Source of the DNA: Metabacillus endolithicus
GTDB taxonomy: Bacteria; Bacillota; Bacilli; Bacillales; Bacillaceae
NCBI RefSeq assembly: GCF_023078335.1
Contig: NZ_CP095550.1
Span: forward strand, 4,756,001 to 4,820,000
Direction of reading: 5' to 3'
DNA: 64,000 nucleotides
The translations under genes and the position numbers were made by a program. Within the stretch, counting starts at the first letter, position 1; every line of letters begins with the position of its first letter. Positions 1 to 64,000 of the stretch are shown piece by piece. The notes under the pieces were generated by a model. It saw nothing but the letters and a program-made list of their open reading frames with translations. It was not told the DNA's origin and ran no database searches.

Positions 1-58
1 TACTTATATAAAATGTAAAGTTAGTCGATCAAGAGAAGAACTTCAGGAAATCAGCTGA
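1..58 (+). CDS. Possible 3' end of an upstream CDS (partial)
   Basis: A reading frame is open from the window edge to a TGA at 56-58 and ends ...REELQEIS. A bidirectional hairpin terminator follows ten bases later, which suits the end of a real gene. The fragment is 18 codons and I do not recognise it. In B. subtilis spoVK lies upstream of ynbA, but nothing here proves that identity. Confidence 0.35.
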   Translation, partial: TYIKCKVSRSREELQEIS

Positions 59-63
59 AATTT

Positions 64-95
64 AAAAAAGGCAACTCCATTATAGTTGCCTTTTT
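64..95. terminator. Bidirectional rho-independent terminator
   Basis: A 9-bp perfect stem (68-76 with 84-92) with a 7-nt loop is followed by T5 on the plus strand and by T6 on the minus strand. It can end both the upstream plus-strand frame and the minus-strand UPF0126 gene. Confidence 0.8.
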
Positions 96-101
96 CTATA
101 T

Positions 102-729
102 TTATCCTGAGATTGATTCATTCTTTGTTGATGGTTTGAAACTTCGGTTTGGCAAACGCCACTTATATGTATAAGACAGAACTCTAAGTAATACAATTAA
201 TCCAAAAAGAATATAAAGTTCGAAAGGCTCGTTAACAAGCTTAAAGCCAATTAAAAATCCAGCAATAATTGCCCAAAAGGCATAAATTTCTGCACGAAGT
301 ACTAGTGGCTTACGTCCTGCAAGGATGTCTCTGACAATTCCTCCACCACTACCTGTTAATACTGCTGCAACGATTACTGCACTAATAGGGTGATTCATGT
401 TAACAGCATATAAAGCACCTTGTATGGCGAATGCGGAAAGACCGATTGCGTCAGTAAAATTCCCCCATTTTTCCCAATGTTGTAATAATCGATTAGGAAA
501 TAAAAACAATCGTCATAGCAAAAAGGGCTACCTGAAAAAGCACTCCTTGTTCCCATAAGGCACTGACTGGGACACCAATAAGTAAATTTCGAATTGCACC
601 ACCGCCAAATGCCGTGACAATACCTAAAATATATACTCCTAATATATCATACTCTTCTTCCATTGCTACAATTGCACCGCTAATTGCAAAAGCAATTGTT
701 CCAATAATACTTAAAACGTCCCAAGTCAA
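102..729 (-). pseudogene. UPF0126/TRIC-type membrane protein, frameshifted
   Basis: This encodes a small membrane protein with two repeated three-helix units, the UPF0126 family also described as glycine-transporter or trimeric intracellular cation channel-like. Each unit has the signature GGGAIRNLLIG or GGGIVRDILAG. The N-terminal half reads from 729 to a stop near 493 (...MTIVFIS). The second half continues in another frame from about 509 (...FPNRLLQHW). Removing one T from the T5 run near 501-506 (minus-strand reading) joins them into about 208 residues, the usual length of the family. The break is therefore either a one-base consensus error or a recent frameshift. The substrate is not predictable here. 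Confidence 0.8.
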
Positions 730-950
730 AATAATTCCCCCAGTTGTATTAATTCAGCCGAAATAATTGTATATGTAACCTACATAAAGGTCAATTCTAT
801 TTTTTAGTATTCTGCTTGCGTGCAAGGTGGAAAAGAATATTATAGGTCCAAAACTGTTTATACTAGGTCTATAACAGAAATAATTAGAGAATTACAGTAA
901 TGTTTGATATGATTAAAATGCTAAAAACAGCGTAAGGGAAGGGTTTTTTA

Positions 951-2234
951 TTGAATAATACATTGGATGTACTAAAAGAAAAGGTAATATTAGTTGGTTG
1001 TCAGCTTCAAACAATACTTGACGAACATTTCCATTATTCAATGGAGGAGTTAGCTTCATTAACGAAAACAGCTAATGGTGAAGTAATTAGCCAAATGACA
1101 CAGAAAAGGGAGAGGCCACATCCCGCTACATACATAGGTAAAGGAAAAGTAGATGAATTATTGAGTTTAGTTGAGGAATATAGTCCAGATATTGTTGTTT
1201 TTAATGATGAGTTATCACCAAGTCAATTAAGAAATTTATCATCAATAGTAGATGTGCGAATTATAGATCGTACTCAACTGATTTTAGATATATTTGCTCA
1301 ACGTGCTAAATCAAAAGAAGGTAAGCTTCAGGTAGAGCTTGCACAACTACAATACTTGCTCCCGAGATTAACTGGACAAGGTATTGCTTTATCACGTCAA
1401 GGGGGAGGTATTGGTACAAGAGGACCAGGGGAGACTCAATTAGAGACAGATCGTCGTCACATTCGAAATCGTATTAATGAAATAAAACAGCAGTTATCAA
1501 CTGTAGTTAGACACAGAAGCAGATATCGTGAACGTCGTAAGAAAAACCAAGCTTTTCAAATTGCTTTGGTAGGATATACAAATGCAGGGAAATCAACGAT
1601 ATTTAATCGATTAACAACAGCAGGTACATTTGAAGAAGATTTATTATTTGCAACATTAGATCCTATGACAAGAAAAGTATTATTACCATCAACATATCAA
1701 GCTCTAATCACAGATACTGTGGGTTTCATTCAAGATTTACCGACAACCCTTGTGGCAGCGTTTCGATCCACACTTGAAGAAGTAAAAGAAGCCGATCTTA
1801 TTCTTCATGTTGTTGACAGCTCGAATGAAGACTACGCAAATCATGAAAAGACTGTATATAAGCTTCTTGAACAATTGGATGTAACTGATATACCAATTTT
1901 GACCGTTTATAATAAAAAAGATCAGACTCCGGAATCATTCGTACCATCCCCGACGGAGGATTATTTAACAATTACTGCTTTTTCTGAAGAAGATTTAAAA
2001 ATGTTGATGAATAAGGTGGAGAAAATTGCAAAAAAAGAAATGAAACATTATTCCATCCAACTACCGGCAAATGAAGGTAGATTAATTTCGCAATTGAAAA
2101 CTGAATCTCTTATTGAACACTTAGAATTTATAGAAGAGAAAGAAATGTATGAAATTGAAGGGTTTGTTCTCCCGACACATGCTATAAATGGACAGCTAGA
2201 TAGGTATAACGGAGAGGGTAATAAACATGTTTAA
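951..2234 (+). CDS. hflX: GTPase HflX
   Basis: HflX is a ribosome-associated GTPase that binds the 50S subunit and helps split stalled or stressed ribosomes. The 427-residue product (ynbA in B. subtilis) has the N-terminal HflX domain with the glycine-rich segment [15 protein letters not shown] near residues 150-165. A GTPase domain follows: Walker [10 protein letters not shown] at 208-216, then DTVGF, then NKKD. The start is TTG at 951 with GGAAGGG seven bases upstream. The stop overlaps the ynbB start by 8 nt, so the two are probably translationally coupled. Length and motifs are complete. Confidence 0.95.
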
Positions 2235-3501
2235 GTTATTAAAAAACGGGGCAGTTATTGCCCCAATTGTTGAAAATGCTGAACAAAAAATATCTAAGAT
2301 TCATGACCAAATTGATTTTATCAGTGAGGTAAACCAATTTAAGGTGCTAAAAAGCTTTCAGAAGCATCGAATTAGTGACTCTCACTTTATTCCATCTACA
2401 GGTTATGGATATGATGATATTGGTAGAGACACCTTAGAAAAAGTGTATGCAGATGTGTTTGGAGGGGAGGCTGGCTTAGTAAGATCACAAATTATCTCTG
2501 GAACGCATGCTATTTCAATCGCTCTTTTCGGAGTTTTAAGACCAGGCGATGAACTTCTATATATAACAGGAAAACCGTATGATACACTCGAAGAAATAGT
2601 AGGTATTAGAGGTAGCGGTATTGGCTCACTTAAAGAATTTAATATAGATTACAATACTGTGGACCTTAACGGAGATGGTACTGTAAATTTTGAAGCTGTA
2701 AAAAACGCCATTTCACCTAAAACAAAAATGATTGGTATTCAACGATCTAAAGGGTATGCAACAAGGCCTTCATTTACAATATCAGATATTAAAGAAATGA
2801 TAAATTTTGTTAAATCTCTTAAAGAAGATATTGTCATTTTCGTTGATAACTGCTATGGTGAATTTGTGGAAGAATTGGAGCCATGTCATATTGGAGCTGA
2901 CCTGATTGCAGGGTCATTAATTAAAAATCCTGGCGGTGGACTTGCGAAAACAGGAGGCTATTTAGTTGGCAAAAAAGAACTTATAGAGGCGTGTTCGTAC
3001 AGAATGACTTCACCTGGTATTGGAGCAGAGGCTGGTGCTTCACTATACAGCCTTCAGGAAATGTACCAAGGGTTCTTTTTGGCACCACATGTTGTGGGCC
3101 AAGCGTTAAAAGGTGCAGTATTTACTTCAGCATTTTTAGAAGAAATTGGTTTGAAAACAAGTCCTAAGTGGAACAGTATAAGAACTGATTTGATTCAATC
3201 TGTACAATTTGACGACCCAAACCTGATGGTTGCTTTTTGCCAAGCAATTCAGTACGCCTCACCAATAAATTCCCATGTTACACCATATCCTAACTATATG
3301 CCTGGATATGAAGATGATGTCATTATGGCAGCAGGTACTTTTGTTCAAGGAGCCAGCATTGAACTTACCGCAGATGGGCCACTAAGAGAGCCGTACGTTG
3401 CATACGTTCAAGGTGGACTAACATACACGCATGTAAAAATAGCTGTTTGTAGTGCTGTTGATTCTCTAATTGAGCAAAAGCTAATTTCAATAGATAGATA
3501 A
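2227..3501 (+). CDS. ynbB: PLP-dependent methionine gamma-lyase-like protein YnbB
   Basis: This 424-residue protein belongs to the Cys/Met-metabolism PLP enzymes, in the subgroup once called aluminium-resistance proteins and now methionine gamma-lyase-like. The PLP-binding lysine is probably the one in [10 protein letters not shown], preceded by the cofactor-contacting FVDNCYGEF strand. Its natural substrate is not established for this subgroup. It overlaps hflX by 8 nt and lies just upstream of glnRA, the same order as hflX-ynbB-glnR-glnA in B. subtilis. I see no disruption. Confidence 0.9.
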
Positions 3502-3527
3502 TTACTATATAGAAAGTAATTCTCCTA

Positions 3528-3578
3528 TGTTATGTAACCTTACACATAATTGACACATAATATTACATAAGTTATAAT
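3528..3578 (+). promoter_or_regulatory. glnRA promoter with two GlnR operators
   Basis: A near-ideal sigma-A promoter is visible: TTGACA at 3550-3555, 17-bp spacer, TATAAT at 3573-3578. The GlnR/TnrA consensus TGTNA-N7-TNACA is matched perfectly at 3528-3544. A second copy with one mismatch (TGACA-N7-TTACA) at 3551-3567 overlaps the -35. This is the GlnRO1/GlnRO2 layout of B. subtilis glnRA, so autorepression by GlnR during nitrogen excess is expected. Confidence 0.88.
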
Positions 3579-3608
3579 AAGATTAGTTAATTAAAAGGAG
3601 CGAATAAC

Positions 3609-4010
3609 ATGAGTGATAACATACGACGCTCAATGCCCCTATTTCCTATCGGAATTGTTATGCAGCTCACAGATCTGTCTGCAAGACAAATTCGTTATTA
3701 TGAAGAGAATGAACTTATTTTTCCAGCTCGAACTGAAAGCAACAGAAGATTGTTTTCGTTTAATGATGTTGACAAGTTATTGGAGATTCGTAATTTAATT
3801 GAACAAGGTGTCAACTTGGCTGGAATTAAAGAGATTTTCTCGCGTAAAAGTACACATAATGAAGAGAAAGAAGAGCAACATAAAACTGTTGAAAAGCCTG
3901 ATTTGAGTGATGCTGAATTACGTAAGCTCTTAAAATCTGAGCTTATGCAGGCAGGACGCTTTAATCGTCCAACATTAAGGCAAGGGGACATGACAAGGTT
4001 CTTTCATTGA
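3609..4010 (+). CDS. glnR: Nitrogen repressor GlnR (MerR family)
   Basis: GlnR represses glnRA and other nitrogen genes when glutamine is plentiful, acting with feedback-inhibited glutamine synthetase. The 133-residue protein has the MerR winged helix in its first 75 residues ([21 protein letters not shown] core). A short C-terminal tail rich in Lys and Glu follows, the segment that in GlnR senses glutamine synthetase. AAAAGGAG sits upstream of the ATG. The gene is 63 nt upstream of glnA and clearly shares its operon and the two-operator promoter. Confidence 0.95.
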
Positions 4011-4073
4011 TCTGGTTAGTATTAAATTAAATTGAATATAAAACTTTTTTGAAATAGGAGAGGAGATTTTCAA

Positions 4074-5408
4074 GTGGCTAAATATTCAAGAGAAGATATT
4101 GTAAGTTTAGTAAAAGAAAACAATGTAAAATATATCCGTCTACAATTCACAGATATTTTGGGAACTATTAAAAACGTAGAGATTCCTGTAAGCCAATTAG
4201 ATAAAGCTCTTGATAATAAAATGATGTTCGATGGATCTTCAATTGAAGGTTTCGTTCGAATCGAAGAGTCTGATATGTACTTATATCCTGATATTGATAC
4301 ATTCGTTATCTTCCCTTGGACAGCAGAAAAAGGAAAGGTTGCACGATTCATCTGTGATATTTATAATCCAGATGGCACTCCATTTGCTGGTGATCCACGT
4401 AATAACCTACGACGTCTTCTTTCTGAGATGGAAGAACTAGGGTTTACAGATTTCAATTTAGGGCCTGAGCCAGAATTCTTCTTATTTAAATTAGACGAAA
4501 AAGGCGAACCAACATTAGAATTAAATGATAATGGTGGATATTTCGACTTAGCACCAACTGACTTAGGTGAAAACTGCCGCCGTGATATCGTTCTAGAACT
4601 TGAAGAAATGGGATTTGAAATCGAGGCATCTCACCATGAGGTAGCTCCTGGTCAGCATGAAATTGATTTTAAATATGCTTCTGCAATTAAAGCATGTGAC
4701 GATATTCAAACATTTAAATTAGTTGTTAAAACAATTGCACGCAAGCATGGATTACATGCTACATTTATGCCAAAACCATTGTTTGGTGTAAACGGATCTG
4801 GTATGCACTGTAACTTATCATTATTTAGTAATGGTGAGAATGCATTCTTAGATACAAACGCTGAACTGCAATTAAGTGATACTGCTAGACAATTTATTGC
4901 TGGTGTAATCAAACATGCCCCTGCATTTACAGCAGTAACAAACCCAACTGTAAACTCTTATAAACGACTTGTACCAGGTTATGAGGCACCATGTTATGTG
5001 GCTTGGTCTGCACAAAACAGAAGTCCGTTAATTCGTATCCCTGCTTCACGTGGGTTAAGTACACGTATAGAAGTACGCAGTGTTGACCCTGCAGCAAATC
5101 CGTACCTAGCTATGAGTGTTCTTTTAGCTGCGGGTCTTGATGGTATTAAAAATAAGCTTCAAGCTCCAAAACCTATTGATCGTAACATTTATGTTATGTC
5201 AAAGGAAGAGCGTGTTGAAAATGGTATCGTAGACCTACCAGCAACATTAGCTCAAGCTCTAGACTTATTAAAAGCTGATAGCACAATGAAGCATGCTTTA
5301 GGTGAACATTTATTTGAGCACTTTATTGAAGCAAAAGAAATAGAGTGGGATATGTTCCGTACTCAAGTACATCCATGGGAAAGAGAACAATACATGTCAA
5401 TGTATTAA
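4074..5408 (+). CDS. glnA: Glutamine synthetase, type I-alpha
   Basis: It makes glutamine from glutamate, ammonia and ATP in the cytoplasm. The 444-residue protein has all type I features: the [10 protein letters not shown] segment, the EPEFFLF metal site, [10 protein letters not shown] and [13 protein letters not shown]. Arg62 (GFVRIEES), which in B. subtilis is needed for glutamine feedback inhibition and signalling to GlnR and TnrA, is present. This marks it as the regulatory housekeeping enzyme. The start is GTG at 4074 behind a strong AGGAGAGGAG. It is co-transcribed with glnR and ends at a strong palindromic terminator. A second synthetase at 51261 differs at residue 62. Confidence 0.96.
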
Positions 5409-5412
5409 TAGA

Positions 5413-5450
5413 AAAAAACTTAACACAAATTTGTGTTAAGTTTTTTTATT
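5413..5450 (+). terminator. glnA terminator
   Basis: A long palindrome (ACTTAACACAAA and its complement, 5418-5441) is followed by a T7 run on the plus strand, five bases past the glnA stop. Confidence 0.88.
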
Positions 5451-5455
5451 TACAT

Positions 5456-5484
5456 ATAAAAAGCTTGCCTGATCAGGCAAGCTT
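5456..5484 (-). terminator. lexA terminator overlapping the stop codon
   Basis: A 24-bp perfect palindrome at 5461-5484 ends in a T-rich tail on the minus strand. Its outer arm includes part of the lexA TAA, so the terminator begins inside the coding sequence. Confidence 0.85.
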
Positions 5485-6106
5485 AATGAACCGTGCGGTA
5501 AACTCCAATTACTTTTCCTAGTATACTCACATTTCGAAGAATAATAGGTTCCATTGTTGAATTTTCTGGCTGTAAGCGAATATAGTCTTTTTCTTTGAAA
5601 AATCTTTTACAAGTTGCCTCATCATCCTCGGTCATAGCCACAACAATATCACCATTGTTAGCCGTTTGCTGTTGTCGGACGATTACTAAATCACCATCTA
5701 ATATTCCAGCTTCTATCATACTTTCACCCATAATTTCTAGCATAAAAACATGTTCATCGTCTGAAATATATCGATCTGGGAGCGGAAAGTACTCTTCCAC
5801 ATTTTCAATAGCTGTAATTGGAAGACCTGCTGTTACTTTTCCGATTACTGGAACATTAATAACATTGCTCTTTGGAATATGAAGAGTCTCTTCTTCCTCT
5901 AAAATTTCAATTGCTCTTGGTTTCGTAGGATCTCTTCTAATTAAACCTTTTGACTCTAATCTAGCTAAATGACCGTGTACTGTTGAGCTTGAAGCTAATC
6001 CCACAGCTTCTCCAATTTCACGTACTGAAGGTGGATACCCCTTTTTTTGGACCTCATCTTTAATAAAAGTTAATATATCTTGTTGCCTTTTTGATAGTTT
6101 CGTCAT
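5483..6106 (-). CDS. lexA: SOS repressor LexA (DinR)
   Basis: LexA represses DNA-damage genes and cleaves itself when RecA is activated. The 207-residue protein has an N-terminal winged helix ([20 protein letters not shown]) and a C-terminal peptidase. The autocleavage bond is Ala93-Gly94 in KVTAGLP, with catalytic Ser129 (GESM) and Lys167 (ATCKRF). I chose the ATG at 6106 because B. subtilis LexA begins [12 protein letters not shown] at 6118 adding four residues also has a usable ribosome site. It is divergent from yneA with DinR boxes between them. Confidence 0.95.
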
Positions 6107-6141
6107 CCTCTGTGACACCTCGGATCCTCTAATTTATGTTT

Positions 6142-6181
6142 ATTATAGCATCATTTACCTTTATATACAAACATAAGTTCG
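6142..6181 (-). promoter_or_regulatory. lexA promoter with DinR/LexA box
   Basis: Reading the minus strand, TTGTAT (6170-6165) and TATAAT (6147-6142) are 17 bp apart. A perfect Bacillus LexA box of the form CGAAC-N4-GTTTG (6181-6168) covers the -35, consistent with autorepression. Confidence 0.82.
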
Positions 6182-6191
6182 AGAAAAACGC

Positions 6192-6247
6192 TTGACTGGA
6201 ACGTTCGTTCGTATTATACTAATTTCAACAAATACGAACAAATATTC
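6192..6247 (+). promoter_or_regulatory. yneA promoter with two LexA boxes
   Basis: TTGACT (6192-6197) and TATACT (6215-6220) are 17 bp apart. A perfect GAAC-N4-GTTC box at 6199-6210 fills the spacer. A second box with one mismatch (GAAC-N4-ATTC) lies at 6236-6247, downstream of the start point. Tight SOS control of yneA-yneB is expected. Confidence 0.85.
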
Positions 6248-6263
6248 CTATGAGGTGTAAAAT

Positions 6264-7254
<991 letters not shown>

Positions 7255-7419
7255 ATTATTGGTGAAAAAAATATGTTTTAAAGTTGTTATTTTCTCCTCT
7301 ATTTAGTAATATGTCATTTGTATCATTTAAAAGACTTTAAAGTGATATTATACTTAATCTCTTTGAGAGGTTAGCTGTAAGATTGAAGTCTATATGTTTA
7401 AGAGAGGAGTTTATAAAAC

Positions 7420-7650
7420 ATGTTACCGAAATTTAAAATCGATCGAATAAATGAATTATCCAAGAAATCAAAGTCAGTAGGACTAACTGATAAAGAAAAG
7501 AAAGAACAACAATCTCTTCGAAATGAGTATTTACAAGTGTTTCGATCTTCTATGAAAAACACTTTAAAGGGAGTAACAGTTGTTGATCCGAATGGTAATG
7601 ATGTAACGCCGCAAAAGCTAAAAAATGAGAGAAGCAAAGATCTACATTAA
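7420..7650 (+). CDS. ynzC: YnzC, DUF896 protein
   Basis: A 76-residue helical protein of the DUF896 family, which forms a short helical hairpin and has no settled biochemical role. In B. subtilis it is part of the yneA-yneB-ynzC SOS operon. AGAGAGGAG precedes the ATG. Here it is 165 nt from yneB, so it may also have its own promoter. A terminator follows at once. In B. subtilis tkt is the next gene, and it is missing here. Confidence 0.92.
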   Translation: MLPKFKIDRINELSKKSKSVGLTDKEKKEQQSLRNEYLQVFRSSMKNTLKGVTVVDPNGNDVTPQKLKNERSKDLH

Positions 7651-7682
7651 AAGGGAATAAATCAATGATTTATTCCTTTTTA
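7649..7682 (+). terminator. ynzC terminator
   Basis: The stem AAAGGGAATAAATCA with its complement has a 3-nt loop and a T5 tail, starting at the ynzC stop codon. Confidence 0.85.
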
Positions 7683-7831
7683 GTTGGAAGTGAATAGGGC
7701 ATTCTTCTTTAAGTAATGATAGGCCTCGAATGTTCGACAAAAATAGTGTCTTCTCTCTCCAGTTTAAGACAATAATTGCTTCTCTGTTCTTTTATAATAA
7801 GAGAAATAGTATGGTTGAGGAGAGTGAAATA

Positions 7832-8278
7832 GTGAGACACTATTATATTTACTTAATAGAAGAAGAATTTGCAAGTCACTACTTTGGTCGTGAGTCTAAA
7901 ATCTACCATCTGTTTCAAGATTTTCACTGGACAATTGCCCGTTCTGAACATGAAAACACACTAGAGAAGCAAATAAATTATATAACTAAGCCTATTCCAA
8001 TGTTATTTATTCATCAATTACTTGGAACTCATTTATCAAAGCGTTCGGATTATCAAGTGTTCCAAAATATCCATAAAATTGAGTTAAAAGGAAATCTTGG
8101 TAATGCAACATTAATAGTGAAAAATCGTCATCTTGAGCTTTCTTCTGATGGAAGTTATGAGGCAGAAACTATATTTTTTGAAGTGTTAAGAAAATTTGAT
8201 CCTTGTTTTTTAGCGATGGACTTAAAAGGTGAAAGATATGGGTGGCTAAACCCAATAAAAGAAAGAAATTTTGGATAA
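7832..8278 (+). CDS. sirA: Sporulation inhibitor of replication SirA
   Basis: SirA (YneE) binds the N-terminal domain of DnaA and stops new replication rounds when sporulation starts under Spo0A control. I chose the GTG at 7832 because the family begins RHYYxYLIxEEFAxHYFGRES, the length becomes 148 residues as in B. subtilis, and GAGGAG lies nine bases upstream. The frame is open further 5' to 7730, but that extension matches nothing and covers the ribosome site. The C-terminal SYEAETIFFEVL and RYGWLNPIKERNF segments are intact. Confidence 0.92.
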   Translation: MRHYYIYLIEEEFASHYFGRESKIYHLFQDFHWTIARSEHENTLEKQINYITKPIPMLFIHQLLGTHLSKRSDYQVFQNIHKIELKGNLGNATLIVKNRHLELSSDGSYEAETIFFEVLRKFDPCFLAMDLKGERYGWLNPIKERNFG

Positions 8279-8364
8279 AATATAAAGAAATTATAGTGCA
8301 AATGTTGTATAATATCAATGGATTTAGTACACTGTAAAATAGACAACACGAAGGAGGAAATACA

Positions 8365-8583
8365 ATGCAATTATGGGTTGTTATTCTAGTAGGCATTCTA
8401 GCTTTACTTGCTGGAGTTGCACTAGGATTTTTCATTGCGCGTAAATATATGATGAATTACCTGAAGAAAAATCCACCAATTAACGAACAAATGCTGAAAA
8501 TGATGATGATGCAAATGGGACAAAAACCATCCCAAAAGAAAATCAATCAAATGATGTCACAGATGAATAAGATGCAAAAGTAA
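8365..8583 (+). CDS. yneF: UPF0154 membrane protein YneF
   Basis: A 72-residue single-pass membrane protein with a hydrophobic segment at residues 3-25. A basic, methionine-rich cytoplasmic tail follows ([22 protein letters not shown]), typical of UPF0154. AAGGAGGAAA precedes the ATG. The role is unknown, though the gene is widely conserved in Firmicutes at this place beside sirA. It has its own short leader. Confidence 0.92.
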
Positions 8584-8710
8584 CAAACGTTGATATAGCA
8601 AGGTTTTAAGCGATTTACAGATTGAAATCCTAAGTAGAATAACTGTTATTGGTGAAACTTTCTCCGGGATTTTTAATATAAACTGCTTAATCTTTCTTAC
8701 ATAACGTAGA

Positions 8711-8745
8711 AGACCACTTTTTCTGATGAAAAAGTGGTCTTTTTT
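8711..8745 (+). terminator. Strong terminator downstream of yneF
   Basis: A 13-bp stem (8711-8723 with 8728-8740) with a 4-nt loop and T6. It closes the conserved block before the inserted segment. Confidence 0.85.
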
Positions 8746-9109
8746 ATGCTATTAGAAGATGTTTTACGAGAGTATATCTATCACTATCAGGCGAAGGGAT
8801 ATCCCCCTGAAACAATGAAAAAAAACATCAGGAATTAAAAAGCAACTTAAGCGGTTTCTTGTCGATAAAATGAGAATGGTAAAGCATCTGAAAATTGGCT
8901 TGGTAGAGGATTCTCATAAAAAGCAATTGTTAACCCAAAGGATTACTTTGCCACCTTCTCACACAGTGTATGACAATAAAACAGGCAATGCAGAAACAGT
9001 TATGAGCAATTATGTGAACACAAACATAGTAAACCCTTTAGATGCTAACAGAAAGATACCACGATTGATTGCTGCACCAAATCAAAACAGTAGACAGTCA
9101 ATATTCTGA
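8746..9109 (+). pseudogene. Tyrosine-recombinase (Xer/integrase) N-terminal remnant
   Basis: From ATG 8746 the translation MLLEDVLREYIYHYQAKGYP then PETMKK resembles the SAM-like core-binding domain of XerC/D-type integrases. The frame breaks at an A8 tract near 8818-8825. With one A removed it runs on as TSGIKKQLKRFLVDK into an open frame that ends at 9109, about 120 residues in all. The later part (from VDKMRM on) does not look like an integrase, and the catalytic Arg/His/Tyr domain is absent. I read this as a fragment of a mobile-element gene; family assignment rests on the first 45 residues only. Confidence 0.5.
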
Positions 9110-9464
9110 CAATCAAGTTTTAAAAACTTTGCAGAAGAAATAGCAAGTATCTCACTTTATACATTTCTTTGTAGGGATGTATTTCTTCATACCCAACAAG
9201 GAAATGGGTGTTTGATGTAGTAGAAGGTGAAAAAGTAACAGAATCTACTAAAAATGCACTTTAAAGAAAAAAGTATGTGATTATGAAGCCGTAATATAAT
9301 GTTACAAACGATTATGAAATCCCTCTTATCTCTATGATAAGTGCTTTAGTTAAAGCTATAAATAGAAAACTGAAGTATGTAGATAGGTTCTGTGTTTTAC
9401 AGATTGTAGAAATATATGGTAATATTTCCATGATTAATAGATTTCAAACTGAAGGGAGAAGACC
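9110..9464 (+). other. Intergenic stretch with degraded coding remnants
   Basis: No intact gene is visible. A short open piece around 9195-9263 (...YPTRKWVFDVVEGEKVTEST...) reads like the broken tail of a protein I cannot name. Together with the integrase remnant upstream this looks like the scar of a decayed mobile element. AGGGAGA at 9452-9460 belongs to the next gene. Confidence 0.4.
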
Positions 9465-10445
9465 ATGAAAAAAATAATATTATCAATGTTTACAGTATTG
9501 GTTGCGTTAACATTAACAGTAAATACTGCTAGTGCAAGTAGTTACACTGATGCTGCAAATTTAGGTGAGGTACTTAAAACAAAGTTATCTAGTTTCAATT
9601 CCACAATTAACTCGGGTGACATATCTTCAATTGATGATCAGTATGATTCATTTTCTAATGATATTAAGAAGACTGAAAGAGCAATTGGAAAGGTTTCAGG
9701 AAAGTCTAACAGAGATGCTTTGAATATTAAGTATATAAAGCCAGCAAAGATTGCAAGGGAACGTGTTATTTATGAAGTGTCTCAATATAGATTAATGAAA
9801 GTAATAAATGACTCACTTACAGCAAACAAAGTTGATAAAGCAAATAGTGACTTTGCAAAGCTTGAAAGATTAGAAAAAAGAGCAGTAGAAATTAAAGAAG
9901 CTGGTGGGTATGAACAGTTACCTGCTAAAGTGAACAATGGACTATCTAGCATAAAAAGTGATATTGTTGACAAATTAAACGAACTTAATAATAAAAATTC
10001 TAGAAAGAATCCAGCAGAAATTGGTGAAACATTACTTGTTGAAAAAGATGATTGGTTAGACGGTCATGTTAAATATGAGATTGAACTAACAGATGTAATC
10101 TCGGGTGATGAAGCATTAACTTTGGTAAAAGAAGCAAACATGTATAACAATTCACCAGATGCCGGTATGAAATACGTGTTAGCTAAGTTTAGAATAAGTG
10201 TTCTTGAATTAGAAAAAGAACCTTATGATATAAATCATGCTAATTTTAAAGCTGTTAGTGGAAGTGGAGTAACGTATGATGACTGGATTTCTATTGCTGG
10301 TCTTGAACCAGACTTAAGAAACGACTTGTATGAAGGTGCAGAACATGAAGGTTGGACATATTTCATGGTAGATGAAAATGATGAGCCTTTAGCTGTATTT
10401 AATCAAGGTTGGGATGATGAAGTTTGGTTTAACATAAGTAATTAA
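9465..10445 (+). CDS. Secreted protein with helical N-domain and DUF4352-like C-domain
   Basis: The 326-residue product has a clear signal peptide (MKKIILSMFTVLVALTLTV, cleavage after ASA near residue 25). Residues 26-175 are helical and rich in Lys, Asn and Ser, reminiscent of SbsC-type S-layer helical domains. Residues 185-326 look like a beta-rich telokin-like/DUF4352 domain (GETLLVEKDDWLDG to YFMVDENDEPLAVF). I do not recognise a specific function; a cell-surface or ligand-sensing role is only inferred. GAAGGGAGA precedes the ATG. It lies in an insertion between yneF and the csp gene, next to an integrase remnant. Confidence 0.75.
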   Translation: MKKIILSMFTVLVALTLTVNTASASSYTDAANLGEVLKTKLSSFNSTINSGDISSIDDQYDSFSNDIKKTERAIGKVSGKSNRDALNIKYIKPAKIARERVIYEVSQYRLMKVINDSLTANKVDKANSDFAKLERLEKRAVEIKEAGGYEQLPAKVNNGLSSIKSDIVDKLNELNNKNSRKNPAEIGETLLVEKDDWLDGHVKYEIELTDVISGDEALTLVKEANMYNNSPDAGMKYVLAKFRISVLELEKEPYDINHANFKAVSGSGVTYDDWISIAGLEPDLRNDLYEGAEHEGWTYFMVDENDEPLAVFNQGWDDEVWFNISN

Positions 10446-10480
10446 TTGAAAATAAACCTTTTCCTGAATTGGTAGGGATT

Positions 10481-10560
10481 TTTTTGTGAGATTTAGGTAT
10501 TGGACGGTTTACTCGATAATTTTTTGTGAGATTTAGGTATTGGACGGTTTACTCGATAAT
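10481..10560. repeat. Perfect 40-bp tandem duplication
   Basis: The 40 bases 10481-10520 are repeated exactly at 10521-10560 in intergenic DNA after the secreted-protein gene. The repeats are identical at every position, which implies a recent duplication or an assembly duplication. The rest of 10446-10743 shows only AT-rich sequence. Confidence 0.95.
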
Positions 10561-10743
10561 TTCCAATAATTTTTATATTATCTGAAACACGTTATGCATT
10601 AGATGATTTATTAAGACATTTTCATATATGAGGATCTTCAGATTTAAATATCAATTTCTAAACTTTTTTTATTTTTATTAGGTATTATTCAAATAGTATG
10701 CTATCCTTAGTTAACCATTGAAATACCTTTTAGTATGTTTGCC

Positions 10744-10776
10744 TCCCCCCATTCATTTTAGAGTGGGGGTTTTTAT
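10744..10776 (+). terminator. Orphan terminator-like hairpin
   Basis: CCCCCATTC pairs with GAGTGGGGG (one G-T pair) around a short loop and is followed by T5. It lies about 300 nt after the nearest plus-strand gene (stop at 10445), so it may end that transcript or one from a small unseen gene. Confidence 0.6.
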
Positions 10777-10803
10777 TTTCTAAAAATAGAGAAGAGAGAA
10801 AAT

Positions 10804-10830
10804 AAAAAAGGACTCTAATACAGAGTCCTT
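10804..10830 (-). terminator. csp gene terminator
   Basis: A 9-bp stem (10808-10816 with 10822-10830) and a 5-nt loop are followed by T-rich sequence on the minus strand, just past the csp stop codon. Confidence 0.85.
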
Positions 10831-10836
10831 TAATAA

Positions 10837-11037
10837 TTATGCCTTGTTTACGTTAGTAGCTTGAAGACCACGTTGGCCTTGTTCTGTGTCAAAAGTTACT
10901 TTTTGACCTTCGTCTAAAGATTTAAATCCTTCGCCTTGGATAGCTGAGAAATGTACGAATACATCGTCTCCACCTTCAACTTCGATGAAACCGAAACCTT
11001 TTTCTGCGTTAAACCATTTTACTGTACCTTGTTGCAT
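10837..11037 (-). CDS. Cold-shock protein (CspB/CspD family)
   Basis: A 66-residue single-stranded nucleic acid chaperone with the OB-fold RNP1 (KGFGFIEV) and RNP2 (VFVHF) motifs and the [15 protein letters not shown]-terminus. I chose the ATG at 11037 because AGGAGG lies nine bases upstream and cold-shock proteins begin here. The open frame extends 18 codons further 5' but crosses the ribosome site. The sequence is closest in memory to B. subtilis CspD, but paralogue assignment is uncertain. It is single-gene with a long leader. Confidence 0.93.
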
Positions 11038-11052
11038 AATTGTTGCCTCCTG

Positions 11053-11069
11053 TGTGGATTCAATCCACA
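11053..11069 (-). promoter_or_regulatory. Hairpin in the csp leader next to the ribosome site
   Basis: A perfect TGTGGATT-C-AATCCACA palindrome sits directly upstream of the AGGAGG of the csp mRNA. Cold-shock mRNAs commonly carry structured leaders. A role in temperature-dependent translation is inferred only. Confidence 0.5.
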
Positions 11070-11378
11070 ATTTATTACTATAGTTGCTCAATTAGATATC
11101 AAAGGCGAAAGTTTTAAAAACTTATTCTTTCCTTACATATGAACAAAAATAATTCTTCTAAAGCATAACAGATAATTTTTCGAAAAGCAAATAAGGAAAA
11201 ATATAACCCTTTTCACTCAGATGAAAATATTAATTGATCAATGATTATCTAAGGATACAAATTTGTTAAGGTTAAATAAAAACATAGGGAGATGGACGAA
11301 AATGATGGGGGTATTCAAACAGGAGTAAAGTATATTGTTGTTTTTAAAATGAAACATAGCATCCTCCATATAAAGCTA

Positions 11379-11400
11379 AAGCACGCCTAGTAGCGTGCTT
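11379..11400 (-). terminator. Terminator of the Spo0E-like gene
   Basis: AAGCACGC pairs with GCGTGCTT around a 6-nt loop; on the minus strand it lies just past the stop at 11410 and is followed by a T-rich stretch. Confidence 0.65.
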
Positions 11401-11409
11401 CATCATTTC

Positions 11410-11588
11410 TTAGGAATAAACTTGATTTTTACGTGGTAAATCCTCTTTAATGTATTGAGTTAATAAGGTATCAAGCTCCTGGCTATATTTTATAGATATG
11501 GTTGAATTAAGCCCCCGTACTTTAGGACAATGTCAATAAGCTCAGCTCGTTTCTTTTCAATCAGTTGTAGCATTTCTTGTTTAGACAC
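11410..11588 (-). pseudogene. Spo0E-family aspartyl-phosphate phosphatase, frameshifted (YnzD-like)
   Basis: Spo0E-family proteins dephosphorylate Spo0A-P and delay sporulation. From GTG 11588 (AAGGA nine bases upstream) the translation begins MSKQEMLQLIEKKRAELIDI and VLKYG. After a G5 run it resumes in another frame as LNSTISIKYSQELDTLLTQY and IKEDLPRK. The SQELD motif with its preceding LNS is the family signature. Correcting the G run (6 or 3 G) gives 58-59 residues, the usual size. As I recall, B. subtilis ynzD lies near ccdA in the same way. A G-run consensus error is the simplest explanation. Confidence 0.8.
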
Positions 11589-11812
11589 GAGAACTTGTCC
11601 TTTCTGTCAAAAAATTGGAATACATAAAGTATATCATTTTTTTCTTGTGATAGAAAATAACAATGAGTATATTATAAAGGGTTAATAGGTGGTATGAAAA
11701 GAAAAAAATGGCAGATGTTATACAATTGACATAAAAATGTCACAGATTGATACATATATTAGAAAGAAACATTTGCTAGAATAGAGAAGACGTTCTTTTT
11801 AGGAGGAATAGT

Positions 11813-12520
11813 ATGGCTGATGTAAATATATTTTTAGCATTTGGAGCAGGATTCCTGTCCTTTATTTCACCATGTTGTCTGCCGCTTTACCCAGCTTTTT
11901 TATCTTATATTACAGGTGTTTCGGTAGGAGAGTTAAAAACAGAAAATGCCTTGTTACAAAAGAGAAGTTTATTACATACAATTTTTTTCTTAATAGGTTT
12001 TTCTTCAATATTTATTGCGCTTGGATTTGGAACATCATTTATAGGCGAGGTTTTTCAAAATTATCAAGATTTTATCCGTCAAATCGGGGCTATTTTAATT
12101 ATAGTGTTTGGATTAATGATTGTAGGTGTCTTTAAACCTGAATTTTTAATGAAAGAGCATCGTTTTGAAATTAAGAATAGACCAGCTGGATTTGTGGGTA
12201 CATTCCTGATTGGAATGGCTTTTGCTGCTGGCTGGACACCATGTACAGGGCCAATTTTATCGGCTGTTATTTGGCTCGGAGCAACAAATCCTGGTTCAGC
12301 TATGATTTATATGATTGCCTATATATTAGGGTTTGCTGTACCTTTCTTAGTTCTTTCTTTCTTTATTGGAAAACTAGGATGGATCAAAAAACATAATATG
12401 AAAATTATGAAGATAGGAGGATACATCATGATTGTAATGGGAATATTATTATTCTTTGATATCATGACCTCTATCATTATCTTTTTAACACGAATTTTTG
12501 GTGGTTTTACAGGTTTTTAA
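11813..12520 (+). CDS. ccdA: Cytochrome c biogenesis protein CcdA
   Basis: CcdA is a membrane thiol-disulfide carrier. It passes electrons from cytoplasmic thioredoxin across the membrane to ResA and StoA for cytochrome c maturation and spore cortex synthesis. The 235-residue protein has six membrane segments and the two paired cysteine sites, SPCCLPLYP (near residue 21) and GWTPCTGP (near 143). TAGGAGGAA precedes the ATG. The neighbours yneI and yneJ are as in B. subtilis. A membrane-bound thioredoxin-like partner, YneN, is encoded at 61035. Confidence 0.96.
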
Positions 12521-12714
12521 TATCACTTAAATGAAATTTAATAAATTGTCATTTTAACTATATTATGTTGTGAAATTTGATATAATGGAGGTAGTGTGAC
12601 TGATATTGCATTGTAGGCTAAAGGAAAAAAAGTCCACAATTAAGTCAACTGTCAATCGCCTTCAAATAAGAAAGTTTTCAATCTTTCTTTATCATGTTTG
12701 AGGAGGAACTAGGC

Positions 12715-13074
12715 ATGGCTAGAATATTAATTGTTGATGATGCCAAGTTTATGAGAATGACTTTATCTAATATACTTATAAAGGCTAACCATGAGGTTGT
12801 TGGTGAGGGGGAAAATGGATTAGAGGCAGTGACTCTTTTTGAAAAAGAACAACCTGATCTAGTTACCCTTGATATTACAATGCCAGAAAAAAATGGTATA
12901 CAGGCCCTTAAGGAGATTAAGGAAAAATATCCCGATGCAAAAATTATTATGTGTTCAGCGATGGGGCAGCAAAAAATGGTCGTTGAAGCTATAGAAGCAG
13001 GAGCAAAGGACTTTATTGTAAAACCTTTTGATGAAAATCGTGTACTTGAAGCAGTCGGAAGGGTACTGGGATAA
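12715..13074 (+). CDS. yneI: CheY-like single-domain response regulator YneI
   Basis: A 119-residue receiver domain with no output domain. Acidic Asp8-Asp9, phosphoacceptor Asp53 (VTLDITMP), the Ser/Thr switch in MCSAMG and the Lys in IVKPF are all present, so it should be phosphorylatable. I chose the ATG at 12715 because GAGGAGG lies close upstream and the family begins MARILIVDD. Seven extra codons 5' are open but cover the ribosome site. The cognate kinase is not obvious. It was once called ccdB by position. Confidence 0.93.
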   Translation: MARILIVDDAKFMRMTLSNILIKANHEVVGEGENGLEAVTLFEKEQPDLVTLDITMPEKNGIQALKEIKEKYPDAKIIMCSAMGQQKMVVEAIEAGAKDFIVKPFDENRVLEAVGRVLG

Positions 13075-13082
13075 TGAGACAA

Positions 13083-13117
13083 AAACCATTTAAGTTATTC
13101 TTAAATGGTTTTTATTT
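13083..13117 (+). terminator. yneI terminator
   Basis: AAAACCATTTAAG pairs with its complement around a short loop, followed by T-rich sequence. Confidence 0.82.
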
Positions 13118-13237
13118 TTCAACCTTGGAAAACGGAATTTCTAAAATCAAGAGTGAAAAATGTAAGATCATCTATTTATATAGGTGATTTTCGTATATAC
13201 TAAAAACTAGCAGCGGTCTAGTAAAGGATTGATATTT

Positions 13238-13720
13238 TTGATAACTATTGCTTCTTCTATTATTGCTGTAGTCATGGCAGTAATTGTTTTATTTATTCGA
13301 ATGAAGTCTGCCAAAAAGCCGGCTACAGCCAAAAAAATTATATTACCTCCACTTTTTATGAGTACTGGTGCTTTAATGTTTCTTCATCCCTTGTTTAGGG
13401 TAACAGCAGCTGAATTCTTTGAAGCACTTTTTGTTGGAATGTTTTTTTCTATTTTTTTAATTAAGACTTCTAAATTTGAAATTAGGGATAATGAAATATA
13501 CTTAAAACGTTCGAAAGCATTTGCCTTTATTTTAATTGGTTTGCTCATTATTCGAATTATCATGAAGTCATATTTAAGTAATTCTATTGATGTTGGAGAG
13601 TTAAGTGGTATGTTTTGGATCCTTGCATTTGGAATGATTGTTCCTTGGAGAATCGCAATGTACCGGTCTTTTCAGAAGATTCATAAACAACATATTGCTT
13701 CTACAAATATTCGTACATAA
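13238..13720 (+). CDS. yneJ: CcdC-type membrane protein YneJ
   Basis: A four- to five-helix membrane protein of the CcdC/DUF1453 family, found next to ccdA in bacilli; deletion does not abolish cytochrome c formation in B. subtilis and the function is open. KKPATAKKIILPPLFMSTGA and the C-terminal WRIAMYRSF are recognisable. I prefer the TTG at 13238 (160 residues, AAAGGA nine bases upstream). The TTG at 13229 is too close to that ribosome site. A bidirectional terminator follows. Confidence 0.88.
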   Translation: MITIASSIIAVVMAVIVLFIRMKSAKKPATAKKIILPPLFMSTGALMFLHPLFRVTAAEFFEALFVGMFFSIFLIKTSKFEIRDNEIYLKRSKAFAFILIGLLIIRIIMKSYLSNSIDVGELSGMFWILAFGMIVPWRIAMYRSFQKIHKQHIASTNIRT

Positions 13721-13741
13721 TCTTCAATAAAGCACAAATAA

Positions 13742-13773
13742 AAACCCGAAAATCAGATGATTTCGGGTTTTTA
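13742..13773. terminator. Bidirectional terminator between yneJ and yneK
   Basis: AAACCCGAAATC-type stem with its complement (13743-13770) has T-rich tails on both strands and separates the convergent yneJ and yneK. Confidence 0.85.
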
Positions 13774-13775
13774 TT

Positions 13776-14203
13776 TTAAAACAAAGCTTTATAAGGGGAA
13801 TAATCTATTTGTTTTTCTTTCAATCTTTTCATAAGAAACTTATGATCCCGTTTGGGGGTAGCTAGTATATAACCACGTATTATTAAATCTAAGTTAACCT
13901 TTTTTGCGTTTTCTTTTAAAGCGAGTTGCCCAATCCTGCCAGCTATTTTTGCCCGGCTACATCACGGAATAGTTCTGGAACAGGCTCTACTAACTCTTCT
14001 AATAGAATTTTTTCTTCCTCATTCCATAAATGTCTGGTTTTTTCTAAATAGTAATCCTGCCAATCAAGATCTGATTTACCATCTTCTTTAGGTAGTCTTT
14101 GTAAAAATTTTCGAAACATAAAAAAACCACCAATGGCTAACATTGAAACTAAAAACACAACCCAAAATAATATGAACCAAAGAAACCAACCTTCTAACAT
14201 CAT
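13776..14203 (-). pseudogene. yneK: YneK (DUF2621) membrane protein, frameshifted
   Basis: The first 86 residues (14203 down to 13943) contain an N-terminal membrane helix and the YneK core PKEDGKSDLDWQDYYLEKT, ending early at VAGQK. The next frame carries the rest: AKIAGRIGQLALKEN...RGYILATPKRDHKFLMKR and DYSPYKALF, stopping at 13776. Restoring one base in the CC or GGG run near 13957 gives 142 residues, the normal family size. Function unknown. Because both halves are conserved I suspect a consensus error. Confidence 0.85.
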
Positions 14204-14339
14204 TCTTAATCACCTCTTGTTAGTCAAATCCATAAAAATAGGCAGCTAGAACACCTGAAATTAGATGTATAACTACCGGTTATATCGATTAATTTTATAA
14301 GCATATTAATGTTTGGAAAAGAAAGCATCTTACATTTTT

Positions 14340-14546
14340 CTATTCATGATGCCCAAATGCATGATGTTCTTTTGCTAAGAGGAGTAATGATTTTTTCACA
14401 GCTTCTACTTTTTTACGGTCATAAGAAGAGGTCATTAAATCATTTAATTCAGCTTGAACATGAAACATGGAATGTTTATAAAAAATATCAATACGAATCG
14501 TTCCAACATCGGTTGGTAAATAAACAAATTCATATGTACCCGACAT
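14340..14546 (-). CDS. Small hypothetical protein
   Basis: A 68-residue frame preceded by a near-perfect AGGAGGA six to seven bases before its ATG. The protein starts MSGTYEFVYLPTDVGTIRID, with a likely beta-rich N-half, and ends with a Lys-rich helix and HHAFGHHE. I do not recognise the family. An overlapping frame on the other strand has no ribosome site and I left it out. It is the first gene of the block that separates yneK from cotM here. Confidence 0.7.
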   Translation of the reverse strand: MSGTYEFVYLPTDVGTIRIDIFYKHSMFHVQAELNDLMTSSYDRKKVEAVKKSLLLLAKEHHAFGHHE

Positions 14547-14649
14547 ACTTGTTCCTCCTGAAAAAACACCAATTTAGAATTCATTTTATAGATCGTTCTC
14601 TATACTTATAATAATAGCAGATAATATGTAGTTTGGCACTATTTTGATG

Positions 14650-14760
14650 ACAAAAAGAAAGCAGCAAACAAAATGTTTGCCGCTCTAGTCCCTTCCGATC
14701 CGTACATTGGTTAAGTGTCCCGCAACAAGCGCGAATGATTCGGAAGGGACTATCTAATAA
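14650..14760 (-). ncRNA. Candidate structured small RNA with terminator
   Basis: Reading the minus strand, a 13-bp perfect inverted repeat (14752-14740 with 14698-14686) encloses a 41-nt loop. Directly after it comes a terminator hairpin (14683-14661, one mismatch) and a T-rich tail to about 14650. Minus-strand sequence just upstream (about 14763-14790) contains TTTACA and TATTTT 17 bp apart, a possible promoter. No open frame of note lies inside. I cannot match it to a known RNA family, and the transcript is inferred. Confidence 0.5.
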
Positions 14761-14828
14761 AATATCATAACTACTATTTTCTGTAAATAGGAAATAGTAG
14801 GGGAAATGATATGACTGCAAATCCTTAC

Positions 14829-15473
14829 TTACTGCATCATCATATTATTATTTTGCTGACTCATTTGTGTATTCTGTGTAGTAGTATAAGCACCTAGCAT
14901 TTGATTCATATCTTGTTGTTGAAGTTGTGGCACTTGATAATAGTGATTTTTATTTTGATATAAGAAAATTTCATAAGCCATTTCAATAAAGTTTGGTACA
15001 CTGTCAGCTGCAACTCGACGTAAAACAGGGTTTGTAATTTCACAAGCAGACACGCTTAATAAGCCAGCCATTGATTTACATTGACCAAGCATAAAGGAAG
15101 ATACACATTGGTCTCCTAATTCGTTTATAGACTGAACAGGTTTTTTGGGTTGAGAAGGCTTTAGACCATAAAAAACATCATTACTTTGTTGCATATTAAA
15201 GACCTCTGTAGAATGCGAAGGTTTATTACCTGTTGAAAAGGATTCAACCATGATGTTATAACAGTCACTAATAAAGGAATATTGACGTTGAAGAATATTC
15301 TTTAATTCTTGATCCTTTATAAATTGGCTGTACATTAGATATTGATCCAACATACCAATCATTCCTGAAATTACTTCTTGTGATTCAAACATTTCATGTC
15401 CACCATGATTCATTTTAGGCTGCATATTAGGTGACTGCTGCATCATTACTTGTTGATTCATTTGATTTTGCAT
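14829..15473 (-). CDS. CotF-family spore coat protein
   Basis: A 214-residue protein with Met/Gln/Asn-rich ends (MQNQMNQQVMMQQSPNM and MSQQNNNMMMQ). Its central helical domain (about residues 30-190) resembles the ferritin-like CotF coat proteins, with TGNKPSHSTEVF and the later KSMAGLLSVSACEITNPVLR. It should sit in the spore coat. GGAGGGA precedes the ATG. It may be a mother-cell sigma-controlled single gene, but I did not assign a promoter. Paralogues are common, so no symbol is given. Confidence 0.88.
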   Translation of the reverse strand: MQNQMNQQVMMQQSPNMQPKMNHGGHEMFESQEVISGMIGMLDQYLMYSQFIKDQELKNILQRQYSFISDCYNIMVESFSTGNKPSHSTEVFNMQQSNDVFYGLKPSQPKKPVQSINELGDQCVSSFMLGQCKSMAGLLSVSACEITNPVLRRVAADSVPNFIEMAYEIFLYQNKNHYYQVPQLQQQDMNQMLGAYTTTQNTQMSQQNNNMMMQ

Positions 15474-15755
15474 TCTTTTATCCCTCCATTTAATTTAGTA
15501 CATAACTATAGTTCTCATTCCGGTTTAAAAACATGTAGGCAATATCACAAATAAAATAGGGAAGATTACCATAAACTTTTCATATAAAAAATACTATATT
15601 TAGATAGGTTATGTAACATAATGGAAATGAAATAGGAACAGTACAAGCTTTGAAATATGTAGAGAGAAAAATTCCCCAAAATGTATTTGAATGTGAAATT
15701 AGGTTTATTTTGGTGTATGATAACAAAGAGACTATGTTAAGAGAGGGAGAACGAG

Positions 15756-16505
15756 ATGAATAATTCAATAGCAGTACAATTATTTACTTTAAGAGAAGAA
15801 TGTGAAAAAGATTTCTATGGTACTTTAGAAAAAGTAGCTGAACTCGGCTTTAATGGTGTTGAATTAGCAGGTTATTATGGAAAAGATGCTGATGATTTAA
15901 AAAGCACACTTGACCGACTTGGTTTAGTAGCAGTTAGTAGTCATGTTTCACTTGAAAGAATGGAAGAAAATCTTGAGGCTGAATTAGAGTATTTAAACAA
16001 ACTTAATTGTAAAAATATTGTATGCCCTTACCTTGTTGAGGAAAGACGGTCTGAATATGATCAACTTGCTAAGTTTTTAAACAAAGCTGGAGAGAGAAGT
16101 CTTCAAGAGGGAATATCGTTAAGCTATCATAATCATGATTTTGAATTAGAAAAAAGCGATGATCGTTCTCATCTTGAAAGACTTTATGATGAAACGAGCC
16201 CAGAATTTGTTAAAGCTGAACTGGATGTTTATTGGTTAACATTAGCAGGGCAAGATCCTGTTGATTGGATGAATAAGTATAAAGGTCGTATGCCGTTAAT
16301 TCATTTAAAAGATATGACAACAGACGAAGAGAAAGCATTTGCTGAGTTAGGAACAGGTGGAGTAAACATCAAAGGTATTTTAGATAACATTGAGCAGGCT
16401 CAGGTTCAATGGATGGTTATTGAGCAAGATAAATGTAAACGTTCTCCATTAGAAAGTATCGAAATAAGCATTAATTATTTAAAGGATGCATTATCGAATA
16501 GATAA
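15756..16505 (+). CDS. Sugar phosphate isomerase/epimerase-like TIM barrel protein
   Basis: A 249-residue xylose-isomerase-like TIM barrel. Metal-ligand positions are visible: Glu in VELAGYYG, His in SLSYHNHDFE, Asp in AELDVYW, His in LIHLKDM and Glu in VIEQD. The substrate is not predictable; relatives include IolE/IolI-type and keto-sugar isomerases. GAGAGGGAG precedes the ATG and a strong terminator follows, so it is monocistronic. A second barrel protein and a Gfo/Idh dehydrogenase lie nearby (17654-19608), suggesting one sugar pathway. Confidence 0.88.
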   Translation: MNNSIAVQLFTLREECEKDFYGTLEKVAELGFNGVELAGYYGKDADDLKSTLDRLGLVAVSSHVSLERMEENLEAELEYLNKLNCKNIVCPYLVEERRSEYDQLAKFLNKAGERSLQEGISLSYHNHDFELEKSDDRSHLERLYDETSPEFVKAELDVYWLTLAGQDPVDWMNKYKGRMPLIHLKDMTTDEEKAFAELGTGGVNIKGILDNIEQAQVQWMVIEQDKCKRSPLESIEISINYLKDALSNR

Positions 16506-16546
16506 TAGGAAAAGAGCATACTTACATGGTATGCTCTTTTCCTATT
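16506..16546 (+). terminator. Terminator of the 15756 gene
   Basis: AGGAAAAGAGCATAC with its complement around a short loop, ending in a T-rich arm; also usable in the other direction. Confidence 0.8.
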
Positions 16547-16586
16547 GCATCAGGTCAGAAAAAAGATATCTAGTTCCTTTTGCTTG

Positions 16587-17492
16587 TTATGCTAGTGGTG
16601 CGTTTTCATTTTTATGGACATTTAATTCTTGCCTTAGAGAAGCTTGAGATTTTCTATAAGCTGTTGGAGTAAGTTTTTTTTGTTCTCTGAATACACGAGA
16701 GAAGGTTTGAAAACTCCGATATCCTACTTCTAATGCGATATCTGTAACTGGAATAGTAGTGGAAGTTAATAAACTACATGCGTGGCGAATTCGTACTTCA
16801 TGTAAAAAATGAACAAAATTTTGACCAAGTTGTTCTTTAAATAACTCGCTTAAATAGGGGATACTGACGTGAAATCTCTTAGAAAGACTTGATAGGGTAA
16901 TATCTTCATGATATTGAAGATGGATATAGTGGACAACATCCCATATTATCTTTTTCTTTGTTGAGTTTGAGTTCTTTAGTGTAACTGAATAATTTCTCTT
17001 GCGAATACGTTCAAATAAAACAATGACCTCAGCCAACTTTGCCTTTAATAAAATATGTTTATATGGTTTATTATCGTTATATTCAATAAGCATGTCATGA
17101 AGCATTTTTTTTATATGTATAAAGTCTTCAACACCTAATGCGATATACGGTTCAATTGACAATTGATCTGTATCTGATAATAAGCTTTGCAAATCCAGAT
17201 CATGTAAGACTCTTAAATCAAAAACACAATTAAATAAAATGAGTGAAGTGTTTTTGGCTGATATAATTTCATGGATTTGATAGGGTAATATAAATGTAAA
17301 TGTACCGGGTTGCATGCGATGTTTTTTTCCATTAATGATTTCAAAACCTTCTCCCTCAATCACTAAAGAAAACTCAAGATAGTCGTGTCGGTGAGATGGA
17401 AAACTTGTGTGAATATTGTTTATTGATAGGTGGAATGGAAATGTTGTATTCATATTAGGGTACTCAGATAAGTACATCGGGAAATTTGTCAT
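16587..17492 (-). CDS. AraC-family transcriptional regulator
   Basis: A 301-residue regulator with an N-terminal cupin sugar-sensing domain (HRHDYLEFSLVIEGEG near residues 35-55). A C-terminal double helix-turn-helix follows, with ITLSSLSKRFHVSIPYLSEL and the typical ALEVGYRSFQTFSRVFREQ near residues 250-275. It is divergent from the Gfo/Idh operon at 17654, which it probably activates. AGGAGG lies ten bases upstream of the ATG. The ligand is likely the sugar processed by the neighbouring enzymes (inference). Confidence 0.92.
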   Translation of the reverse strand: MTNFPMYLSEYPNMNTTFPFHLSINNIHTSFPSHRHDYLEFSLVIEGEGFEIINGKKHRMQPGTFTFILPYQIHEIISAKNTSLILFNCVFDLRVLHDLDLQSLLSDTDQLSIEPYIALGVEDFIHIKKMLHDMLIEYNDNKPYKHILLKAKLAEVIVLFERIRKRNYSVTLKNSNSTKKKIIWDVVHYIHLQYHEDITLSSLSKRFHVSIPYLSELFKEQLGQNFVHFLHEVRIRHACSLLTSTTIPVTDIALEVGYRSFQTFSRVFREQKKLTPTAYRKSQASLRQELNVHKNENAPLA

Positions 17493-17576
17493 AGTAACGT
17501 TTCCTCCTATCAGAAGAATTGAGATAAATAGATGAAAAATTGATCAGTATTTTTTTATCTTTTATTTTATCATAAT

Positions 17577-17590
17577 TGTAAACGCTATTA
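17577..17590 (+). promoter_or_regulatory. cre-like CcpA site before the sugar operon
   Basis: TGTAAACGCTATTA matches the CcpA consensus core with its central CG and 5' arm; only the 3' arm deviates. It lies in the divergent region between the AraC regulator and the dehydrogenase gene. Confidence 0.55.
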
Positions 17591-17653
17591 TTGATTTATT
17601 ATAGAAATCTTCTAAGGAAGATGTAATTTATTACATAAAATGGAGGTATTACG

Positions 17654-18727
17654 ATGCAAACACAAAAGATTCGACTTGGAATAATTGGTGCGGGTGCTAT
17701 AGGGAGTGTTCATTTAACAACATTTTCAAAATTAAGTGAAGATGTGGTTCTTCAAGGTATAACTGATGCTTATCTTCCATTAGCTGAACAAAGAGCAAAA
17801 GAATTCGGGGTAAAGCAAGTATTTAGTAGTGCTGAGGAATTAATCCATGATTCAGATATAGATGCTGTTATAATCGGTGTTCCTAACAAATGGCATGCAC
17901 CACTTGCCATTCAAGCTTTAAAAGCAGGAAAACATGTGTTAGTTGAAAAACCTATGGGCATTAACAGTGAAGCAGCTAAAGATATTGTGAGAGCACAACG
18001 TGAATCAGGTAAGGTTGTAATGGTAGGTCACCAGATGCGTTGGCAATGGAATATTCAGCAAGTAAAGGAACAAGCTGAAAAAGGTGCTTTAGGAAGAATT
18101 TATCATGCAAAAACAGGTTGGTTCCGCCGTAAGGGAATTCCCGGCTGGGGAAGCTGGTTTACGACAAAATCAGAAGCGGGGGGAGGTCCGTTAATTGATA
18201 TCGGTGTTCATATGCTGGATTTAGCTTTATATTTAATGGGAAATCCAAAGCCAGTATCCGTTTTCGGTTCAACATATGCTGAATTTGGTCCAAAGAAAAA
18301 AGGAATCGGTAATTGGGGGACTCCAAACTGGGAAGGTCAATATGATGTTGAAGATTTAGCAACAGCATTGATTAAAATGGAAGATGGATCAACGCTAACT
18401 CTAGAAGTTAGTTGGGCAGTAAACATGGACACAAGCAATGAACCGTTTATTCATTTAATGGGCTCTGAAGGAGGAGCATCGTTAGGTGGCAATAGTGCCA
18501 AAATTCTTACAGAACAATTCGACCGTCCAATCGATATTGAGCTTTCTCCAGATGCAAATGAAGAAGAAGATCGTGTTCAATTAAGTAGACATTTTATTGA
18601 ATGTGTTCGTAATGGGAATCAACCTATCACATCAGCAATGACAGGGTTAACTAATAATCTTATTCTTGATGCTATTTATGAATCATCAAAAACAGGACGT
18701 GAAGTAGTACTGGATTGGAATATCTAA
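17654..18727 (+). CDS. Gfo/Idh/MocA-family oxidoreductase
   Basis: A 357-residue NAD(P)-dependent sugar or inositol dehydrogenase. The Rossmann motif GAGAIGSVH is at residues 12-20. The family lysine is in the VEKPMG segment, and the catalytic GGPLIDIGVHMLD follows (His near 190). The substrate is unknown. TGGAGG precedes the ATG. The next gene, a TIM-barrel isomerase-like protein, starts 50 nt after its stop and should be co-transcribed. A cre-like site and an AraC gene lie upstream. Confidence 0.93.
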   Translation: MQTQKIRLGIIGAGAIGSVHLTTFSKLSEDVVLQGITDAYLPLAEQRAKEFGVKQVFSSAEELIHDSDIDAVIIGVPNKWHAPLAIQALKAGKHVLVEKPMGINSEAAKDIVRAQRESGKVVMVGHQMRWQWNIQQVKEQAEKGALGRIYHAKTGWFRRKGIPGWGSWFTTKSEAGGGPLIDIGVHMLDLALYLMGNPKPVSVFGSTYAEFGPKKKGIGNWGTPNWEGQYDVEDLATALIKMEDGSTLTLEVSWAVNMDTSNEPFIHLMGSEGGASLGGNSAKILTEQFDRPIDIELSPDANEEEDRVQLSRHFIECVRNGNQPITSAMTGLTNNLILDAIYESSKTGREVVLDWNI

Positions 18728-18777
18728 CTTTTACGGTACTCCTCTGTATTGGGGAATTTAACAAGGAGTTGACATTC

Positions 18778-19608
18778 ATGATAAGGGGATTAACGAAAGC
18801 CGGGTTAGGGGAATTAAAAGATGATAAGCAATTGATTGAATTAGCGGCTGAATACGGATTTCAATCTGTTGACTTAGATGCAAAAAGTTTTATTGATACC
18901 TATGGTTTGGACCATGCAAAAGAAATACTAAGTGAGAATGATGTTGTAATTGGTTCAATTGGGCTTTCGGTTGAATGGAGAAAATCGGATGATGAGTTTT
19001 CCGGTAGCTTACCTAATCTCATTTTGGAGGCGCAAGCAGCAAAAGAACTCAATTGTTCCCGTTGCTGCACATATATATTGCCCTCAACAGACTTAAAGTC
19101 TGCGCACTTAATGAGTTTAGCTGTTAAACGTTTAAGAATTTGTGCAGAAATTTTAAATGCGTATGATATCCGTCTTGGATTAGAATACGTTGGTCCACAT
19201 CATTTAAGAGATACATGGAAAAACCCATTTATATGGACACAAGAGGAAACTTTAAGTCTGATTGATGCAATAGGTTTATCGAATGTAGGCTTATTATTAG
19301 ATTCATATCACTGGCATACAACAGGTTTATCAAGTGAAGATATCGCCAATTTAAATGAAAATCAAATCGTTCATGTTCATATAAATGATGCTGCTAATAT
19401 ACCTGTTGAAGAACTTAAGGATAATGAAAGATTGTACACGGGTGAGGGCATTATTGATCTGGAATTATTTCTTAAGAGTGTAAAGAAAACGGGTTATAAT
19501 GGACCTATCGCTCAAGAAGTTTTAACCTCTAAACAAGCAACACAATCAATAGAAGATATTTTAAAACGTTCAAAAGCAGGGTTCGATAAGGTATTTAATA
19601 ACTTGTAG
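18778..19608 (+). CDS. Xylose-isomerase-like TIM barrel protein
   Basis: A 276-residue sugar isomerase/epimerase-like barrel with metal ligands in GLEYVGPHH, LLLDSYHWH, VHVHINDA and the final Glu in IAQEVL. I chose the ATG at 18778 (MIRGLTKAGLG) because AAGGAG lies nine bases upstream; the frame is open back to 18715 but overlaps the previous gene without a ribosome site. It forms a two-gene operon with the dehydrogenase. Substrate unknown. Confidence 0.9.
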   Translation: MIRGLTKAGLGELKDDKQLIELAAEYGFQSVDLDAKSFIDTYGLDHAKEILSENDVVIGSIGLSVEWRKSDDEFSGSLPNLILEAQAAKELNCSRCCTYILPSTDLKSAHLMSLAVKRLRICAEILNAYDIRLGLEYVGPHHLRDTWKNPFIWTQEETLSLIDAIGLSNVGLLLDSYHWHTTGLSSEDIANLNENQIVHVHINDAANIPVEELKDNERLYTGEGIIDLELFLKSVKKTGYNGPIAQEVLTSKQATQSIEDILKRSKAGFDKVFNNL

Positions 19609-19621
19609 GCGTAAATAAGAC

Positions 19622-19656
19622 AAGAAACCTCCGTATTTTTACGGAGGTTTCGTTTC
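19622..19656 (+). terminator. Terminator of the dehydrogenase-isomerase operon
   Basis: AAACCTCCGTA pairs with TACGGAGGTTT with a short loop, then a T-rich tail. Confidence 0.85.
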
Positions 19657-19683
19657 GTAAGTCAAGCAACTATAACTGAAAAA

Positions 19684-20245
19684 CTACTCATTTAAAACTT
19701 TTTCCATAACCGCTTTTGTGTTTGGTCCGAAAACTCCGTCATTAATAAGCTCTGGAAATCGTTTTTGAAACTGAATGACAGCCTCTTTCGTTTGATGGCC
19801 ATAGATACCGTCAATGACAACGTTATAACTCATATCTTTTAAACCTTTTTGTAGAGTTTTTACTGCTTCACCTCTACTACCAACCTTTAGAATTTTTTCA
19901 TCAAATCCAAATGAATTAACCTCTTTTGACAGAGCAGCATGTGTATTTGGTCCATAAACTCCATCAGCTTTTAAATTATTTTTTGCTTTTTGAAAAGCAA
20001 GTACGGCTCTTGTTGTATTGGGTCCAAAAATCCCATCTTCAGATAATTCTGCGCCCATTGCTTTATTTAAAGCCTCGTTGCATGATTTTTACATCTTCTC
20101 CTTTTGACCCTTCTTTTAGAATCGAGGAAAGTTCAAAAATTTCATAATTTAAACTTTCCTGGGCATTCACTCCAGTGGAAGGTATCCCTAAAAATAAAGC
20201 TGATGCTGTTACGATTGTTGCAGTTAGACTTTTCCATTTATGCAA
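19684..20245 (-). pseudogene. Secreted peptidoglycan-binding protein, frameshifted
   Basis: The protein has a signal peptide (LTATIVTASALFLGI ... VNAQ) and then three PG_binding_1 repeats, each ending in a DGIFGPNT, DGVYGPNT or DGIYGHQT-like turn. The first frame stops after VKIMQRGFK; the next begins at once with LNKAMGAELSEDGIFG. Removing one T from TTT near 20070 joins them into about 186 residues. The TTG at 20245 has GGGAG nine bases upstream, a better start than the ATG at 20254. It likely binds cell wall; no catalytic domain is present. Confidence 0.8.
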
Positions 20246-20328
20246 ATAAATCATCTCCCTTTGTTTTGATTCTTCACATATACAACGAAAGATGTTTTTG
20301 TATTGTTTCAATTTCAAACTACCTAAAT

Positions 20329-22088
20329 TTATAACTCCAGAGGATCTATCCAAATGGATTGAAAGTTAGTTAAACCGTAAGAGTCAAAAGATACACCTTT
20401 TAAAGAAGAATGATAATGCAGTGTATTTATTGCGTGATAAAGAAAATGAATTGCATGATCGTTCTTTAAGATTTCTTCAATTTGTAAGAGATAAGATATA
20501 CTTTTGATCTTCATTATTTTGCAATTTCATCAAAGAAAGCTTCGTATCAATGATCTGTTTTGTTTCATTGTTAAAGAAGTTTCTAATAAATGAATGATCA
20601 CTTTTGTAGAGTGTATACAAACCAAGCTCAACATCACGATCCAATATCACAGATAAGAGAACTAAATCGGCATTAGATGTAGCCTCGTAGTTGTAATGGG
20701 AAATTGGTGTAAGGGAAATGTTCAGCCCCAATCTTTTTTGCTTCATTTTGGATCCAGCATGCACTCTCATACCCTTCATTAAGGTTAAAATAATAAAGCT
20801 CAATGATCTCACCAGCATAATTACTTTTATGTAAGTAATTTTCAGCTTTGTCCAAATGTTGTGAATCACTGTTTACTTTTTGGCTATATGATGTTAGAAA
20901 ACTTGTAGCTGGTATACGCCGGTTTCCCCTTAACTCATTCACTAGATGACTCGGATTAATGAGATGTTTTATACACAAACGGAAGTAAATAGTAGATTGA
21001 TAGCCGTTTTTTATTTGATTAAATAATAGAAAACGGCTTCCGTCTAATTTTTGTTTATGGATGACAGACTTTTGTTGGTTTTCACCTATTTCCAATGTTG
21101 AAGCATTATTAGAATCATCGATGTTTTTTTTCATCCAAATATCAATAGAATCAATGAATGGTCTTTCTCGAAAATAAGAATCAAAGGCTACTAGGCGAAT
21201 AAAATGCTTGGTATGCTCAACCACTTTAAAAGGGCCTGTTCCGTTTGGAAGGTTATTTTTTTTATATGAATGATGAAGTACAGAACAGTGAAAGGATGTT
21301 AACACTCTTGGAAAAAACAAGTTATCCTCCTTTAAATAAAAGGAAATAGTGTGTTTATCATTTATCTCTACCTTTAATAGGTCATCTAGAAGTGGAGTGA
21401 TGCTTGTACGTTCACCAACTGTAAGTAGTTGTTCAAATGTGAATTTCACATCTGCAGCTGTGAATATTTCGCCTTGGTGAAACATAACAGATTTTCTTAG
21501 GTAAAAAGTCCATTTTTTTTCAGTGTTATTATAATTCCATGCGTAAGCTAAGCCAGGCATTAATTTTTGTTCACGATGCTCATAGGTAACAAGTGTACTA
21601 TATATTTCCTTTACTAGATGAGCTTCTGAGTAGAGAAGAACATCCATAGGAGTTAATGTGGTTATCTCTTGTGATAATAATATCTTGATGACGTTTCTGA
21701 AATCATCTTTTGATTGCTCTATGTTAGGACCAAGCTTTTTTGATAGGATGTTATATAAAGATTTTCGTCCTTGTTCGTTCAAATAAGAGGCATTTATAAA
21801 ATTTACAACATCGATAATTTTTTCTTCCAAAACCATTTCAGAAACATATTCTTCTGATAATTCTAAAAACCCTTGTAAAAAAAGAAGTTTTGACTTTTTT
21901 CCACGACCTCTACCCGAAACCCATTTTAATTTATGATCTGTACTTAATTTTTTTATTAAGTAATTTGTATTTCTTTCAGAAATTGAAAGTATTTCAGCAA
22001 CTTCCTTAAGAGTGATTGCAATTTCTTCGTTATTGTCAAAGTTATCAAATTTATTTCTTAAGATTAAAAGGTGTTCAATCTGTTTCAT
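20329..22088 (-). pseudogene. SgrR-type regulator with solute-binding domain, two frameshifts
   Basis: The N-terminus (residues 1-115) is an SgrR-like winged helix (KEVAEILSISERNTNYLIKK). A periplasmic solute-binding (SBP_bac_5) domain follows, with GLAYAWNYNNTEKKWTFYLR and FHQGEIFTAADVKFTF. In this family the binding domain is used intracellularly to sense a small molecule. The frame breaks at a G4 run near 20730 and an A4 run near 20506. Removing one base in each restores 585 residues ending GLTNFQSIWIDPLEL. AGGAGG precedes the ATG at 22088. It is divergent from the MFS exporter, a common pairing, and probably controls it. Confidence 0.85.
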
Positions 22089-22198
22089 ATATCCTCCTGA
22101 TAAAAGGTGCAATACTTCTTTTATTATTTCACTTTTTAGTTATTGTGTTTCAGGTTTAAATTAATAATAACAGATAATTGTGAATGGGGGATGTGCGT

Positions 22199-23439
22199 GT
22201 GATTGAACTACTTAAAGATAAAACCTATTTAAGGTATTGGTTCTCAGTTATTGTGTCATTTTTAGGGGATGCAATGACGGTAACAACTGTTTTATACCTA
22301 GTTGGTACAACGGTGGAAAACCCTTTGTTAATCGGGTTTGTTTTTGTTGCGCAATTACTTCCTGCTGTAATTCTTGGGCCATTAGTAGGGCCTTTAATAG
22401 ATAAATATTCAAGTAGGAAAATAATGATTTATTCGGATGTTTTTCGATGCTTCACGGTGTTATGTATGATTTTATTCGTTGATAAACCACTCGTTTTGAT
22501 TTGTCTCACTCTATTACAAGGGATAGGTACAGCGTTTTTTGAACCAGCGAGAATGGCATCTATACCAATAATAGTTGGAATAAATCGTATACCAAGTGGT
22601 ATAGCTTTATTTCAAACAACGGTTGCTGTCATCAAATTAGTAGGACCTGTACTCGCTGGCTTATTATTAGCTTTTCAATCACCAAGTTTAGTATTTGTAC
22701 TTGATGCATCATCCTATATCATTTCTGGATGTTTAATATTCAGCTTGAAAATATTAAAAGCTCAAAAAAAGAATATAACACAAATTCATATTTTAATAGT
22801 CTTTGGTACGGGGTTAAGGAGATGATCAAAACTCCAATTCTATTATTTATGATACTATTGTTGTTCCCGGTCCTGATTGGTTATGGTATGTTTTTAACAA
22901 ATTATAAAGCTGTATTGCTTCAATATTTTCAAGTATCTAATATAGAGTTCGGTATTTTAGAAGGGATATTTGCATTTGGAACGGTAATCGGGGCAATTGT
23001 AGGTTCTTATGCCATGAAAAAAATTGTTCATTATCAATTACTATATATTGCAATGGGAACACTTGGTCTAGGTGTTGTCAGTGTTTATGGCATTATAAAA
23101 TTAGATGTAATGTTTAGTCAGTCTGTCTTCTTCATACTGGGGGGATGGAGTTTTATTACAGGCTTAGCCAATGCTTTATTGATGATCCCGACAAGTTCGA
23201 TCTTTCTACTTAATTTACCTGAGGCTATTAGGGGAAGAGGAACGGCCATTTTTTATTCTATTTTCAATTTGTTTTTATTAGGCGGTACCCTTCTTGGGGG
23301 CCTTATTGCAAGTTCAATTAATATCCTGCTTGCATTGATCCTATCTGGAGGGATTCTACTTATCACAACCATCTCCTATCCAATATATAAAAATACAACA
23401 TTTATGAGGAAGGTAAAAAATACAGCTATTTCAAGGTGA
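22199..23439 (+). pseudogene. MFS transporter, frameshifted
   Basis: A 12-helix exporter of the major facilitator superfamily (MFS_3 type). FLGDAMTVTTVLYLVG and GPLVGPLIDKYSSRKIMIYS give the A-like loop motif after helix 2. The first half stops near 22825. The second half overlaps in another frame from about 22760 (QKKEYNTNSYFNSLWYGVKE). One extra A in the A7 tract at 22765-22771 joins them into 413 residues. The GTG at 22199 has GGGGGA seven bases upstream. It probably exports the product of the adjacent biosynthetic operon or gives self-protection (inference). Confidence 0.85.
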
Positions 23440-23508
23440 ATTTTATAAATGTATACAAAGAATATGTAATGTTAATTCTTTTTCTATTACTGAAAACGCT
23501 AGATGATT

Positions 23509-23550
23509 ACCTTTAACCGGAATAGAGCTAAAGGTTATTTTAATTTTTTT
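23509..23550 (+). terminator. Terminator between MFS and KAS III genes
   Basis: ACCTTTA (23509-23515) pairs with TAAAGGT (23529-23535) around a loop and is followed by a T-rich tail. It implies that the biosynthetic genes from 23675 have their own promoter, which I could not place with confidence. Confidence 0.65.
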
Positions 23551-23674
23551 GAAAAATATTTCTTAATGTTATCGAACATATATTTTCCATTTTTAAGAAA
23601 AGAGGTAAAATGACATAAGATATTATTCCTAGATCATACAAAAAGTAAGTTTTAAATAATGAGGTGCAGCCATA

Positions 23675-24663
23675 ATGAACCGTAAAGTGAAAATAGTTGG
23701 CATGGGTTCGTATTTACCAAAAAGATTAATAGAGTCAACAGAAATTGATAAAATGATTGGCGCAGAGTCCGGTTGGTCAGAGAAAAAATCAGGAGTTAAA
23801 CAACGCTATTTTGTAAGTGATGAAACTGCTACATATATGGGGGCAAAGGCGGCTAATAAAGCGGTTGAGAATGCTGGTCTTTGTCTTTCTGACATTGATT
23901 GTATTATTAGTGCAAGCGGGACAAATGAGCAGGCTATTCCTTGTAATGCTTCATTAATACAAAAGCATTTAGGACTTCAAAGCTCTGGAATTCCTTGTTT
24001 TGATGTTAATTCAACCTGTTTAAGTTTTGTGTCTGCACTCGATATGGTGTCATATGCTGTAGATGCTGGTAAATATGAAAAAGTATTAATTGTCTCTTCT
24101 GAAATTTCTTCAGTTGGACTAAATTGGAAACAACGTGAGAGTAGTATATTATTTGGTGATGGAGCAGTAGCGGTGGTTTTATCAGCTGCTAACAATACTT
24201 CCAAAATTTTGAGCTCACATATGGAAACATATAGTGAGGGAGCTCATTTATCAGAAATAAGGGGTGGAGGAACAAAGCTTCATCCACGTATTTATAGTGA
24301 ACAAACAGCTGAAGAGTTTTTATTTGATATGGACGGAAGAGCTATTTTTAAATTATCGTATAAGCTTTTACCAGATTTTTTGGATCGATTATTTAAAGGG
24401 ACTGGTTTAACGATTGCAGATATTAATATGGTTATTCCTCATCAAGCAAGCGCATCTGCTATGAAGATTATTCGAAAAAAACTAGGTGTAAAAGAAGAAC
24501 GATTTATGAACATTATTGATCGTTATGGGAACATGATTGCAGCATCCATTCCACTAGCGCTTCATGAAGCGGTAATTCAAGGTCGTATTAAAAGAGGTGA
24601 TACTATTTTACTGTTAGGGACTTCGGCAGGCTTTCAATTGGAGGTATTTTACTTGAATACTAG
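23675..24663 (+). CDS. 3-oxoacyl-ACP synthase III-like condensing enzyme
   Basis: A KAS III/FabH-type thiolase-fold enzyme expected to condense an acyl-CoA with a malonyl or second acyl unit. The catalytic triad is complete: Cys115 (NSTCLSF), His256 (IPHQAS) and Asn286 (YGNMIAAS). As sequenced, the frame runs on into the next gene as one 706-residue ORF. Restoring one G at 24640-24641 makes the end read QLGGILLEY followed by TAG at 24661. That is the canonical KAS III ending and gives 329 residues. I therefore annotate two genes. It is the first gene of the putative metabolite operon; GAGGTG precedes the ATG. Confidence 0.85.
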
Positions 24664-25795
24664 AAAAAGAGTTTTAGTAACCGGTGCCAGAGCCCCGGTT
24701 GCGCTCCATTTGTGTCGGCTAATGAGGGAGGCAGGGTTCGAAGTTTATGCAACTGATTGTATTTCATATCCATTAACAAAGATTTCTAATAGTATAAAAA
24801 AATTCATCTTAACTCCTTCACCAAAGAAAGATACAAAAAATTTTATAAAGTCCATAATCAACATAATTGAGCAACAAAAAATTACATTGATCATTCCAAC
24901 ATCTGAAGAAATTTTTTATATTTCTAGATATAGAGATAAGCTGACCCCATTTTGTAATGTGTTTGTTGATGACTTTGATAAAATAAAACTTCTACATAAT
25001 AAATATGAGTTTATTCAACTTGTGAAGGACTTGGGCTTTGAAGTGCCAAAAACAGCTTTGCTATCAAATCATGTAAATTTAGTTCAATTCGAAGACGAAT
25101 CTGCTCTTTTAAAAAAGGTCTATTCGAGATTTTCTGAATCCATAATTTTTCTACAATCTGTTGGTCAAATACCTAACCATATAAAAAGGGATGGAAGTTG
25201 GCTTGTACAAGAAAAAATTAAGGGCAAGCAATATTGCTCATATACGGTTGCCAAAGATGGAAAAGTACTTGCTCATTCTACTTACAAAAGTGAATTCACA
25301 GCAGGTTTAGGTGCAACTCTCTCATTCAAACATGAATACAGACCTGATATAGAACAGTTTTCACGTGATGTGGTTGAAAAACTTAATTTCTCAGGACAGA
25401 TATCTTTTGACTTTATCATACATGAAAATGGAGTCGCCTTTCCGATAGAATGTAACCCTAGAGCGACAAGTGGTCTCCATTTATTTGATAAGGAATTGGC
25501 TTATATATTCACAGCTGCAAAATCAATTCTTTATCCTGGGGAGGATAGAAAAGAAGCAATAAAGTTGGCCGTTTTTTTATTTGGATGGAAAAATGTAAAA
25601 AGTATAACACAACTTAGGAAATGGTTAGAGGTATTTATCTCATATAAGGATATTACGTTGAAAAGAAATGATCTTGGTCCGTACTTTTATCAAATAATTA
25701 GTTTATATAAGATGTGGAAGGAAAGCAGGAGAAATCAAGTTTCACTTATGGAACAATCCACCTTTGATATAAGTTGGGATGGTGAAAAAATTTGA
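24653..25795 (+). CDS. ATP-grasp ligase
   Basis: About 380 residues of the carbamoyl-phosphate-synthase-like ATP-grasp family, which form amide or ester bonds through acyl-phosphates. A pre-ATP-grasp Rossmann-like start (RVLVTGARAPVALHLCRLMR) leads to the nucleotide-binding segment (VQEKIKGKQYCSYTV) and the metal-binding ECNPRATSG near the C-terminus. The likely start is TTG at 24653 with GGAGG eight bases upstream, inside the KAS III end. Both apparent partners overlap by 11 nt, which suggests translational coupling. It probably joins an amino or hydroxyl partner to an acyl chain (inference). It overlaps the next gene by 4 nt. Confidence 0.82.
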   Translation: MNTRKRVLVTGARAPVALHLCRLMREAGFEVYATDCISYPLTKISNSIKKFILTPSPKKDTKNFIKSIINIIEQQKITLIIPTSEEIFYISRYRDKLTPFCNVFVDDFDKIKLLHNKYEFIQLVKDLGFEVPKTALLSNHVNLVQFEDESALLKKVYSRFSESIIFLQSVGQIPNHIKRDGSWLVQEKIKGKQYCSYTVAKDGKVLAHSTYKSEFTAGLGATLSFKHEYRPDIEQFSRDVVEKLNFSGQISFDFIIHENGVAFPIECNPRATSGLHLFDKELAYIFTAAKSILYPGEDRKEAIKLAVFLFGWKNVKSITQLRKWLEVFISYKDITLKRNDLGPYFYQIISLYKMWKESRRNQVSLMEQSTFDISWDGEKI

Positions 25796-26784
25796 ATGTT
25801 TTAGTAACCGGAGCTACTGGTTTTTTAGGGGGAAAAGTAGCACTTCATCTTGCTTCAATTGGATACAATGTAACAGGGACCGGACGAAACCAATTAGTAG
25901 GGGACACTCTTTCAAATTCTGGGATTCAATTTAAAGCATGTAACTTGGAAAATCGTGAAGACATCATGATGTTGTGTAAAAATCAACACTTTGTTATTCA
26001 TTGTGGAGCGCTGTCATCTCCATGGGGTAAATATCGAGACTTTTATAAAGCGAATGTTATTGGCACAAAAAATGTAATTGACGGTTGTAAAAAGTGGAAT
26101 GTTAGTCGGTTGGTTCATGTTTCAACACCAAGTTTATATTTTCACTATGACGAACGTAAAGATGTGAAAGAAAATGATATTTTACCGAAAAAATTCGTCA
26201 ACAATTACGCAAAAACTAAATTTCTTGCTGAAAAAGAAGTAGACCAGGCTTTTATAGAAGGATTACCAACCATAACGATAAGACCTAGAGCTTTATTTGG
26301 TCCTGGTGATCAGGCTATATTTCCAAGACTAATAAAGGTATGTGAAAAGGGGTTGTTTCCTAAAGTTGGGTCTGGAGATGTTGTCATTGATATGACTTAT
26401 ATAGATAATGCTGTAGATGCAATTCATTTATGTATGAACTCTGGGCCGGAAACATTGGGGCAAAAATATAATATTACAAATGATGAAAGAGTTCATCTGT
26501 ATTCTATGATTGATACAGTAATGAAACAACTAGGCAGGTCCTTTTCTTATAAACAGATTTCATATAAAAAAGCTTTTCATTTAGCAACATCTCTTGAGTA
26601 TGTATCGAAACTTCTTCTTTTTGGAAGAGAGCCGCTACTCACGAGGTATACAGTAAGTGTTTTATCTCAATCTCAAACACTTTCAATTGAAAAGGCAAAG
26701 AGTGAATTAGGATATAAGCCGGGGGTTTCTGTTAAAGATGGGACGAAGGAATTTGTAGATTGGTGGAAGTTAAATGTTCATTAA
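25792..26784 (+). CDS. NAD-dependent epimerase/3-beta-HSD-like reductase
   Basis: A 330-residue extended short-chain dehydrogenase. The cofactor motif GATGFLG is at residues 7-13, Ser111 is in HVSTPS, and the catalytic Tyr139 and Lys143 are in YAKTK. The sequence style (GALSSPWGKYRDFYKANVIGT) resembles OleD-type reductases that act on 2-alkyl-3-ketoacids as well as sugar epimerases. Beside a KAS III it most likely reduces a beta-keto intermediate (inference). The TTG start overlaps the ATP-grasp stop by 4 nt, and the next gene overlaps its end. Confidence 0.88.
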   Translation: MNVLVTGATGFLGGKVALHLASIGYNVTGTGRNQLVGDTLSNSGIQFKACNLENREDIMMLCKNQHFVIHCGALSSPWGKYRDFYKANVIGTKNVIDGCKKWNVSRLVHVSTPSLYFHYDERKDVKENDILPKKFVNNYAKTKFLAEKEVDQAFIEGLPTITIRPRALFGPGDQAIFPRLIKVCEKGLFPKVGSGDVVIDMTYIDNAVDAIHLCMNSGPETLGQKYNITNDERVHLYSMIDTVMKQLGRSFSYKQISYKKAFHLATSLEYVSKLLLFGREPLLTRYTVSVLSQSQTLSIEKAKSELGYKPGVSVKDGTKEFVDWWKLNVH

Positions 26785-27625
26785 CATGGTAAAGATTTTT
26801 GCTTGTGGATATTGTACACATCCAGAAAAAATTGTGAATCCAAAACAATCATTAAAGCCAATAAAATTTCCAGCCACAGTTGCTTTATTAGAGCATCCAA
26901 CACATGGCTATATCTTATTTGACACAGGATATGCTTCCTATTTTTTAGAAGCTACTAGGTCATTTCCCTATTCCATTTACGCAAATTTAACACCTGTTTT
27001 CTTCTCAGAAGAACGATCGATTAAAAATCAATTAAAGAAACAAGGCATAGATCACAATGACATTAACATGATTATTCTTTCTCATTTCCACGGAGATCAT
27101 GTTGGTGGATTAAAGGATTTCCCAAACGCAAAAATTTTAACTTTTAAAAAAGCATATAACCACATCAAAAAACTAAGCAAGCTGAGAGCTTTAACAAAAG
27201 GCTGCTTGCTTGATTTACTTCCTCAAGATTTTACTGAGAGAGTTTCTTATATTGATGAAGGCCCCTTTACTAACATTAAGTGAAAGTTATCATCCATTCA
27301 TGGAAGGTTATGATGTGTTTCGAGATGATTCTATCATTGCTGTTGACTTAACAGGACATGCAGTGGGACAGCTTGGAATATTTGTGAATCTGAGTAGTGG
27401 GAAAAAAATCTTTCTTTGTGCTGATGCTGTTTGGCAAAGTACTGCTTTTGAAAAGATGATTTTCCCTCATCGCATGCCCATTTATTAATTGAAGATATTG
27501 ACGCTTATAAAAAGAATATTAAAAAGTTACATCTTTTATTTAAGCAAAATCATCATATTGAAATATTGCCAACTCACTGTCAAAAAACATGGGAGATTGC
27601 AAAAGAGGGTATTATTTATGAATAA
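26774..27625 (+). pseudogene. Metallo-beta-lactamase-fold hydrolase, two frameshifts
   Basis: The fold is of the lactonase type, with the zinc motif HFHGDH at residues 104-109, DTGYAS near 50, a later His (DLTGHAVGQLG) and CADAVW. Two one-base breaks split it: a T3 or C4 run near 27270 and a C3 run near 27478. Correcting both gives about 283 residues ending HIEILPTHCQKTWEIAK. It may hydrolyse a thioester or lactone in the pathway, such as releasing or opening an acyl product (inference). It overlaps the genes on both sides. Confidence 0.82.
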
Positions 27626-28951
27626 ATCACTTTTACTCAAACAGTATTTTCTTACAAAGTATGGTAGGAGGTTTACTACTCGGGAAAAATTGCTTGCTTT
27701 TCATGACAAAAAAATGAAAAATCATATAACATTTGTTTTAAAGCATTCTACCTTTTATAAAGAACTCTATAAAGATGTACTGAACAATCATAACTGGAAA
27801 TCTCTTCCCATCATCACAAAATCTGATATGATGGACTCTTTTAATGAGTTAAATACCGTCGGAATTAAGAAAGAAAAAGCTTTTCAGTTAGCTTTTGATG
27901 CGGAAGAAACTAGGGATTTTTCACCTAGAATAGGAAATGTTTCAATAGGTCTTTCTTCTGGAACAAGCGGAAATCGAGGCTTATTTCTAGTAAGCAGCAG
28001 GGAAGAGGCAATGTGGCTGGCACGGTTCTTGCGAAGATGTTACCGAGCAGTATTTTCAGAGAACATAAGGTTGCCTTTTTTCTCAGGGCAAATAGTAATC
28101 TTTATGAATCTACAGAAAGCGGAAAAATCAGCTTTCATTATTTTGATCTGTTAGATTCCTTTCCTAAGCATATTGAAAGATTAAATCAGCTTAAACCTTC
28201 AATTATTATTGCACCTCCTTCGATGTTAAGAATGATTGCCACTTGGAAGGATAAACAGATTATTAGTATTTCTCCAGAAAAAATTATATCGGTAGCAGAA
28301 GTATTAGAAGATCTTGATAAATCATATATAGAAAACATTTTCGAGCAAACTCTTCATCAAGTATATCAAGCAACAGAAGGATTTTTAGCTGCTACGTGTT
28401 CATATGGAGTTCTTCATATGAATGAGGATTTAATCTCGGTTCAAAAAGAGTATCTTAACAAAGAAAAGGGAATATTTGTACCGATTATTTCAGACTTTAC
28501 TAGGAAAACGCAACCGATTATTCGATATCGTTTGAATGATATATTAATAGAGAGAAAGACTGCATGTCCCTGTGGGTCGCATTTTTTAGCATTAGAACGG
28601 ATAGATGGGCGTTGTGATGATCTTTTTTATGGGGAAAATTTATTAACAAATGAAGAAACATGTTTATTTCCAGATTTTATTAGAAAATCTATCATGATCT
28701 CATCAAATCAGATTTTAGAATATAAGGTTATACAGCGGGAGTTCAACTTAATAGAGATTAAGTTGAAGGTAGAAAGTGATGAAGAAGCAGTTAAAGACCT
28801 TGTTTTAGCTGAGTTGCAAAAATTGTGGAAACATTATCAATTAGTAGTTCCACAGTTTCAATTCACCCCCTATGACATCGTTACTTCGGACAAAAAGTTA
28901 AAACGAATTGAAAATAGGATGAAGGTAAAAAGTAATGATTCAATTATATAA
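27618..28951 (+). pseudogene. F390-synthetase/PaaK-like adenylate-forming enzyme, frameshifted
   Basis: A 444-residue member of the group annotated as F390 synthetase-related or putative adenylate-forming enzymes, related to phenylacetate-CoA ligase. The ATP-loop SSGTSGNRG, the segment YQATEGFLAATC and the IIRYRLNDI motif are present, and a CPCG pair may bind metal. The frame breaks near 28013-28016; adding one G turns EEAMWLAR into EEAMWAGTVLAKMLP and joins both halves. It should activate a carboxylate as an acyl-adenylate. No carrier protein lies beside it. It overlaps the MBL gene by 8 nt and the next gene by 17 nt. Confidence 0.83.
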
Positions 28952-30069
28952 TGCTGATAATTATCATAAAATCGATTGGTTTTCTAAGCGAAACGGACAG
29001 TTTTTAAAAACTTACTTTGAGCCTTTAATAGAATACGAGATTTCCCGTTTTATTGAAAATGTTCATTCGGAAATTTATTTGTTAGAAGTAGATGACCTTC
29101 TTTTGCCGGTTTCTGTAACTGACAAACAGTATAAAGATTCATATGTTGCTTCACCTTACACTCATTATATTAGTTATGCAAAAGAAGAGTTATGGGAGCT
29201 AAAGAATAAGGAAACTTGAGGTGATCCTTCGCCCTGTTATCGAGATGATGGGGCAGTTTCTTCGAAAGAGTAACATGAATAAAGTTGTTATTGTTAATAA
29301 TTGGTTTTTATCAACAAATCTATTTGAATCAACTCTGTCTTTTAATCAAATACAGAGAATCACTGAATTTTTAGTGAAGAGGTTCCCTAAACACACTATC
29401 TTGTTTCGGTCGATTACAAAGGATCTACATGAAAATATGATGAAATCGTTTGATACAGTTGGATATAAAAGAATAATGTCACGCTCTATCTACCTATTTT
29501 ATCCTGAACAAAAACTAACGAAACAACAACTAAAAAACCTCTATCAAGATGAAAAACTGATCAAAAAACATCAGTATACAATTAGAGATGCAAGTATAGA
29601 AGATTGTGATGTTATATTGCTTTTGTATTCAGAATTATATATACAAAAGTATTCTACTAATAACCCTCAGTTTACAACAGAGTTCATACGTCATGCGTAT
29701 AAAAGTAAGTTATTAACCTTTAAAGTGGTTTGTAAAGGTGAGCAAATTGTCGGTGCTATAGGATTTTTCATCCAAGGAAAGGTGCTGACGACCCCGATTT
29801 TAGGCTATAACATGAAGATGGAGAAAAATACTGGGTTATACAGGGTTCTTTCATTTCTTATTACGAAAGAAATAATGAATAATCATTATATTGGGCATCG
29901 TAGTGCTGGGGCAGGAGAATTTAAAAGAAAGCGCGGTTCCACTCAACAGATTGAATATACATTTTTTTATCAAAAACATTTGCCTATGACGTATAAGTGG
30001 GGGTGGAATTTGCTCAAAAAGATAATGGATCTTGTTGTCGAACCATTAGCTAAGAAAAAACAATTTTAA
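28935..30069 (+). pseudogene. GNAT-like acyltransferase, frameshifted
   Basis: The C-terminal half (from about residue 190) reads like a GNAT domain: KVVCKGEQIVGAIGFFIQGK is the strand pair that usually holds acyl-CoA, and AGEFKRKRGSTQQIEYTFFY follows. The first 95 residues (MIQLYNADNYHKIDWFSKR...) stop at 29217. The rest continues in another frame; removing one A near 29211-29213 gives about 377 residues. It is the last gene of the overlapping operon and may transfer an acyl or aminoacyl group to finish the product (inference). AAGG lies nine bases before the ATG. Confidence 0.68.
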
Positions 30070-30164
30070 CCTGTTAAATAACGACTTGCTATAATTACCA
30101 TCGCTACTTGTAAGAGTTATTTGTTACTATTTTAAAAGAGTTTGCAAAAAAAGGAGTGAATACC

Positions 30165-31316
30165 TTGAAAAAGCAATATCTTTTACTGATAGTGGCTGTT
30201 ATCTTGTTTGCAGGAGGATTTTTTTCAGGCGTTCTCTTCTCGAATATAGAACATCAAAAGCTAACTAACGATCAGTCTAAACAAACTGAGAATTTATCTA
30301 AATCTACAAAACAACCGATTTCGAAAAAAATTCCAGAAATACAGGAATCCAAACCAAAAGTATTAATAGGCTATGTTCAAGATTTTAGAGATCCAGAAAC
30401 AATTGATTTTTCTTCACTAACGCACGTTGTATATTCCTTTGCCCATCCGACTAAAGATGGAAGTGTTTTATTGAATGGAGGAACGGAACCAACTAATTTA
30501 AAAAAGTTAGTAAAACGTGCACATAATCATAATACAAAGGTGTTACTAGCCGTTGGTGGCTGGTACCATATTGAAGGCGGCGAATCGTATGATTATTTTA
30601 AAACGGCCATTTCTTCGGAAACCTCTAGAACTAAATTAATAAATGAACTATTAGCTATAGTGGATAGAGAACAATTAGATGGAATAGACATCGATTTTGA
30701 GCATCCACGGTCACAAGAAGATGCCGACCAATTGTTAGAATTTACAAAGCAATTGAGCAATAAATTGCATCAAAAAAAGAAACAACTCACAATCGCTGTC
30801 TACTCAAAAATTCACAGTGTAGCAGGTACAGAAATTCAATCAGTTGTATTTCATCCTGAAATGTTTACCTACGTAGATTATGTTAACATTATGGCTTACG
30901 ATGGCCAATGGGACGGGGAGTACAATGCAGCGAATTTAGCTCCTTATTCATTTATAGAAAACATTGTGAACTATTGGGGAGCACTTTTTGACACTTATAA
31001 ATTACCACGTGAAAAACTGGTACTGGGTGTTCCTTATTATGCTCAACCTGAAGATCCATCAATTAAACAAATGTCCTTTGAAGCAATTATCGCCACTAAT
31101 CCTGAATTTGCTCATCAAGATAAAGCTCAAGTAAATGGAACAACATATTATTATAACGGCATTCCCACTATAGAGAAAAAGACCAAGCTTGCTATAGATG
31201 AGGAATTTGGAGGTATGATGATATGGGAGATGGGACATGATGCACCTGGTGATTATAGTTTAACAACAGCGATAGCAAAATTATTAGAAAATGAAAAATT
31301 ATTAGTAGGACAATAA
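30165..31316 (+). CDS. Membrane-anchored GH18 family glycosidase
   Basis: The 383-residue protein starts with an uncleaved membrane anchor (residues 5-27, LLLIVAVILFAGGFFSGVLF) and a Ser/Lys-rich linker. A glycoside hydrolase 18 barrel follows from about residue 65. The catalytic motif DGIDIDFE ends in the acid/base Glu, and MAYDGQW and MIWEMGHD are the later barrel strands. Substrates in the family include chitin and peptidoglycan glycans. I chose the TTG at 30165 because AAGGAG lies eight bases before it. It is monocistronic with a strong terminator. Confidence 0.9.
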   Translation: MKKQYLLLIVAVILFAGGFFSGVLFSNIEHQKLTNDQSKQTENLSKSTKQPISKKIPEIQESKPKVLIGYVQDFRDPETIDFSSLTHVVYSFAHPTKDGSVLLNGGTEPTNLKKLVKRAHNHNTKVLLAVGGWYHIEGGESYDYFKTAISSETSRTKLINELLAIVDREQLDGIDIDFEHPRSQEDADQLLEFTKQLSNKLHQKKKQLTIAVYSKIHSVAGTEIQSVVFHPEMFTYVDYVNIMAYDGQWDGEYNAANLAPYSFIENIVNYWGALFDTYKLPREKLVLGVPYYAQPEDPSIKQMSFEAIIATNPEFAHQDKAQVNGTTYYYNGIPTIEKKTKLAIDEEFGGMMIWEMGHDAPGDYSLTTAIAKLLENEKLLVGQ

Positions 31317-31325
31317 TAATATCTT

Positions 31326-31361
31326 AAACACGTTCATCAAAACAAGATGAACGTGTTTTTA
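31326..31361 (+). terminator. GH18 gene terminator
   Basis: AACACGTTCATC pairs with GATGAACGTGTT around a short loop, followed by T5. Confidence 0.88.
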
Positions 31362-31381
31362 CGTATTGGATAGGAAAAAAA

Positions 31382-31525
31382 TTATTGTTTCTCGTGATTT
31401 TTTGCTATTTCATCTTTTATACGTTCTTCTTCTTCTTGTACACAAATACGTGTAATTTGTTCAATTAACATATGATTAACATAGTCGCCTTCTTCAATAC
31501 AAGAGCTTTCTTTATCTTCCTTCAT
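31382..31525 (-). CDS. Small acidic hypothetical protein
   Basis: A 47-codon frame (MKEDKESSCIEEGDYVNHML start, Glu-rich helical end) with AAGGAG nine bases upstream of the ATG. Two cysteines lie at residues 9 and 28. I do not recognise it. The convincing ribosome site and its place between two terminators argue that it is expressed. Confidence 0.6.
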   Translation of the reverse strand: MKEDKESSCIEEGDYVNHMLIEQITRICVQEEEERIKDEIAKNHEKQ

Positions 31526-31641
31526 ATGTTAGAGCTCCTTTCTCCACAAAATAATATCGAAATATGATTCGGCATTGCCATTATAAAGCCGAGTTTTTCT
31601 TTTATCATTTGTATAAAAAAGAAGCTGTATTCAAAAAAACA

Positions 31642-31670
31642 AAAGACCTTGATTGGCTAAGGTCTTTTTA
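31642..31670. terminator. Terminator after the FbpA-like gene
   Basis: AAAGACCTT pairs with AAGGTCTTT around an 8-nt loop, with T-runs on both strands. Confidence 0.75.
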
Positions 31671-31688
31671 ATGTATAAACATATCTTA

Positions 31689-31856
31689 TTAACAGTAATG
31701 GTCCTCAGTGGTTTTGGAATAGAGGATATGCTCTAATTCTTTTTCAGACGCCTCATAAAACTGTCTTCCATCAGGCATTTTAAAAACATTTTGATTCAAA
31801 AGAGCAGAAATAATTTCCGCTTTAGTTGTAAAAGTATCTTTTATTGCTTCACACAT
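31689..31856 (-). CDS. FbpA-family (Fur-regulated basic protein A-like) small protein
   Basis: The 55-residue protein has the FbpA-type core IISALLNQNVFKMPDGRQFY followed by EASEKELEHIL. In B. subtilis FbpA is a small Fur-regulated protein linked to the iron-sparing response with the sRNA FsrA. GAGGTG lies six bases before the ATG at 31856. Upstream I see a perfect CcpA site rather than a clear Fur box, so this copy may answer to carbon supply instead. Short family, moderate certainty. Confidence 0.72.
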   Translation of the reverse strand: MCEAIKDTFTTKAEIISALLNQNVFKMPDGRQFYEASEKELEHILYSKTTEDHYC

Positions 31857-31873
31857 ACATATCACCTCAAAAA

Positions 31874-31889
31874 TTGAAAGCGTTTACAA
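31874..31889 (-). promoter_or_regulatory. Perfect cre (CcpA) site
   Basis: TTGAAAGCGTTTACAA matches the catabolite-responsive element consensus fully. It lies 18 bp upstream of the FbpA-like start on the minus strand and about 185 bp before the chemoreceptor gene on the plus strand. Position close to the start codon suggests repression. Confidence 0.8.
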
Positions 31890-32073
31890 ATTAATATTAA
31901 AGAAAAATTCAGGAAATGTCAACCAAATTTATAGGTAGTTTATTAATTATTTTAATTCAAATTTGTATTAATATCTTTTAAAACCTGACGATATAACAGA
32001 AGTGAACTGTATAAATACAAATAAGAAATTAAAAAATCAAATAACATCTTTGTAATAGCAGAGGAGTGTTTTA

Positions 32074-34057
32074 ATGAAAAATAAGTTTACCTTTAAAACA
32101 ATAAAATCAAAGCTGTCCGTTACATTAATCCTGGTTTCAATAATACCATTATTAATAATGAGTTCATTACTTTATTTTATAACAAATCATGCTTTTTCAA
32201 CTATTATGAATAACAATCAAGTTTCAACAAAGGAATCTATATCCAATCAGTTACAAAACGTCTCAGAAGAGTTATTAAAATTAACAACACTTTATGCAAA
32301 TAATCAAGAATTAATTGAAGCTTATTATTCAGGAGACCGTGAAAGTTTAGCAGAAGTTGTTGCTCCAATCTATAAGAGAATACAAGATGAGCATTTAGTT
32401 GACGTATTTGAATTAGGAAGTGTAGATGGTACAGTTTTTTATAGAGGTCATAATCCTGAAAAGTTTGGTGATGATAAAAGCGATAAAACGGCTATTCAAG
32501 AAGGATTAGAAGGAAAGACTTCAACGGGTTTTGAATTTGGTAGTAGTGGCTTAGCCGTCCGTGCGTTTGTTCCTATTGTACATAACAATCAGATTATAGG
32601 GACATTGCAAACTGGGCTTGGATAGTCAGGTTATTGAATCAATTACCGAGTCAGTAAAAGGTGTGCAGCTAACGATTATGAATGTAGAAGGAGAAATATT
32701 AGTAGGCTCAAATAGAAATGCAATAGGGACAACGTTCCAGGATAATTCAGTTATAAAACAAGTTACTGCTGGAAGAGAAATATCAAAAGAAAATAAACAG
32801 TCCGTTGATTTGTACATGCCTTTATATGATCCTACGAAAACAGAAGTAATTGGCATTATAAATTTAAGGCAGGACGTAGCTATATTAAATAAAGTTCAAA
32901 ATCAAATTCTTATGTATCTACTTCTTATTAGTGTCGGAACTTCTGTAATTGTTATTATCATTGCTTTATTGATGAGCAGAGGGTTTTCCAGACCATTACA
33001 GCAAGTAAATATGATTATGGATGAGATATCAAATGGAAATCTTACAAATGAAATTACTAGAAAAGAACGAAATGATGAATTTGGAAAGCTAATCAATTCC
33101 GTTCTTGATACTCAATTAAAACTTAGGACTATGATTGAAAACATATTAGCTGTATCTTCTGCTGTTAAAAAGCAGTCAACAATAATGAAGGATTCCTGTG
33201 ATGAGGTTAATTTGGCAAGTCAGCAAGTTGCTTTAACAATGCAAGAGCTTTCAAGTGGGTCAGAGTCACAAGCAACATCAACTACAAGCTTATCTCAACA
33301 AATTGAAGCTCTTTCACAACGGATCTATGAGGCCAATGTTGATGGAGATCTTATTAAAGAATCTACAGTACACGTGAAGAGTCTAACTAATAAAGGTTAT
33401 GAGCTAATGATTGAATCTATAGATCAAATGAACATGATTAATAAGATTGTTAACGATTCTGTACAAAAAGTTGAAGGATTAGATAGACAAACAAATGAGA
33501 TTTCTAATTTGATAAACGTGATTCAAGAGATAGCCAACCAGACTAACCTATTGGCATTAAACGCTGCAATCGAAGCAGCAAGAGCAGGGGAGAGCGGGAA
33601 AGGATTTGCAGTTGTAGCTGATGAAGTTCGAAAATTATCACAGCAAGTATCGCAGTCCATTTCTGGTATTACCACTATAACCAATAACATTCAATCAGAG
33701 TCGAGTAAAGTTGTTACATCCCTAATGACCGGATATGAACAAGTAGTTGAAGGAACAAATCAAATTAAAGAAACCGGAGATAAATTTGAACAGATCAATG
33801 CGTCTGTTAACGATATGGTTAACAAAATTCAAGCCATTACTCTAAATCTAAATGAAATAAAAGAAAGCAGTAGTGAAATCAATCATGCCATTGAACATAT
33901 TGCTTCAATTTCAGAGGAAGCTGCTGCCGGAATTGAACAAACATCAGCTTCAGCAGTTGAAACAACAACTTCAATGGATCATATTTCCTCTCAAGCAGAT
34001 GGAATTGAAGAACAAGCTGAAAAGCTAGAACTGTTAATTAGGAAGTTTAAAATGTGA
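32074..34057 (+). pseudogene. Methyl-accepting chemotaxis protein, frameshifted
   Basis: A 660-residue transmembrane chemoreceptor. TM1 spans about residues 18-40. A Cache-like extracellular sensor follows (to about 275), then TM2 ([20 protein letters not shown]), HAMP, and the cytoplasmic coiled coil. The coil has the invariant hairpin tip [20 protein letters not shown] near residues 480-520. The frame breaks at 32622; removing one T (GLG-stop to GLDSQVIES) restores it. It should signal to CheA. GAGGAG precedes the ATG. The ligand is unknown. Confidence 0.88.
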
Positions 34058-34124
34058 TAAAAAAGCGCTAACTTGATTCTTGAGAGCTTGACAATCCCAG
34101 TTTTTAAAATTTGTCTACAGTCTG

Positions 34125-34153
34125 AAGTCCTCATTTATTGAGGACTTTTTTAT
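34125..34153 (+). terminator. Chemoreceptor gene terminator
   Basis: AAGTCCTCA (34125-34133) pairs with TGAGGACTT (34139-34147) and is followed by T-rich sequence. Confidence 0.88.
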
Positions 34154-34169
34154 AAATATATAGATATTC

Positions 34170-34934
34170 TTAAAACCAGTGCTTTGCCTTTTTTATAAAA
34201 ATAAATGAAAGAAAAGCAATAACAGCTAAATATGCTTCAATAATCCATAATTGAGTTAAATGACCTGTTTGGTAAAAGACAGCTGGGAAATCTACTGCGG
34301 CATGTATGAATATGGCAAGCACAACATATGAAAATTTCTTTTTTAAGACGGCGTACAAAACGAGTATAGAAAGGGCAATTTGTAAGAATACCACAAACAA
34401 ACGTTCTATTATGATATAAAAAGAATCTAACACACTATGGTCCAATACACTGTTACGTAATAGTTCCATTTGGTGACTATTCATTTGACTTCCGATTGTT
34501 GCTTCAAATGTTCCAGCATTCATCATAAAAGCAAAAATAATTAAAGGAACAACTGTCAATAAATTAAGAATAACTGCTTCTATTCCTCCCCAGCCTATAC
34601 CAAACGAAACACCATCTTTATATGATCTATATTTCTTTAATATCCATGTAAACAAAAGAAACCTTCCAAGCTCTTCGAAAACACCTGCAGCCATTCCACC
34701 GTATAGACCAAAGAGCCATGGGTGATCTGCATAATTTGGAAATGAAGTAATGACAACAAGATGAAGGAGCTTTTCTAATACTTGTGTTATGACAAAAAAT
34801 CCAACTCCACCAATAATGATAGGTTTTACAGAGATTCCAATTTTGTTTCTGAAAAAAAGAATGAGTCCTACAAAAAGAATAAAGGAAAATATTACAGGAA
34901 AGAACATAGATATAATTGTTAAATTACTAATCAT
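34170..34934 (-). CDS. YhfC-family intramembrane metalloprotease-like protein
   Basis: A 254-residue protein with about seven membrane helices and the YhfC signatures GVFEELGRF (Glu-Glu-x-x-Arg) and FIHAAVDFPAV, which are like the CPBP protease motifs. The substrate is unknown. AAGGAG precedes the ATG. The short AT-rich region upstream holds a Fur-like sequence, so iron control is possible. Confidence 0.85.
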   Translation of the reverse strand: MISNLTIISMFFPVIFSFILFVGLILFFRNKIGISVKPIIIGGVGFFVITQVLEKLLHLVVITSFPNYADHPWLFGLYGGMAAGVFEELGRFLLFTWILKKYRSYKDGVSFGIGWGGIEAVILNLLTVVPLIIFAFMMNAGTFEATIGSQMNSHQMELLRNSVLDHSVLDSFYIIIERLFVVFLQIALSILVLYAVLKKKFSYVVLAIFIHAAVDFPAVFYQTGHLTQLWIIEAYLAVIAFLSFIFIKKAKHWF

Positions 34935-34986
34935 TCAAAACACTCCTTTTATTATTAAAAATGATAATGGTTGTTTTTTTTAAAAA

Positions 34987-35005
34987 AAGTATTATTATCA
35001 TTATT
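34987..35005 (-). promoter_or_regulatory. Possible Fur box upstream of the YhfC-like gene
   Basis: The 19 bases match the Fur consensus GATAATGATAATCATTATC at about 14 positions on the minus strand. The region is very AT-rich, so chance similarity is possible. Confidence 0.3.
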
Positions 35006-35028
35006 AATAATAATAACGTAATGTAAGA

Positions 35029-35925
35029 ATGTCAATCCTTTTAGTAAAATTTATTAAAAGGTTCTTCTTTAACTTAATATTTAGAATGATTTTAGGAAAA
35101 TTAATAATAAAAGGACCTAAAGAAAGGGTGAGAATCATTAGGTTTTACATAACATTTTCGATAGTAGGTTTAAGCCTATTTTTTATTGTCATAAGTATTA
35201 TCAAGGGCCATGAAACATTTGCAACTATGAACTTGGATGATGAAGAAAAAATTCACATTTATCTTGTAGGAGATTCAACTGTTTCAACATATAAAAAGAG
35301 TTTGTCACCTAGAATGGGGTGGGGCCAGGTTTTAGATGAAATGTTTAATGAGAAGGTTATGATTCATAACGAAGCAGTATCTAAAAGAAGCTCTAAGAGT
35401 TTTTACAATGAGGGAAGATTAACAAAAATCGTTAGCCACATACAACAAGGTGATTATCTCTTTATTCAATTCGGACATAACGATGAAAAAGTAAATGATC
35501 CAAATCGATACACTGAACCATTTACAACTTATAAGAAATACTTAAAAAAATATATTATAGCCGCAAGGTCAAAAGGTGCTTTCCCAGTACTAATAACTCC
35601 GGTTGAGCGTAGGGAATTTTCAACAAATGGACATATAGTTCATACACATGGTGATTACCCAAAAGCAATGAAACAATTAGCTAAGGAAGAAAATGTACCA
35701 TTAATTGACTTAACATCAAAAAGTAATCGGCTTTTTAGTAAACTCGGAGCTAACAAAACGAAAGAACTCTTTTTATGGCTCCCTCCAAATAAAAACCCAC
35801 ATTTCCCTGAGGGAAAAAAAGATAACACACATTTACAGGAACGAGGTGCTTATATTGTAGCATCTTTAGTAATTGATGGAATAAAAGAACTAAATTTACC
35901 TATTAAAGAACACATAGTGAATTAA
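35029..35925 (+). CDS. SGNH-hydrolase (rhamnogalacturonan acetylesterase-like)
   Basis: After an N-terminal membrane anchor (about residues 41-62, FYITFSIVGLSLFFIVISII) comes an SGNH esterase. Catalytic Ser is in VGDSTVS, the oxyanion Gly/Asn in FGHNDEK, and the Asp-His pair in KDNTHLQERGA. It resembles YesT/YesY-type esterases that deacetylate pectic polymers. As a membrane-anchored protein it would act outside the cell. The start is uncertain: no clear ribosome site precedes the ATG at 35029, and internal starts at 35083 or the GTG near 35128 are possible. Confidence 0.82.
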   Translation: MSILLVKFIKRFFFNLIFRMILGKLIIKGPKERVRIIRFYITFSIVGLSLFFIVISIIKGHETFATMNLDDEEKIHIYLVGDSTVSTYKKSLSPRMGWGQVLDEMFNEKVMIHNEAVSKRSSKSFYNEGRLTKIVSHIQQGDYLFIQFGHNDEKVNDPNRYTEPFTTYKKYLKKYIIAARSKGAFPVLITPVERREFSTNGHIVHTHGDYPKAMKQLAKEENVPLIDLTSKSNRLFSKLGANKTKELFLWLPPNKNPHFPEGKKDNTHLQERGAYIVASLVIDGIKELNLPIKEHIVN

Positions 35926-35933
35926 GAAAAAAA

Positions 35934-35971
35934 GGTACTGTTTAGAATTTATATTCTAACAGTACTTTTTT
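35934..35971 (+). terminator. Esterase gene terminator
   Basis: A long stem (GTACTGTT-AGAAT with its complement, one bulge) is followed by T6. Confidence 0.85.
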
Positions 35972-36118
35972 CAATTATAGGATAGATAAAGAGATAATGA
36001 TCATATTCCTTTTCATTTTCTATAGGAAAACTTAACTAACAAAGAAAATCGTTAATAAAATCTCACATTGGGAAAGGAATATTTAAATAAAAAAAGAAAT
36101 ACATATATACGGGTTTGG

Positions 36119-36134
36119 TTGAAAGCGTTTACTT
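36119..36134 (+). promoter_or_regulatory. cre (CcpA) site before the acyl-CoA synthetase
   Basis: TTGAAAGCGTTTACTT differs from the cre consensus only at the 3' edge. It lies 25 bp upstream of the start codon, a location typical of catabolite repression. Confidence 0.7.
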
Positions 36135-36158
36135 ATATGAAGTGGAGGGATGTAGTAT

Positions 36159-37718
36159 ATGTATCTAACAATTGGAAAGCTTTTTGAACAAACTGTTTCA
36201 AAGTTTCCTAATAAAGAAGCAATTGTGGATTGCTCACGAAATATTCGTTTTACATTTGAACAGTGGAATGAAGAAGTAAATAAACTTGCTAATGCTCTGT
36301 TATCTTTAGGGGTACGAAAAGGAGATCGAATTTCTACTTATTTGTTTAACAGCTATGAATTAGGTACAGTTTATTTTGCTGCTGCAAAGATTGGTGCCAT
36401 TATTAATCCAATTAATTTTAGGTTAAAAGCAGAGGAGGTTTCATACATCCTTTTAGATGCAGCTCCAAAGGTTGTATTATTTGAACAAGCTCTTGAAGAA
36501 TCCGTCACGAAAATTCACAAACGATTTCCCTCTATATCTTTTATTCATATTGATGAATCTGTTCCTAGTTATGCTTCTTCTTTTCAAAACATCATAAAAA
36601 ATTCTCCATCAAATCATCCAGACATCTTTGTTGAAGAAAATGATACGTATGCCATTATGTATACCAGTGGAACGACAGGACGCCCAAAAGGTGTTATGCA
36701 TCGACATCGTGATATGATAGAACAAAGTTTAATTTGTATAAATGCACTATCCATTACTTCTAAAGATGTGGGTCTTGTTACAGCTCCAATGTTTCATTGT
36801 GCAGAGCTTCATTGCAGCTTTTTACCCCGTGTACATGCTGGTGCAACAAACGTTATTATCCATCATTTTGATGCAAAAAGAGTCTTAAAAACAATTGAAG
36901 CAGAAGGGGTTACAATGCTGTTTGCAGCTCCTACAATGTGGAATATGCTTCTTCAAGAAGATATTGGACAATATAAATTATCTTCACTCGAGGTTGGATT
37001 ATATGGTGCAGCACCAATGGCCCCAGCTTTAGTAAAGGCTTGTAAACAAAGTTTAGGAATTGAACTTGTTCAAGCATATGGCATGACAGAGATGGGACCA
37101 GCAATTGCGTTCTTAGATAGAGATGAGCAATTATCTAAAGCTGGCTCGGCTGGTAGGGCTTGTTTTAATCATGAAATACGAATTGTAAAACCAAGTGAAG
37201 AAGGCCCATCAGATCCAGATAACATCCTTCCAGTAGGTGAGGTCGGTGAAATTATCGTAAAAGGTCCATGTATGATGATAGGATATTTTAACAAAGAGGA
37301 AGAAACAGAAAAGGCAATGTATAAAGGGTGGTATCATTCCGGAGACCTTGGGTATTTAGATGAAGATGGTTATTTATTTGTGGCTGACCGAGTTGATGAC
37401 ATGATCATAAGTGGTGGCGAAAATGTATATCCCCGTGAAGTGGAGGACGCTTTGTATGAACATGAGGGGATTTTGGATGTTGCTGTTTTAGGAGAACCTG
37501 ATGAGTTATGGGGAGAAAGAGTAATTGCAGTTATGGTCAAAAAGAATGAAACAGTAACAGCTGAACAACTTGATCAATTTTTAAAAAGCTCAAATAAACT
37601 TGCTCCCTATAAACGACCAAAAAGATATGTGTTTGTTTCTGAATTACCACGGAATGCAAGTGGGAAAATTCAAAAGTTTTTATTAAGGAAATCATTATCA
37701 CAAAATAAAGTGAAGTAA
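36159..37718 (+). CDS. Long-chain fatty-acid--CoA ligase-like AMP-binding enzyme
   Basis: A 519-residue acyl-CoA synthetase that activates fatty or related acids to CoA thioesters. The ANL-family motifs are complete: YTSGTTGRPKG (A3) near residue 168, YGMTEMGP (A5), WYHSGDLG (A7), DRVDDMIISGGENVYP (A8) and a terminal PRNASGKIQKF containing the catalytic Lys. GGAGGG precedes the ATG. A CcpA site overlaps the leader, fitting repression by sugars. It ends at a strong terminator. Chain-length preference cannot be read from sequence. Confidence 0.93.
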   Translation: MYLTIGKLFEQTVSKFPNKEAIVDCSRNIRFTFEQWNEEVNKLANALLSLGVRKGDRISTYLFNSYELGTVYFAAAKIGAIINPINFRLKAEEVSYILLDAAPKVVLFEQALEESVTKIHKRFPSISFIHIDESVPSYASSFQNIIKNSPSNHPDIFVEENDTYAIMYTSGTTGRPKGVMHRHRDMIEQSLICINALSITSKDVGLVTAPMFHCAELHCSFLPRVHAGATNVIIHHFDAKRVLKTIEAEGVTMLFAAPTMWNMLLQEDIGQYKLSSLEVGLYGAAPMAPALVKACKQSLGIELVQAYGMTEMGPAIAFLDRDEQLSKAGSAGRACFNHEIRIVKPSEEGPSDPDNILPVGEVGEIIVKGPCMMIGYFNKEEETEKAMYKGWYHSGDLGYLDEDGYLFVADRVDDMIISGGENVYPREVEDALYEHEGILDVAVLGEPDELWGERVIAVMVKKNETVTAEQLDQFLKSSNKLAPYKRPKRYVFVSELPRNASGKIQKFLLRKSLSQNKVK

Positions 37719-37727
37719 GTAGAAATT

Positions 37728-37757
37728 AGAGCCTTTCTGACGGAAGGCTCTAATATT
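37728..37757 (+). terminator. Acyl-CoA synthetase gene terminator
   Basis: AGAGCCTTTC pairs with GGAAGGCTCT (short loop), then T-rich sequence. Confidence 0.85.
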
Positions 37758-37775
37758 ATTTTAACAAGATGATAG

Positions 37776-38093
37776 TTAAAAGAGGGAAGGTATGATAGTG
37801 GATTGTGGGTTAAGTATTATATTACTTTTTTTCTTGAAAGCTTTTTCCGAAACATTTTTGAATACTTTAGAAGATGTATCAACGGTATTACCGATAACAT
37901 TGTTTCCTGTATCTGAGATTTTTTTGACTATTTTACCTGAAGAATCAACAGTCTTTCCGACAAGACCGCCCTCACCTGAAATCGACTTAACAATTTTTCC
38001 AGATGTGTCCACAGTATGATGAACAAATTCATTAGCTTCCTTTGAAATTCCTTTAATCAATCCATCATTTCTTTCATTGTTGTTATTTGTCAC
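37776..38093 (-). CDS. Small repeat protein with 22-residue repeats
   Basis: The 105-residue frame starts at GTG 38093 behind GGGAGG. Residues 28-84 are nearly three copies of a 22-residue unit beginning VDTSGKIVKSISG, VDSSGKIVKKISD and VDTSSKVFKNVSE, which look like amphipathic strands or helices rich in Lys and Ser. The ends are polar (MTNNNNERND...). I do not recognise a family. A spore or surface role is possible but unsupported. The opposite-strand frame lacks a ribosome site. Confidence 0.7.
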   Translation of the reverse strand: MTNNNNERNDGLIKGISKEANEFVHHTVDTSGKIVKSISGEGGLVGKTVDSSGKIVKKISDTGNNVIGNTVDTSSKVFKNVSEKAFKKKSNIILNPQSTIIPSLF

Positions 38094-38304
38094 TTTTCAC
38101 ATTCCTCCCTTTGTTAAAAAGACTACTGTAAAGGGTATGTTAGGAAAGAAGATATATGAAAAAAAGTTTATAACTTTGTCATTTCAAAAATAAGTGTAAA
38201 ATTCAGTGGAAATAACATAATTCAAAACCAAATGAAAAAAGATAATGAGTATGATATAGTTAGAAAGCTATTTTTGATAAGATGAAAAGAAAAGAGACGT
38301 GATT

Positions 38305-39528
38305 ATGTTGACTGAATTTTTAAAATTAGGTATTCGAAAAGAAGTGAATCATACATTAAAATCTTTAGGACTAATGAACCCAACACCTATTCAGGAACAA
38401 ACAATTCCAAAAATATTAGAGGGAAGAGATGTGATTGCACAGGCTCAAACCGGTACAGGGAAAACACTTGCATTTGTTCTTCCCATTTTAGAAAAAATTG
38501 ATGTGAGTCAATCTGAGATTCAAGCACTTATTTTAACTCCAACAAGAGAATTGGCACAACAAATATCAAAAGAAATAAAGAAGATGCTTGAAAATTTGGA
38601 AGGTGTAAATGTGCTTGCTGTTTATGGTGGACAAGATGTTGAACATCAACTGAAAAAGCTTAGAGGGGCACAGCATATTGTTGTAGCAACACCAGGAAGA
38701 TTGCTTGACCATATTCGCCGTAAAACAATTGATTTATCAACGGTTACAATGCTAGTTTTAGATGAAGCAGATCAAATGTTACATATGGGCTTTTTGCCTG
38801 AAGTAGAAGATATTATTTTTGAAACACTTTCCACTCGACAAACGATGTTATTCTCTGCAACAATGCCGGATGAAATTCGGTCATTAGCTAAAAAATATTT
38901 GATAGATCCGGAGAATATACAAGTTAAAGCAAAAAATCTGACAGTTGATAAAATAAAACAAATTGTGATTGAAACAACTGACAGAAGAAAGCAAGCCACC
39001 TTGTTGCATCTGTTGCAAGAGCAGCGTCCTTTTTTAGCGATTATTTTTTGCCGTACAAAAATTCGAGCTAAAAAGCTGCAAGAAGCATTAATTGCTAATG
39101 GCTATGAATCCGGTGAATTACACGGCGATCTAACTCAAGCTAAGCGGGAAAAGGCGATGAAACGTTTTAGAGAGGCTAAAATTCAGTTCCTTGTCGCAAC
39201 TGATGTTGCAGCACGAGGCCTTGATGTGGAAGGTGTGACACATGTTTTTAACTATGATATTCCTCACGATGTAGAAAGCTATATTCACCGAATTGGTCGA
39301 ACAGGTAGGGCAGGTGGAGTAGGTATTGCCTATACGCTTGTGGCACCAAAAGACATGGATTTTTTACGGATGATCGAAAAAGGTATTCATCAATCTATGG
39401 AAAAACAGGTTATTAGAGGGATTAGTGTTCCTGATCGAGAAGATTATGATAAAGAAAGAAAAGAACAAATAAGAAAAGAAAGTCGTCCATTTAATAGTGG
39501 GAGAAAAAAATTCCCGAAGAAACTCTGA
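38305..39528 (+). CDS. DEAD-box RNA helicase (CshA/DbpA-like), C-terminal tail frameshifted
   Basis: An ATP-dependent RNA helicase with all motifs in order: the Q motif (PTPIQEQ), [33 protein letters not shown] and HRIGRTGR, over about 375 residues. As read the protein ends ...KKFPKKL at 39528. Removing one A from the A7 run near 39505 gives the usual basic tail ([15 protein letters not shown]... to RRNRQR) ending at 39610, 434 residues in all. The ATG at 38305 is preferred. It probably works in ribosome assembly or mRNA decay. A strong terminator follows. Confidence 0.92.
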
Positions 39529-39613
39529 TTCCAATCAACCAGCAAAAGAACGGAATAAAAGAGTGTCAAAATCTGCTTCTAAAGATGGAAGAAGAAATAG
39601 GCAAAGATAAAAA

Positions 39614-39660
39614 GGAGTGGCTGTCCCTTGTACAAGAGATGACAGCCACTCTTTTTATTT
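39614..39660 (+). terminator. Helicase gene terminator
   Basis: AGTGGCTGTC pairs with GACAGCCACT around a 15-nt loop, followed by T-rich sequence. Its position only fits if the helicase frame ends at 39610, which supports the corrected reading. Confidence 0.85.
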
Positions 39661-39780
39661 TTGAAGATCCTTTTTTGTTTGTTCACTTCTAATGTTAATA
39701 TCTTTAGAAAACTCAGTATCTTTATTTTTATTATTAGGATATTTATTTTGACGCTCACGGTTATCATTGCGATTTGTCAT
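39655..39780 (-). CDS. Small hydrophilic hypothetical protein
   Basis: A 41-codon frame (MTNRNDNRERQNKYPNNKNK start) with GGGAGG eight bases upstream of the ATG. It is almost entirely Asn, Lys, Asp and Arg, like many small spore-associated proteins of bacilli, but I cannot assign a family. Its stop lies beside the helicase terminator, which could serve both strands. Confidence 0.6.
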   Translation of the reverse strand: MTNRNDNRERQNKYPNNKNKDTEFSKDINIRSEQTKKDLQK

Positions 39781-39955
39781 AGTACGTACCTCCCTTCAGA
39801 GTTAGTCAATCCTATTATGTACAATAAAATTGGCTTTTATATTAACAATAATTATTAAAAAACAAAGGGATCTTACATACTCTTTTTTAAAAAGAGGATA
39901 CTATATTTTAGTTACAAATTTGGCATTCTTGGTAGAATATAAGGGAGACATTAAA

Positions 39956-40465
39956 ATGGATCAGAAGCTCTTTGGATGGATTAATTCCTTAGCAGGTAAA
40001 AACCAAACAATAGACCAAGTCATGGTGTTTGCATCAACAAAGTTTCGTTATTTGTTTGCTAGTGTTCTTTTAATGATAATGATTGGGAGTCGTTCAGGAA
40101 AGAAGCTAACATATCAAACTGTACTTTCACTGGTTATTAGTAGTAGTGCTAAGGCGTTGATTAATAAGATTAAATTTAGGCCAAGACCTTTTGTCACACG
40201 TGATGCTAATGTATTACTTGCCTCAAAACTTGATACAACCTATTTAAGTAAACATAGTTTATTATCTTTTGCTGTTTCTACCATGGTTTACATGTATGAT
40301 AGAGGAATTGGGAAAATCATGTTGGCTATGTCATCTCTTACTGCAATCTCACGTATCTGGGTAGGCGCACATTATCCATTTGATGTTGTAAGAAGCTCGA
40401 TAATAGGGGCATTGATTAGTATACTTGTAAAAAAATGTACATTCATAAGTTGGAGAGAAGGGTGA
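39956..40465 (+). CDS. PAP2-family undecaprenyl-diphosphatase-like protein
   Basis: The 169-residue membrane protein resembles BcrC-type enzymes that recycle undecaprenyl pyrophosphate and give bacitracin tolerance. RPRPFVTRDANVLLA and SRIWVGAHYPFDV are PAP2 motifs. The middle motif, usually PSDH or PSGH, reads LSKHS: the His is kept but Pro and Asp/Gly are changed. I chose the ATG at 39956 (AAGGGAG upstream) rather than the open 5' extension. Activity is plausible but the altered motif lowers certainty about substrate. Confidence 0.83.
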   Translation: MDQKLFGWINSLAGKNQTIDQVMVFASTKFRYLFASVLLMIMIGSRSGKKLTYQTVLSLVISSSAKALINKIKFRPRPFVTRDANVLLASKLDTTYLSKHSLLSFAVSTMVYMYDRGIGKIMLAMSSLTAISRIWVGAHYPFDVVRSSIIGALISILVKKCTFISWREG

Positions 40466-40480
40466 TGTGAGATCACCCTA
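40458..40480. terminator. Terminator after the PAP2 gene
   Basis: GGGTGAT pairs with ATCACCC around a 5-nt loop at the PAP2 stop codon; only a weak T-run follows. The rest of 40481-40710 is AT-rich with at most a 29-codon minus-strand frame starting GTG near 40571. Confidence 0.5.
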
Positions 40481-40710
40481 TTTATATAGATGCCTCAATT
40501 TTTTGTTAATAATATTTCTAGGGTTATACCTTAATATTGTTCTTGCTAGTATTCTTAACTTAAGATCCACCAATTTTACATTCCTTTCCAATATGAATAC
40601 AATAGTGTTTTATCATTTATAATGATATGTTGGGTTTTGGCAGATGCAAAAGACATATGCCCATAATCTGAAAATTAAAAGATGATTTGTTGAGTCATTT
40701 TAGTCAAATA

Positions 40711-40747
40711 AAAAAGCAAGAGAAGATTAATGAATATCACTCTCTTG
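40711..40747 (-). terminator. Terminator of the YebE-like gene
   Basis: GGCAAGAGA pairs with TCTCTTGC on the minus strand and is followed by T6. Confidence 0.8.
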
Positions 40748-40760
40748 CCATTGTTAATTT

Positions 40761-41321
40761 TTATTTTTCTTCTTGAGCATGTTTCTTTTTAAAGAATGTA
40801 ACTGCTCTTTTTTTCATTGATTTTGTAAGAAAACCGCCTTTAAATGATCGGATTTCATATGACATTAAAAATGCTTTAGGCTCATGTTGATCGATGATAT
40901 GAAGTAATTCTTTTTCTCTCGAGCGTTTTGCTACAATATCTAGGCGGAAACGAGCTGTGTTAATACCTTCTCCTTCAAAGACTGTAACACCGAATCCCGC
41001 TGTTCTTAATGCATTCACTAATTCCATATTTTTATCCAATATATTAGCTTGATACGTAATATATCCAATTGCCAGTTTTCGTTCTAATGCTCCTCCAAGA
41101 AGCAATCCGACGCTAAATCCAACAACGTAAGCGACTATATTGTATATATTTGATAGGTCTTGAAAAACAAAGATTAAGCTAACAATATAAATAATTCCCT
41201 CTAATAATCCAACACCTGCAGCTGATTTCGTTTGATTTTTCACGAGTAAAATTGTTCTGATCGTTAGAACAGGAACATAAATAAGTTGTAAAACAAAAAT
41301 AAGTAAAGCCTGTAAAAGCAT
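40761..41321 (-). CDS. UPF0316 (DUF2179) membrane protein, YebE-like
   Basis: A 186-residue protein with three membrane helices (residues 1-80, the DUF5698-like part). A cytoplasmic DUF2179 domain follows ([20 protein letters not shown] and LDIVAKR), found in transport-linked and sensory proteins. I chose the ATG at 41321, which matches the family start ([16 protein letters not shown]) and has AAGGGA ten bases before it. Function unknown. Confidence 0.88.
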
Positions 41322-41636
41322 ATTTCGTATTTCCCTTCTAAAAAGTAATATCGAAAGCATAACATATTTTCAAAATAAATTTTATGGATTGTGAGCAATT
41401 TTTTTCAAAAAATCTTAAGGGAATTCTAGGAAATTATATGTCATATCATTCTACCCCGTTTAGGTTAAGTTAAAACATAAAGATAATATTATTATGTAAA
41501 CTAAAGGTTGTAACTTTATAAAAATATTAACAACTATAAAAGTAAACAAAACTAACTATTTTTTTGAGAAGATGGAAGTTTTAAACAATACCTTTTATAA
41601 TAAAGAAACAAGATATTATTTAAAGGGAGTTTCACT
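41322..41636. other. AT-rich divergent intergenic region
   Basis: No gene or recognisable riboswitch is visible between the YebE-like gene and the Ktr-like gene. I looked for a c-di-AMP riboswitch because it would suit a potassium transporter and did not find one. AAAGGGAG at 41623-41630 is the ribosome site of the next gene. Confidence 0.5.
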
Positions 41637-42986
41637 TTGATTAAACCAAGAATAAATTCTTTAAAACCATCACAATTAATCGTTTCATTTTATGTTATGA
41701 CTGTTATTATTTCTGTATGCTTATTAAGTTTACCAGTTGCGCTTAAACCGAATGTTAGTTGGTCTTTTTTAGATGTTGTTTTTACTGCAGTAAGTGCTGT
41801 TAGTGTAACAGGACTCACAGTTGTCTCAACACCTGATACATTTAGTGTTACTGGTATTTTTATTCTTTTATTTATCCTCCAATTTGGGGGAATAGGGATT
41901 ATGACATTAGGTACATTTGTTTGGCTAGTCTTAGGAAAAAAAATTGGTCTTAAAGAAAGACAATTAATTATGACTGATCAAAACCAATCACATTTATCAG
42001 GTTTAGTGAAGCTGATGAGGCAGATATTGGTTATTATTTTGATTATAGAAGCAATTGGTACTATTATTTTAGGAACCTATTTCCTCTCATATTTCCCTAC
42101 TTGGCAAGAAGCATATCTACAAGGGTTATTTGCATCGGTGAGTGCTACGACTAATGCAGGATTTGATATAACGGGAGAATCACTTATTCCATTTGCTCAT
42201 GATTATTTTGTTCAAACGATTAACATTATCCTTTTAACACTAGGGGCAATTGGGTTTCCGGTGTTAATTGAGTGCAAGGACTATATCTTACATAAAAAAC
42301 AGAATAATAGGAGATTTCGCTTTACATTATATACAAAATTAACGACAATTACGTTCTTTGCTCTCATGATACTTGGTACAATAGCAATTTTAGCACTTGA
42401 AGTGAATCATTTTTTTCAAGATAAATCATGGCATGAATCTTTCTTTTACGCATTCTTCCAATCTTCTTCGACCCGTAATGGTGGTTTGGCTACGATGGAT
42501 GTTAGTGATTTCTCAGAACCTACATTGATTATCTTATGCGTTTTAATGTTTATAGGGGCATCACCAAGCTCTGTTGGAGGAGGTGTAAGGACAACAACAT
42601 TTGCGATTAATTTGTTGTTTTTATTTGCTTTTGCAAGGGGATATAAAAATGTTCGTATCTTTAAACGTGAGCTTCATGAGGATGATGTGAGAAAATCGTT
42701 AGTTGTTACGGTTATTGCTGTTTTTCTCTGCTTTTTAGCTACGGTCATTCTAACAAGGACAGAATCTTTTTCTCTTATAGAAATACTCTTTGAAGTATGT
42801 TCAGCATTTGGTACAACGGGGTTATCAATGGGCATTACAGCTGACCTAAGTTCAATTGGAAAGATTGTGATCACACTACTAATGTTTATCGGACGAATTG
42901 GTATTCTATCATTTATCTTTCTAATTAATAAAGGAGATGTTGAAACGAATTATCATTATCCAAAAGAAAGAGTTATTTTGGGTTAA
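41637..42986 (+). CDS. Ktr/Trk-type potassium transporter membrane subunit
   Basis: A 449-residue K+ channel-like subunit of the KtrB/KtrD family. Four pore repeats each carry a selectivity turn: SVTGLTVV, ATTNAGFDI, SSTRNGGLA and TTGLSMG. It would need a KtrA/KtrC RCK partner, which is not encoded nearby, as with B. subtilis ktrD. The start is TTG at 41637 with AAAGGGAG seven bases upstream. Length equals the family norm. Confidence 0.92.
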   Translation: MIKPRINSLKPSQLIVSFYVMTVIISVCLLSLPVALKPNVSWSFLDVVFTAVSAVSVTGLTVVSTPDTFSVTGIFILLFILQFGGIGIMTLGTFVWLVLGKKIGLKERQLIMTDQNQSHLSGLVKLMRQILVIILIIEAIGTIILGTYFLSYFPTWQEAYLQGLFASVSATTNAGFDITGESLIPFAHDYFVQTINIILLTLGAIGFPVLIECKDYILHKKQNNRRFRFTLYTKLTTITFFALMILGTIAILALEVNHFFQDKSWHESFFYAFFQSSSTRNGGLATMDVSDFSEPTLIILCVLMFIGASPSSVGGGVRTTTFAINLLFLFAFARGYKNVRIFKRELHEDDVRKSLVVTVIAVFLCFLATVILTRTESFSLIEILFEVCSAFGTTGLSMGITADLSSIGKIVITLLMFIGRIGILSFIFLINKGDVETNYHYPKERVILG

Positions 42987-43019
42987 GTTCACACTAATGA
43001 AAAACAAGGGGTATTATCA

Positions 43020-43057
43020 TGCCAATCAATCTATTATAGAACTTGATTGGCATTATA
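43020..43057 (+). terminator. Ktr gene terminator
   Basis: TGCCAATCAA (43020-43029) pairs with TTGATTGGCA (43043-43052), followed by a T-rich tail. Confidence 0.8.
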
Positions 43058-43095
43058 TTTAAAAGGTTAGATTAAAGAAGGGGATGGGGAGAAAA

Positions 43096-44244
43096 ATGAA
43101 TATTTCAATCTTTAGGATTGCAAACAAGTTAATTACTGGAAATGGTGCGACAGAAAAGTTAATGGATGAGGTAGTACGATTACACATAGAAAATCCATTA
43201 ATTGTAACAGATAAGGTGCTAGAATCAGTTGGGGTAATTAATCAAATAAAGGTAATTTTAAAGAATCTCCCTCATGATGTATATTCAGGTGTTCAACCTG
43301 AACCAGAAATTGCAATAGTTGAAGAGTGTAAACGAATGTTTTTAGAAGGAAAGCATGACGGATTAATCGCCGTAGGTGGTGGAAGTGCAATAGATATTGC
43401 AAAAGCTGTTTCGGCCTATGCAAAGATTGATGATCATCTAAAAAGCATATTCGGAACAGATTTAATCCCGGAGAAGGGATTTCCGATTATTGCTATTCCT
43501 ACAACAGCAGGAACTGGATCTGAGGTAACAAATATATCTATTTTATCTGATAAAGAAGAGCAGTTAAAGAAAGGAATTGTCAGTGATTTCATTTTACCAG
43601 ATGTTGCAATTGTTGCTCCGGAAATGACGATTACGATGCCAAAGTCAGTTACAGCTGCAAGTGGCATTGATGCACTTGTACACGCAATAGAGGCGTATAT
43701 TTCTGTAAACGCTTCCCCGATTACTGATGCTTTAGCTATTCATGCGATCAAGTTAATTTCAACAAATCTACCGAAAGCTTATGCAAATCCTGCTAATATA
43801 CAGGCGAGGGAACAAATGGCAATAGCTAGCCTTATGGCGGGTATGGCATTTGGAAATGCAGGAGTTGGAGCAGTTCATGCCCTTGCATATCCACTTGGAG
43901 GACGTTTCCATATTCCGCATGGAGTTAGTAACGCGCTATTACTACCATATGTTATGGAGTGGAATAAAATAAGTTGCTTGGACCGTTTTCGAGAAATTGC
44001 AGTTGCTTTAGGTGAAAATGTTCAGGACTTAACTGATCGTGAAGCAGCGGATAAGGCTGTTTTTGCAATGGATTATTTATGTCGTGCTGTAAATATTCCA
44101 AAGGGGTTACGTTCATTTCAAATACCAGAATCAGCGATAATCGATATGGCAGAAGACGCAAGTAAAATTGAACGCCTTCTAAAAAATAATCCAAGGGTGT
44201 TCTCAAAACAAGAAATAGAGGAAATTTACCGGTCAGCTTACTGA
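43096..44244 (+). CDS. Iron-containing alcohol dehydrogenase
   Basis: A 382-residue NAD(P)-dependent group III alcohol dehydrogenase. GGGSAIDIAKA binds the nucleotide, and PTTAGTGSEVT follows. The metal ligands are the Asp and His of GIDALVHAIEAY and the two His of AVHALAYPLGGRFHIPHG. Substrate candidates include primary alcohols, lactaldehyde and 1,3-diols. Two in-frame ATGs (43084 and 43096) are possible; I prefer 43096 since the family starts close to MNISIFRIANK. The thioesterase gene follows after 84 nt. Confidence 0.92.
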   Translation: MNISIFRIANKLITGNGATEKLMDEVVRLHIENPLIVTDKVLESVGVINQIKVILKNLPHDVYSGVQPEPEIAIVEECKRMFLEGKHDGLIAVGGGSAIDIAKAVSAYAKIDDHLKSIFGTDLIPEKGFPIIAIPTTAGTGSEVTNISILSDKEEQLKKGIVSDFILPDVAIVAPEMTITMPKSVTAASGIDALVHAIEAYISVNASPITDALAIHAIKLISTNLPKAYANPANIQAREQMAIASLMAGMAFGNAGVGAVHALAYPLGGRFHIPHGVSNALLLPYVMEWNKISCLDRFREIAVALGENVQDLTDREAADKAVFAMDYLCRAVNIPKGLRSFQIPESAIIDMAEDASKIERLLKNNPRVFSKQEIEEIYRSAY

Positions 44245-44328
44245 GTAATCTTTGGTAGTTTTTGATTTTTTAAGGTTCACTCGTTTAAAAGTTATGATAA
44301 TAATCACGTAGTTGGAGGTCGACTTTGA

Positions 44329-44727
44329 GTGTTCAAAACAATTATAGAGCCAAGGGTTTCTGAAACAGATGGGGTAGGTCATATAAATAACACCACCATT
44401 CCTATATGGTTTGAGGCTGGGAGAAATCAATTATTCAAGTTATTCACTCCTGATAACACATTTGAAAATTGGAAAATGATTATTCTCAATATGAATGTTG
44501 ACTTTGTTCATCAAATATACTTTGGCCAAAATGTTGAGGTCTATACATGGATTAAAAAAATAGGAAATAGCAGCTTAGAATTGTATGAAGAAATACATCA
44601 AAATGGGAGAATCTGTGCAAAAGGTACAGCTGTTTATGTGAATTTTAATAAAGATAAACAAAAATCAGAGTCTATCTCAGAACAATTAAAAAACATTCTA
44701 CTTAATCATATTTATGAAGGCGTTTAG
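44329..44727 (+). CDS. Hot-dog fold acyl-CoA thioesterase (4HBT type)
   Basis: A 132-residue thioesterase. RVSETDGVGHINNTTIPIWFE carries the Asp/His region of the 4-hydroxybenzoyl-CoA thioesterase/FadM-like class. GTG at 44329 has TTGGAGG ten bases upstream. It may share transcription with the upstream alcohol dehydrogenase. The natural acyl-CoA is unknown. Confidence 0.85.
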   Translation: MFKTIIEPRVSETDGVGHINNTTIPIWFEAGRNQLFKLFTPDNTFENWKMIILNMNVDFVHQIYFGQNVEVYTWIKKIGNSSLELYEEIHQNGRICAKGTAVYVNFNKDKQKSESISEQLKNILLNHIYEGV

Positions 44728-44934
44728 TCAACCTATTTGATAATTGACTAGTCTCATAGAGTTTCTTCAAGATATAGCTTTTTTCATGGCTGTTAATAAA
44801 ATGTAATTATTAGTATTAAATTATAATAATTATAAATAAATATTGATTTTTATTTGATAGGTGTTATGATAATAAAGAAGACAATCATTCACATACTATT
44901 CTCATTTTATTCTCAAAAAACTATTCTCAAAAAA

Positions 44935-44958
44935 AGCATCCATGGATGCTTTTTTTGA
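44935..44958. terminator. Bidirectional terminator near the YkhA-like gene
   Basis: AAAAAGCATC pairs with GATGCTTTTT around a 4-nt loop, with T-runs on both strands. Confidence 0.82.
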
Positions 44959-44989
44959 TGAGTAATGGATATGATGCTACATGCAATGT

Positions 44990-45496
44990 TTACAATGTCA
45001 CAACGTTTGCAAAAGCTTCACTATGCTCTCGTCGCTCTTTACGAACATTTCTTCTTTGTTGTGCTGTATTAAACAGCATAACTTCTTCATCTGATTCTGG
45101 TATAACCTGTGGGACTTGTTCTGGCTTCCCATTTTCATTAAGTGCAACAAAAGTTAGAAACGAAGTGGCAGCAAGTCGTCGCTCACCAGTTTTAAGATCT
45201 TCAGCAATGACTTTCACAAAAACTTCCATTGATGAGCGGCCAACTGATGAAACATATGATTTTAAGCTAACTGAATCACTCTGACGTATGGGAATCAAAA
45301 AGTCTACTGAATCTGTGGAGGCCGTTACAACCTCACAACGTGAATGCATCGCTGCGGATATAGATGCCACATCATCTATATAGCTCATTAACTTTCCACC
45401 AAATAGTGTATTATGGTTATTTGTATCTAAAGGAAATACTCTGCTTGTTTTAATTACTAGTGATTCCTTACATGTTTTTGCCGTTAATTCAGCCAT
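44990..45496 (-). CDS. Acyl-CoA thioesterase, YkhA-like
   Basis: A 168-residue hot-dog acyl-CoA hydrolase (BACH/YciA group). The N-terminal FPLDTNNHNTLFGGKLMSYI and the ASTDSVDFLIPI strand are typical. I chose the ATG at 45496 (MAELTAKTCKES) because AGGAG lies eight bases before it; the frame extends 13 codons more without a better site. It is single-gene. Confidence 0.9.
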   Translation of the reverse strand: MAELTAKTCKESLVIKTSRVFPLDTNNHNTLFGGKLMSYIDDVASISAAMHSRCEVVTASTDSVDFLIPIRQSDSVSLKSYVSSVGRSSMEVFVKVIAEDLKTGERRLAATSFLTFVALNENGKPEQVPQVIPESDEEVMLFNTAQQRRNVRKERREHSEAFANVVTL

Positions 45497-45678
45497 ATTT
45501 ATCTCTCCTGACTTTTTTTCCTTATGCTCATACAATTATTCATTTTCATATTGAAATCGTCAATTGTATTGTTTGGTTTTCTTACACCTTCTATTAGTAT
45601 GTTTCATTAGAATGATAGCTGATACTCTCTAAATAGTTTACATAACGATATTATTATAAATTCATCTTTTGATTATTA

Positions 45679-45705
45679 AAAAAACCCTGCTACTGTGGCC
45701 AGGGT
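45679..45705 (-). terminator. Terminator after the 45709 stop
   Basis: ACCCTG pairs with CAGGGT around a 10-nt loop; T7 follows on the minus strand. It lies four bases after the stop of the frame-corrected hypothetical gene. Confidence 0.7.
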
Positions 45706-45793
45706 CAACTATTTATGATTAAAATGCCTATCAATAAATGCGCATATGGTTTTAATTGTTTTTTCCTTAAAAAGGTTGGGAACTGACTCATTA

Positions 45794-46567
45794 TTAGGAA
45801 ATACTACGATAATAGAATTCATTTTCTACCTGATTATGTTGATATCCTAGAGATATGAGTTTATTTTTAAGTTCATCTGGAAATTCAGATGATCCAGTAA
45901 TTGAGGTAAAAAGTGGAGTGGGGTAGACCCTAACATCAATATCGCCTTTTCCAGTGTATATGACTACAAGATCATGATCGTTTTTTATCAGCCATTGACT
46001 TTTTGTATAAAGAGAAATACGGGCATGTTCAAGTGAAGAAATACCTGGTAGATTGATTCCATATACAAGGTTTACAGTCCTAACCAAATCCTCAAGCGAA
46101 TAGTTTGGAATCATACTCAAATAAAGATCCATAACTTCTGCCTTCTTTAACGTCATAATGTGTTGATCAGTTTCAAAAGAACGTGCTTTTTGATCTAAAG
46201 CTTTTGTAACTCCGGTCATAATTTCTTCAGCGTAGATTGATAGCTTAGCACCTTCACCGTCATTTGAAATCTCGATTAAATTTAATCCAAAGATATCTGT
46301 AACAGCTTTCCTAAATGTTGTTCCAGTTAATTTAACATTTGTATCGTTTAAAAAAACATTTAAAACATCCAGCTTTGAAAGGTGATTTATTTCACCATCA
46401 TTGAAAGTATTAGTACTTTCTTTTAATACTTTCCTTATATAGAATGGGTATTTATCATGTTCTTCATTTGGTTTTTGAGGGGCTTTATTTATAAATTTCT
46501 TGAACAATGACATTAACACAAATAAGAATATTGCTAAAAATGGTAGTAGAATTTTAGTGCGTTTCAT
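45794..46567 (-). CDS. Membrane-anchored hypothetical protein, C-terminus frameshifted
   Basis: Residues 8-24 form a membrane anchor (LPFLAIFLFVLMSLFKKF) and the rest is a soluble alpha/beta domain I do not recognise. As read it ends ...ENEFYYRSIS. The overlapping frame continues NSIIVVFPNNESVPNLFKEK and ends ...AFIDRHFNHK at 45709, right before a terminator. Removing one A near 45824 joins them (285 residues), so the true gene probably spans 45709-46567. GGTGG lies ten bases upstream of the ATG. Confidence 0.72.
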   Translation of the reverse strand: MKRTKILLPFLAIFLFVLMSLFKKFINKAPQKPNEEHDKYPFYIRKVLKESTNTFNDGEINHLSKLDVLNVFLNDTNVKLTGTTFRKAVTDIFGLNLIEISNDGEGAKLSIYAEEIMTGVTKALDQKARSFETDQHIMTLKKAEVMDLYLSMIPNYSLEDLVRTVNLVYGINLPGISSLEHARISLYTKSQWLIKNDHDLVVIYTGKGDIDVRVYPTPLFTSITGSSEFPDELKNKLISLGYQHNQVENEFYYRSIS

Positions 46568-46710
46568 TTTTCAATATCCACCTTAATATTAAACATTAAT
46601 AATTCTAGTTTAATAAATTAATGAGATGAATTCTATTAAAAATTCAAGTTAGATACATTTTATTTCATTCTTTGCGAAAATATGACAATTTCTGAATGTG
46701 TTTAGAATCA

Positions 46711-46741
46711 ATAACCCCCTGAATAGAAAGTCAGGGGGTTT
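46711..46741. terminator. nadE terminator
   Basis: AACCCCCTGA with its complement around a 9-nt loop, T-rich on both sides, immediately after the nadE stop. Confidence 0.85.
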
Positions 46742-46745
46742 GATT

Positions 46746-47567
46746 TTATTTTTTCCACCATGTATCAAACATTGATGCCGGAACTTCTCGTTTATGTTGT
46801 GTGATCATATAGCGCTTTTCAATTTTTTCAGCTACCTCAGAACCCACCTGTTTTCCTTCTAAATAATCATCTAACTGATCATAACTAATGCCGAGTTCGG
46901 TTTCATCAGCTTGAAGTGGTGTTTGATCTAATAGATCTGCTGTAGGAGTTTTTAAATAAAGTCGTTCTGGTGCATTTAACTCCTGTAATAAGCTTCTTCC
47001 TTGGCGTTTCGTTAAACCTGTTAACGGTAATAAATCGGCACCGCCATCTCCATACTTAGTGAAAAAGCCAGTTACAGCTTCTGCAGCATGATCTGTACCG
47101 ATCACAAGCAAGCCGTCTTGACCGCCAATCGCATATTGTGTAATCATTCGTGTTCGAGCTTTTACATTTCCTTTGTTAAAATCAGAAAGGGCTTCACCCA
47201 TTGTTTTTTTATAAGAATCAGTAAAGGCATCGACACTACTTGATATATCAAAAGCAACACTTTTGTCAGGTTGTATAAAAGAAAGGGCTAATTGTGCATC
47301 TTCTTCATCCTTTTGAATACCATATGGAAGTCTTACTGCAGTAAAGCTTGCATCATACCCTTCATTTCTTAATTCTTCTACAGCAAGCTGTGCTAAACGA
47401 CCAGAAAGGGAAGAGTCCTGCCCACCGCTTATTCCTAGAACAAATCCTTTTGCTCCCGTCATCTTTAAATAGTCCTTTAAAAATGTGATCCGTGCACTAA
47501 TCTCTTCTTTCGGGTTTATGGTTTCTTTTACATGTAACTCGTTCATGATTTTCTTTTGTAAACTCAT
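46746..47567 (-). CDS. nadE: NH3-dependent NAD synthetase
   Basis: It converts deamido-NAD to NAD with ATP and ammonia. The 273-residue protein has the PP-loop SGGQDSS near residue 46, then [20 protein letters not shown] and DHAAE, and the flexible [12 protein letters not shown] loop. It is the last gene of a nicotinate salvage unit: pncA, pncB, nadE, all on the minus strand, 35 nt from pncB. Length and motifs match B. subtilis NadE. Confidence 0.95.
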
Positions 47568-47602
47568 AACGTAAAACCTCCATGCCTGTTTCTTTGGTAT
47601 CC

Positions 47603-49075
47603 CTAGTTTTTCGTTATCATTTCAGATACCTTTTGTTTTACTTCTTCAATATTTTTCATTTTGTTTTCCCAACATGCTTGACTAAGATCAACAGGATATT
47701 CCTCAGGATGTAAAGCACGCTTATATTCATCCCAAAGTAACTCTAAATTTTCTATTGTATAGTTTTGCATTTCTTTAAGGGATGGAGCCTCATACACAAG
47801 TTTTCCGTTATCAAAGATCTTATGATGAAGCTCCTTTGCTTCAAAGTTTGTAACAAATTTACTTACGAATGTATGAATAGGGTGGAACATTTTTAACTTT
47901 TCTTCATTTTCCGGTTGTTCATGTTGGAGTGTAATATAGTCTCCTTCAGATTTATGATTTAATGTATTGATTATTCGATACACCTTTTTAAGACCTGGAG
48001 TTGATACCTTTTCGGGATTTCCACTTATTTTTATCGTATCGACCATTTGCCCGTTTTCATCTTCAATTGAAGCTAGTTTATAAACTGCACCTAGAGCAGG
48101 TTGGTCAAAGGCAGTAATTAGTTTCGTACCAATTCCCCAAATATCAATTTTTGCTCCTTGAGATTTAAGGTTTATGATTGTTGATTCATCTAAATCATTA
48201 GAAGCAATAATTTTTGTGGAATGGAATCCGGCTTTGTCAAGCATCTTTCTTGCCTCTTTTGAAAGGTACGCAAGATCTCCGCTATCAAGGCGAATCCCTT
48301 TGAACTCAATTTGATCTCCTAGTTCTTTTGCAACTTTAATAGCATTCGGAACTCCCGACTTTAACGTATCGTAAGTATCCACCAAGAAAACACATTCTTT
48401 ATGTCTTCGGGCGTATTTATGGAAGGCAATGTATTCATCTTTATAAGCTTGAACAAACGCATGTGCGTGGGTACCTGAAACAGGTATACCAAAAAGCTTT
48501 CCAGCTCTTACATTTGAAGTGGCATTAAAACCACCTATAAACGCTGCTCTTGTTCCCCAAATAGCTGCATCTAATTCATGAGCACGACGTGTACCGAACT
48601 CCATTACCGTGTCATCTCCGGCAACATGCTTGATCCGAGCTGCTTTTGTAGCAATTAAAGTCTGGTAGTTTACGATGTTTAAGAGGGCAGTTTCAATCAA
48701 CTGAGCCTCAGCTAAAGGAGCCTCAACTCGAATGATTGGTTCATTGCCAAACACCATTTCTCCTTCTTTAACAGAATAAACATTGCCAGTGAAACGAAGC
48801 TGACTTAAATAATCTAAAAAGTCATCCTTGTACCCTAACTCATCACGCAAATAAGTAATATCAGTTTGAGAAAATGAAAATTGCTCCAAGTACTGAATGA
48901 TTCTTTCTAAACCAGCAAAAATACCAAATCCATTTCCGAAAGGCAGTTTTCTAAAGTACACTTCAAAAACAGCTTTTCGCTGATGAATGGAATCTTCCCA
49001 ATAAGATTCAGCCATGTTTATTTGATAAAGATCAGTATGTAATGCTAAACTATCGTCATCATTATATGTGTTCAT
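47603..49075 (-). CDS. pncB: Nicotinate phosphoribosyltransferase
   Basis: It makes nicotinate mononucleotide from nicotinate and PRPP with ATP. The 490-residue protein begins [15 protein letters not shown], has the phospho-accepting His region ([12 protein letters not shown]), the [13 protein letters not shown] and DSGDLAYL motifs, and the length of the Gram-positive type. GGAGG lies seven bases before the ATG. It sits 102 nt after pncA and 35 nt before nadE. Confidence 0.95.
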
Positions 49076-49177
49076 TTTTTGTCCTCCAGTGTAAGTTCAA
49101 TTTTTCACAAAGGCCGGTATATACGGCAAAGGAGGGATTATCATATCGAATTACTAGGTTCATGGTTGTATATAATT

Positions 49178-49726
49178 CTATAGAACTTTTGCATTTAAAC
49201 AGGAAGAAAAATGCTGTAACGCCCAGTCATGACCTTGTTGATTAAAGCTAGCAACAGCTTCTTTATATACAACAATTGAAAATCCCTTATTATAAGCATC
49301 AACTGCTGTGTGTAATATACAAATATCTGTACATACACCAACTAAGTGAAGCTCCGTTATTCCACGTTCCTTAAGTTTTATTTCAAGATCAGTGCCGGCA
49401 AAAGCACTGTAACGCGTTTTGTCCATCCAATAAACATTTAGATTATCTTTATTTGTTATGTATACTTCTTGTAGTTTTCCAAATAAATGTCTGCCTTCTG
49501 TATGACGAATATTATGTGGTGGAAATAATTTTGTTTCTGGATGGAAATGATCATCTTTTTCATGTAAATCAACTGCAAATACAACAAAGTCATCGTTACG
49601 AATAAATTGTTGTGTTAAATCGGCAAGTTTAGTTTCAATGTCTTGACCAGGTTGACCACATGTTAATGCCCCATGATCAGCGATAAAGTCAATTGTGTAA
49701 TCAATAGCAACTAAAGCTCTTTTCAT
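49178..49726 (-). CDS. pncA: Nicotinamidase
   Basis: It hydrolyses nicotinamide to nicotinate. The 182-residue isochorismatase-fold protein has the catalytic Asp (AIDYTIDF), Lys (WMDKTRYSAF) and Cys (GVCTDICI). I chose the ATG at 49726 with GGAGG eight bases upstream; six further codons are open but carry the ribosome site. It is first in the pncA-pncB-nadE unit, with a palindrome in its upstream region. Confidence 0.94.
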   Translation of the reverse strand: MKRALVAIDYTIDFIADHGALTCGQPGQDIETKLADLTQQFIRNDDFVVFAVDLHEKDDHFHPETKLFPPHNIRHTEGRHLFGKLQEVYITNKDNLNVYWMDKTRYSAFAGTDLEIKLKERGITELHLVGVCTDICILHTAVDAYNKGFSIVVYKEAVASFNQQGHDWALQHFSSCLNAKVL

Positions 49727-49797
49727 GGTTAATACCTCCTTCATAGTATGAGAAACATTACAAGTTGTAAATATTTCAGCAAGGAAAGTTTGTCACT

Positions 49798-49816
49798 TAT
49801 ACTTATCATAAGTATA
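49798..49816. promoter_or_regulatory. Palindrome upstream of the NAD salvage genes
   Basis: TATACTTAT-C-ATAAGTATA is a perfect 19-bp palindrome 71 bp upstream of the pncA start. It has the form of a repressor operator; which regulator uses it is unknown. The rest of 49727-49900 shows no gene. Confidence 0.5.
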
Positions 49817-49900
49817 TCAATTTAACCAGCAAATGATTATGTTTAATTTTACACAATCTCTACAATTTAGCAAATAAGGGAAAGAAGAGGAGAGGATAAA

Positions 49901-49935
49901 AATAACCAGTACAATCAGGTACTGGTTATTTTTAA
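49901..49935. terminator. Strong bidirectional hairpin
   Basis: AATAACCAGTAC pairs with GTACTGGTTATT around a 6-nt loop; T-rich on the plus strand. It lies 130 nt after the VOC gene in the minus direction; the stretch 49936-50068 holds no gene. Confidence 0.7.
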
Positions 49936-50068
49936 TTTTTGAGACAAAGATTTTACGATTACACTTAGTCATCCTAATAAAGCTTCTTGGATGGTGTAAT
50001 GTGCAACAAGTTAAAAGGTGAAGAAAAAAATCGTGATTTGATTTAATAGCGACCGTTACGAAATTATC

Positions 50069-50928
50069 TCACTTATCTTCTATTGAAAAGATTAATTTAT
50101 TATTCGATGGATCACTTACAATAAAATCATTTTGTTGCTGTGCAAAATTTGTTCCGAAAGTTTCTAATCTTGTCAGAGCTGATTGTCTTGTTTCTTCATT
50201 TGGAAACATTAAGGTAAACGATTTCATACCTAATTCATTTTCTAATGGAGAAGGGAACTTCCTGCACTATGCCAAGTATTTAAACCAATATGATGATGAT
50301 ATCCGCCGGTTGATATAAACAAGGCTTGTAATCCATAGCGGTTTACTGCATTAAACCCGATTAAACGATAAAAGTCCTCAGATTCCTTAATAGTTGAAAC
50401 TTGTAAATGTATATGTCCCATAATCGTTTGGGGCGAGATTTTAGTAAAAGGTACCTCACTTTTTTCTAATAACAGACTTTGTGCATCTAAAGGATTTGTT
50501 GCCATTTCAATCGTTCCGTCAACCTTTTTCCAGTTATCCTGTGAGCGGTCAGCATACAGCTCAATACCATTGTTATCGGGATCTGCTAAATATATGGCTT
50601 CACTAACAAGATGATCTGATGCACCTTGAAGTGGGTATCCTGAATGTATTAAATGGTAAAATACATTCGCTAACTCCGTTCGGTTAGGAAGGAGAAGAGC
50701 AAGGTGATATAATCCAGTTTTCCTGCCGGAATTAGCAATGGCTGAATTAACTTCTTCTATAGTAATTAACGGTTTAACTCCATCTGCAGTTAGAGACACC
50801 AATTTTTCTGACGTATTAAGAACAGATAAGCCGATCATTTTTTTATAAAATGAAAGAGACTGTTCCAAGTCGCTAACCTTTAAATGGACATTTGACACAT
50901 AAATATTAGGCGGTGTATGAAAGTTCAT
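50069..50928 (-). pseudogene. VOC-family dioxygenase (catechol 2,3-dioxygenase-like), frameshifted
   Basis: Two glyoxalase/VOC modules are visible. The metal ligands are His16 (VSNVHLKVSD region), the His of MGHIHLQVS and the Glu of GIELYAD. The frame stops at SAGSSLLH (50242); the other frame carries the end (PSPLENELGMKSFTLMFPNE ... LIFSIEDK). One extra C in the CCC run near 50254 gives 286 residues, the size of CatE-type enzymes. In B. subtilis CatE and its relatives remove catechols and quinones. GGAGG lies seven bases before the ATG at 50928. Confidence 0.85.
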
Positions 50929-50942
50929 CAATATTCCTCCAT

Positions 50943-50975
50943 CAATATACTTACTTTTTGTAAGTAAGTATATTG
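50943..50975 (-). promoter_or_regulatory. Palindromic operator upstream of the VOC gene
   Basis: CAATATACTTAC and its exact complement are separated by 9 bases, and inner copies of TTAC/GTAA add further symmetry. The site lies 15 bp before the start codon. It recalls the operators of quinone-sensing MarR/DUF24-type repressors (YodB, CatR) that control catDE in B. subtilis. Confidence 0.65.
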
Positions 50976-51185
50976 TTCATTAAGATAAAACGTCAAGCAA
51001 AATACATTAGGTGGATATGAGTTTTGAATTATTAGTTAAAATGTATAAATATTAGTTTTTTTAAACATTTAATAGCTCTTCAGTTTCTAGTAATGTATAA
51101 AAATAGTAATCTTTATAAGGAAATGACATGAAAGCGGTTACCTATAAAATTTTATAAAAATACAGAAAATTTAACGGAAAAACTC

Positions 51186-51248
51186 TTGTCAAAATATGAA
51201 TCTTTAAATATAATAAAGTCATGTTATAAAAAACGACATAGAAATGAG
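51186..51248 (+). promoter_or_regulatory. Promoter and GlnR/TnrA-like site of the second glutamine synthetase
   Basis: TTGTCA (51186-51191) and TATAAT (51209-51214) are 17 bp apart. Downstream of the expected start point, TGTTA-N7-CGACA (51232-51248) matches the GlnR/TnrA consensus with one mismatch. A cre-like TGAAAGCGGTTACC lies further upstream near 51130. The rest of 50976-51185 shows no gene. Confidence 0.68.
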
Positions 51249-51260
51249 AGGTTATCTAAC

Positions 51261-52625
51261 ATGAGTGAAGCGGTTATTTCAAAAGGTAAAAATGAGACGG
51301 AAATTCTTGCACAAATTAAAGAAATCATTAGCTCAAAAAGTGTAGAGCTTATCCATCTACAATTCGTAGATATAGAGGGTATTTTAAAAAGCGTTACTGT
51401 AACGGTTGAGCAATTTGATGATGTTGTTGCAGGGAAACAAATGTTTGACGGTTCATCTGTAAAAGGTTTCTCTCCAATTAATAAGTCAGACTTATACTTA
51501 CAACCAGATCTAACAACATTTGCAGTATTACCTTGGTCTGTTGAGGAAGGTTACTCTGAAGCACGTTTCCTCTGTTCAGCAGTGAATCCTGATGGAACTC
51601 TTTTCGAAGGAGATACTCGTAACGTATTAAAAAAGACTGTTGAGCGTGCAGCTGATAAGGGTTATACCATTTCAGTAGGTCCTGAATTAGAATTCTTCTT
51701 ATTTAAAACAGATGCGGATGGAAATCCAACTCGACAATTAGATGATAACGCTGGATATTTTGAGCCTTCTCCAAAAGACTTTGGTGAGCGAGTACGTTTA
51801 GAAATCTATCGTGCATTAAAAGCAATGGGCTTCACAATTGAAGCATCTCACCATGAAGTTGCGGAAGGTCAACATGAAATCAACTTTAAATATGCTGATG
51901 CTCTAGGTGCAGCTGATTTATCAACAACTTACAAATGGGTTGTTAAAACAATTGCTCAAAAGTTTGGTTTACATGCTACTTTCATGCCAAAACCAGTATT
52001 CGGTATCAATGGTTCTGGAATGCACGTAAATATGTCATTCTTCAAAGATGGAGAGAATGCATTTTATAATGAAGCAGACGAGTTACAATTATCTGACGAA
52101 GCTTATTCGTTCATCGGTGGTTTAGTGGAAAGCGCAAAAAACATTGTTGCTGTAACAAATCCACTAGTAAACTCATATAAGCGTTTAGTTCCTGGATATG
52201 AAGCACCTTGCTATATTGCATGGTCTGCATCTAACCGTTCAGCTTTAATCCGTATTCCAGCTAAAAAGGGTATGGCAACTCGCGTAGAGCTTCGTTGTCC
52301 AGATCCATCTGCGAACCCATACTTAACATTTGCAATTATCGCATCTGCTGGTCTTGATGGAATTGAAAAAGGCCTTAAAGCTCCAGCTTCAATCAATGAG
52401 GACATCTTCCACATGACAGAGGAGCGCCGTGAAGAATTGGGTATTGAAAATCTTCCAGGAAGCCTAGAAAAAGCTATTGCGGAATTCCAAAACGGCGAAA
52501 TCGGTCGCAAAACATTAGGAGAGCATGTATACGGTGAGTACGTATCTGCTAAAAAAGCAGAATGGGATAGCTATCGCACTGCTGTTCACTCTTGGGAAAT
52601 CGATAACTATCAATCTAAATTCTAA
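51261..52625 (+). CDS. Second type I glutamine synthetase
   Basis: A 454-residue glutamine synthetase with all catalytic segments: [42 protein letters not shown] and a VHSWE end. At the position of the regulatory Arg62 of B. subtilis GlnA (GFVRIEES in the 4074 gene) it reads GFSPINKS, so Arg is replaced by Pro. Since Arg62 is needed for glutamine feedback and signalling to GlnR/TnrA, this paralogue is probably not feedback-regulated the same way. The open frame runs back to 51186, but that would start in the promoter; the ATG at 51261 with AGAGGT is right. Confidence 0.93.
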   Translation: MSEAVISKGKNETEILAQIKEIISSKSVELIHLQFVDIEGILKSVTVTVEQFDDVVAGKQMFDGSSVKGFSPINKSDLYLQPDLTTFAVLPWSVEEGYSEARFLCSAVNPDGTLFEGDTRNVLKKTVERAADKGYTISVGPELEFFLFKTDADGNPTRQLDDNAGYFEPSPKDFGERVRLEIYRALKAMGFTIEASHHEVAEGQHEINFKYADALGAADLSTTYKWVVKTIAQKFGLHATFMPKPVFGINGSGMHVNMSFFKDGENAFYNEADELQLSDEAYSFIGGLVESAKNIVAVTNPLVNSYKRLVPGYEAPCYIAWSASNRSALIRIPAKKGMATRVELRCPDPSANPYLTFAIIASAGLDGIEKGLKAPASINEDIFHMTEERREELGIENLPGSLEKAIAEFQNGEIGRKTLGEHVYGEYVSAKKAEWDSYRTAVHSWEIDNYQSKF

Positions 52626-52638
52626 TATAAGCTGTTGT

Positions 52639-52670
52639 AAAAGCCGGGTGAGACATCACCTGGCTTTTTT
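52639..52670 (+). terminator. Second glutamine synthetase terminator
   Basis: AAAGCCGGGTGA pairs with TCACCTGGCTTT (one G-T pair) and is followed by T-rich sequence. Confidence 0.88.
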
Positions 52671-52946
52671 GCATTTTTTTGTAGTGCCTGTCACTACCCG
52701 ATTTTTGTAGAATTTTGTAAAATGAAAGGGTGGAAATAAAGTTTAGTTCCGGTAAACAATTTAAGTTAGAAGGAATGTGTACATTTTAATAGAATACTAA
52801 GTGTGTGATTTAATAAGAGGATGGTTCATTAGTGTAATTTTGTAATAATAATGTTATGTAAACCAGAAATTATTATGGTTACAATGAAACTTTGTTTCTT
52901 TAATGACGTACTAGTTAGTATTAATTTATGAAATGGCGGGATATAC
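52671..52946 (+). other. AT-rich intergenic region
   Basis: With the terminator this makes about 320 bases between genes. I see no gene, only a short inverted repeat (TAGTG-N5-CACTA near 52682) and AT-rich sequence that may hold the promoter of the next gene. Confidence 0.4.
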
Positions 52947-53924
52947 TTGTTAAATTCTTATCTTGAGAACAGCATAACTAATTACAATAGTATTTTTACA
53001 AGTTTAAAGGATTCTTTTAAATGGCATGCAGATGACAAAATTCTTATGTTAGTTTCAACGATGTATATCGTAAATGATACAAACTTTGATATAGAAAGAT
53101 ACAGTCGTATAACCGATTACATAAAAGCAAATGTTGGTTTCTTTTCTTATTTAAAATCAACACAAAGGTTTACAACAGCTGCTACACTCGATTTAATGAC
53201 TTCAGACCCAAAAGAAGGTTTTAAAAAGTTATTAGGCATATATGAAAAACTAATTCAGGAAGGGTTTTCTAGAACAACCTTTACATATATTGCCGCTGGG
53301 ACTTTATTAAAGCTTGATGACTCAAAGATTGATGTTTACATAAAGAAATCCTTTGATATATTTAGAGGAATGAAGGAACATCATTTCTTTTTAACAGGAT
53401 CAGGTGATTATCCTTTAGCAACTTTGCTTGCACAAACTGGAGACGATGTATCTTGTTCGATTGAACGAATAGAAAAGTATTATCAAGAATTACATAAAAA
53501 AGGGTTTTACCGTGGGGATTCTTTACAGTTTTTAAGCCATATTTTAGCTTTAGATTCCAATTTAGAAAAAGAAAACTTATTTCAAAAGTGTTTGGATGTG
53601 AAGGAGCTTCTTACTAACAATGGAATCAAAGTTAAAACAGCATATTACCCTTACGTTGGAATCTTAGCTTTGTTAGAACAACCTGAAAATTATATACAAA
53701 CAATTACAATGATATATGAACGTTTAAATTCTGATAAAAAATTTAAATGGCAAAAGGATATTAACTTTATGGTGGCTATTGTATTCCTATTAAAGGAAAA
53801 AACCGAATTAGGAGACATAGTAACAGCAGGCCTGAGTACATCAATTGAATCCATTCTTCAAGCCTCAGCAAGCAGCGATGATTGCAAGTGTGTCAGCTGC
53901 TACTGCAGCTTCTTCTTCATCTAA
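52947..53924 (+). CDS. DUF4003 protein, C-terminus frameshifted
   Basis: An all-alpha protein of the DUF4003 family, common in bacilli and of unknown function. FKWHADDKILMLVSTMYIVND and the HHFFLTGSGDYPLATLLA segment are characteristic. As read it ends in a Cys-rich tail (SSDDCKCVSCYCSFFFI). Removing one C near 53861 gives QAQQAAMIASVSAATAA ending GGE at 53937, the usual end, so the Cys-rich tail is an artefact of the shift. The TTG start at 52947 has only a weak ribosome site. Confidence 0.82.
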   Translation: MLNSYLENSITNYNSIFTSLKDSFKWHADDKILMLVSTMYIVNDTNFDIERYSRITDYIKANVGFFSYLKSTQRFTTAATLDLMTSDPKEGFKKLLGIYEKLIQEGFSRTTFTYIAAGTLLKLDDSKIDVYIKKSFDIFRGMKEHHFFLTGSGDYPLATLLAQTGDDVSCSIERIEKYYQELHKKGFYRGDSLQFLSHILALDSNLEKENLFQKCLDVKELLTNNGIKVKTAYYPYVGILALLEQPENYIQTITMIYERLNSDKKFKWQKDINFMVAIVFLLKEKTELGDIVTAGLSTSIESILQASASSDDCKCVSCYCSFFFI

Positions 53925-54094
53925 TGGCGGGGAATAACGAAAAAACAAGACTTGTTACATATTAAGTAAAATCCACAATATTGTCGAATGAATTTCGTTC
54001 TAAAAACAAAATTCATGGTTATTCGACTAAAAACTTGCTATAGTAGATGTTGTGGTAGTTTATTACATTATTAGTAAGTAAAGGTCGGATACAA

Positions 54095-55515
54095 ATGATG
54101 TTACAATCATCTATTTTAGAAAAAGTTTTTATGCAATCAACAATTCCTCAAATGATATTTGAATATAATTTAAAGCAAAATGTTGCTAATAAAGCATTTT
54201 TTGAATTTATTGGATACTCTAAAGAAGAGTGGGATGAGTTATCTATTGAAGAAGTTTCACACCCCGAAGACTATGTGTTAGATATGCAGCTTTATCATGA
54301 AGTGTATACCGGGAAACGTGAGTCCTATCAAATGGAAAAGCGGTATTTCCATAAATCAGGTGAAATTATTTGGGGATCTTTACATGTAACAGCAATTAAT
54401 GATCCTATGACAAATAATAAATACTTTTTAGCTCAGGTATTTGATATTACAGAACAAAAAAACCTTGAAAGGGTTTTAACGCATAACGAACAAAAATATA
54501 AATTGTTAGCTGATCATTCATCTGACATAATCGGGTTGTATTTGCCAGATGGGAGATTTTTGTATACATCTCCATCTATAAACCAGATTTTAGGATATGA
54601 AGATGATGAATTATTAGGAGAACTTCCATATAGCTTTATTCATCCAGATGATATTTCTTTTGTGGAAAAAAAACATAAAACTCTATTAGAGAGTAAAAGT
54701 CCGTGTTAGCAACTTATCGCTTCAGACATAAAGATGGAACTTATATTTGGGTGGAATCTAACTTAAGATCTGTAATAGATGAGCAAACTGGTAAGATTAC
54801 GGGTATGATTGCAATTTCCAGAGATATTAGAAGTAGGCTTGAACAAGATAAACTTCTACATAGATCAGAAAAAATGGCTGTTGTTGGACAACTTGCTGCG
54901 GCTGTAGCACATGAAATTCGTAACCCGTTAACATCAGTAAAAGGTTTTATTCAACTTTTTTCTGAAACGAAACAATGTAATGAAGAATACATGAATATTG
55001 TTCTTAATGAACTGGATCGTGTTGAAGATATTATTTTTGAATTTTTAACTTTGGCACGCTCACACCAAGAGAAAATGGAAACGATAAAGATTGATGAGTT
55101 ATTGAAACAAGTCATTCAATTGTTACAAACTCAGGCCATATTAGTTAATAAAGAAATAAATTTTTTGGTTGAATCGAATATTCCTCCCGTAAAAGGAGAT
55201 TCCAACAAGTTAAAACAAGTTTTTTTTAATATTATACAAAATGCTCTGGATGCGATTGATGAGAAAGGTGTTGTTTTCGTTAGACTCTATTCGAACGATT
55301 CCCGAGTATGCATGGAATTTATAGATAATGGTTGTGGAATTCCCGAGAACCGACTTGAAAGTGTAGGTGAGCCCTTTTATTCTACAAAAGAAAAGGGGAC
55401 TGGAATGGGGTTAATGACCAGCTATAAAATTATTGAAAACCATAAAGGGAAGATTGATATTGATTCAACTGTCGGAGAAGGAACAACAGTAAGTGTTTCG
55501 CTACCTTTATCATGA
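54095..55515 (+). pseudogene. Two-PAS sensor histidine kinase, frameshifted
   Basis: A 473-residue soluble kinase without membrane segments. PAS1 spans about residues 10-125 and PAS2 about 130-255. HisKA follows, with phospho-acceptor His in AAAVAHEIRNPL, and HATPase_c has NIIQNALDAID, DNGCGIP and GTGMGLM. It resembles sporulation kinases such as KinE and KinA that feed the Spo0A phosphorelay, but the partner cannot be read from sequence. The frame breaks at 54702; one added G (SKSPVLATYRFRHKDG) joins the halves. Confidence 0.88.
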
Positions 55516-55547
55516 TCCTGAATTTGAAATAGAGAGAGGTGCTTCTC

Positions 55548-55763
55548 ATGTTTTATGTTGTTTTGGATTTAGGGTGTGCAGAGTGTGGAGAAAGCTCGAA
55601 TGTCCTTGGTATTTTTACAAGTTTGGATAAAGCAAAAGCTGCTAGAGATGAATACAAAGAATTGAATTCTTTAGATGAGTATTCAGATCATGAATTTTTT
55701 ATATATAAAATTGATGAGCTAGATAAAATTTTTAACAATAGTTTTGAACATCTTGTGGAATAA
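55548..55763 (+). CDS. Small cytoplasmic protein (DUF7336-like)
   Basis: A 71-residue acidic protein. MFYVVLDLGCAECGESSNVL contains a CxxC pair, and SLDKAKAARDEY looks like the helix of small sensor-like proteins. GAGAGG lies eight bases before the ATG at 55548. My family suggestion is from memory and tentative. It sits 32 nt after the histidine kinase and may be co-transcribed. Confidence 0.65.
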   Translation: MFYVVLDLGCAECGESSNVLGIFTSLDKAKAARDEYKELNSLDEYSDHEFFIYKIDELDKIFNNSFEHLVE

Positions 55764-55814
55764 GAAACAATTGTCCTTCTTCATCATATATTGATTGAAA
55801 AAGGGGAATGTAAG

Positions 55815-55943
55815 ATGGTGAAATATTATTGCTCCAGATGCATGTTGTTAAATGATGATAGTAGTTGTTGTATGAAATGCGGGAATTTAGAATTAAAACA
55901 TTTAACAATTAGTGTTCAAAATCAAAAAGGCAAGAAAGAGTAG
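55815..55943 (+). CDS. Small zinc-ribbon-like protein
   Basis: A 42-codon frame with two CxxC-type pairs (CSRC and CMKC, residues 6-9 and 19-22), which could bind one zinc. GGGGA lies seven bases before the ATG. It follows the previous small gene by 51 nt and ends at a strong terminator, so kinase, 71-residue and zinc-ribbon genes may form one unit. Function unknown. Confidence 0.65.
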   Translation: MVKYYCSRCMLLNDDSSCCMKCGNLELKHLTISVQNQKGKKE

Positions 55944-55976
55944 AAATTTCCAAACATACCTTTCTTATATACATTT

Positions 55977-56009
55977 AAGGGTTCTCCTGATTAAGGGGAA
56001 CCTTTTTAT
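55977..56009 (+). terminator. Terminator after the zinc-ribbon gene
   Basis: AAGGGTTCTCC pairs with GGGGAACCTT (one bulge) and is followed by T5. Confidence 0.85.
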
Positions 56010-56064
56010 TGTACTCTAAAGAAAGGATGGAAATGGCTGATAATAGGGAGCGTTTACAAATACA

Positions 56065-56469
56065 TCAGCCAAGGATGTTTATACAATTAGAGGAACGGTC
56101 AGAATCTGAGGTTTTTGAAATTTTTATTTCTAACACTCCATTCATGAATGTTGCTGAAATTTTTTTTTGTTCGATTCTATATGGGAGAACAATTTTTCTA
56201 GTTACTTCATTATTTTCTTGTTTTTCAGCTTCATTATCCTTTAACACATTAATCAAAATCTGCTCTTGGCAAACCTGTATGTTGATGTTTTCTTTTTTTA
56301 TTTTTTCTCCAAGTTCGCCCTCGACAATAAAATAATCACTAGTCTCAAATAAATCAACTCTAAACGTGTGCTCATCCAGCAAGCTTGTAAACGGATCAGT
56401 AAAAAATTGAGTCATCCAATCTTCTATACCTTTAATGTTCAATGGATTAGAACATTTTCTAATATTCAT
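56065..56469 (-). CDS. cotM: Spore outer coat protein CotM (Hsp20/alpha-crystallin family)
   Basis: CotM is a small outer-coat protein related to alpha-crystallin small heat-shock proteins. The 134-residue product has the crystallin core (FRVDLFETSDYFIVEGELGE to NGVLEIKISK). I chose the ATG at 56469, nine bases after GGAGG; nine more codons are open 5'. It heads the conserved cotM-sspP-sspO-citB block. In B. subtilis it directly neighbours yneK, which here lies 42 kb away. It is expected to be expressed in the mother cell. Confidence 0.85.
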   Translation of the reverse strand: MNIRKCSNPLNIKGIEDWMTQFFTDPFTSLLDEHTFRVDLFETSDYFIVEGELGEKIKKENINIQVCQEQILINVLKDNEAEKQENNEVTRKIVLPYRIEQKKISATFMNGVLEIKISKTSDSDRSSNCINILG

Positions 56470-56604
56470 GTTTATTGACCTCCATAGACGTTGCATACAT
56501 TATAAAACATAGGTCCCCTTAACCTTTAAATTATTCACAAAGTGATTTTTGGTGAAGGGGAATTGTCCAATGGATATCTAAAATAAGTAAAACGAGGAAA
56601 TAAA

Positions 56605-56631
56605 AAAGGAATGGGAAGACCCATTCCTTTT
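56605..56631 (-). terminator. sspP terminator
   Basis: AAAGGAATGGG pairs with CCCATTCCTTT around a 4-nt loop; T6 follows on the minus strand. Confidence 0.85.
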
Positions 56632-56776
56632 ACATATCATGCCCTTGATTATTCTTTTGGCGAGTATGGTTTGCATTCTTAACCTTTTTAGAACCGTCTA
56701 ATGGTTCTGGTTGCCCAGGATTGTTTCCTTTTGGAGCATTTTTGCGAATATCTTTTCCAGTATTTTTGTTCGTCAT
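56630..56776 (-). CDS. sspP: Small acid-soluble spore protein P
   Basis: A minor forespore protein (48 residues). [20 protein letters not shown] and the end [19 protein letters not shown] match B. subtilis SspP almost throughout. GGAGGGA lies six to seven bases before the ATG. In B. subtilis it is transcribed in the forespore with sspO. Here a separate gene lies between them. Confidence 0.95.
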
Positions 56777-56909
56777 CAATATCCCTCCTCTTGATATATA
56801 TCATGAGTCAAATGTTGCAAAAAAATGCTGAACAAATATGAATAAATTCCAGTTAATATCACATCCTAATATATGGTTTAAATATGATAACTGAAAGGAA
56901 TGTGAAATT

Positions 56910-57173
56910 ATGCCATATAATAAGGATAAGCAACAATCGTTCCAAGCCGCGCAACAGGGAGCGGAGGAAGCTTTTGATGTTTATGATAATCTTGTAAAAG
57001 ACGGTGCTGACTACGGACATCAATTGAAGCATTTAGCAGAAGAAGTAAACGAGGCTTATCAGCAAATAAATAATGCACTGGAAAATGCTTCGGAAACACA
57101 AAGAAATAGACTTGAACAATATCAGCGAGATCTTCAACAAATTGTTCAAGAAGTCAATCAAACAGAACAGTAA
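56910..57173 (+). CDS. Small helical hypothetical protein
   Basis: An 87-residue, Gln/Glu-rich, probably coiled-coil protein (MPYNKDKQQSFQAAQQGAEE start, RLEQYQRDLQQIVQEVNQTE end). It has AAGGA ten bases before the ATG and its own terminator. I do not recognise it; its size and position among spore genes suggest a spore protein (inference). It is inserted between sspP and sspO on the opposite strand. Confidence 0.75.
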   Translation: MPYNKDKQQSFQAAQQGAEEAFDVYDNLVKDGADYGHQLKHLAEEVNEAYQQINNALENASETQRNRLEQYQRDLQQIVQEVNQTEQ

Positions 57174-57202
57174 AAAACGACGGTGATTCCGTCGTTTTTT
57201 GT
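57174..57202. terminator. Terminator between the helical protein and sspO
   Basis: AAAACGACGG pairs with CCGTCGTTTT around a 5-nt loop; T-rich on the plus strand. It can serve the convergent sspO as well. Confidence 0.82.
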
Positions 57203-57219
57203 TGTCGTATAAACAAAAA

Positions 57220-57369
57220 TTATTGATTTTTCTTTCTCTTCTTATTGTTCTGTCTTTGTGCAGCAGTTAAAGGCTCATTTTGAAGTTCTTCATTGTATCC
57301 GGTGCCAACTCCTTGAGCGCTTGCATCATTCATACCCATTCTAACATGATTTGCTTTACGTTTAGCCAT
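57220..57369 (-). CDS. sspO: Small acid-soluble spore protein O
   Basis: A 49-residue minor spore protein. [20 protein letters not shown] and [18 protein letters not shown] are nearly identical to B. subtilis SspO (CotK). GAAGGAAG lies just before the ATG. It is divergent from citB, as in B. subtilis. Confidence 0.96.
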
Positions 57370-57683
57370 TGCTTCCTTCACCTCCCGATAAAATTAGCTT
57401 GTCACATTTGATAAAATTGCATGCAAACTCAGTGACAGGTAAAAAAATAACAGAAAAAATATTTAAAAAATTTTAAAGTTACTATACTATTTCCTTCAAA
57501 ATTTGATATAGTAAAAAAGTAAAACTAGTACGCTTTCATAAGAATAACTTATACATATCAATAACATCATTGTTATTTACTTATGTTACTAGTTGTATTA
57601 AGATTAAATTGTGAAAATTATTAAAAATGGGGCAACATCCTTCGACAAGAGTCGATCCTTGATCTTACTAAGGGGGAGAATTA
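57370..57683 (+). promoter_or_regulatory. sspO-citB divergent region with a CcpC-like dyad
   Basis: ATAACA-N4-TGTTAT at 57561-57576 is a perfect dyad of the ATAA/TTAT form used by CcpC, the citrate-responsive repressor of citB in B. subtilis. A small hairpin (CTTCGACAAGAGTCGA, about 57641-57656) lies in the citB leader, and AAGGGGGAG is the ribosome site. No gene is visible. Confidence 0.55.
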
Positions 57684-60410
57684 ATGACTAATCAAGTAAC
57701 TACAAAAAATGATGTTTTCCAATCACGTAAAAATTTTACGGTAGATGGAAAGACCTACAACTACTATTCATTACAAGCATTAGAAGATGCTGGAATTGGT
57801 AACGTTTCACGTTTACCATATTCAGTAAAAGTTCTTTTAGAATCTGTACTACGTCAAGTAGATGGCAGAGTTATCACTAAAGAACATGTTGAAAACTTAG
57901 CGAAATGGGGAACAAACGAACTTAAAGATATCGATGTTCCATTCAAGCCATCTCGAGTTATCCTTCAAGACTTCACTGGTGTACCAGCAGTTGTTGACTT
58001 AGCTTCATTACGTAAAGCTATGGCTGATATGGGTGGAGATCCTGATAAGATTAATCCTGAGATTCCAGTAGACCTTGTTATTGACCACTCTGTACAGGTT
58101 GACCGCGCTGGAACTCCTGATGCGCTTCAATTCAATATGGATCTTGAATTCGAACGTAATGCAGAGCGTTATAAATTCTTAAGCTGGGCAAAAAAATCAT
58201 TTGATAACTATCGTGCTGTACCACCTGCAACTGGTATCGTACACCAAGTTAACTTAGAGTACTTAGCAAATGTTGTTCATGCTGTACAAAACGAAGATGG
58301 TGAATTTGAATCATTCCCAGATTCATTAGTTGGAACTGACTCTCATACAACAATGATCAATGGTATCGGGGTTCTTGGATGGGGTGTTGGTGGTATCGAA
58401 GCGGAAGCTGGTATGCTAGGACAACCATCATATTTCCCAGTGCCTGAAGTAATTGGTGTTAAACTAACTGGAGAACTTCCAAACGGTACAACTGCTACTG
58501 ACTTAGCGTTAAAAGTAACTCAGGTTTTACGTCAACAAGGTGTTGTTGGTAAATTCGTTGAGTTCTTTGGTCCTGGTGTAGCACAATTACCACTTGCAGA
58601 TCGTGCAACAATTGCAAACATGGCCCCTGAATACGGCGCTACTTGTGGTTTCTTCCCAGTTGATGAGGAAGCTCTAAACTACATGCGTTTAACTGGTCGT
58701 GATGAAGAGCAGATCAAAGTAGTAGGCGAATACTGTAAAGCGAATGGATTATTCTTTACACCTGAAAATGAAGATCCAATCTTCACTAAGGTTGTTGAAA
58801 TTGACCTTACTGAAATTGAAGCGAATCTTTCTGGTCCTAAGCGTCCACAAGATTTAATTCCACTTTCAGCGATGAAAGAAAAATTCCACGAGCATTTAGT
58901 AGCTCCAGCTGGAAACCAAGGATTCGGATTAGAAAAATCTGAACTTGACAAAGAAATCACTGTGAAATTCAAAAATGGTGATGAAACAAGCATGAAAACT
59001 GGTGCCATTGCAATTGCTGCAATCACTAGCTGTACAAATACATCAAACCCTTACGTTCTAGTAGCTGCTGGTCTTGTTGCGAAAAAAGCAACTGAATTAG
59101 GCTTAGAAGTACCTAAATATGTTAAAACATCTTTAGCTCCAGGATCTAAGGTTGTTACAGGATACTTAGAGAACTCAGGTCTTCTTCCACATCTTGAGCA
59201 ACTTGGTTTTAATACTGTTGGTTATGGTTGTACAACATGTATCGGTAACTCAGGTCCACTTGCAGATGAAATTGAAGAAGCTGTAGCTGCTAATGATTTA
59301 TTAGTAACATCTGTACTATCTGGAAACCGTAACTTTGAAGGTCGTATCCATCCGCTAGTAAAAGGAAACTACCTTGCATCACCACCATTAGTTGTGGCTT
59401 ATGCATTAGCAGGTACTGTTGATATTGATCTACAAAACGATTCACTAGGTAAAGACAAAGATGGTAAAGATGTATACTTTAACGACATCTGGCCAACAAC
59501 AAATGAAATTAATGAAGTTGTTAATAAGACTGTAACTCCTGAACTATTTAGAAAAGAATATGATCAAGTATTCGATGATAATGCTCGTTGGAATGCGATT
59601 GAAACAACTGACGAAGCTTTATATGTATGGGATGATTCATCAACATACATCCAAAATCCTCCATTCTTTGAAGGTTTAGAAGCTGAGGCTGGAAAAGTAG
59701 AAACGTTAAAAGGTTTACGTGTTGTTGCTAAATTTGGTGACTCTGTAACAACGGATCACATTTCTCCTGCTGGTTCTATCGGTAAAGATACGCCTGCTGG
59801 TCGTTACCTACAAGAGAATGGTGTAACACCTAGAGAGTTTAACTCTTACGGTTCACGTCGTGGTAACCATGAAGTTATGATGAGAGGTACATTTGCAAAC
59901 ATCCGTATCAAAAACCAAATCGCTCCTGGTACTGAAGGTGGATATACTACTTACTGGCCGACTGGCGAAGTTAAATCAATCTATGATGCATGCATGGATT
60001 ACAAACAAGATGGTACAGGACTTGTTGTTTTAGCTGGTAATGATTACGGTATGGGAAGCTCACGTGACTGGGCCGCAAAAGGTACAAACCTACTTGGAAT
60101 TAAAACAGTTATTGCTCAAAGCTTCGAGCGTATTCACCGTAGTAACCTAGTGTTAATGGGTGTTCTTCCTCTTCAATTCAAAGAAGGAGAAAGTGCTGAT
60201 TCATTAGGTTTAACTGGTAAAGAAACAATTGAAGTTGAGATTGACGAAAATGTTAGACCACGTGATTTCGTCAAAGTTACAGCGACTGATGAAGCTGGTA
60301 ACAAGAAAGAATTTGAAGTATTAGTTCGTTTTGATAGTGAAGTTGAAATTGACTACTATCGTCATGGCGGAATTCTTCAAATGGTATTACGTGATAAGTT
60401 GAAAGGCTAA
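57684..60410 (+). CDS. citB: Aconitate hydratase
   Basis: Aconitase isomerises citrate to isocitrate in the TCA cycle and, when its cluster is lost, binds RNA as a regulator. The 908-residue AcnA-type protein has the [4Fe-4S] cysteines in SCTNTSNP and [10 protein letters not shown]. It also has the substrate-binding [10 protein letters not shown] and [17 protein letters not shown] segments. The start ATG at 57684 follows AAGGGGGAG. It lies in its B. subtilis position between sspO and yneN and is likely under CcpC/CcpA control. Confidence 0.97.
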
Positions 60411-60426
60411 TTATCATTAGTAAATG

Positions 60427-60456
60427 TAAAGGGAACGGTTATCCGTTCCCTTTTTG
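60427..60456 (+). terminator. citB terminator
   Basis: AAAGGGAACGG pairs with CCGTTCCCTTT around a 4-nt loop, then T-rich sequence. Confidence 0.88.
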
Positions 60457-60609
60457 TATGTGCTGCCAAAACGTTGCTTAGACTATAAGTCCAACGTTAT
60501 TCACCGTTATCTTTGTCTAAAATCTGAAACTTGTAGATTATACATTGTCCTATAAGATAATCCATGCTTAAATTAAGAAGGGATATAGTCATTAAGGAGA
60601 TCTTTATTC

Positions 60610-61020
60610 ATGTATGATGCTTTACAACTGGGTCCATTTACAATTCAACTTTTTTGGATTATCTCATTTTTTTCTTTTCTAGCTACTTACTTTATATTAG
60701 ATGGGTTATTAAAGGAATCAACAATAAAGAAATTTATGAAGCAACATTTTTGGACTGTAGTATTTATCATATTTATTACATATAAAATTAGTGTTGTCCT
60801 GTTTCACCCTCAACTTTTGTTAACAAATCGGTGGCTGTTCCTTACTGGAGGAAATAATGGGATATATTTAGGTTTATGTCTATCACTAATATTTTTAGTA
60901 TGGAATATGGTTAGAGAAAGAATAGTAATCAAACACTTTGTATTTGGACTTATTATTCTGATAACGGTCTTTGTGGGGACCTTTTCACTTGTGAAATTTA
61001 TTGTATTGTCTGTCATGTAG
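60610..61020 (+). CDS. Polytopic membrane protein upstream of yneN
   Basis: A 136-residue protein with four predicted membrane helices. GPFTIQLFWIISFFSFLATY at the start recalls the first helix of prolipoprotein diacylglyceryl transferases, but the Lgt catalytic region is absent. Its stop is 14 nt before the yneN start, so the two are co-transcribed. It might act as a membrane partner for the thiol-disulfide oxidoreductase (inference). AAGGAG precedes the ATG at 60610. Confidence 0.72.
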   Translation: MYDALQLGPFTIQLFWIISFFSFLATYFILDGLLKESTIKKFMKQHFWTVVFIIFITYKISVVLFHPQLLLTNRWLFLTGGNNGIYLGLCLSLIFLVWNMVRERIVIKHFVFGLIILITVFVGTFSLVKFIVLSVM

Positions 61021-61034
61021 GAGGTTTTATCATC

Positions 61035-61544
61035 TTGAAAAAGATATTAGCAGTATCCATTTTGGTTTTTCTTATCGGTTATGCCATATATTTTGCAATT
61101 AATCCTAATACGGCTAAAGAAGGTGTAACCGAAGGTAGTGCGGCACCTAACTTTGAATTATCTACCCTTAACGGTGAATCAATGAGCTTAGAGAGTTTAA
61201 AGGGAAAGAAAGTTATCCTTAATTTCTGGGCAACCTGGTGTCCTCCTTGTCGTTCAGAAATGCCTGACATGCAAAAAATACAGGATGAACACGATGGGGA
61301 CGTCGTTGTCGTCGCAGTAAACTTAACTAGCTCAGAAAGCAGTGTCAAGACAGTCGAAGACTTTGTAAATGAACTAGAACTAACTTTTCCAGTATTACTA
61401 GATGAAAAAGGAAAAATTAATAATCAATTTGAAGTTTTATCTTATCCAACATCTTATTTTCTAGATGAAGAAGGCGTGATTAGAACAAAATTTGTTGGAG
61501 CAATGACGTACGACCAGATGAATGATTTATTAGATGATTTATAA
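61035..61544 (+). CDS. yneN: Thiol-disulfide oxidoreductase YneN (ResA/TlpA family)
   Basis: A 169-residue thioredoxin-fold protein anchored by an N-terminal membrane segment (residues 3-23). The active site is WCPPC (near residue 71) and the cis-Pro is in SYPTSYF. It acts outside the membrane, reducing or oxidising cysteine pairs; CcdA (11813) can supply electrons to relatives. The TTG at 61035 has AGGAGG ten bases upstream. The strong terminator after it closes the two-gene unit. Confidence 0.92.
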   Translation: MKKILAVSILVFLIGYAIYFAINPNTAKEGVTEGSAAPNFELSTLNGESMSLESLKGKKVILNFWATWCPPCRSEMPDMQKIQDEHDGDVVVVAVNLTSSESSVKTVEDFVNELELTFPVLLDEKGKINNQFEVLSYPTSYFLDEEGVIRTKFVGAMTYDQMNDLLDDL

Positions 61545-61575
61545 ACCGAGAATAGATCTCGGTTTTTTATTTTTC
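61544..61575 (+). terminator. yneN terminator
   Basis: AAACCGAGA pairs with TCTCGGTTT around a 5-nt loop, then T-rich sequence. Confidence 0.88.
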
Positions 61576-61581
61576 CTAAAT

Positions 61582-61600
61582 TATTAAAATTATCATTATC
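61582..61600 (+). promoter_or_regulatory. Fur box upstream of the FbpB-like gene
   Basis: On the minus strand the 19 bases read GATAATGATAAT plus TTTAATA, matching 15 of 19 positions of the Fur consensus. It lies about 90 bp before the small Fur-type gene, fitting iron repression. Confidence 0.65.
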
Positions 61601-61690
61601 ATCGCACTTTCAAATATTTTCTAAATATTGTGTTAAAAAATCAGAAAATTGGGTAACCTTTTTATATACAATACGGAGGTGATTGGCAGC

Positions 61691-61822
61691 ATGAGGAAAA
61701 GTAAAAAGAAATCGTTTGAGGAATTAGTAAAAGAAAATAAACAGCAATTGTTAAAAGATCGTGAAGCGCTTGAATTATTAGAAGAACGCTGGGAGCAGAG
61801 GATGTTAAAGAAACTTGATTAA
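61691..61822 (+). CDS. FbpB-family small protein
   Basis: The 43-residue protein MRKSKKKSFEELVKENKQQL... DREALELLEERWEQRM has the FbpB core (SFEELVKENKxxLLxDxEAL). In B. subtilis FbpB is a small Fur-regulated helper of the iron-sparing sRNA FsrA. GGAGG lies twelve bases before the ATG. A Fur box is present upstream, so it should be made during iron limitation. Confidence 0.8.
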   Translation: MRKSKKKSFEELVKENKQQLLKDREALELLEERWEQRMLKKLD

Positions 61823-61926
61823 GTTATGTACAAAAAAAAGTGTTTTTTTCGTTCACTTTTAACAAGCTTTTCTAGTCATTAATTGTCTCGACAAAGGGTA
61901 ATCTACTCTTTGAGGAGGCGATAATA

Positions 61927-62064
61927 ATGGGAAAAAATCAACAAGCACATCTTAATCCTTCACATATTGGAATGAAGTCTAGAGGATTTGGTAACAACAA
62001 AGGAAAACAAATGCAAGATAAATCCGGAGAACATGCCCAAGTTATCCAAACGAAGGGTGAATAA
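61927..62064 (+). CDS. sspN: Small acid-soluble spore protein N
   Basis: A 45-residue minor forespore protein. The motif HLNPSHIGMKSRGF, the NKGKQMQDKSGE middle and the QTKGE end match SspN. GAGGAGG lies eight bases before the ATG. The next gene, tlp, is 97 nt downstream; in B. subtilis the two form one forespore operon. Confidence 0.93.
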   Translation: MGKNQQAHLNPSHIGMKSRGFGNNKGKQMQDKSGEHAQVIQTKGE

Positions 62065-62161
62065 GAACAAAAACGTGTTTAAAAACTCCTTCAATAAAGC
62101 AGACTAACATTGTTTCTTTGCTTCAAGCATTGAATAACAACGATGAAAGGAAGGATACACG

Positions 62162-62407
62162 ATGACAAAACATAACAAACCTAATCCAGATGACCGTTCT
62201 GATAACGTAGAGAAATTACAGAGCATGGTGCAAAACACGATTGAAAATATTGAGGAAGCACAGGATTCCATGCAATTTGCAAATCAAGAGGAACGTGAAC
62301 GCATTGAAGCTAAGAATCATCGTCGTGAAGAGAGCATTAATGCAATGCGTAATGAAATTAAAGATGAAGCACAAGCACGTGAAAATGGATATCGCTACGA
62401 TCAATAA
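62162..62407 (+). CDS. tlp: Small acid-soluble spore protein Tlp
   Basis: An 81-residue, highly charged, helical spore protein (named thioredoxin-like but without redox cysteines). The typical NPDDRSDNVEKLQSMVQNTI start and the RREESINAMRNEIKDEAQAR end are intact. GAAAGGAAGG precedes the ATG. It follows sspN as in B. subtilis and ends at a terminator. Confidence 0.95.
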   Translation: MTKHNKPNPDDRSDNVEKLQSMVQNTIENIEEAQDSMQFANQEERERIEAKNHRREESINAMRNEIKDEAQARENGYRYDQ

Positions 62408-62442
62408 ATAAATCAGGCTTTATGCCTGGTTTATTTTTTACG
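62408..62442 (+). terminator. tlp terminator
   Basis: ATCAGGC pairs with GCCTGGTTT-type arm around a 5-nt loop, with T6 after it. Confidence 0.8.
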
Positions 62443-62554
62443 TCTTTTTCTGTGTTTTGATAGTCTTTATTAGACATACATTGTTGTTAAAGATATGATA
62501 ATAATGTAAAACACTAATAAAATGGGCAGTGGCATAGCAAGGAGAGCGGATTAG

Positions 62555-62971
62555 ATGCATGTAACAAAAGCGGAAATAGAAGTTAGATATGCAGAAACAG
62601 ATCAAATGGGTGTAGTTTACCATGCAAATTATCTTATTTGGATGGAAGTGGGGAGAACAAAGTTAATTCAGGATTTAGGGTTTTCATATGCAGGTATGGA
62701 AGATCAAGGAATCATTTCACCAGTCATTGATCTAGACATTTCTTATAAAAAACCATTAAGATATGGTGAAACAGCTACTATACATACATGGATTGAAGAA
62801 TATAATGGCATAAAAAGTGTATATGGATACGAAATATATACTCCATCAGGAGAGCTGGCAGTTCAAGCAAAATCAAGCCATGTGTGTGTACAGAAGGACA
62901 CCTTTAGACCAGTAAAGTTTCGTAAATTATTCCCAGAATGGCATGAAGCATACGAAAAGGCGAAAAGATAA
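62555..62971 (+). CDS. yneP: Acyl-CoA thioesterase YneP
   Basis: A 138-residue hot-dog fold thioesterase of the YbgC/4HBT type. The signature RYAETDQMGVVYHANYLIWM contains the catalytic Asp. AAGGAGAG lies ten bases before the ATG. Its stop overlaps the yneQ start (TAATG), so both are coupled. Substrate not known. Confidence 0.93.
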   Translation: MHVTKAEIEVRYAETDQMGVVYHANYLIWMEVGRTKLIQDLGFSYAGMEDQGIISPVIDLDISYKKPLRYGETATIHTWIEEYNGIKSVYGYEIYTPSGELAVQAKSSHVCVQKDTFRPVKFRKLFPEWHEAYEKAKR

Positions 62972-63273
62972 TGGCTTTTGGTATTTCCCGTTCTGAATTA
63001 ACGAGATGGAAAGAAGAGGTTGAAAAAGGGGAAATCTCATTTTTAACACATTTCTGGCTTGATGAACGATTTCCTACCATACATTGCGTAACCAAAGTTG
63101 GATGTTCCGACATTAACAAGCTGAAAAATTGGGGAGCTTCTTTTGGATTAAAAACGGAATGGATTCACTTTTATAAAGAATATCCTCATTTTGATATTAT
63201 GGGGGAAACCCAATTAAGAATTTTAAAACATTATGGACTAAACGATCATATAGTGCGTTTTAAATTATCGTAA
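62971..63273 (+). CDS. yneQ: Conserved hypothetical protein YneQ
   Basis: A 100-residue protein (MAFGISRSELTRWKEEVEKG start, FYKEYPHFDIMGETQLRILK end) conserved at this place in bacilli. No function is known. It starts one base inside the yneP stop and ends at a strong bidirectional terminator, so the two form a closed operon. Confidence 0.92.
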   Translation: MAFGISRSELTRWKEEVEKGEISFLTHFWLDERFPTIHCVTKVGCSDINKLKNWGASFGLKTEWIHFYKEYPHFDIMGETQLRILKHYGLNDHIVRFKLS

Positions 63274-63306
63274 AACAAAGGGTCAAAGTATTTTTGACCC
63301 TTTGTC
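63274..63306. terminator. Bidirectional terminator between yneQ and yneR
   Basis: ACAAAGGGTCAAA pairs with TTTGACCCTTTGT around a 5-nt loop and lies between the convergent genes. Confidence 0.9.
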
Positions 63307-63312
63307 ATTTTT

Positions 63313-63600
63313 TTAGCTATAGTGAAAAACAGGTTCTTCAGCCTTTTCATCTAAAACAACATCTAAATCATGATCATCAAAATACCATAAATCTCTATTT
63401 TCAACATAAAACGTTATACCTTGACTCTCAACGCTTGAACCAATTTCTTCAGGGTCTTGTTTGACGACTCCTAGTGAGAAGCCTTTCTGAACATTGCTAC
63501 ACCCACCATATCGCACAAAAAAGTGAACTTTATCACCTTTTTGAAGTTGCAATTCATTTATATACCAGCTTACGGCTTTATCTTCTATTGTAATCTTCAT
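63313..63600 (-). CDS. yneR: HesB/IscA-like protein YneR
   Basis: A 95-residue HesB-family protein (the iron-sulfur scaffold fold). It has only the GGCSN cysteine and lacks the usual C-terminal CxC, so iron-sulfur binding is doubtful, as in the YneR subgroup. I prefer the ATG at 63600 (AAGGAG eight bases upstream) over the adjacent ATG at 63603. It is conserved next to yneQ and plsY. Confidence 0.92.
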   Translation of the reverse strand: MKITIEDKAVSWYINELQLQKGDKVHFFVRYGGCSNVQKGFSLGVVKQDPEEIGSSVESQGITFYVENRDLWYFDDHDLDVVLDEKAEEPVFHYS

Positions 63601-63718
63601 CATCTACACTCCTTTTTCACCTACAAAATGCACTTATTATTATAAACTAGAAAAGATAATAGAGCTAATAATCGTGTTTAAGTTTACAAATAATTATGAG
63701 TAAGGACGATTAAGTAAG

Positions 63719-63747
63719 AAAGACCAATCTAATAGTAGGATTGGTCT
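63719..63747. terminator. plsY terminator
   Basis: AAGACCAATCCT-type stem with its complement follows the plsY stop on the minus strand. Confidence 0.8.
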
Positions 63748-63759
63748 TTACGCTTACTT

Positions 63760-64000
63760 TCAAAGCCATTTTACTTTTGGCTCAGTCTTGTTTAAAATTC
63801 TTTTAATATTCGCACGGTGACGATATACGACAAAGATCGTTAAAAGTGTAATAACGATAATAAGTGGAATATCCTTCGTAAAAATACTGTATACGATTCC
63901 GTATACACCTGCAAGCATAGAGGAAAGCGACACATACTTAGAAATGTATAATACAATAAAGAAGAATGCTAGCATTGTGATGAACATAAGTGGTACATAG
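63760..64000 (-). CDS. plsY: Acyl-phosphate:glycerol-3-phosphate acyltransferase PlsY (partial)
   Basis: Only the C-terminal 79 codons are in the window; the frame is open past 64000. It contains membrane helices, the PlsY segment [17 protein letters not shown] and the end [20 protein letters not shown]. PlsY starts phospholipid synthesis by acylating glycerol-3-phosphate. It follows yneR as in B. subtilis (yneS), and parE would be expected beyond. Confidence 0.93.

Follow-up and report, generated by a model that had tools for sequence, protein, structure and literature searches.

A conserved KAS III-SDR-MBL-F390 operon family with exchangeable accessory genes, represented in Metabacillus endolithicus by a frameshifted copy

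The operon and its neighbours in Metabacillus endolithicus

We analysed a stretch of 64,000 nt (the window) from the 5.3-Mb genome of M. endolithicus, in which an operon occupies positions 23675-30069 of the plus strand. Its four core genes adjoin at 23675-28951, with an ATP-grasp gene lying between the first two. The first core gene (23675..24652) encodes a KAS III condensing enzyme of the NF005541/PRK07204 family, which at its C-terminal end reads through in frame to the accessory ATP-grasp ligase gene (24653..25795), of the NF005315/PRK06849 family and with a PylC/amino-acid-ligase-like fold; the two form one 706-aa ORF in the window (23675-25795) and two overlapping genes in relatives. The second core gene, for an extended SDR (OleD/NSDHL-like; 25792..26784), is intact. 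The third, for a lactonase-like hydrolase of the metallo-beta-lactamase fold (MBL; 26774..27625), is split over frames into ORFs 26774-27283 and 27210-27488 and a remainder reaching to about 27625. The fourth, for an adenylate-forming enzyme related to F390 synthetase (TIGR02304; 27618..28951), is likewise split, its pieces lying within ORFs 27489-28154 and 28013-28951, as is the last gene of the operon (28935..30069; ORFs 28935-29219 and 29221-30069), an accessory gene for a FemX/MprF-like double-GNAT protein whose fold was taken from the relative L040.

The gene identities, order, strand and coordinates given by the first-pass annotation were all borne out by ORF and family comparison, and alignment with relatives confirmed that the Cys-His-Asn triad of the KAS III is intact. 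The sequence does contain the listed overlaps (11, 4, 11, 8 and 17 nt) between reading frames, but the genes themselves are not intact as it described. These overlaps resemble the medians in relatives (11, 4, 22, 13 and 17 nt over 58-95 loci), some of which are overstated because they count from the first possible start codon. The label "GNAT-like" agrees with the double-GNAT fold of the L040 model, but no Pfam family matches the L040 protein by sequence.

Upstream of the operon lie a minus-strand gene for an SgrR-type regulator (SgrR_N + SBP_bac_5; 20477..22112) and, paired with it, a plus-strand gene for an MFS transporter (22184..23439), both split over frames. Downstream, a plus-strand GH18 glycosidase gene (30156..31316) is a recurrent neighbour among Metabacillus relatives. 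The terminator noted earlier upstream of the KAS gene is weak, with a fold z of -0.61 and 48 of 200 shuffles folding equally well, and is absent from the terminator scan; a strong terminator there was rejected. Between 18.0 and 34.5 kb of the window, no known RNA family reached its gathering score. The six proteins of L040 matched none of the PADLOC anti-phage defence models (0 families at E<=1e-5), and none of the six stretches that fitted a pattern in the search for viral carriage encoded a relative of the query (tblastn).

The MBL, F390-like, GNAT, MFS and SgrR genes are each broken across frames, and so is a downstream chemoreceptor-like gene. Disruption affects 8 of the 11 genes compared between 19.6 and 34.1 kb but 3 of the 35 in the rest of the window (Fisher p 8e-5); the automatic comparison flags six of these eight, KAS III and SgrR having been added by hand, and without those two the count is 6 of 11 (p 0.003). 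The same segment holds 11 frame-changing indels relative to genome G002 and 12 relative to G015, all of a single base, giving a density of 9-10 per 10 kb against 1.6 (G002) and 4.0 (G015) per 10 kb elsewhere. Overlapping pairs typical of frameshifts numbered 74 in 400 kb sampled from this genome, about twice the 34 found in 400 kb of a relative. The share of indels at runs of four or more (5 of 11 and 5 of 12, against 22% of positions by chance) fits a pseudogene and an assembly error alike.

It is possible, if somewhat unlikely, that the locus in this genome is a functionless pseudogene cluster, as the proportion of disrupted genes would suggest and as would the damage in the nearest relative, L043, in which four operon genes are continuous, the ATP-grasp gene is broken and the MBL gene is shortened. 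However, the indels also strike unrelated neighbours, namely chemoreceptor-like and peptidoglycan-binding-like genes (named by eye), as poor local assembly would give, and most gene pieces retain 80-98% protein identity to relatives, with 61-68% only where the alignment passes a break. Because genes outside the pathway are affected, we consider an error of local assembly likelier than selective decay. The window copy might be non-functional, or its sequence merely poorly assembled; another relative, L038, has all six operon genes uninterrupted.

Conservation of the core and exchange of accessory genes

We compared 104 non-redundant loci, comprising 17 from relatives in the genus or order whose TIGR02304 match exceeds the cut-off, 69 drawn from the best 80 of 465 relatives, and 18 plasmid regions inspected among the 30 records (of 72,556 searched at the protein level) that contain F390 relatives. 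Twelve loci were left out of the counts, 11 being from genomes already present as L033-L049 and one (L186) repeating the E. coli locus. A family was scored as present when an ORF matched at E<=1e-20 anywhere in the locus stretch, whatever its distance, adjacency being tested separately; since the loci were chosen by F390 similarity, co-occurrence is conditional on it. On this basis F390 was present in 102 loci, MBL in 100, SDR in 96, KAS III in 94, ATP-grasp in 82, GNAT in 64 and a second, classical SDR (SDR2) in 32. KAS III, SDR, MBL and F390 occurred together in 92 of the 104, mostly in Bacillota and Pseudomonadota.

The commonest contiguous order (gaps of at most 400 nt), KAS-ATPg-SDR-MBL-F390-GNAT, was found in 34 of the 102 F390 loci and, with SDR2, in 14 more, a total of 48; KAS-SDR-MBL-F390 accounted for 13 and KAS-ATPg-SDR-MBL-F390 for 12. 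Distances between the proteins correlate for all 15 pairs (r 0.755-0.936), and the catalytic residues are nearly invariant across relatives. Of 20 genus relatives, 15 have an F390-family protein above the cut-off; when the phylum was sampled evenly, 9 of 398 genomes, M. endolithicus itself counted, gave a match at E<=1e-80. The locus is a member of a real, widely conserved biosynthetic operon family, present in soil bacteria and in many E. coli. Its recurrence supports the earlier view of a genuine, unassigned biosynthetic operon: the gene order, found in nearly half of the F390 loci, is more than chance, and the neighbourhood occurs in many loci with a recurrent order rather than in a few genomes with an unrelated one. 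The co-occurrence of the core genes suggests that at least the sampled part of the F390 synthetase-related family (TIGR02304) serves this pathway. No description of the system, and in agreement with the first-pass annotation no characterised cluster of such composition, was found in the literature searched, which lay mostly outside subscription journals; the family is apparently uncharacterised. Related operons may be described in a 2009 study of amidoligases by Iyer et al.

Accessory sets swap around the core: ATP-grasp with GNAT, GNAT with a BtaA-like protein, a Rieske oxygenase, or PAP2 with a fatty-acid hydroxylase and a desaturase. GNAT is almost always accompanied by ATP-grasp (59 of 64 loci), ATP-grasp stands without GNAT in 23 loci, and both are absent in M. 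halosaccharovorans and Bacillus sp. J37. Among plasmid records, a single locus holds all four core genes, for the most part side by side, in Ketogulonicigenium, Paracoccus, Pseudomonas, Rhizobium, Shinella, Paraburkholderia, a Roseateles-labelled record, and Burkholderia, Fusobacterium and Novosphingobium records that carry no usable annotation. One Pseudomonas megaplasmid (L179) has F390 and ATP-grasp only, and another (L188) has the core genes scattered. A Rieske-type oxygenase accompanies ATP-grasp and GNAT in Shinella, Roseateles, Rhizobium, Paraburkholderia and two Paenibacillus loci, with ATP-grasp on the opposite strand in the first three; in Novosphingobium it accompanies ATP-grasp without GNAT. 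Where ATP-grasp was not found in Rhizobium and Shinella, a DUF3419 (BtaA-like) gene adjoins GNAT, and three Rhodobacterales loci have a divergent sulfotransferase gene upstream. Six cyanobacterial loci hold only varying subsets of SDR, MBL, F390 and GNAT, with no KAS III seen in them; KAS III, ATP-grasp, SDR, MBL and F390 all lie within the stretch of a Candidatus Sericytochromatia locus (L119).

The E. coli locus, flanked by narI and purU, continues after the core with genes for PAP2, a fatty-acid hydroxylase and a desaturase. Of 5426 complete genomes, 672 (about one in eight) carry this block, at 673 places of which 671 are chromosomal; K-12 does not have it at the narI-purU site. Burkholderia stagnalis has the same three genes after its core, at 41-48% identity. 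In the E. coli "plasmid" record KE48 the operon adjoins chromosomal genes, and the record is probably a mislabelled piece of the chromosome.

The SgrR and MFS genes are a different matter. Of the 104 loci, just 5 have relatives of the pair, all of them Metabacillus and all among the 17 close relatives; the two genes therefore probably lie outside the operon, and the earlier proposal that the product is exported by the MFS protein and sensed by SgrR is not supported. It is very improbable that SgrR and MFS serve the operon as dedicated regulator and exporter of a secreted signal or antibiotic: the pair does stand directly upstream and travels together in all five relatives that have either gene, but other loci have other neighbours, the flanks varying from genus to genus, and in all five loci MFS and KAS III are separated by a gene that the window lacks, about 400 aa long and judged by eye to be EAL-like.

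Enzyme relationships and the predicted product

Against solved structures, the window KAS III scored 257 bits with MxnB (4v2p) and 251 with CorB (4yuc), compared with 195 for the best FabH and 110 for PqsD, and no OleA-named chain or code 3S23 was among the matches listed (43 solved sequences at E<=1e-20). The column of the OleA/PpyS glutamate, taken from PMC4578411 and placed by hand on an alignment of the KAS III with solved relatives, holds Ile in 71 and Leu in 23 of 94 proteins and Glu in none. According to PMC4578411, MxnB and CorB carry V94 where OleA and PpyS carry the catalytic Glu, and both fall inside the FabH clade, so that similarity does not fix the reaction of the KAS III. The best NCBIfam match of the SDR is OleD (220.3 and 227.1 bits), which does not reach the cut-off of 580. 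PaaK is the nearest solved relative of the F390-like ligase, and lactonases are those of the MBL, whose metal ligands (HxHxDH..H..D..H) are present in 94-100 of 100 proteins, the remainder being gaps.

In L040 (Metabacillus niabensis), an intact relative, three proteins exceed curated cut-offs (563.8 bits for TIGR02304, 525.3 for NF005541 and 429.1 for NF005315), and the MBL scores 103.5 bits with AttM, below the cut-off of 390. The modelled GNAT protein has a double-GNAT fold along nearly its whole length and resembles the aminoacyl-tRNA transferases FemX and MprF; its profile gave a single match to a solved structure (E 0.08), taken as chance. A fold search with the ATP-grasp protein returned PylC at 14% identity, and carboxylases matched nearly as well, so that the fold does not separate ligases from carboxylases.

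On the basis of gene content, order, co-variation, conserved catalytic residues and the predicted folds of two proteins, we propose, with confidence just short of even, that the KAS III-SDR-MBL-F390 core and interchangeable tailoring genes make an aminoacylated, hydroxylated lipid or lipid-like metabolite; we infer each reaction, the sequence of reactions and the product from sequence. The KAS III, whose pocket residue points to a long substrate, would couple an acyl chain with another activated acyl unit, and the SDR would reduce the beta-keto group so formed. The MBL would hydrolyse an intermediate thioester or lactone, and the F390-like enzyme would adenylate the freed carboxylate for coupling to another moiety. 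In the Bacillales, the window included, the PylC-like ATP-grasp and the FemX/MprF-like transferase would add amino acids. Around the conserved core stand accessory enzymes from families that act on lipids or add amino acids. Most simply, the core would supply an activated hydroxy-acyl unit that the modules then complete. An acyl-derived product, as suggested at first, is plausible, and so, judging from the two predicted folds, is amino-acid attachment; nothing favours a beta-lactone in particular.

A tentative possibility is that the operons make a so-far undescribed class of bacterial lipid, with a shared four-enzyme core and a head group or chain set by exchangeable modules. Its taxa would be Bacillales, proteobacteria including E. 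coli, Fusobacterium and in part cyanobacteria, and its modules ATP-grasp with aminoacyl-tRNA transferase, a BtaA-like protein with the same transferase, a Rieske oxygenase, a sulfotransferase, and PAP2 with hydroxylase and desaturase.

The affinity of the KAS III to MxnB and CorB, the aliphatic residue shared with them at the Glu column and the lactonase relatives of the MBL would also suit a pyrone or other two-chain product, in which the KAS III fuses two acyl chains (one beta-keto) head to head, the SDR reduces a lactone-type ring, the MBL opens it, and the acid is activated and conjugated. We consider this unlikely: MxnB and CorB, being within the FabH clade, leave the reaction open, and the operon has no PKS or carrier protein to supply a beta-keto chain. 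More doubtful still is an OleABCD-like pathway with replaced enzymes, running from a head-to-head beta-keto acid through a beta-hydroxy acid to a beta-lactone made by the AMP ligase, with the MBL standing in for OleB. The four activities are of the same kinds, and OleD is the best family match of the SDR; however, that match is far under its cut-off, the ligase belongs to TIGR02304 and is nearest PaaK, the KAS III lacks both a listed OleA match and the Glu base, and no alpha/beta hydrolase of the OleB type is among the operon genes. The absence of OleB noted at the outset stands, and the analogy with OleA, OleC and OleD drawn alongside it is weak, breaking down at every Ole component examined.

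Conserved in several phyla and present in so many complete E. coli genomes, the operon is a concrete, testable gap, and its exchangeable tailoring genes offer independent hints to its chemistry. The window copy is of less interest than the family as a whole and, especially, its E. coli branch.

Comparison with known systems

The NCBIfam families TIGR02304, NF005541 and NF005315, whose cut-offs the proteins of L040 exceed, are named without a described pathway. The MBL shares its metal ligands with the AHL lactonases AiiA and AttM but scores below the AttM cut-off. The ATP-grasp protein has its fold in common with PylC and L-amino-acid ligases. FemX, MprF and the aminoacyl-tRNA-dependent peptide synthases Sbb17 and Sba18 share the double-GNAT fold with nearly the whole accessory protein, although identity is 8-12%, the operon protein sits in a KAS III operon, and its use of tRNA is predicted from the fold.

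The alkylquinolone pathway PqsABCDE brings together an acid ligase, a KAS III and an MBL. The operon differs in adding an SDR and in that PqsD scores well under MxnB; none of the solved chains that matched the MBL at E<=1e-5 is named PqsE. OlsE- and BtaA-type enzymes have roles in ornithine and betaine lipids. Members of these families accompany the core as accessory genes in E. coli, Burkholderia and Rhizobiaceae, the OlsE-like one scoring 66.6 against a cut-off of 475, and none lies in the window.

OleABCD resembles the operon in its KAS III, its SDR of the OleD kind, its AMP-forming ligase and its hydrolase, but in the operon the KAS III is not OleA-like, the ligase is nearest PaaK, an MBL takes the place of the alpha/beta hydrolase, and ATP-grasp and FemX-like proteins are added. 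The closest solved relatives of the KAS III, MxnB and CorB of myxopyronin and corallopyronin biosynthesis, share its Cys-His-Asn triad and its lack of the OleA-type Glu; they serve large PKS assembly lines, whereas the operon is small and contains neither a PKS nor a carrier protein gene.

Frame-changing indels and the gap upstream of the KAS III gene

Comparison of 11–13 kb of coding sequence revealed 11 (against genome G002) or 12 (against G015) frame-changing indels between positions 19600 and 34100 of the window, all of which were single-base. The indel density in this region was 9–10 per 10 kb, versus 1.6 and 4.0 in the rest of the window. In five relatives, a gene of approximately 400 aa, judged by eye to be EAL-like, lies between the MFS and KAS III genes; this gene is absent from the corresponding interval of the window (23440–23674). 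In the nearest relative (L043), the ATP-grasp gene is present as two ORFs approximately 190 nt apart (6213–7525), and the MBL is shortened.

Variant gene content in other bacteria

At two plasmid regions, a DUF3419 (BtaA-type) gene adjoins the FemX-like gene (L185, 10235–12398; L192, 10259–12422), and no ATP-grasp gene was found at either locus. Two Paenibacillus loci (L093 and L125) carry two ATP-grasp genes, and a Rieske-type oxygenase is encoded there alongside a FemX-like protein. Many hypothetical genes surround the relevant genes on the Pseudomonas megaplasmids, F390 and ATP-grasp being present on one (L179) and the core genes being scattered on the other (L188).

The seven-gene operon of E. 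coli

A seven-gene operon, comprising genes for KAS III, SDR, MBL, an F390-like protein, PAP2, a fatty-acid hydroxylase, and a desaturase, is located between narI and purU in E. coli (L178, 6149–13030; its repeat L186, 8001–14882) and is present in 672 of 5426 complete genomes.
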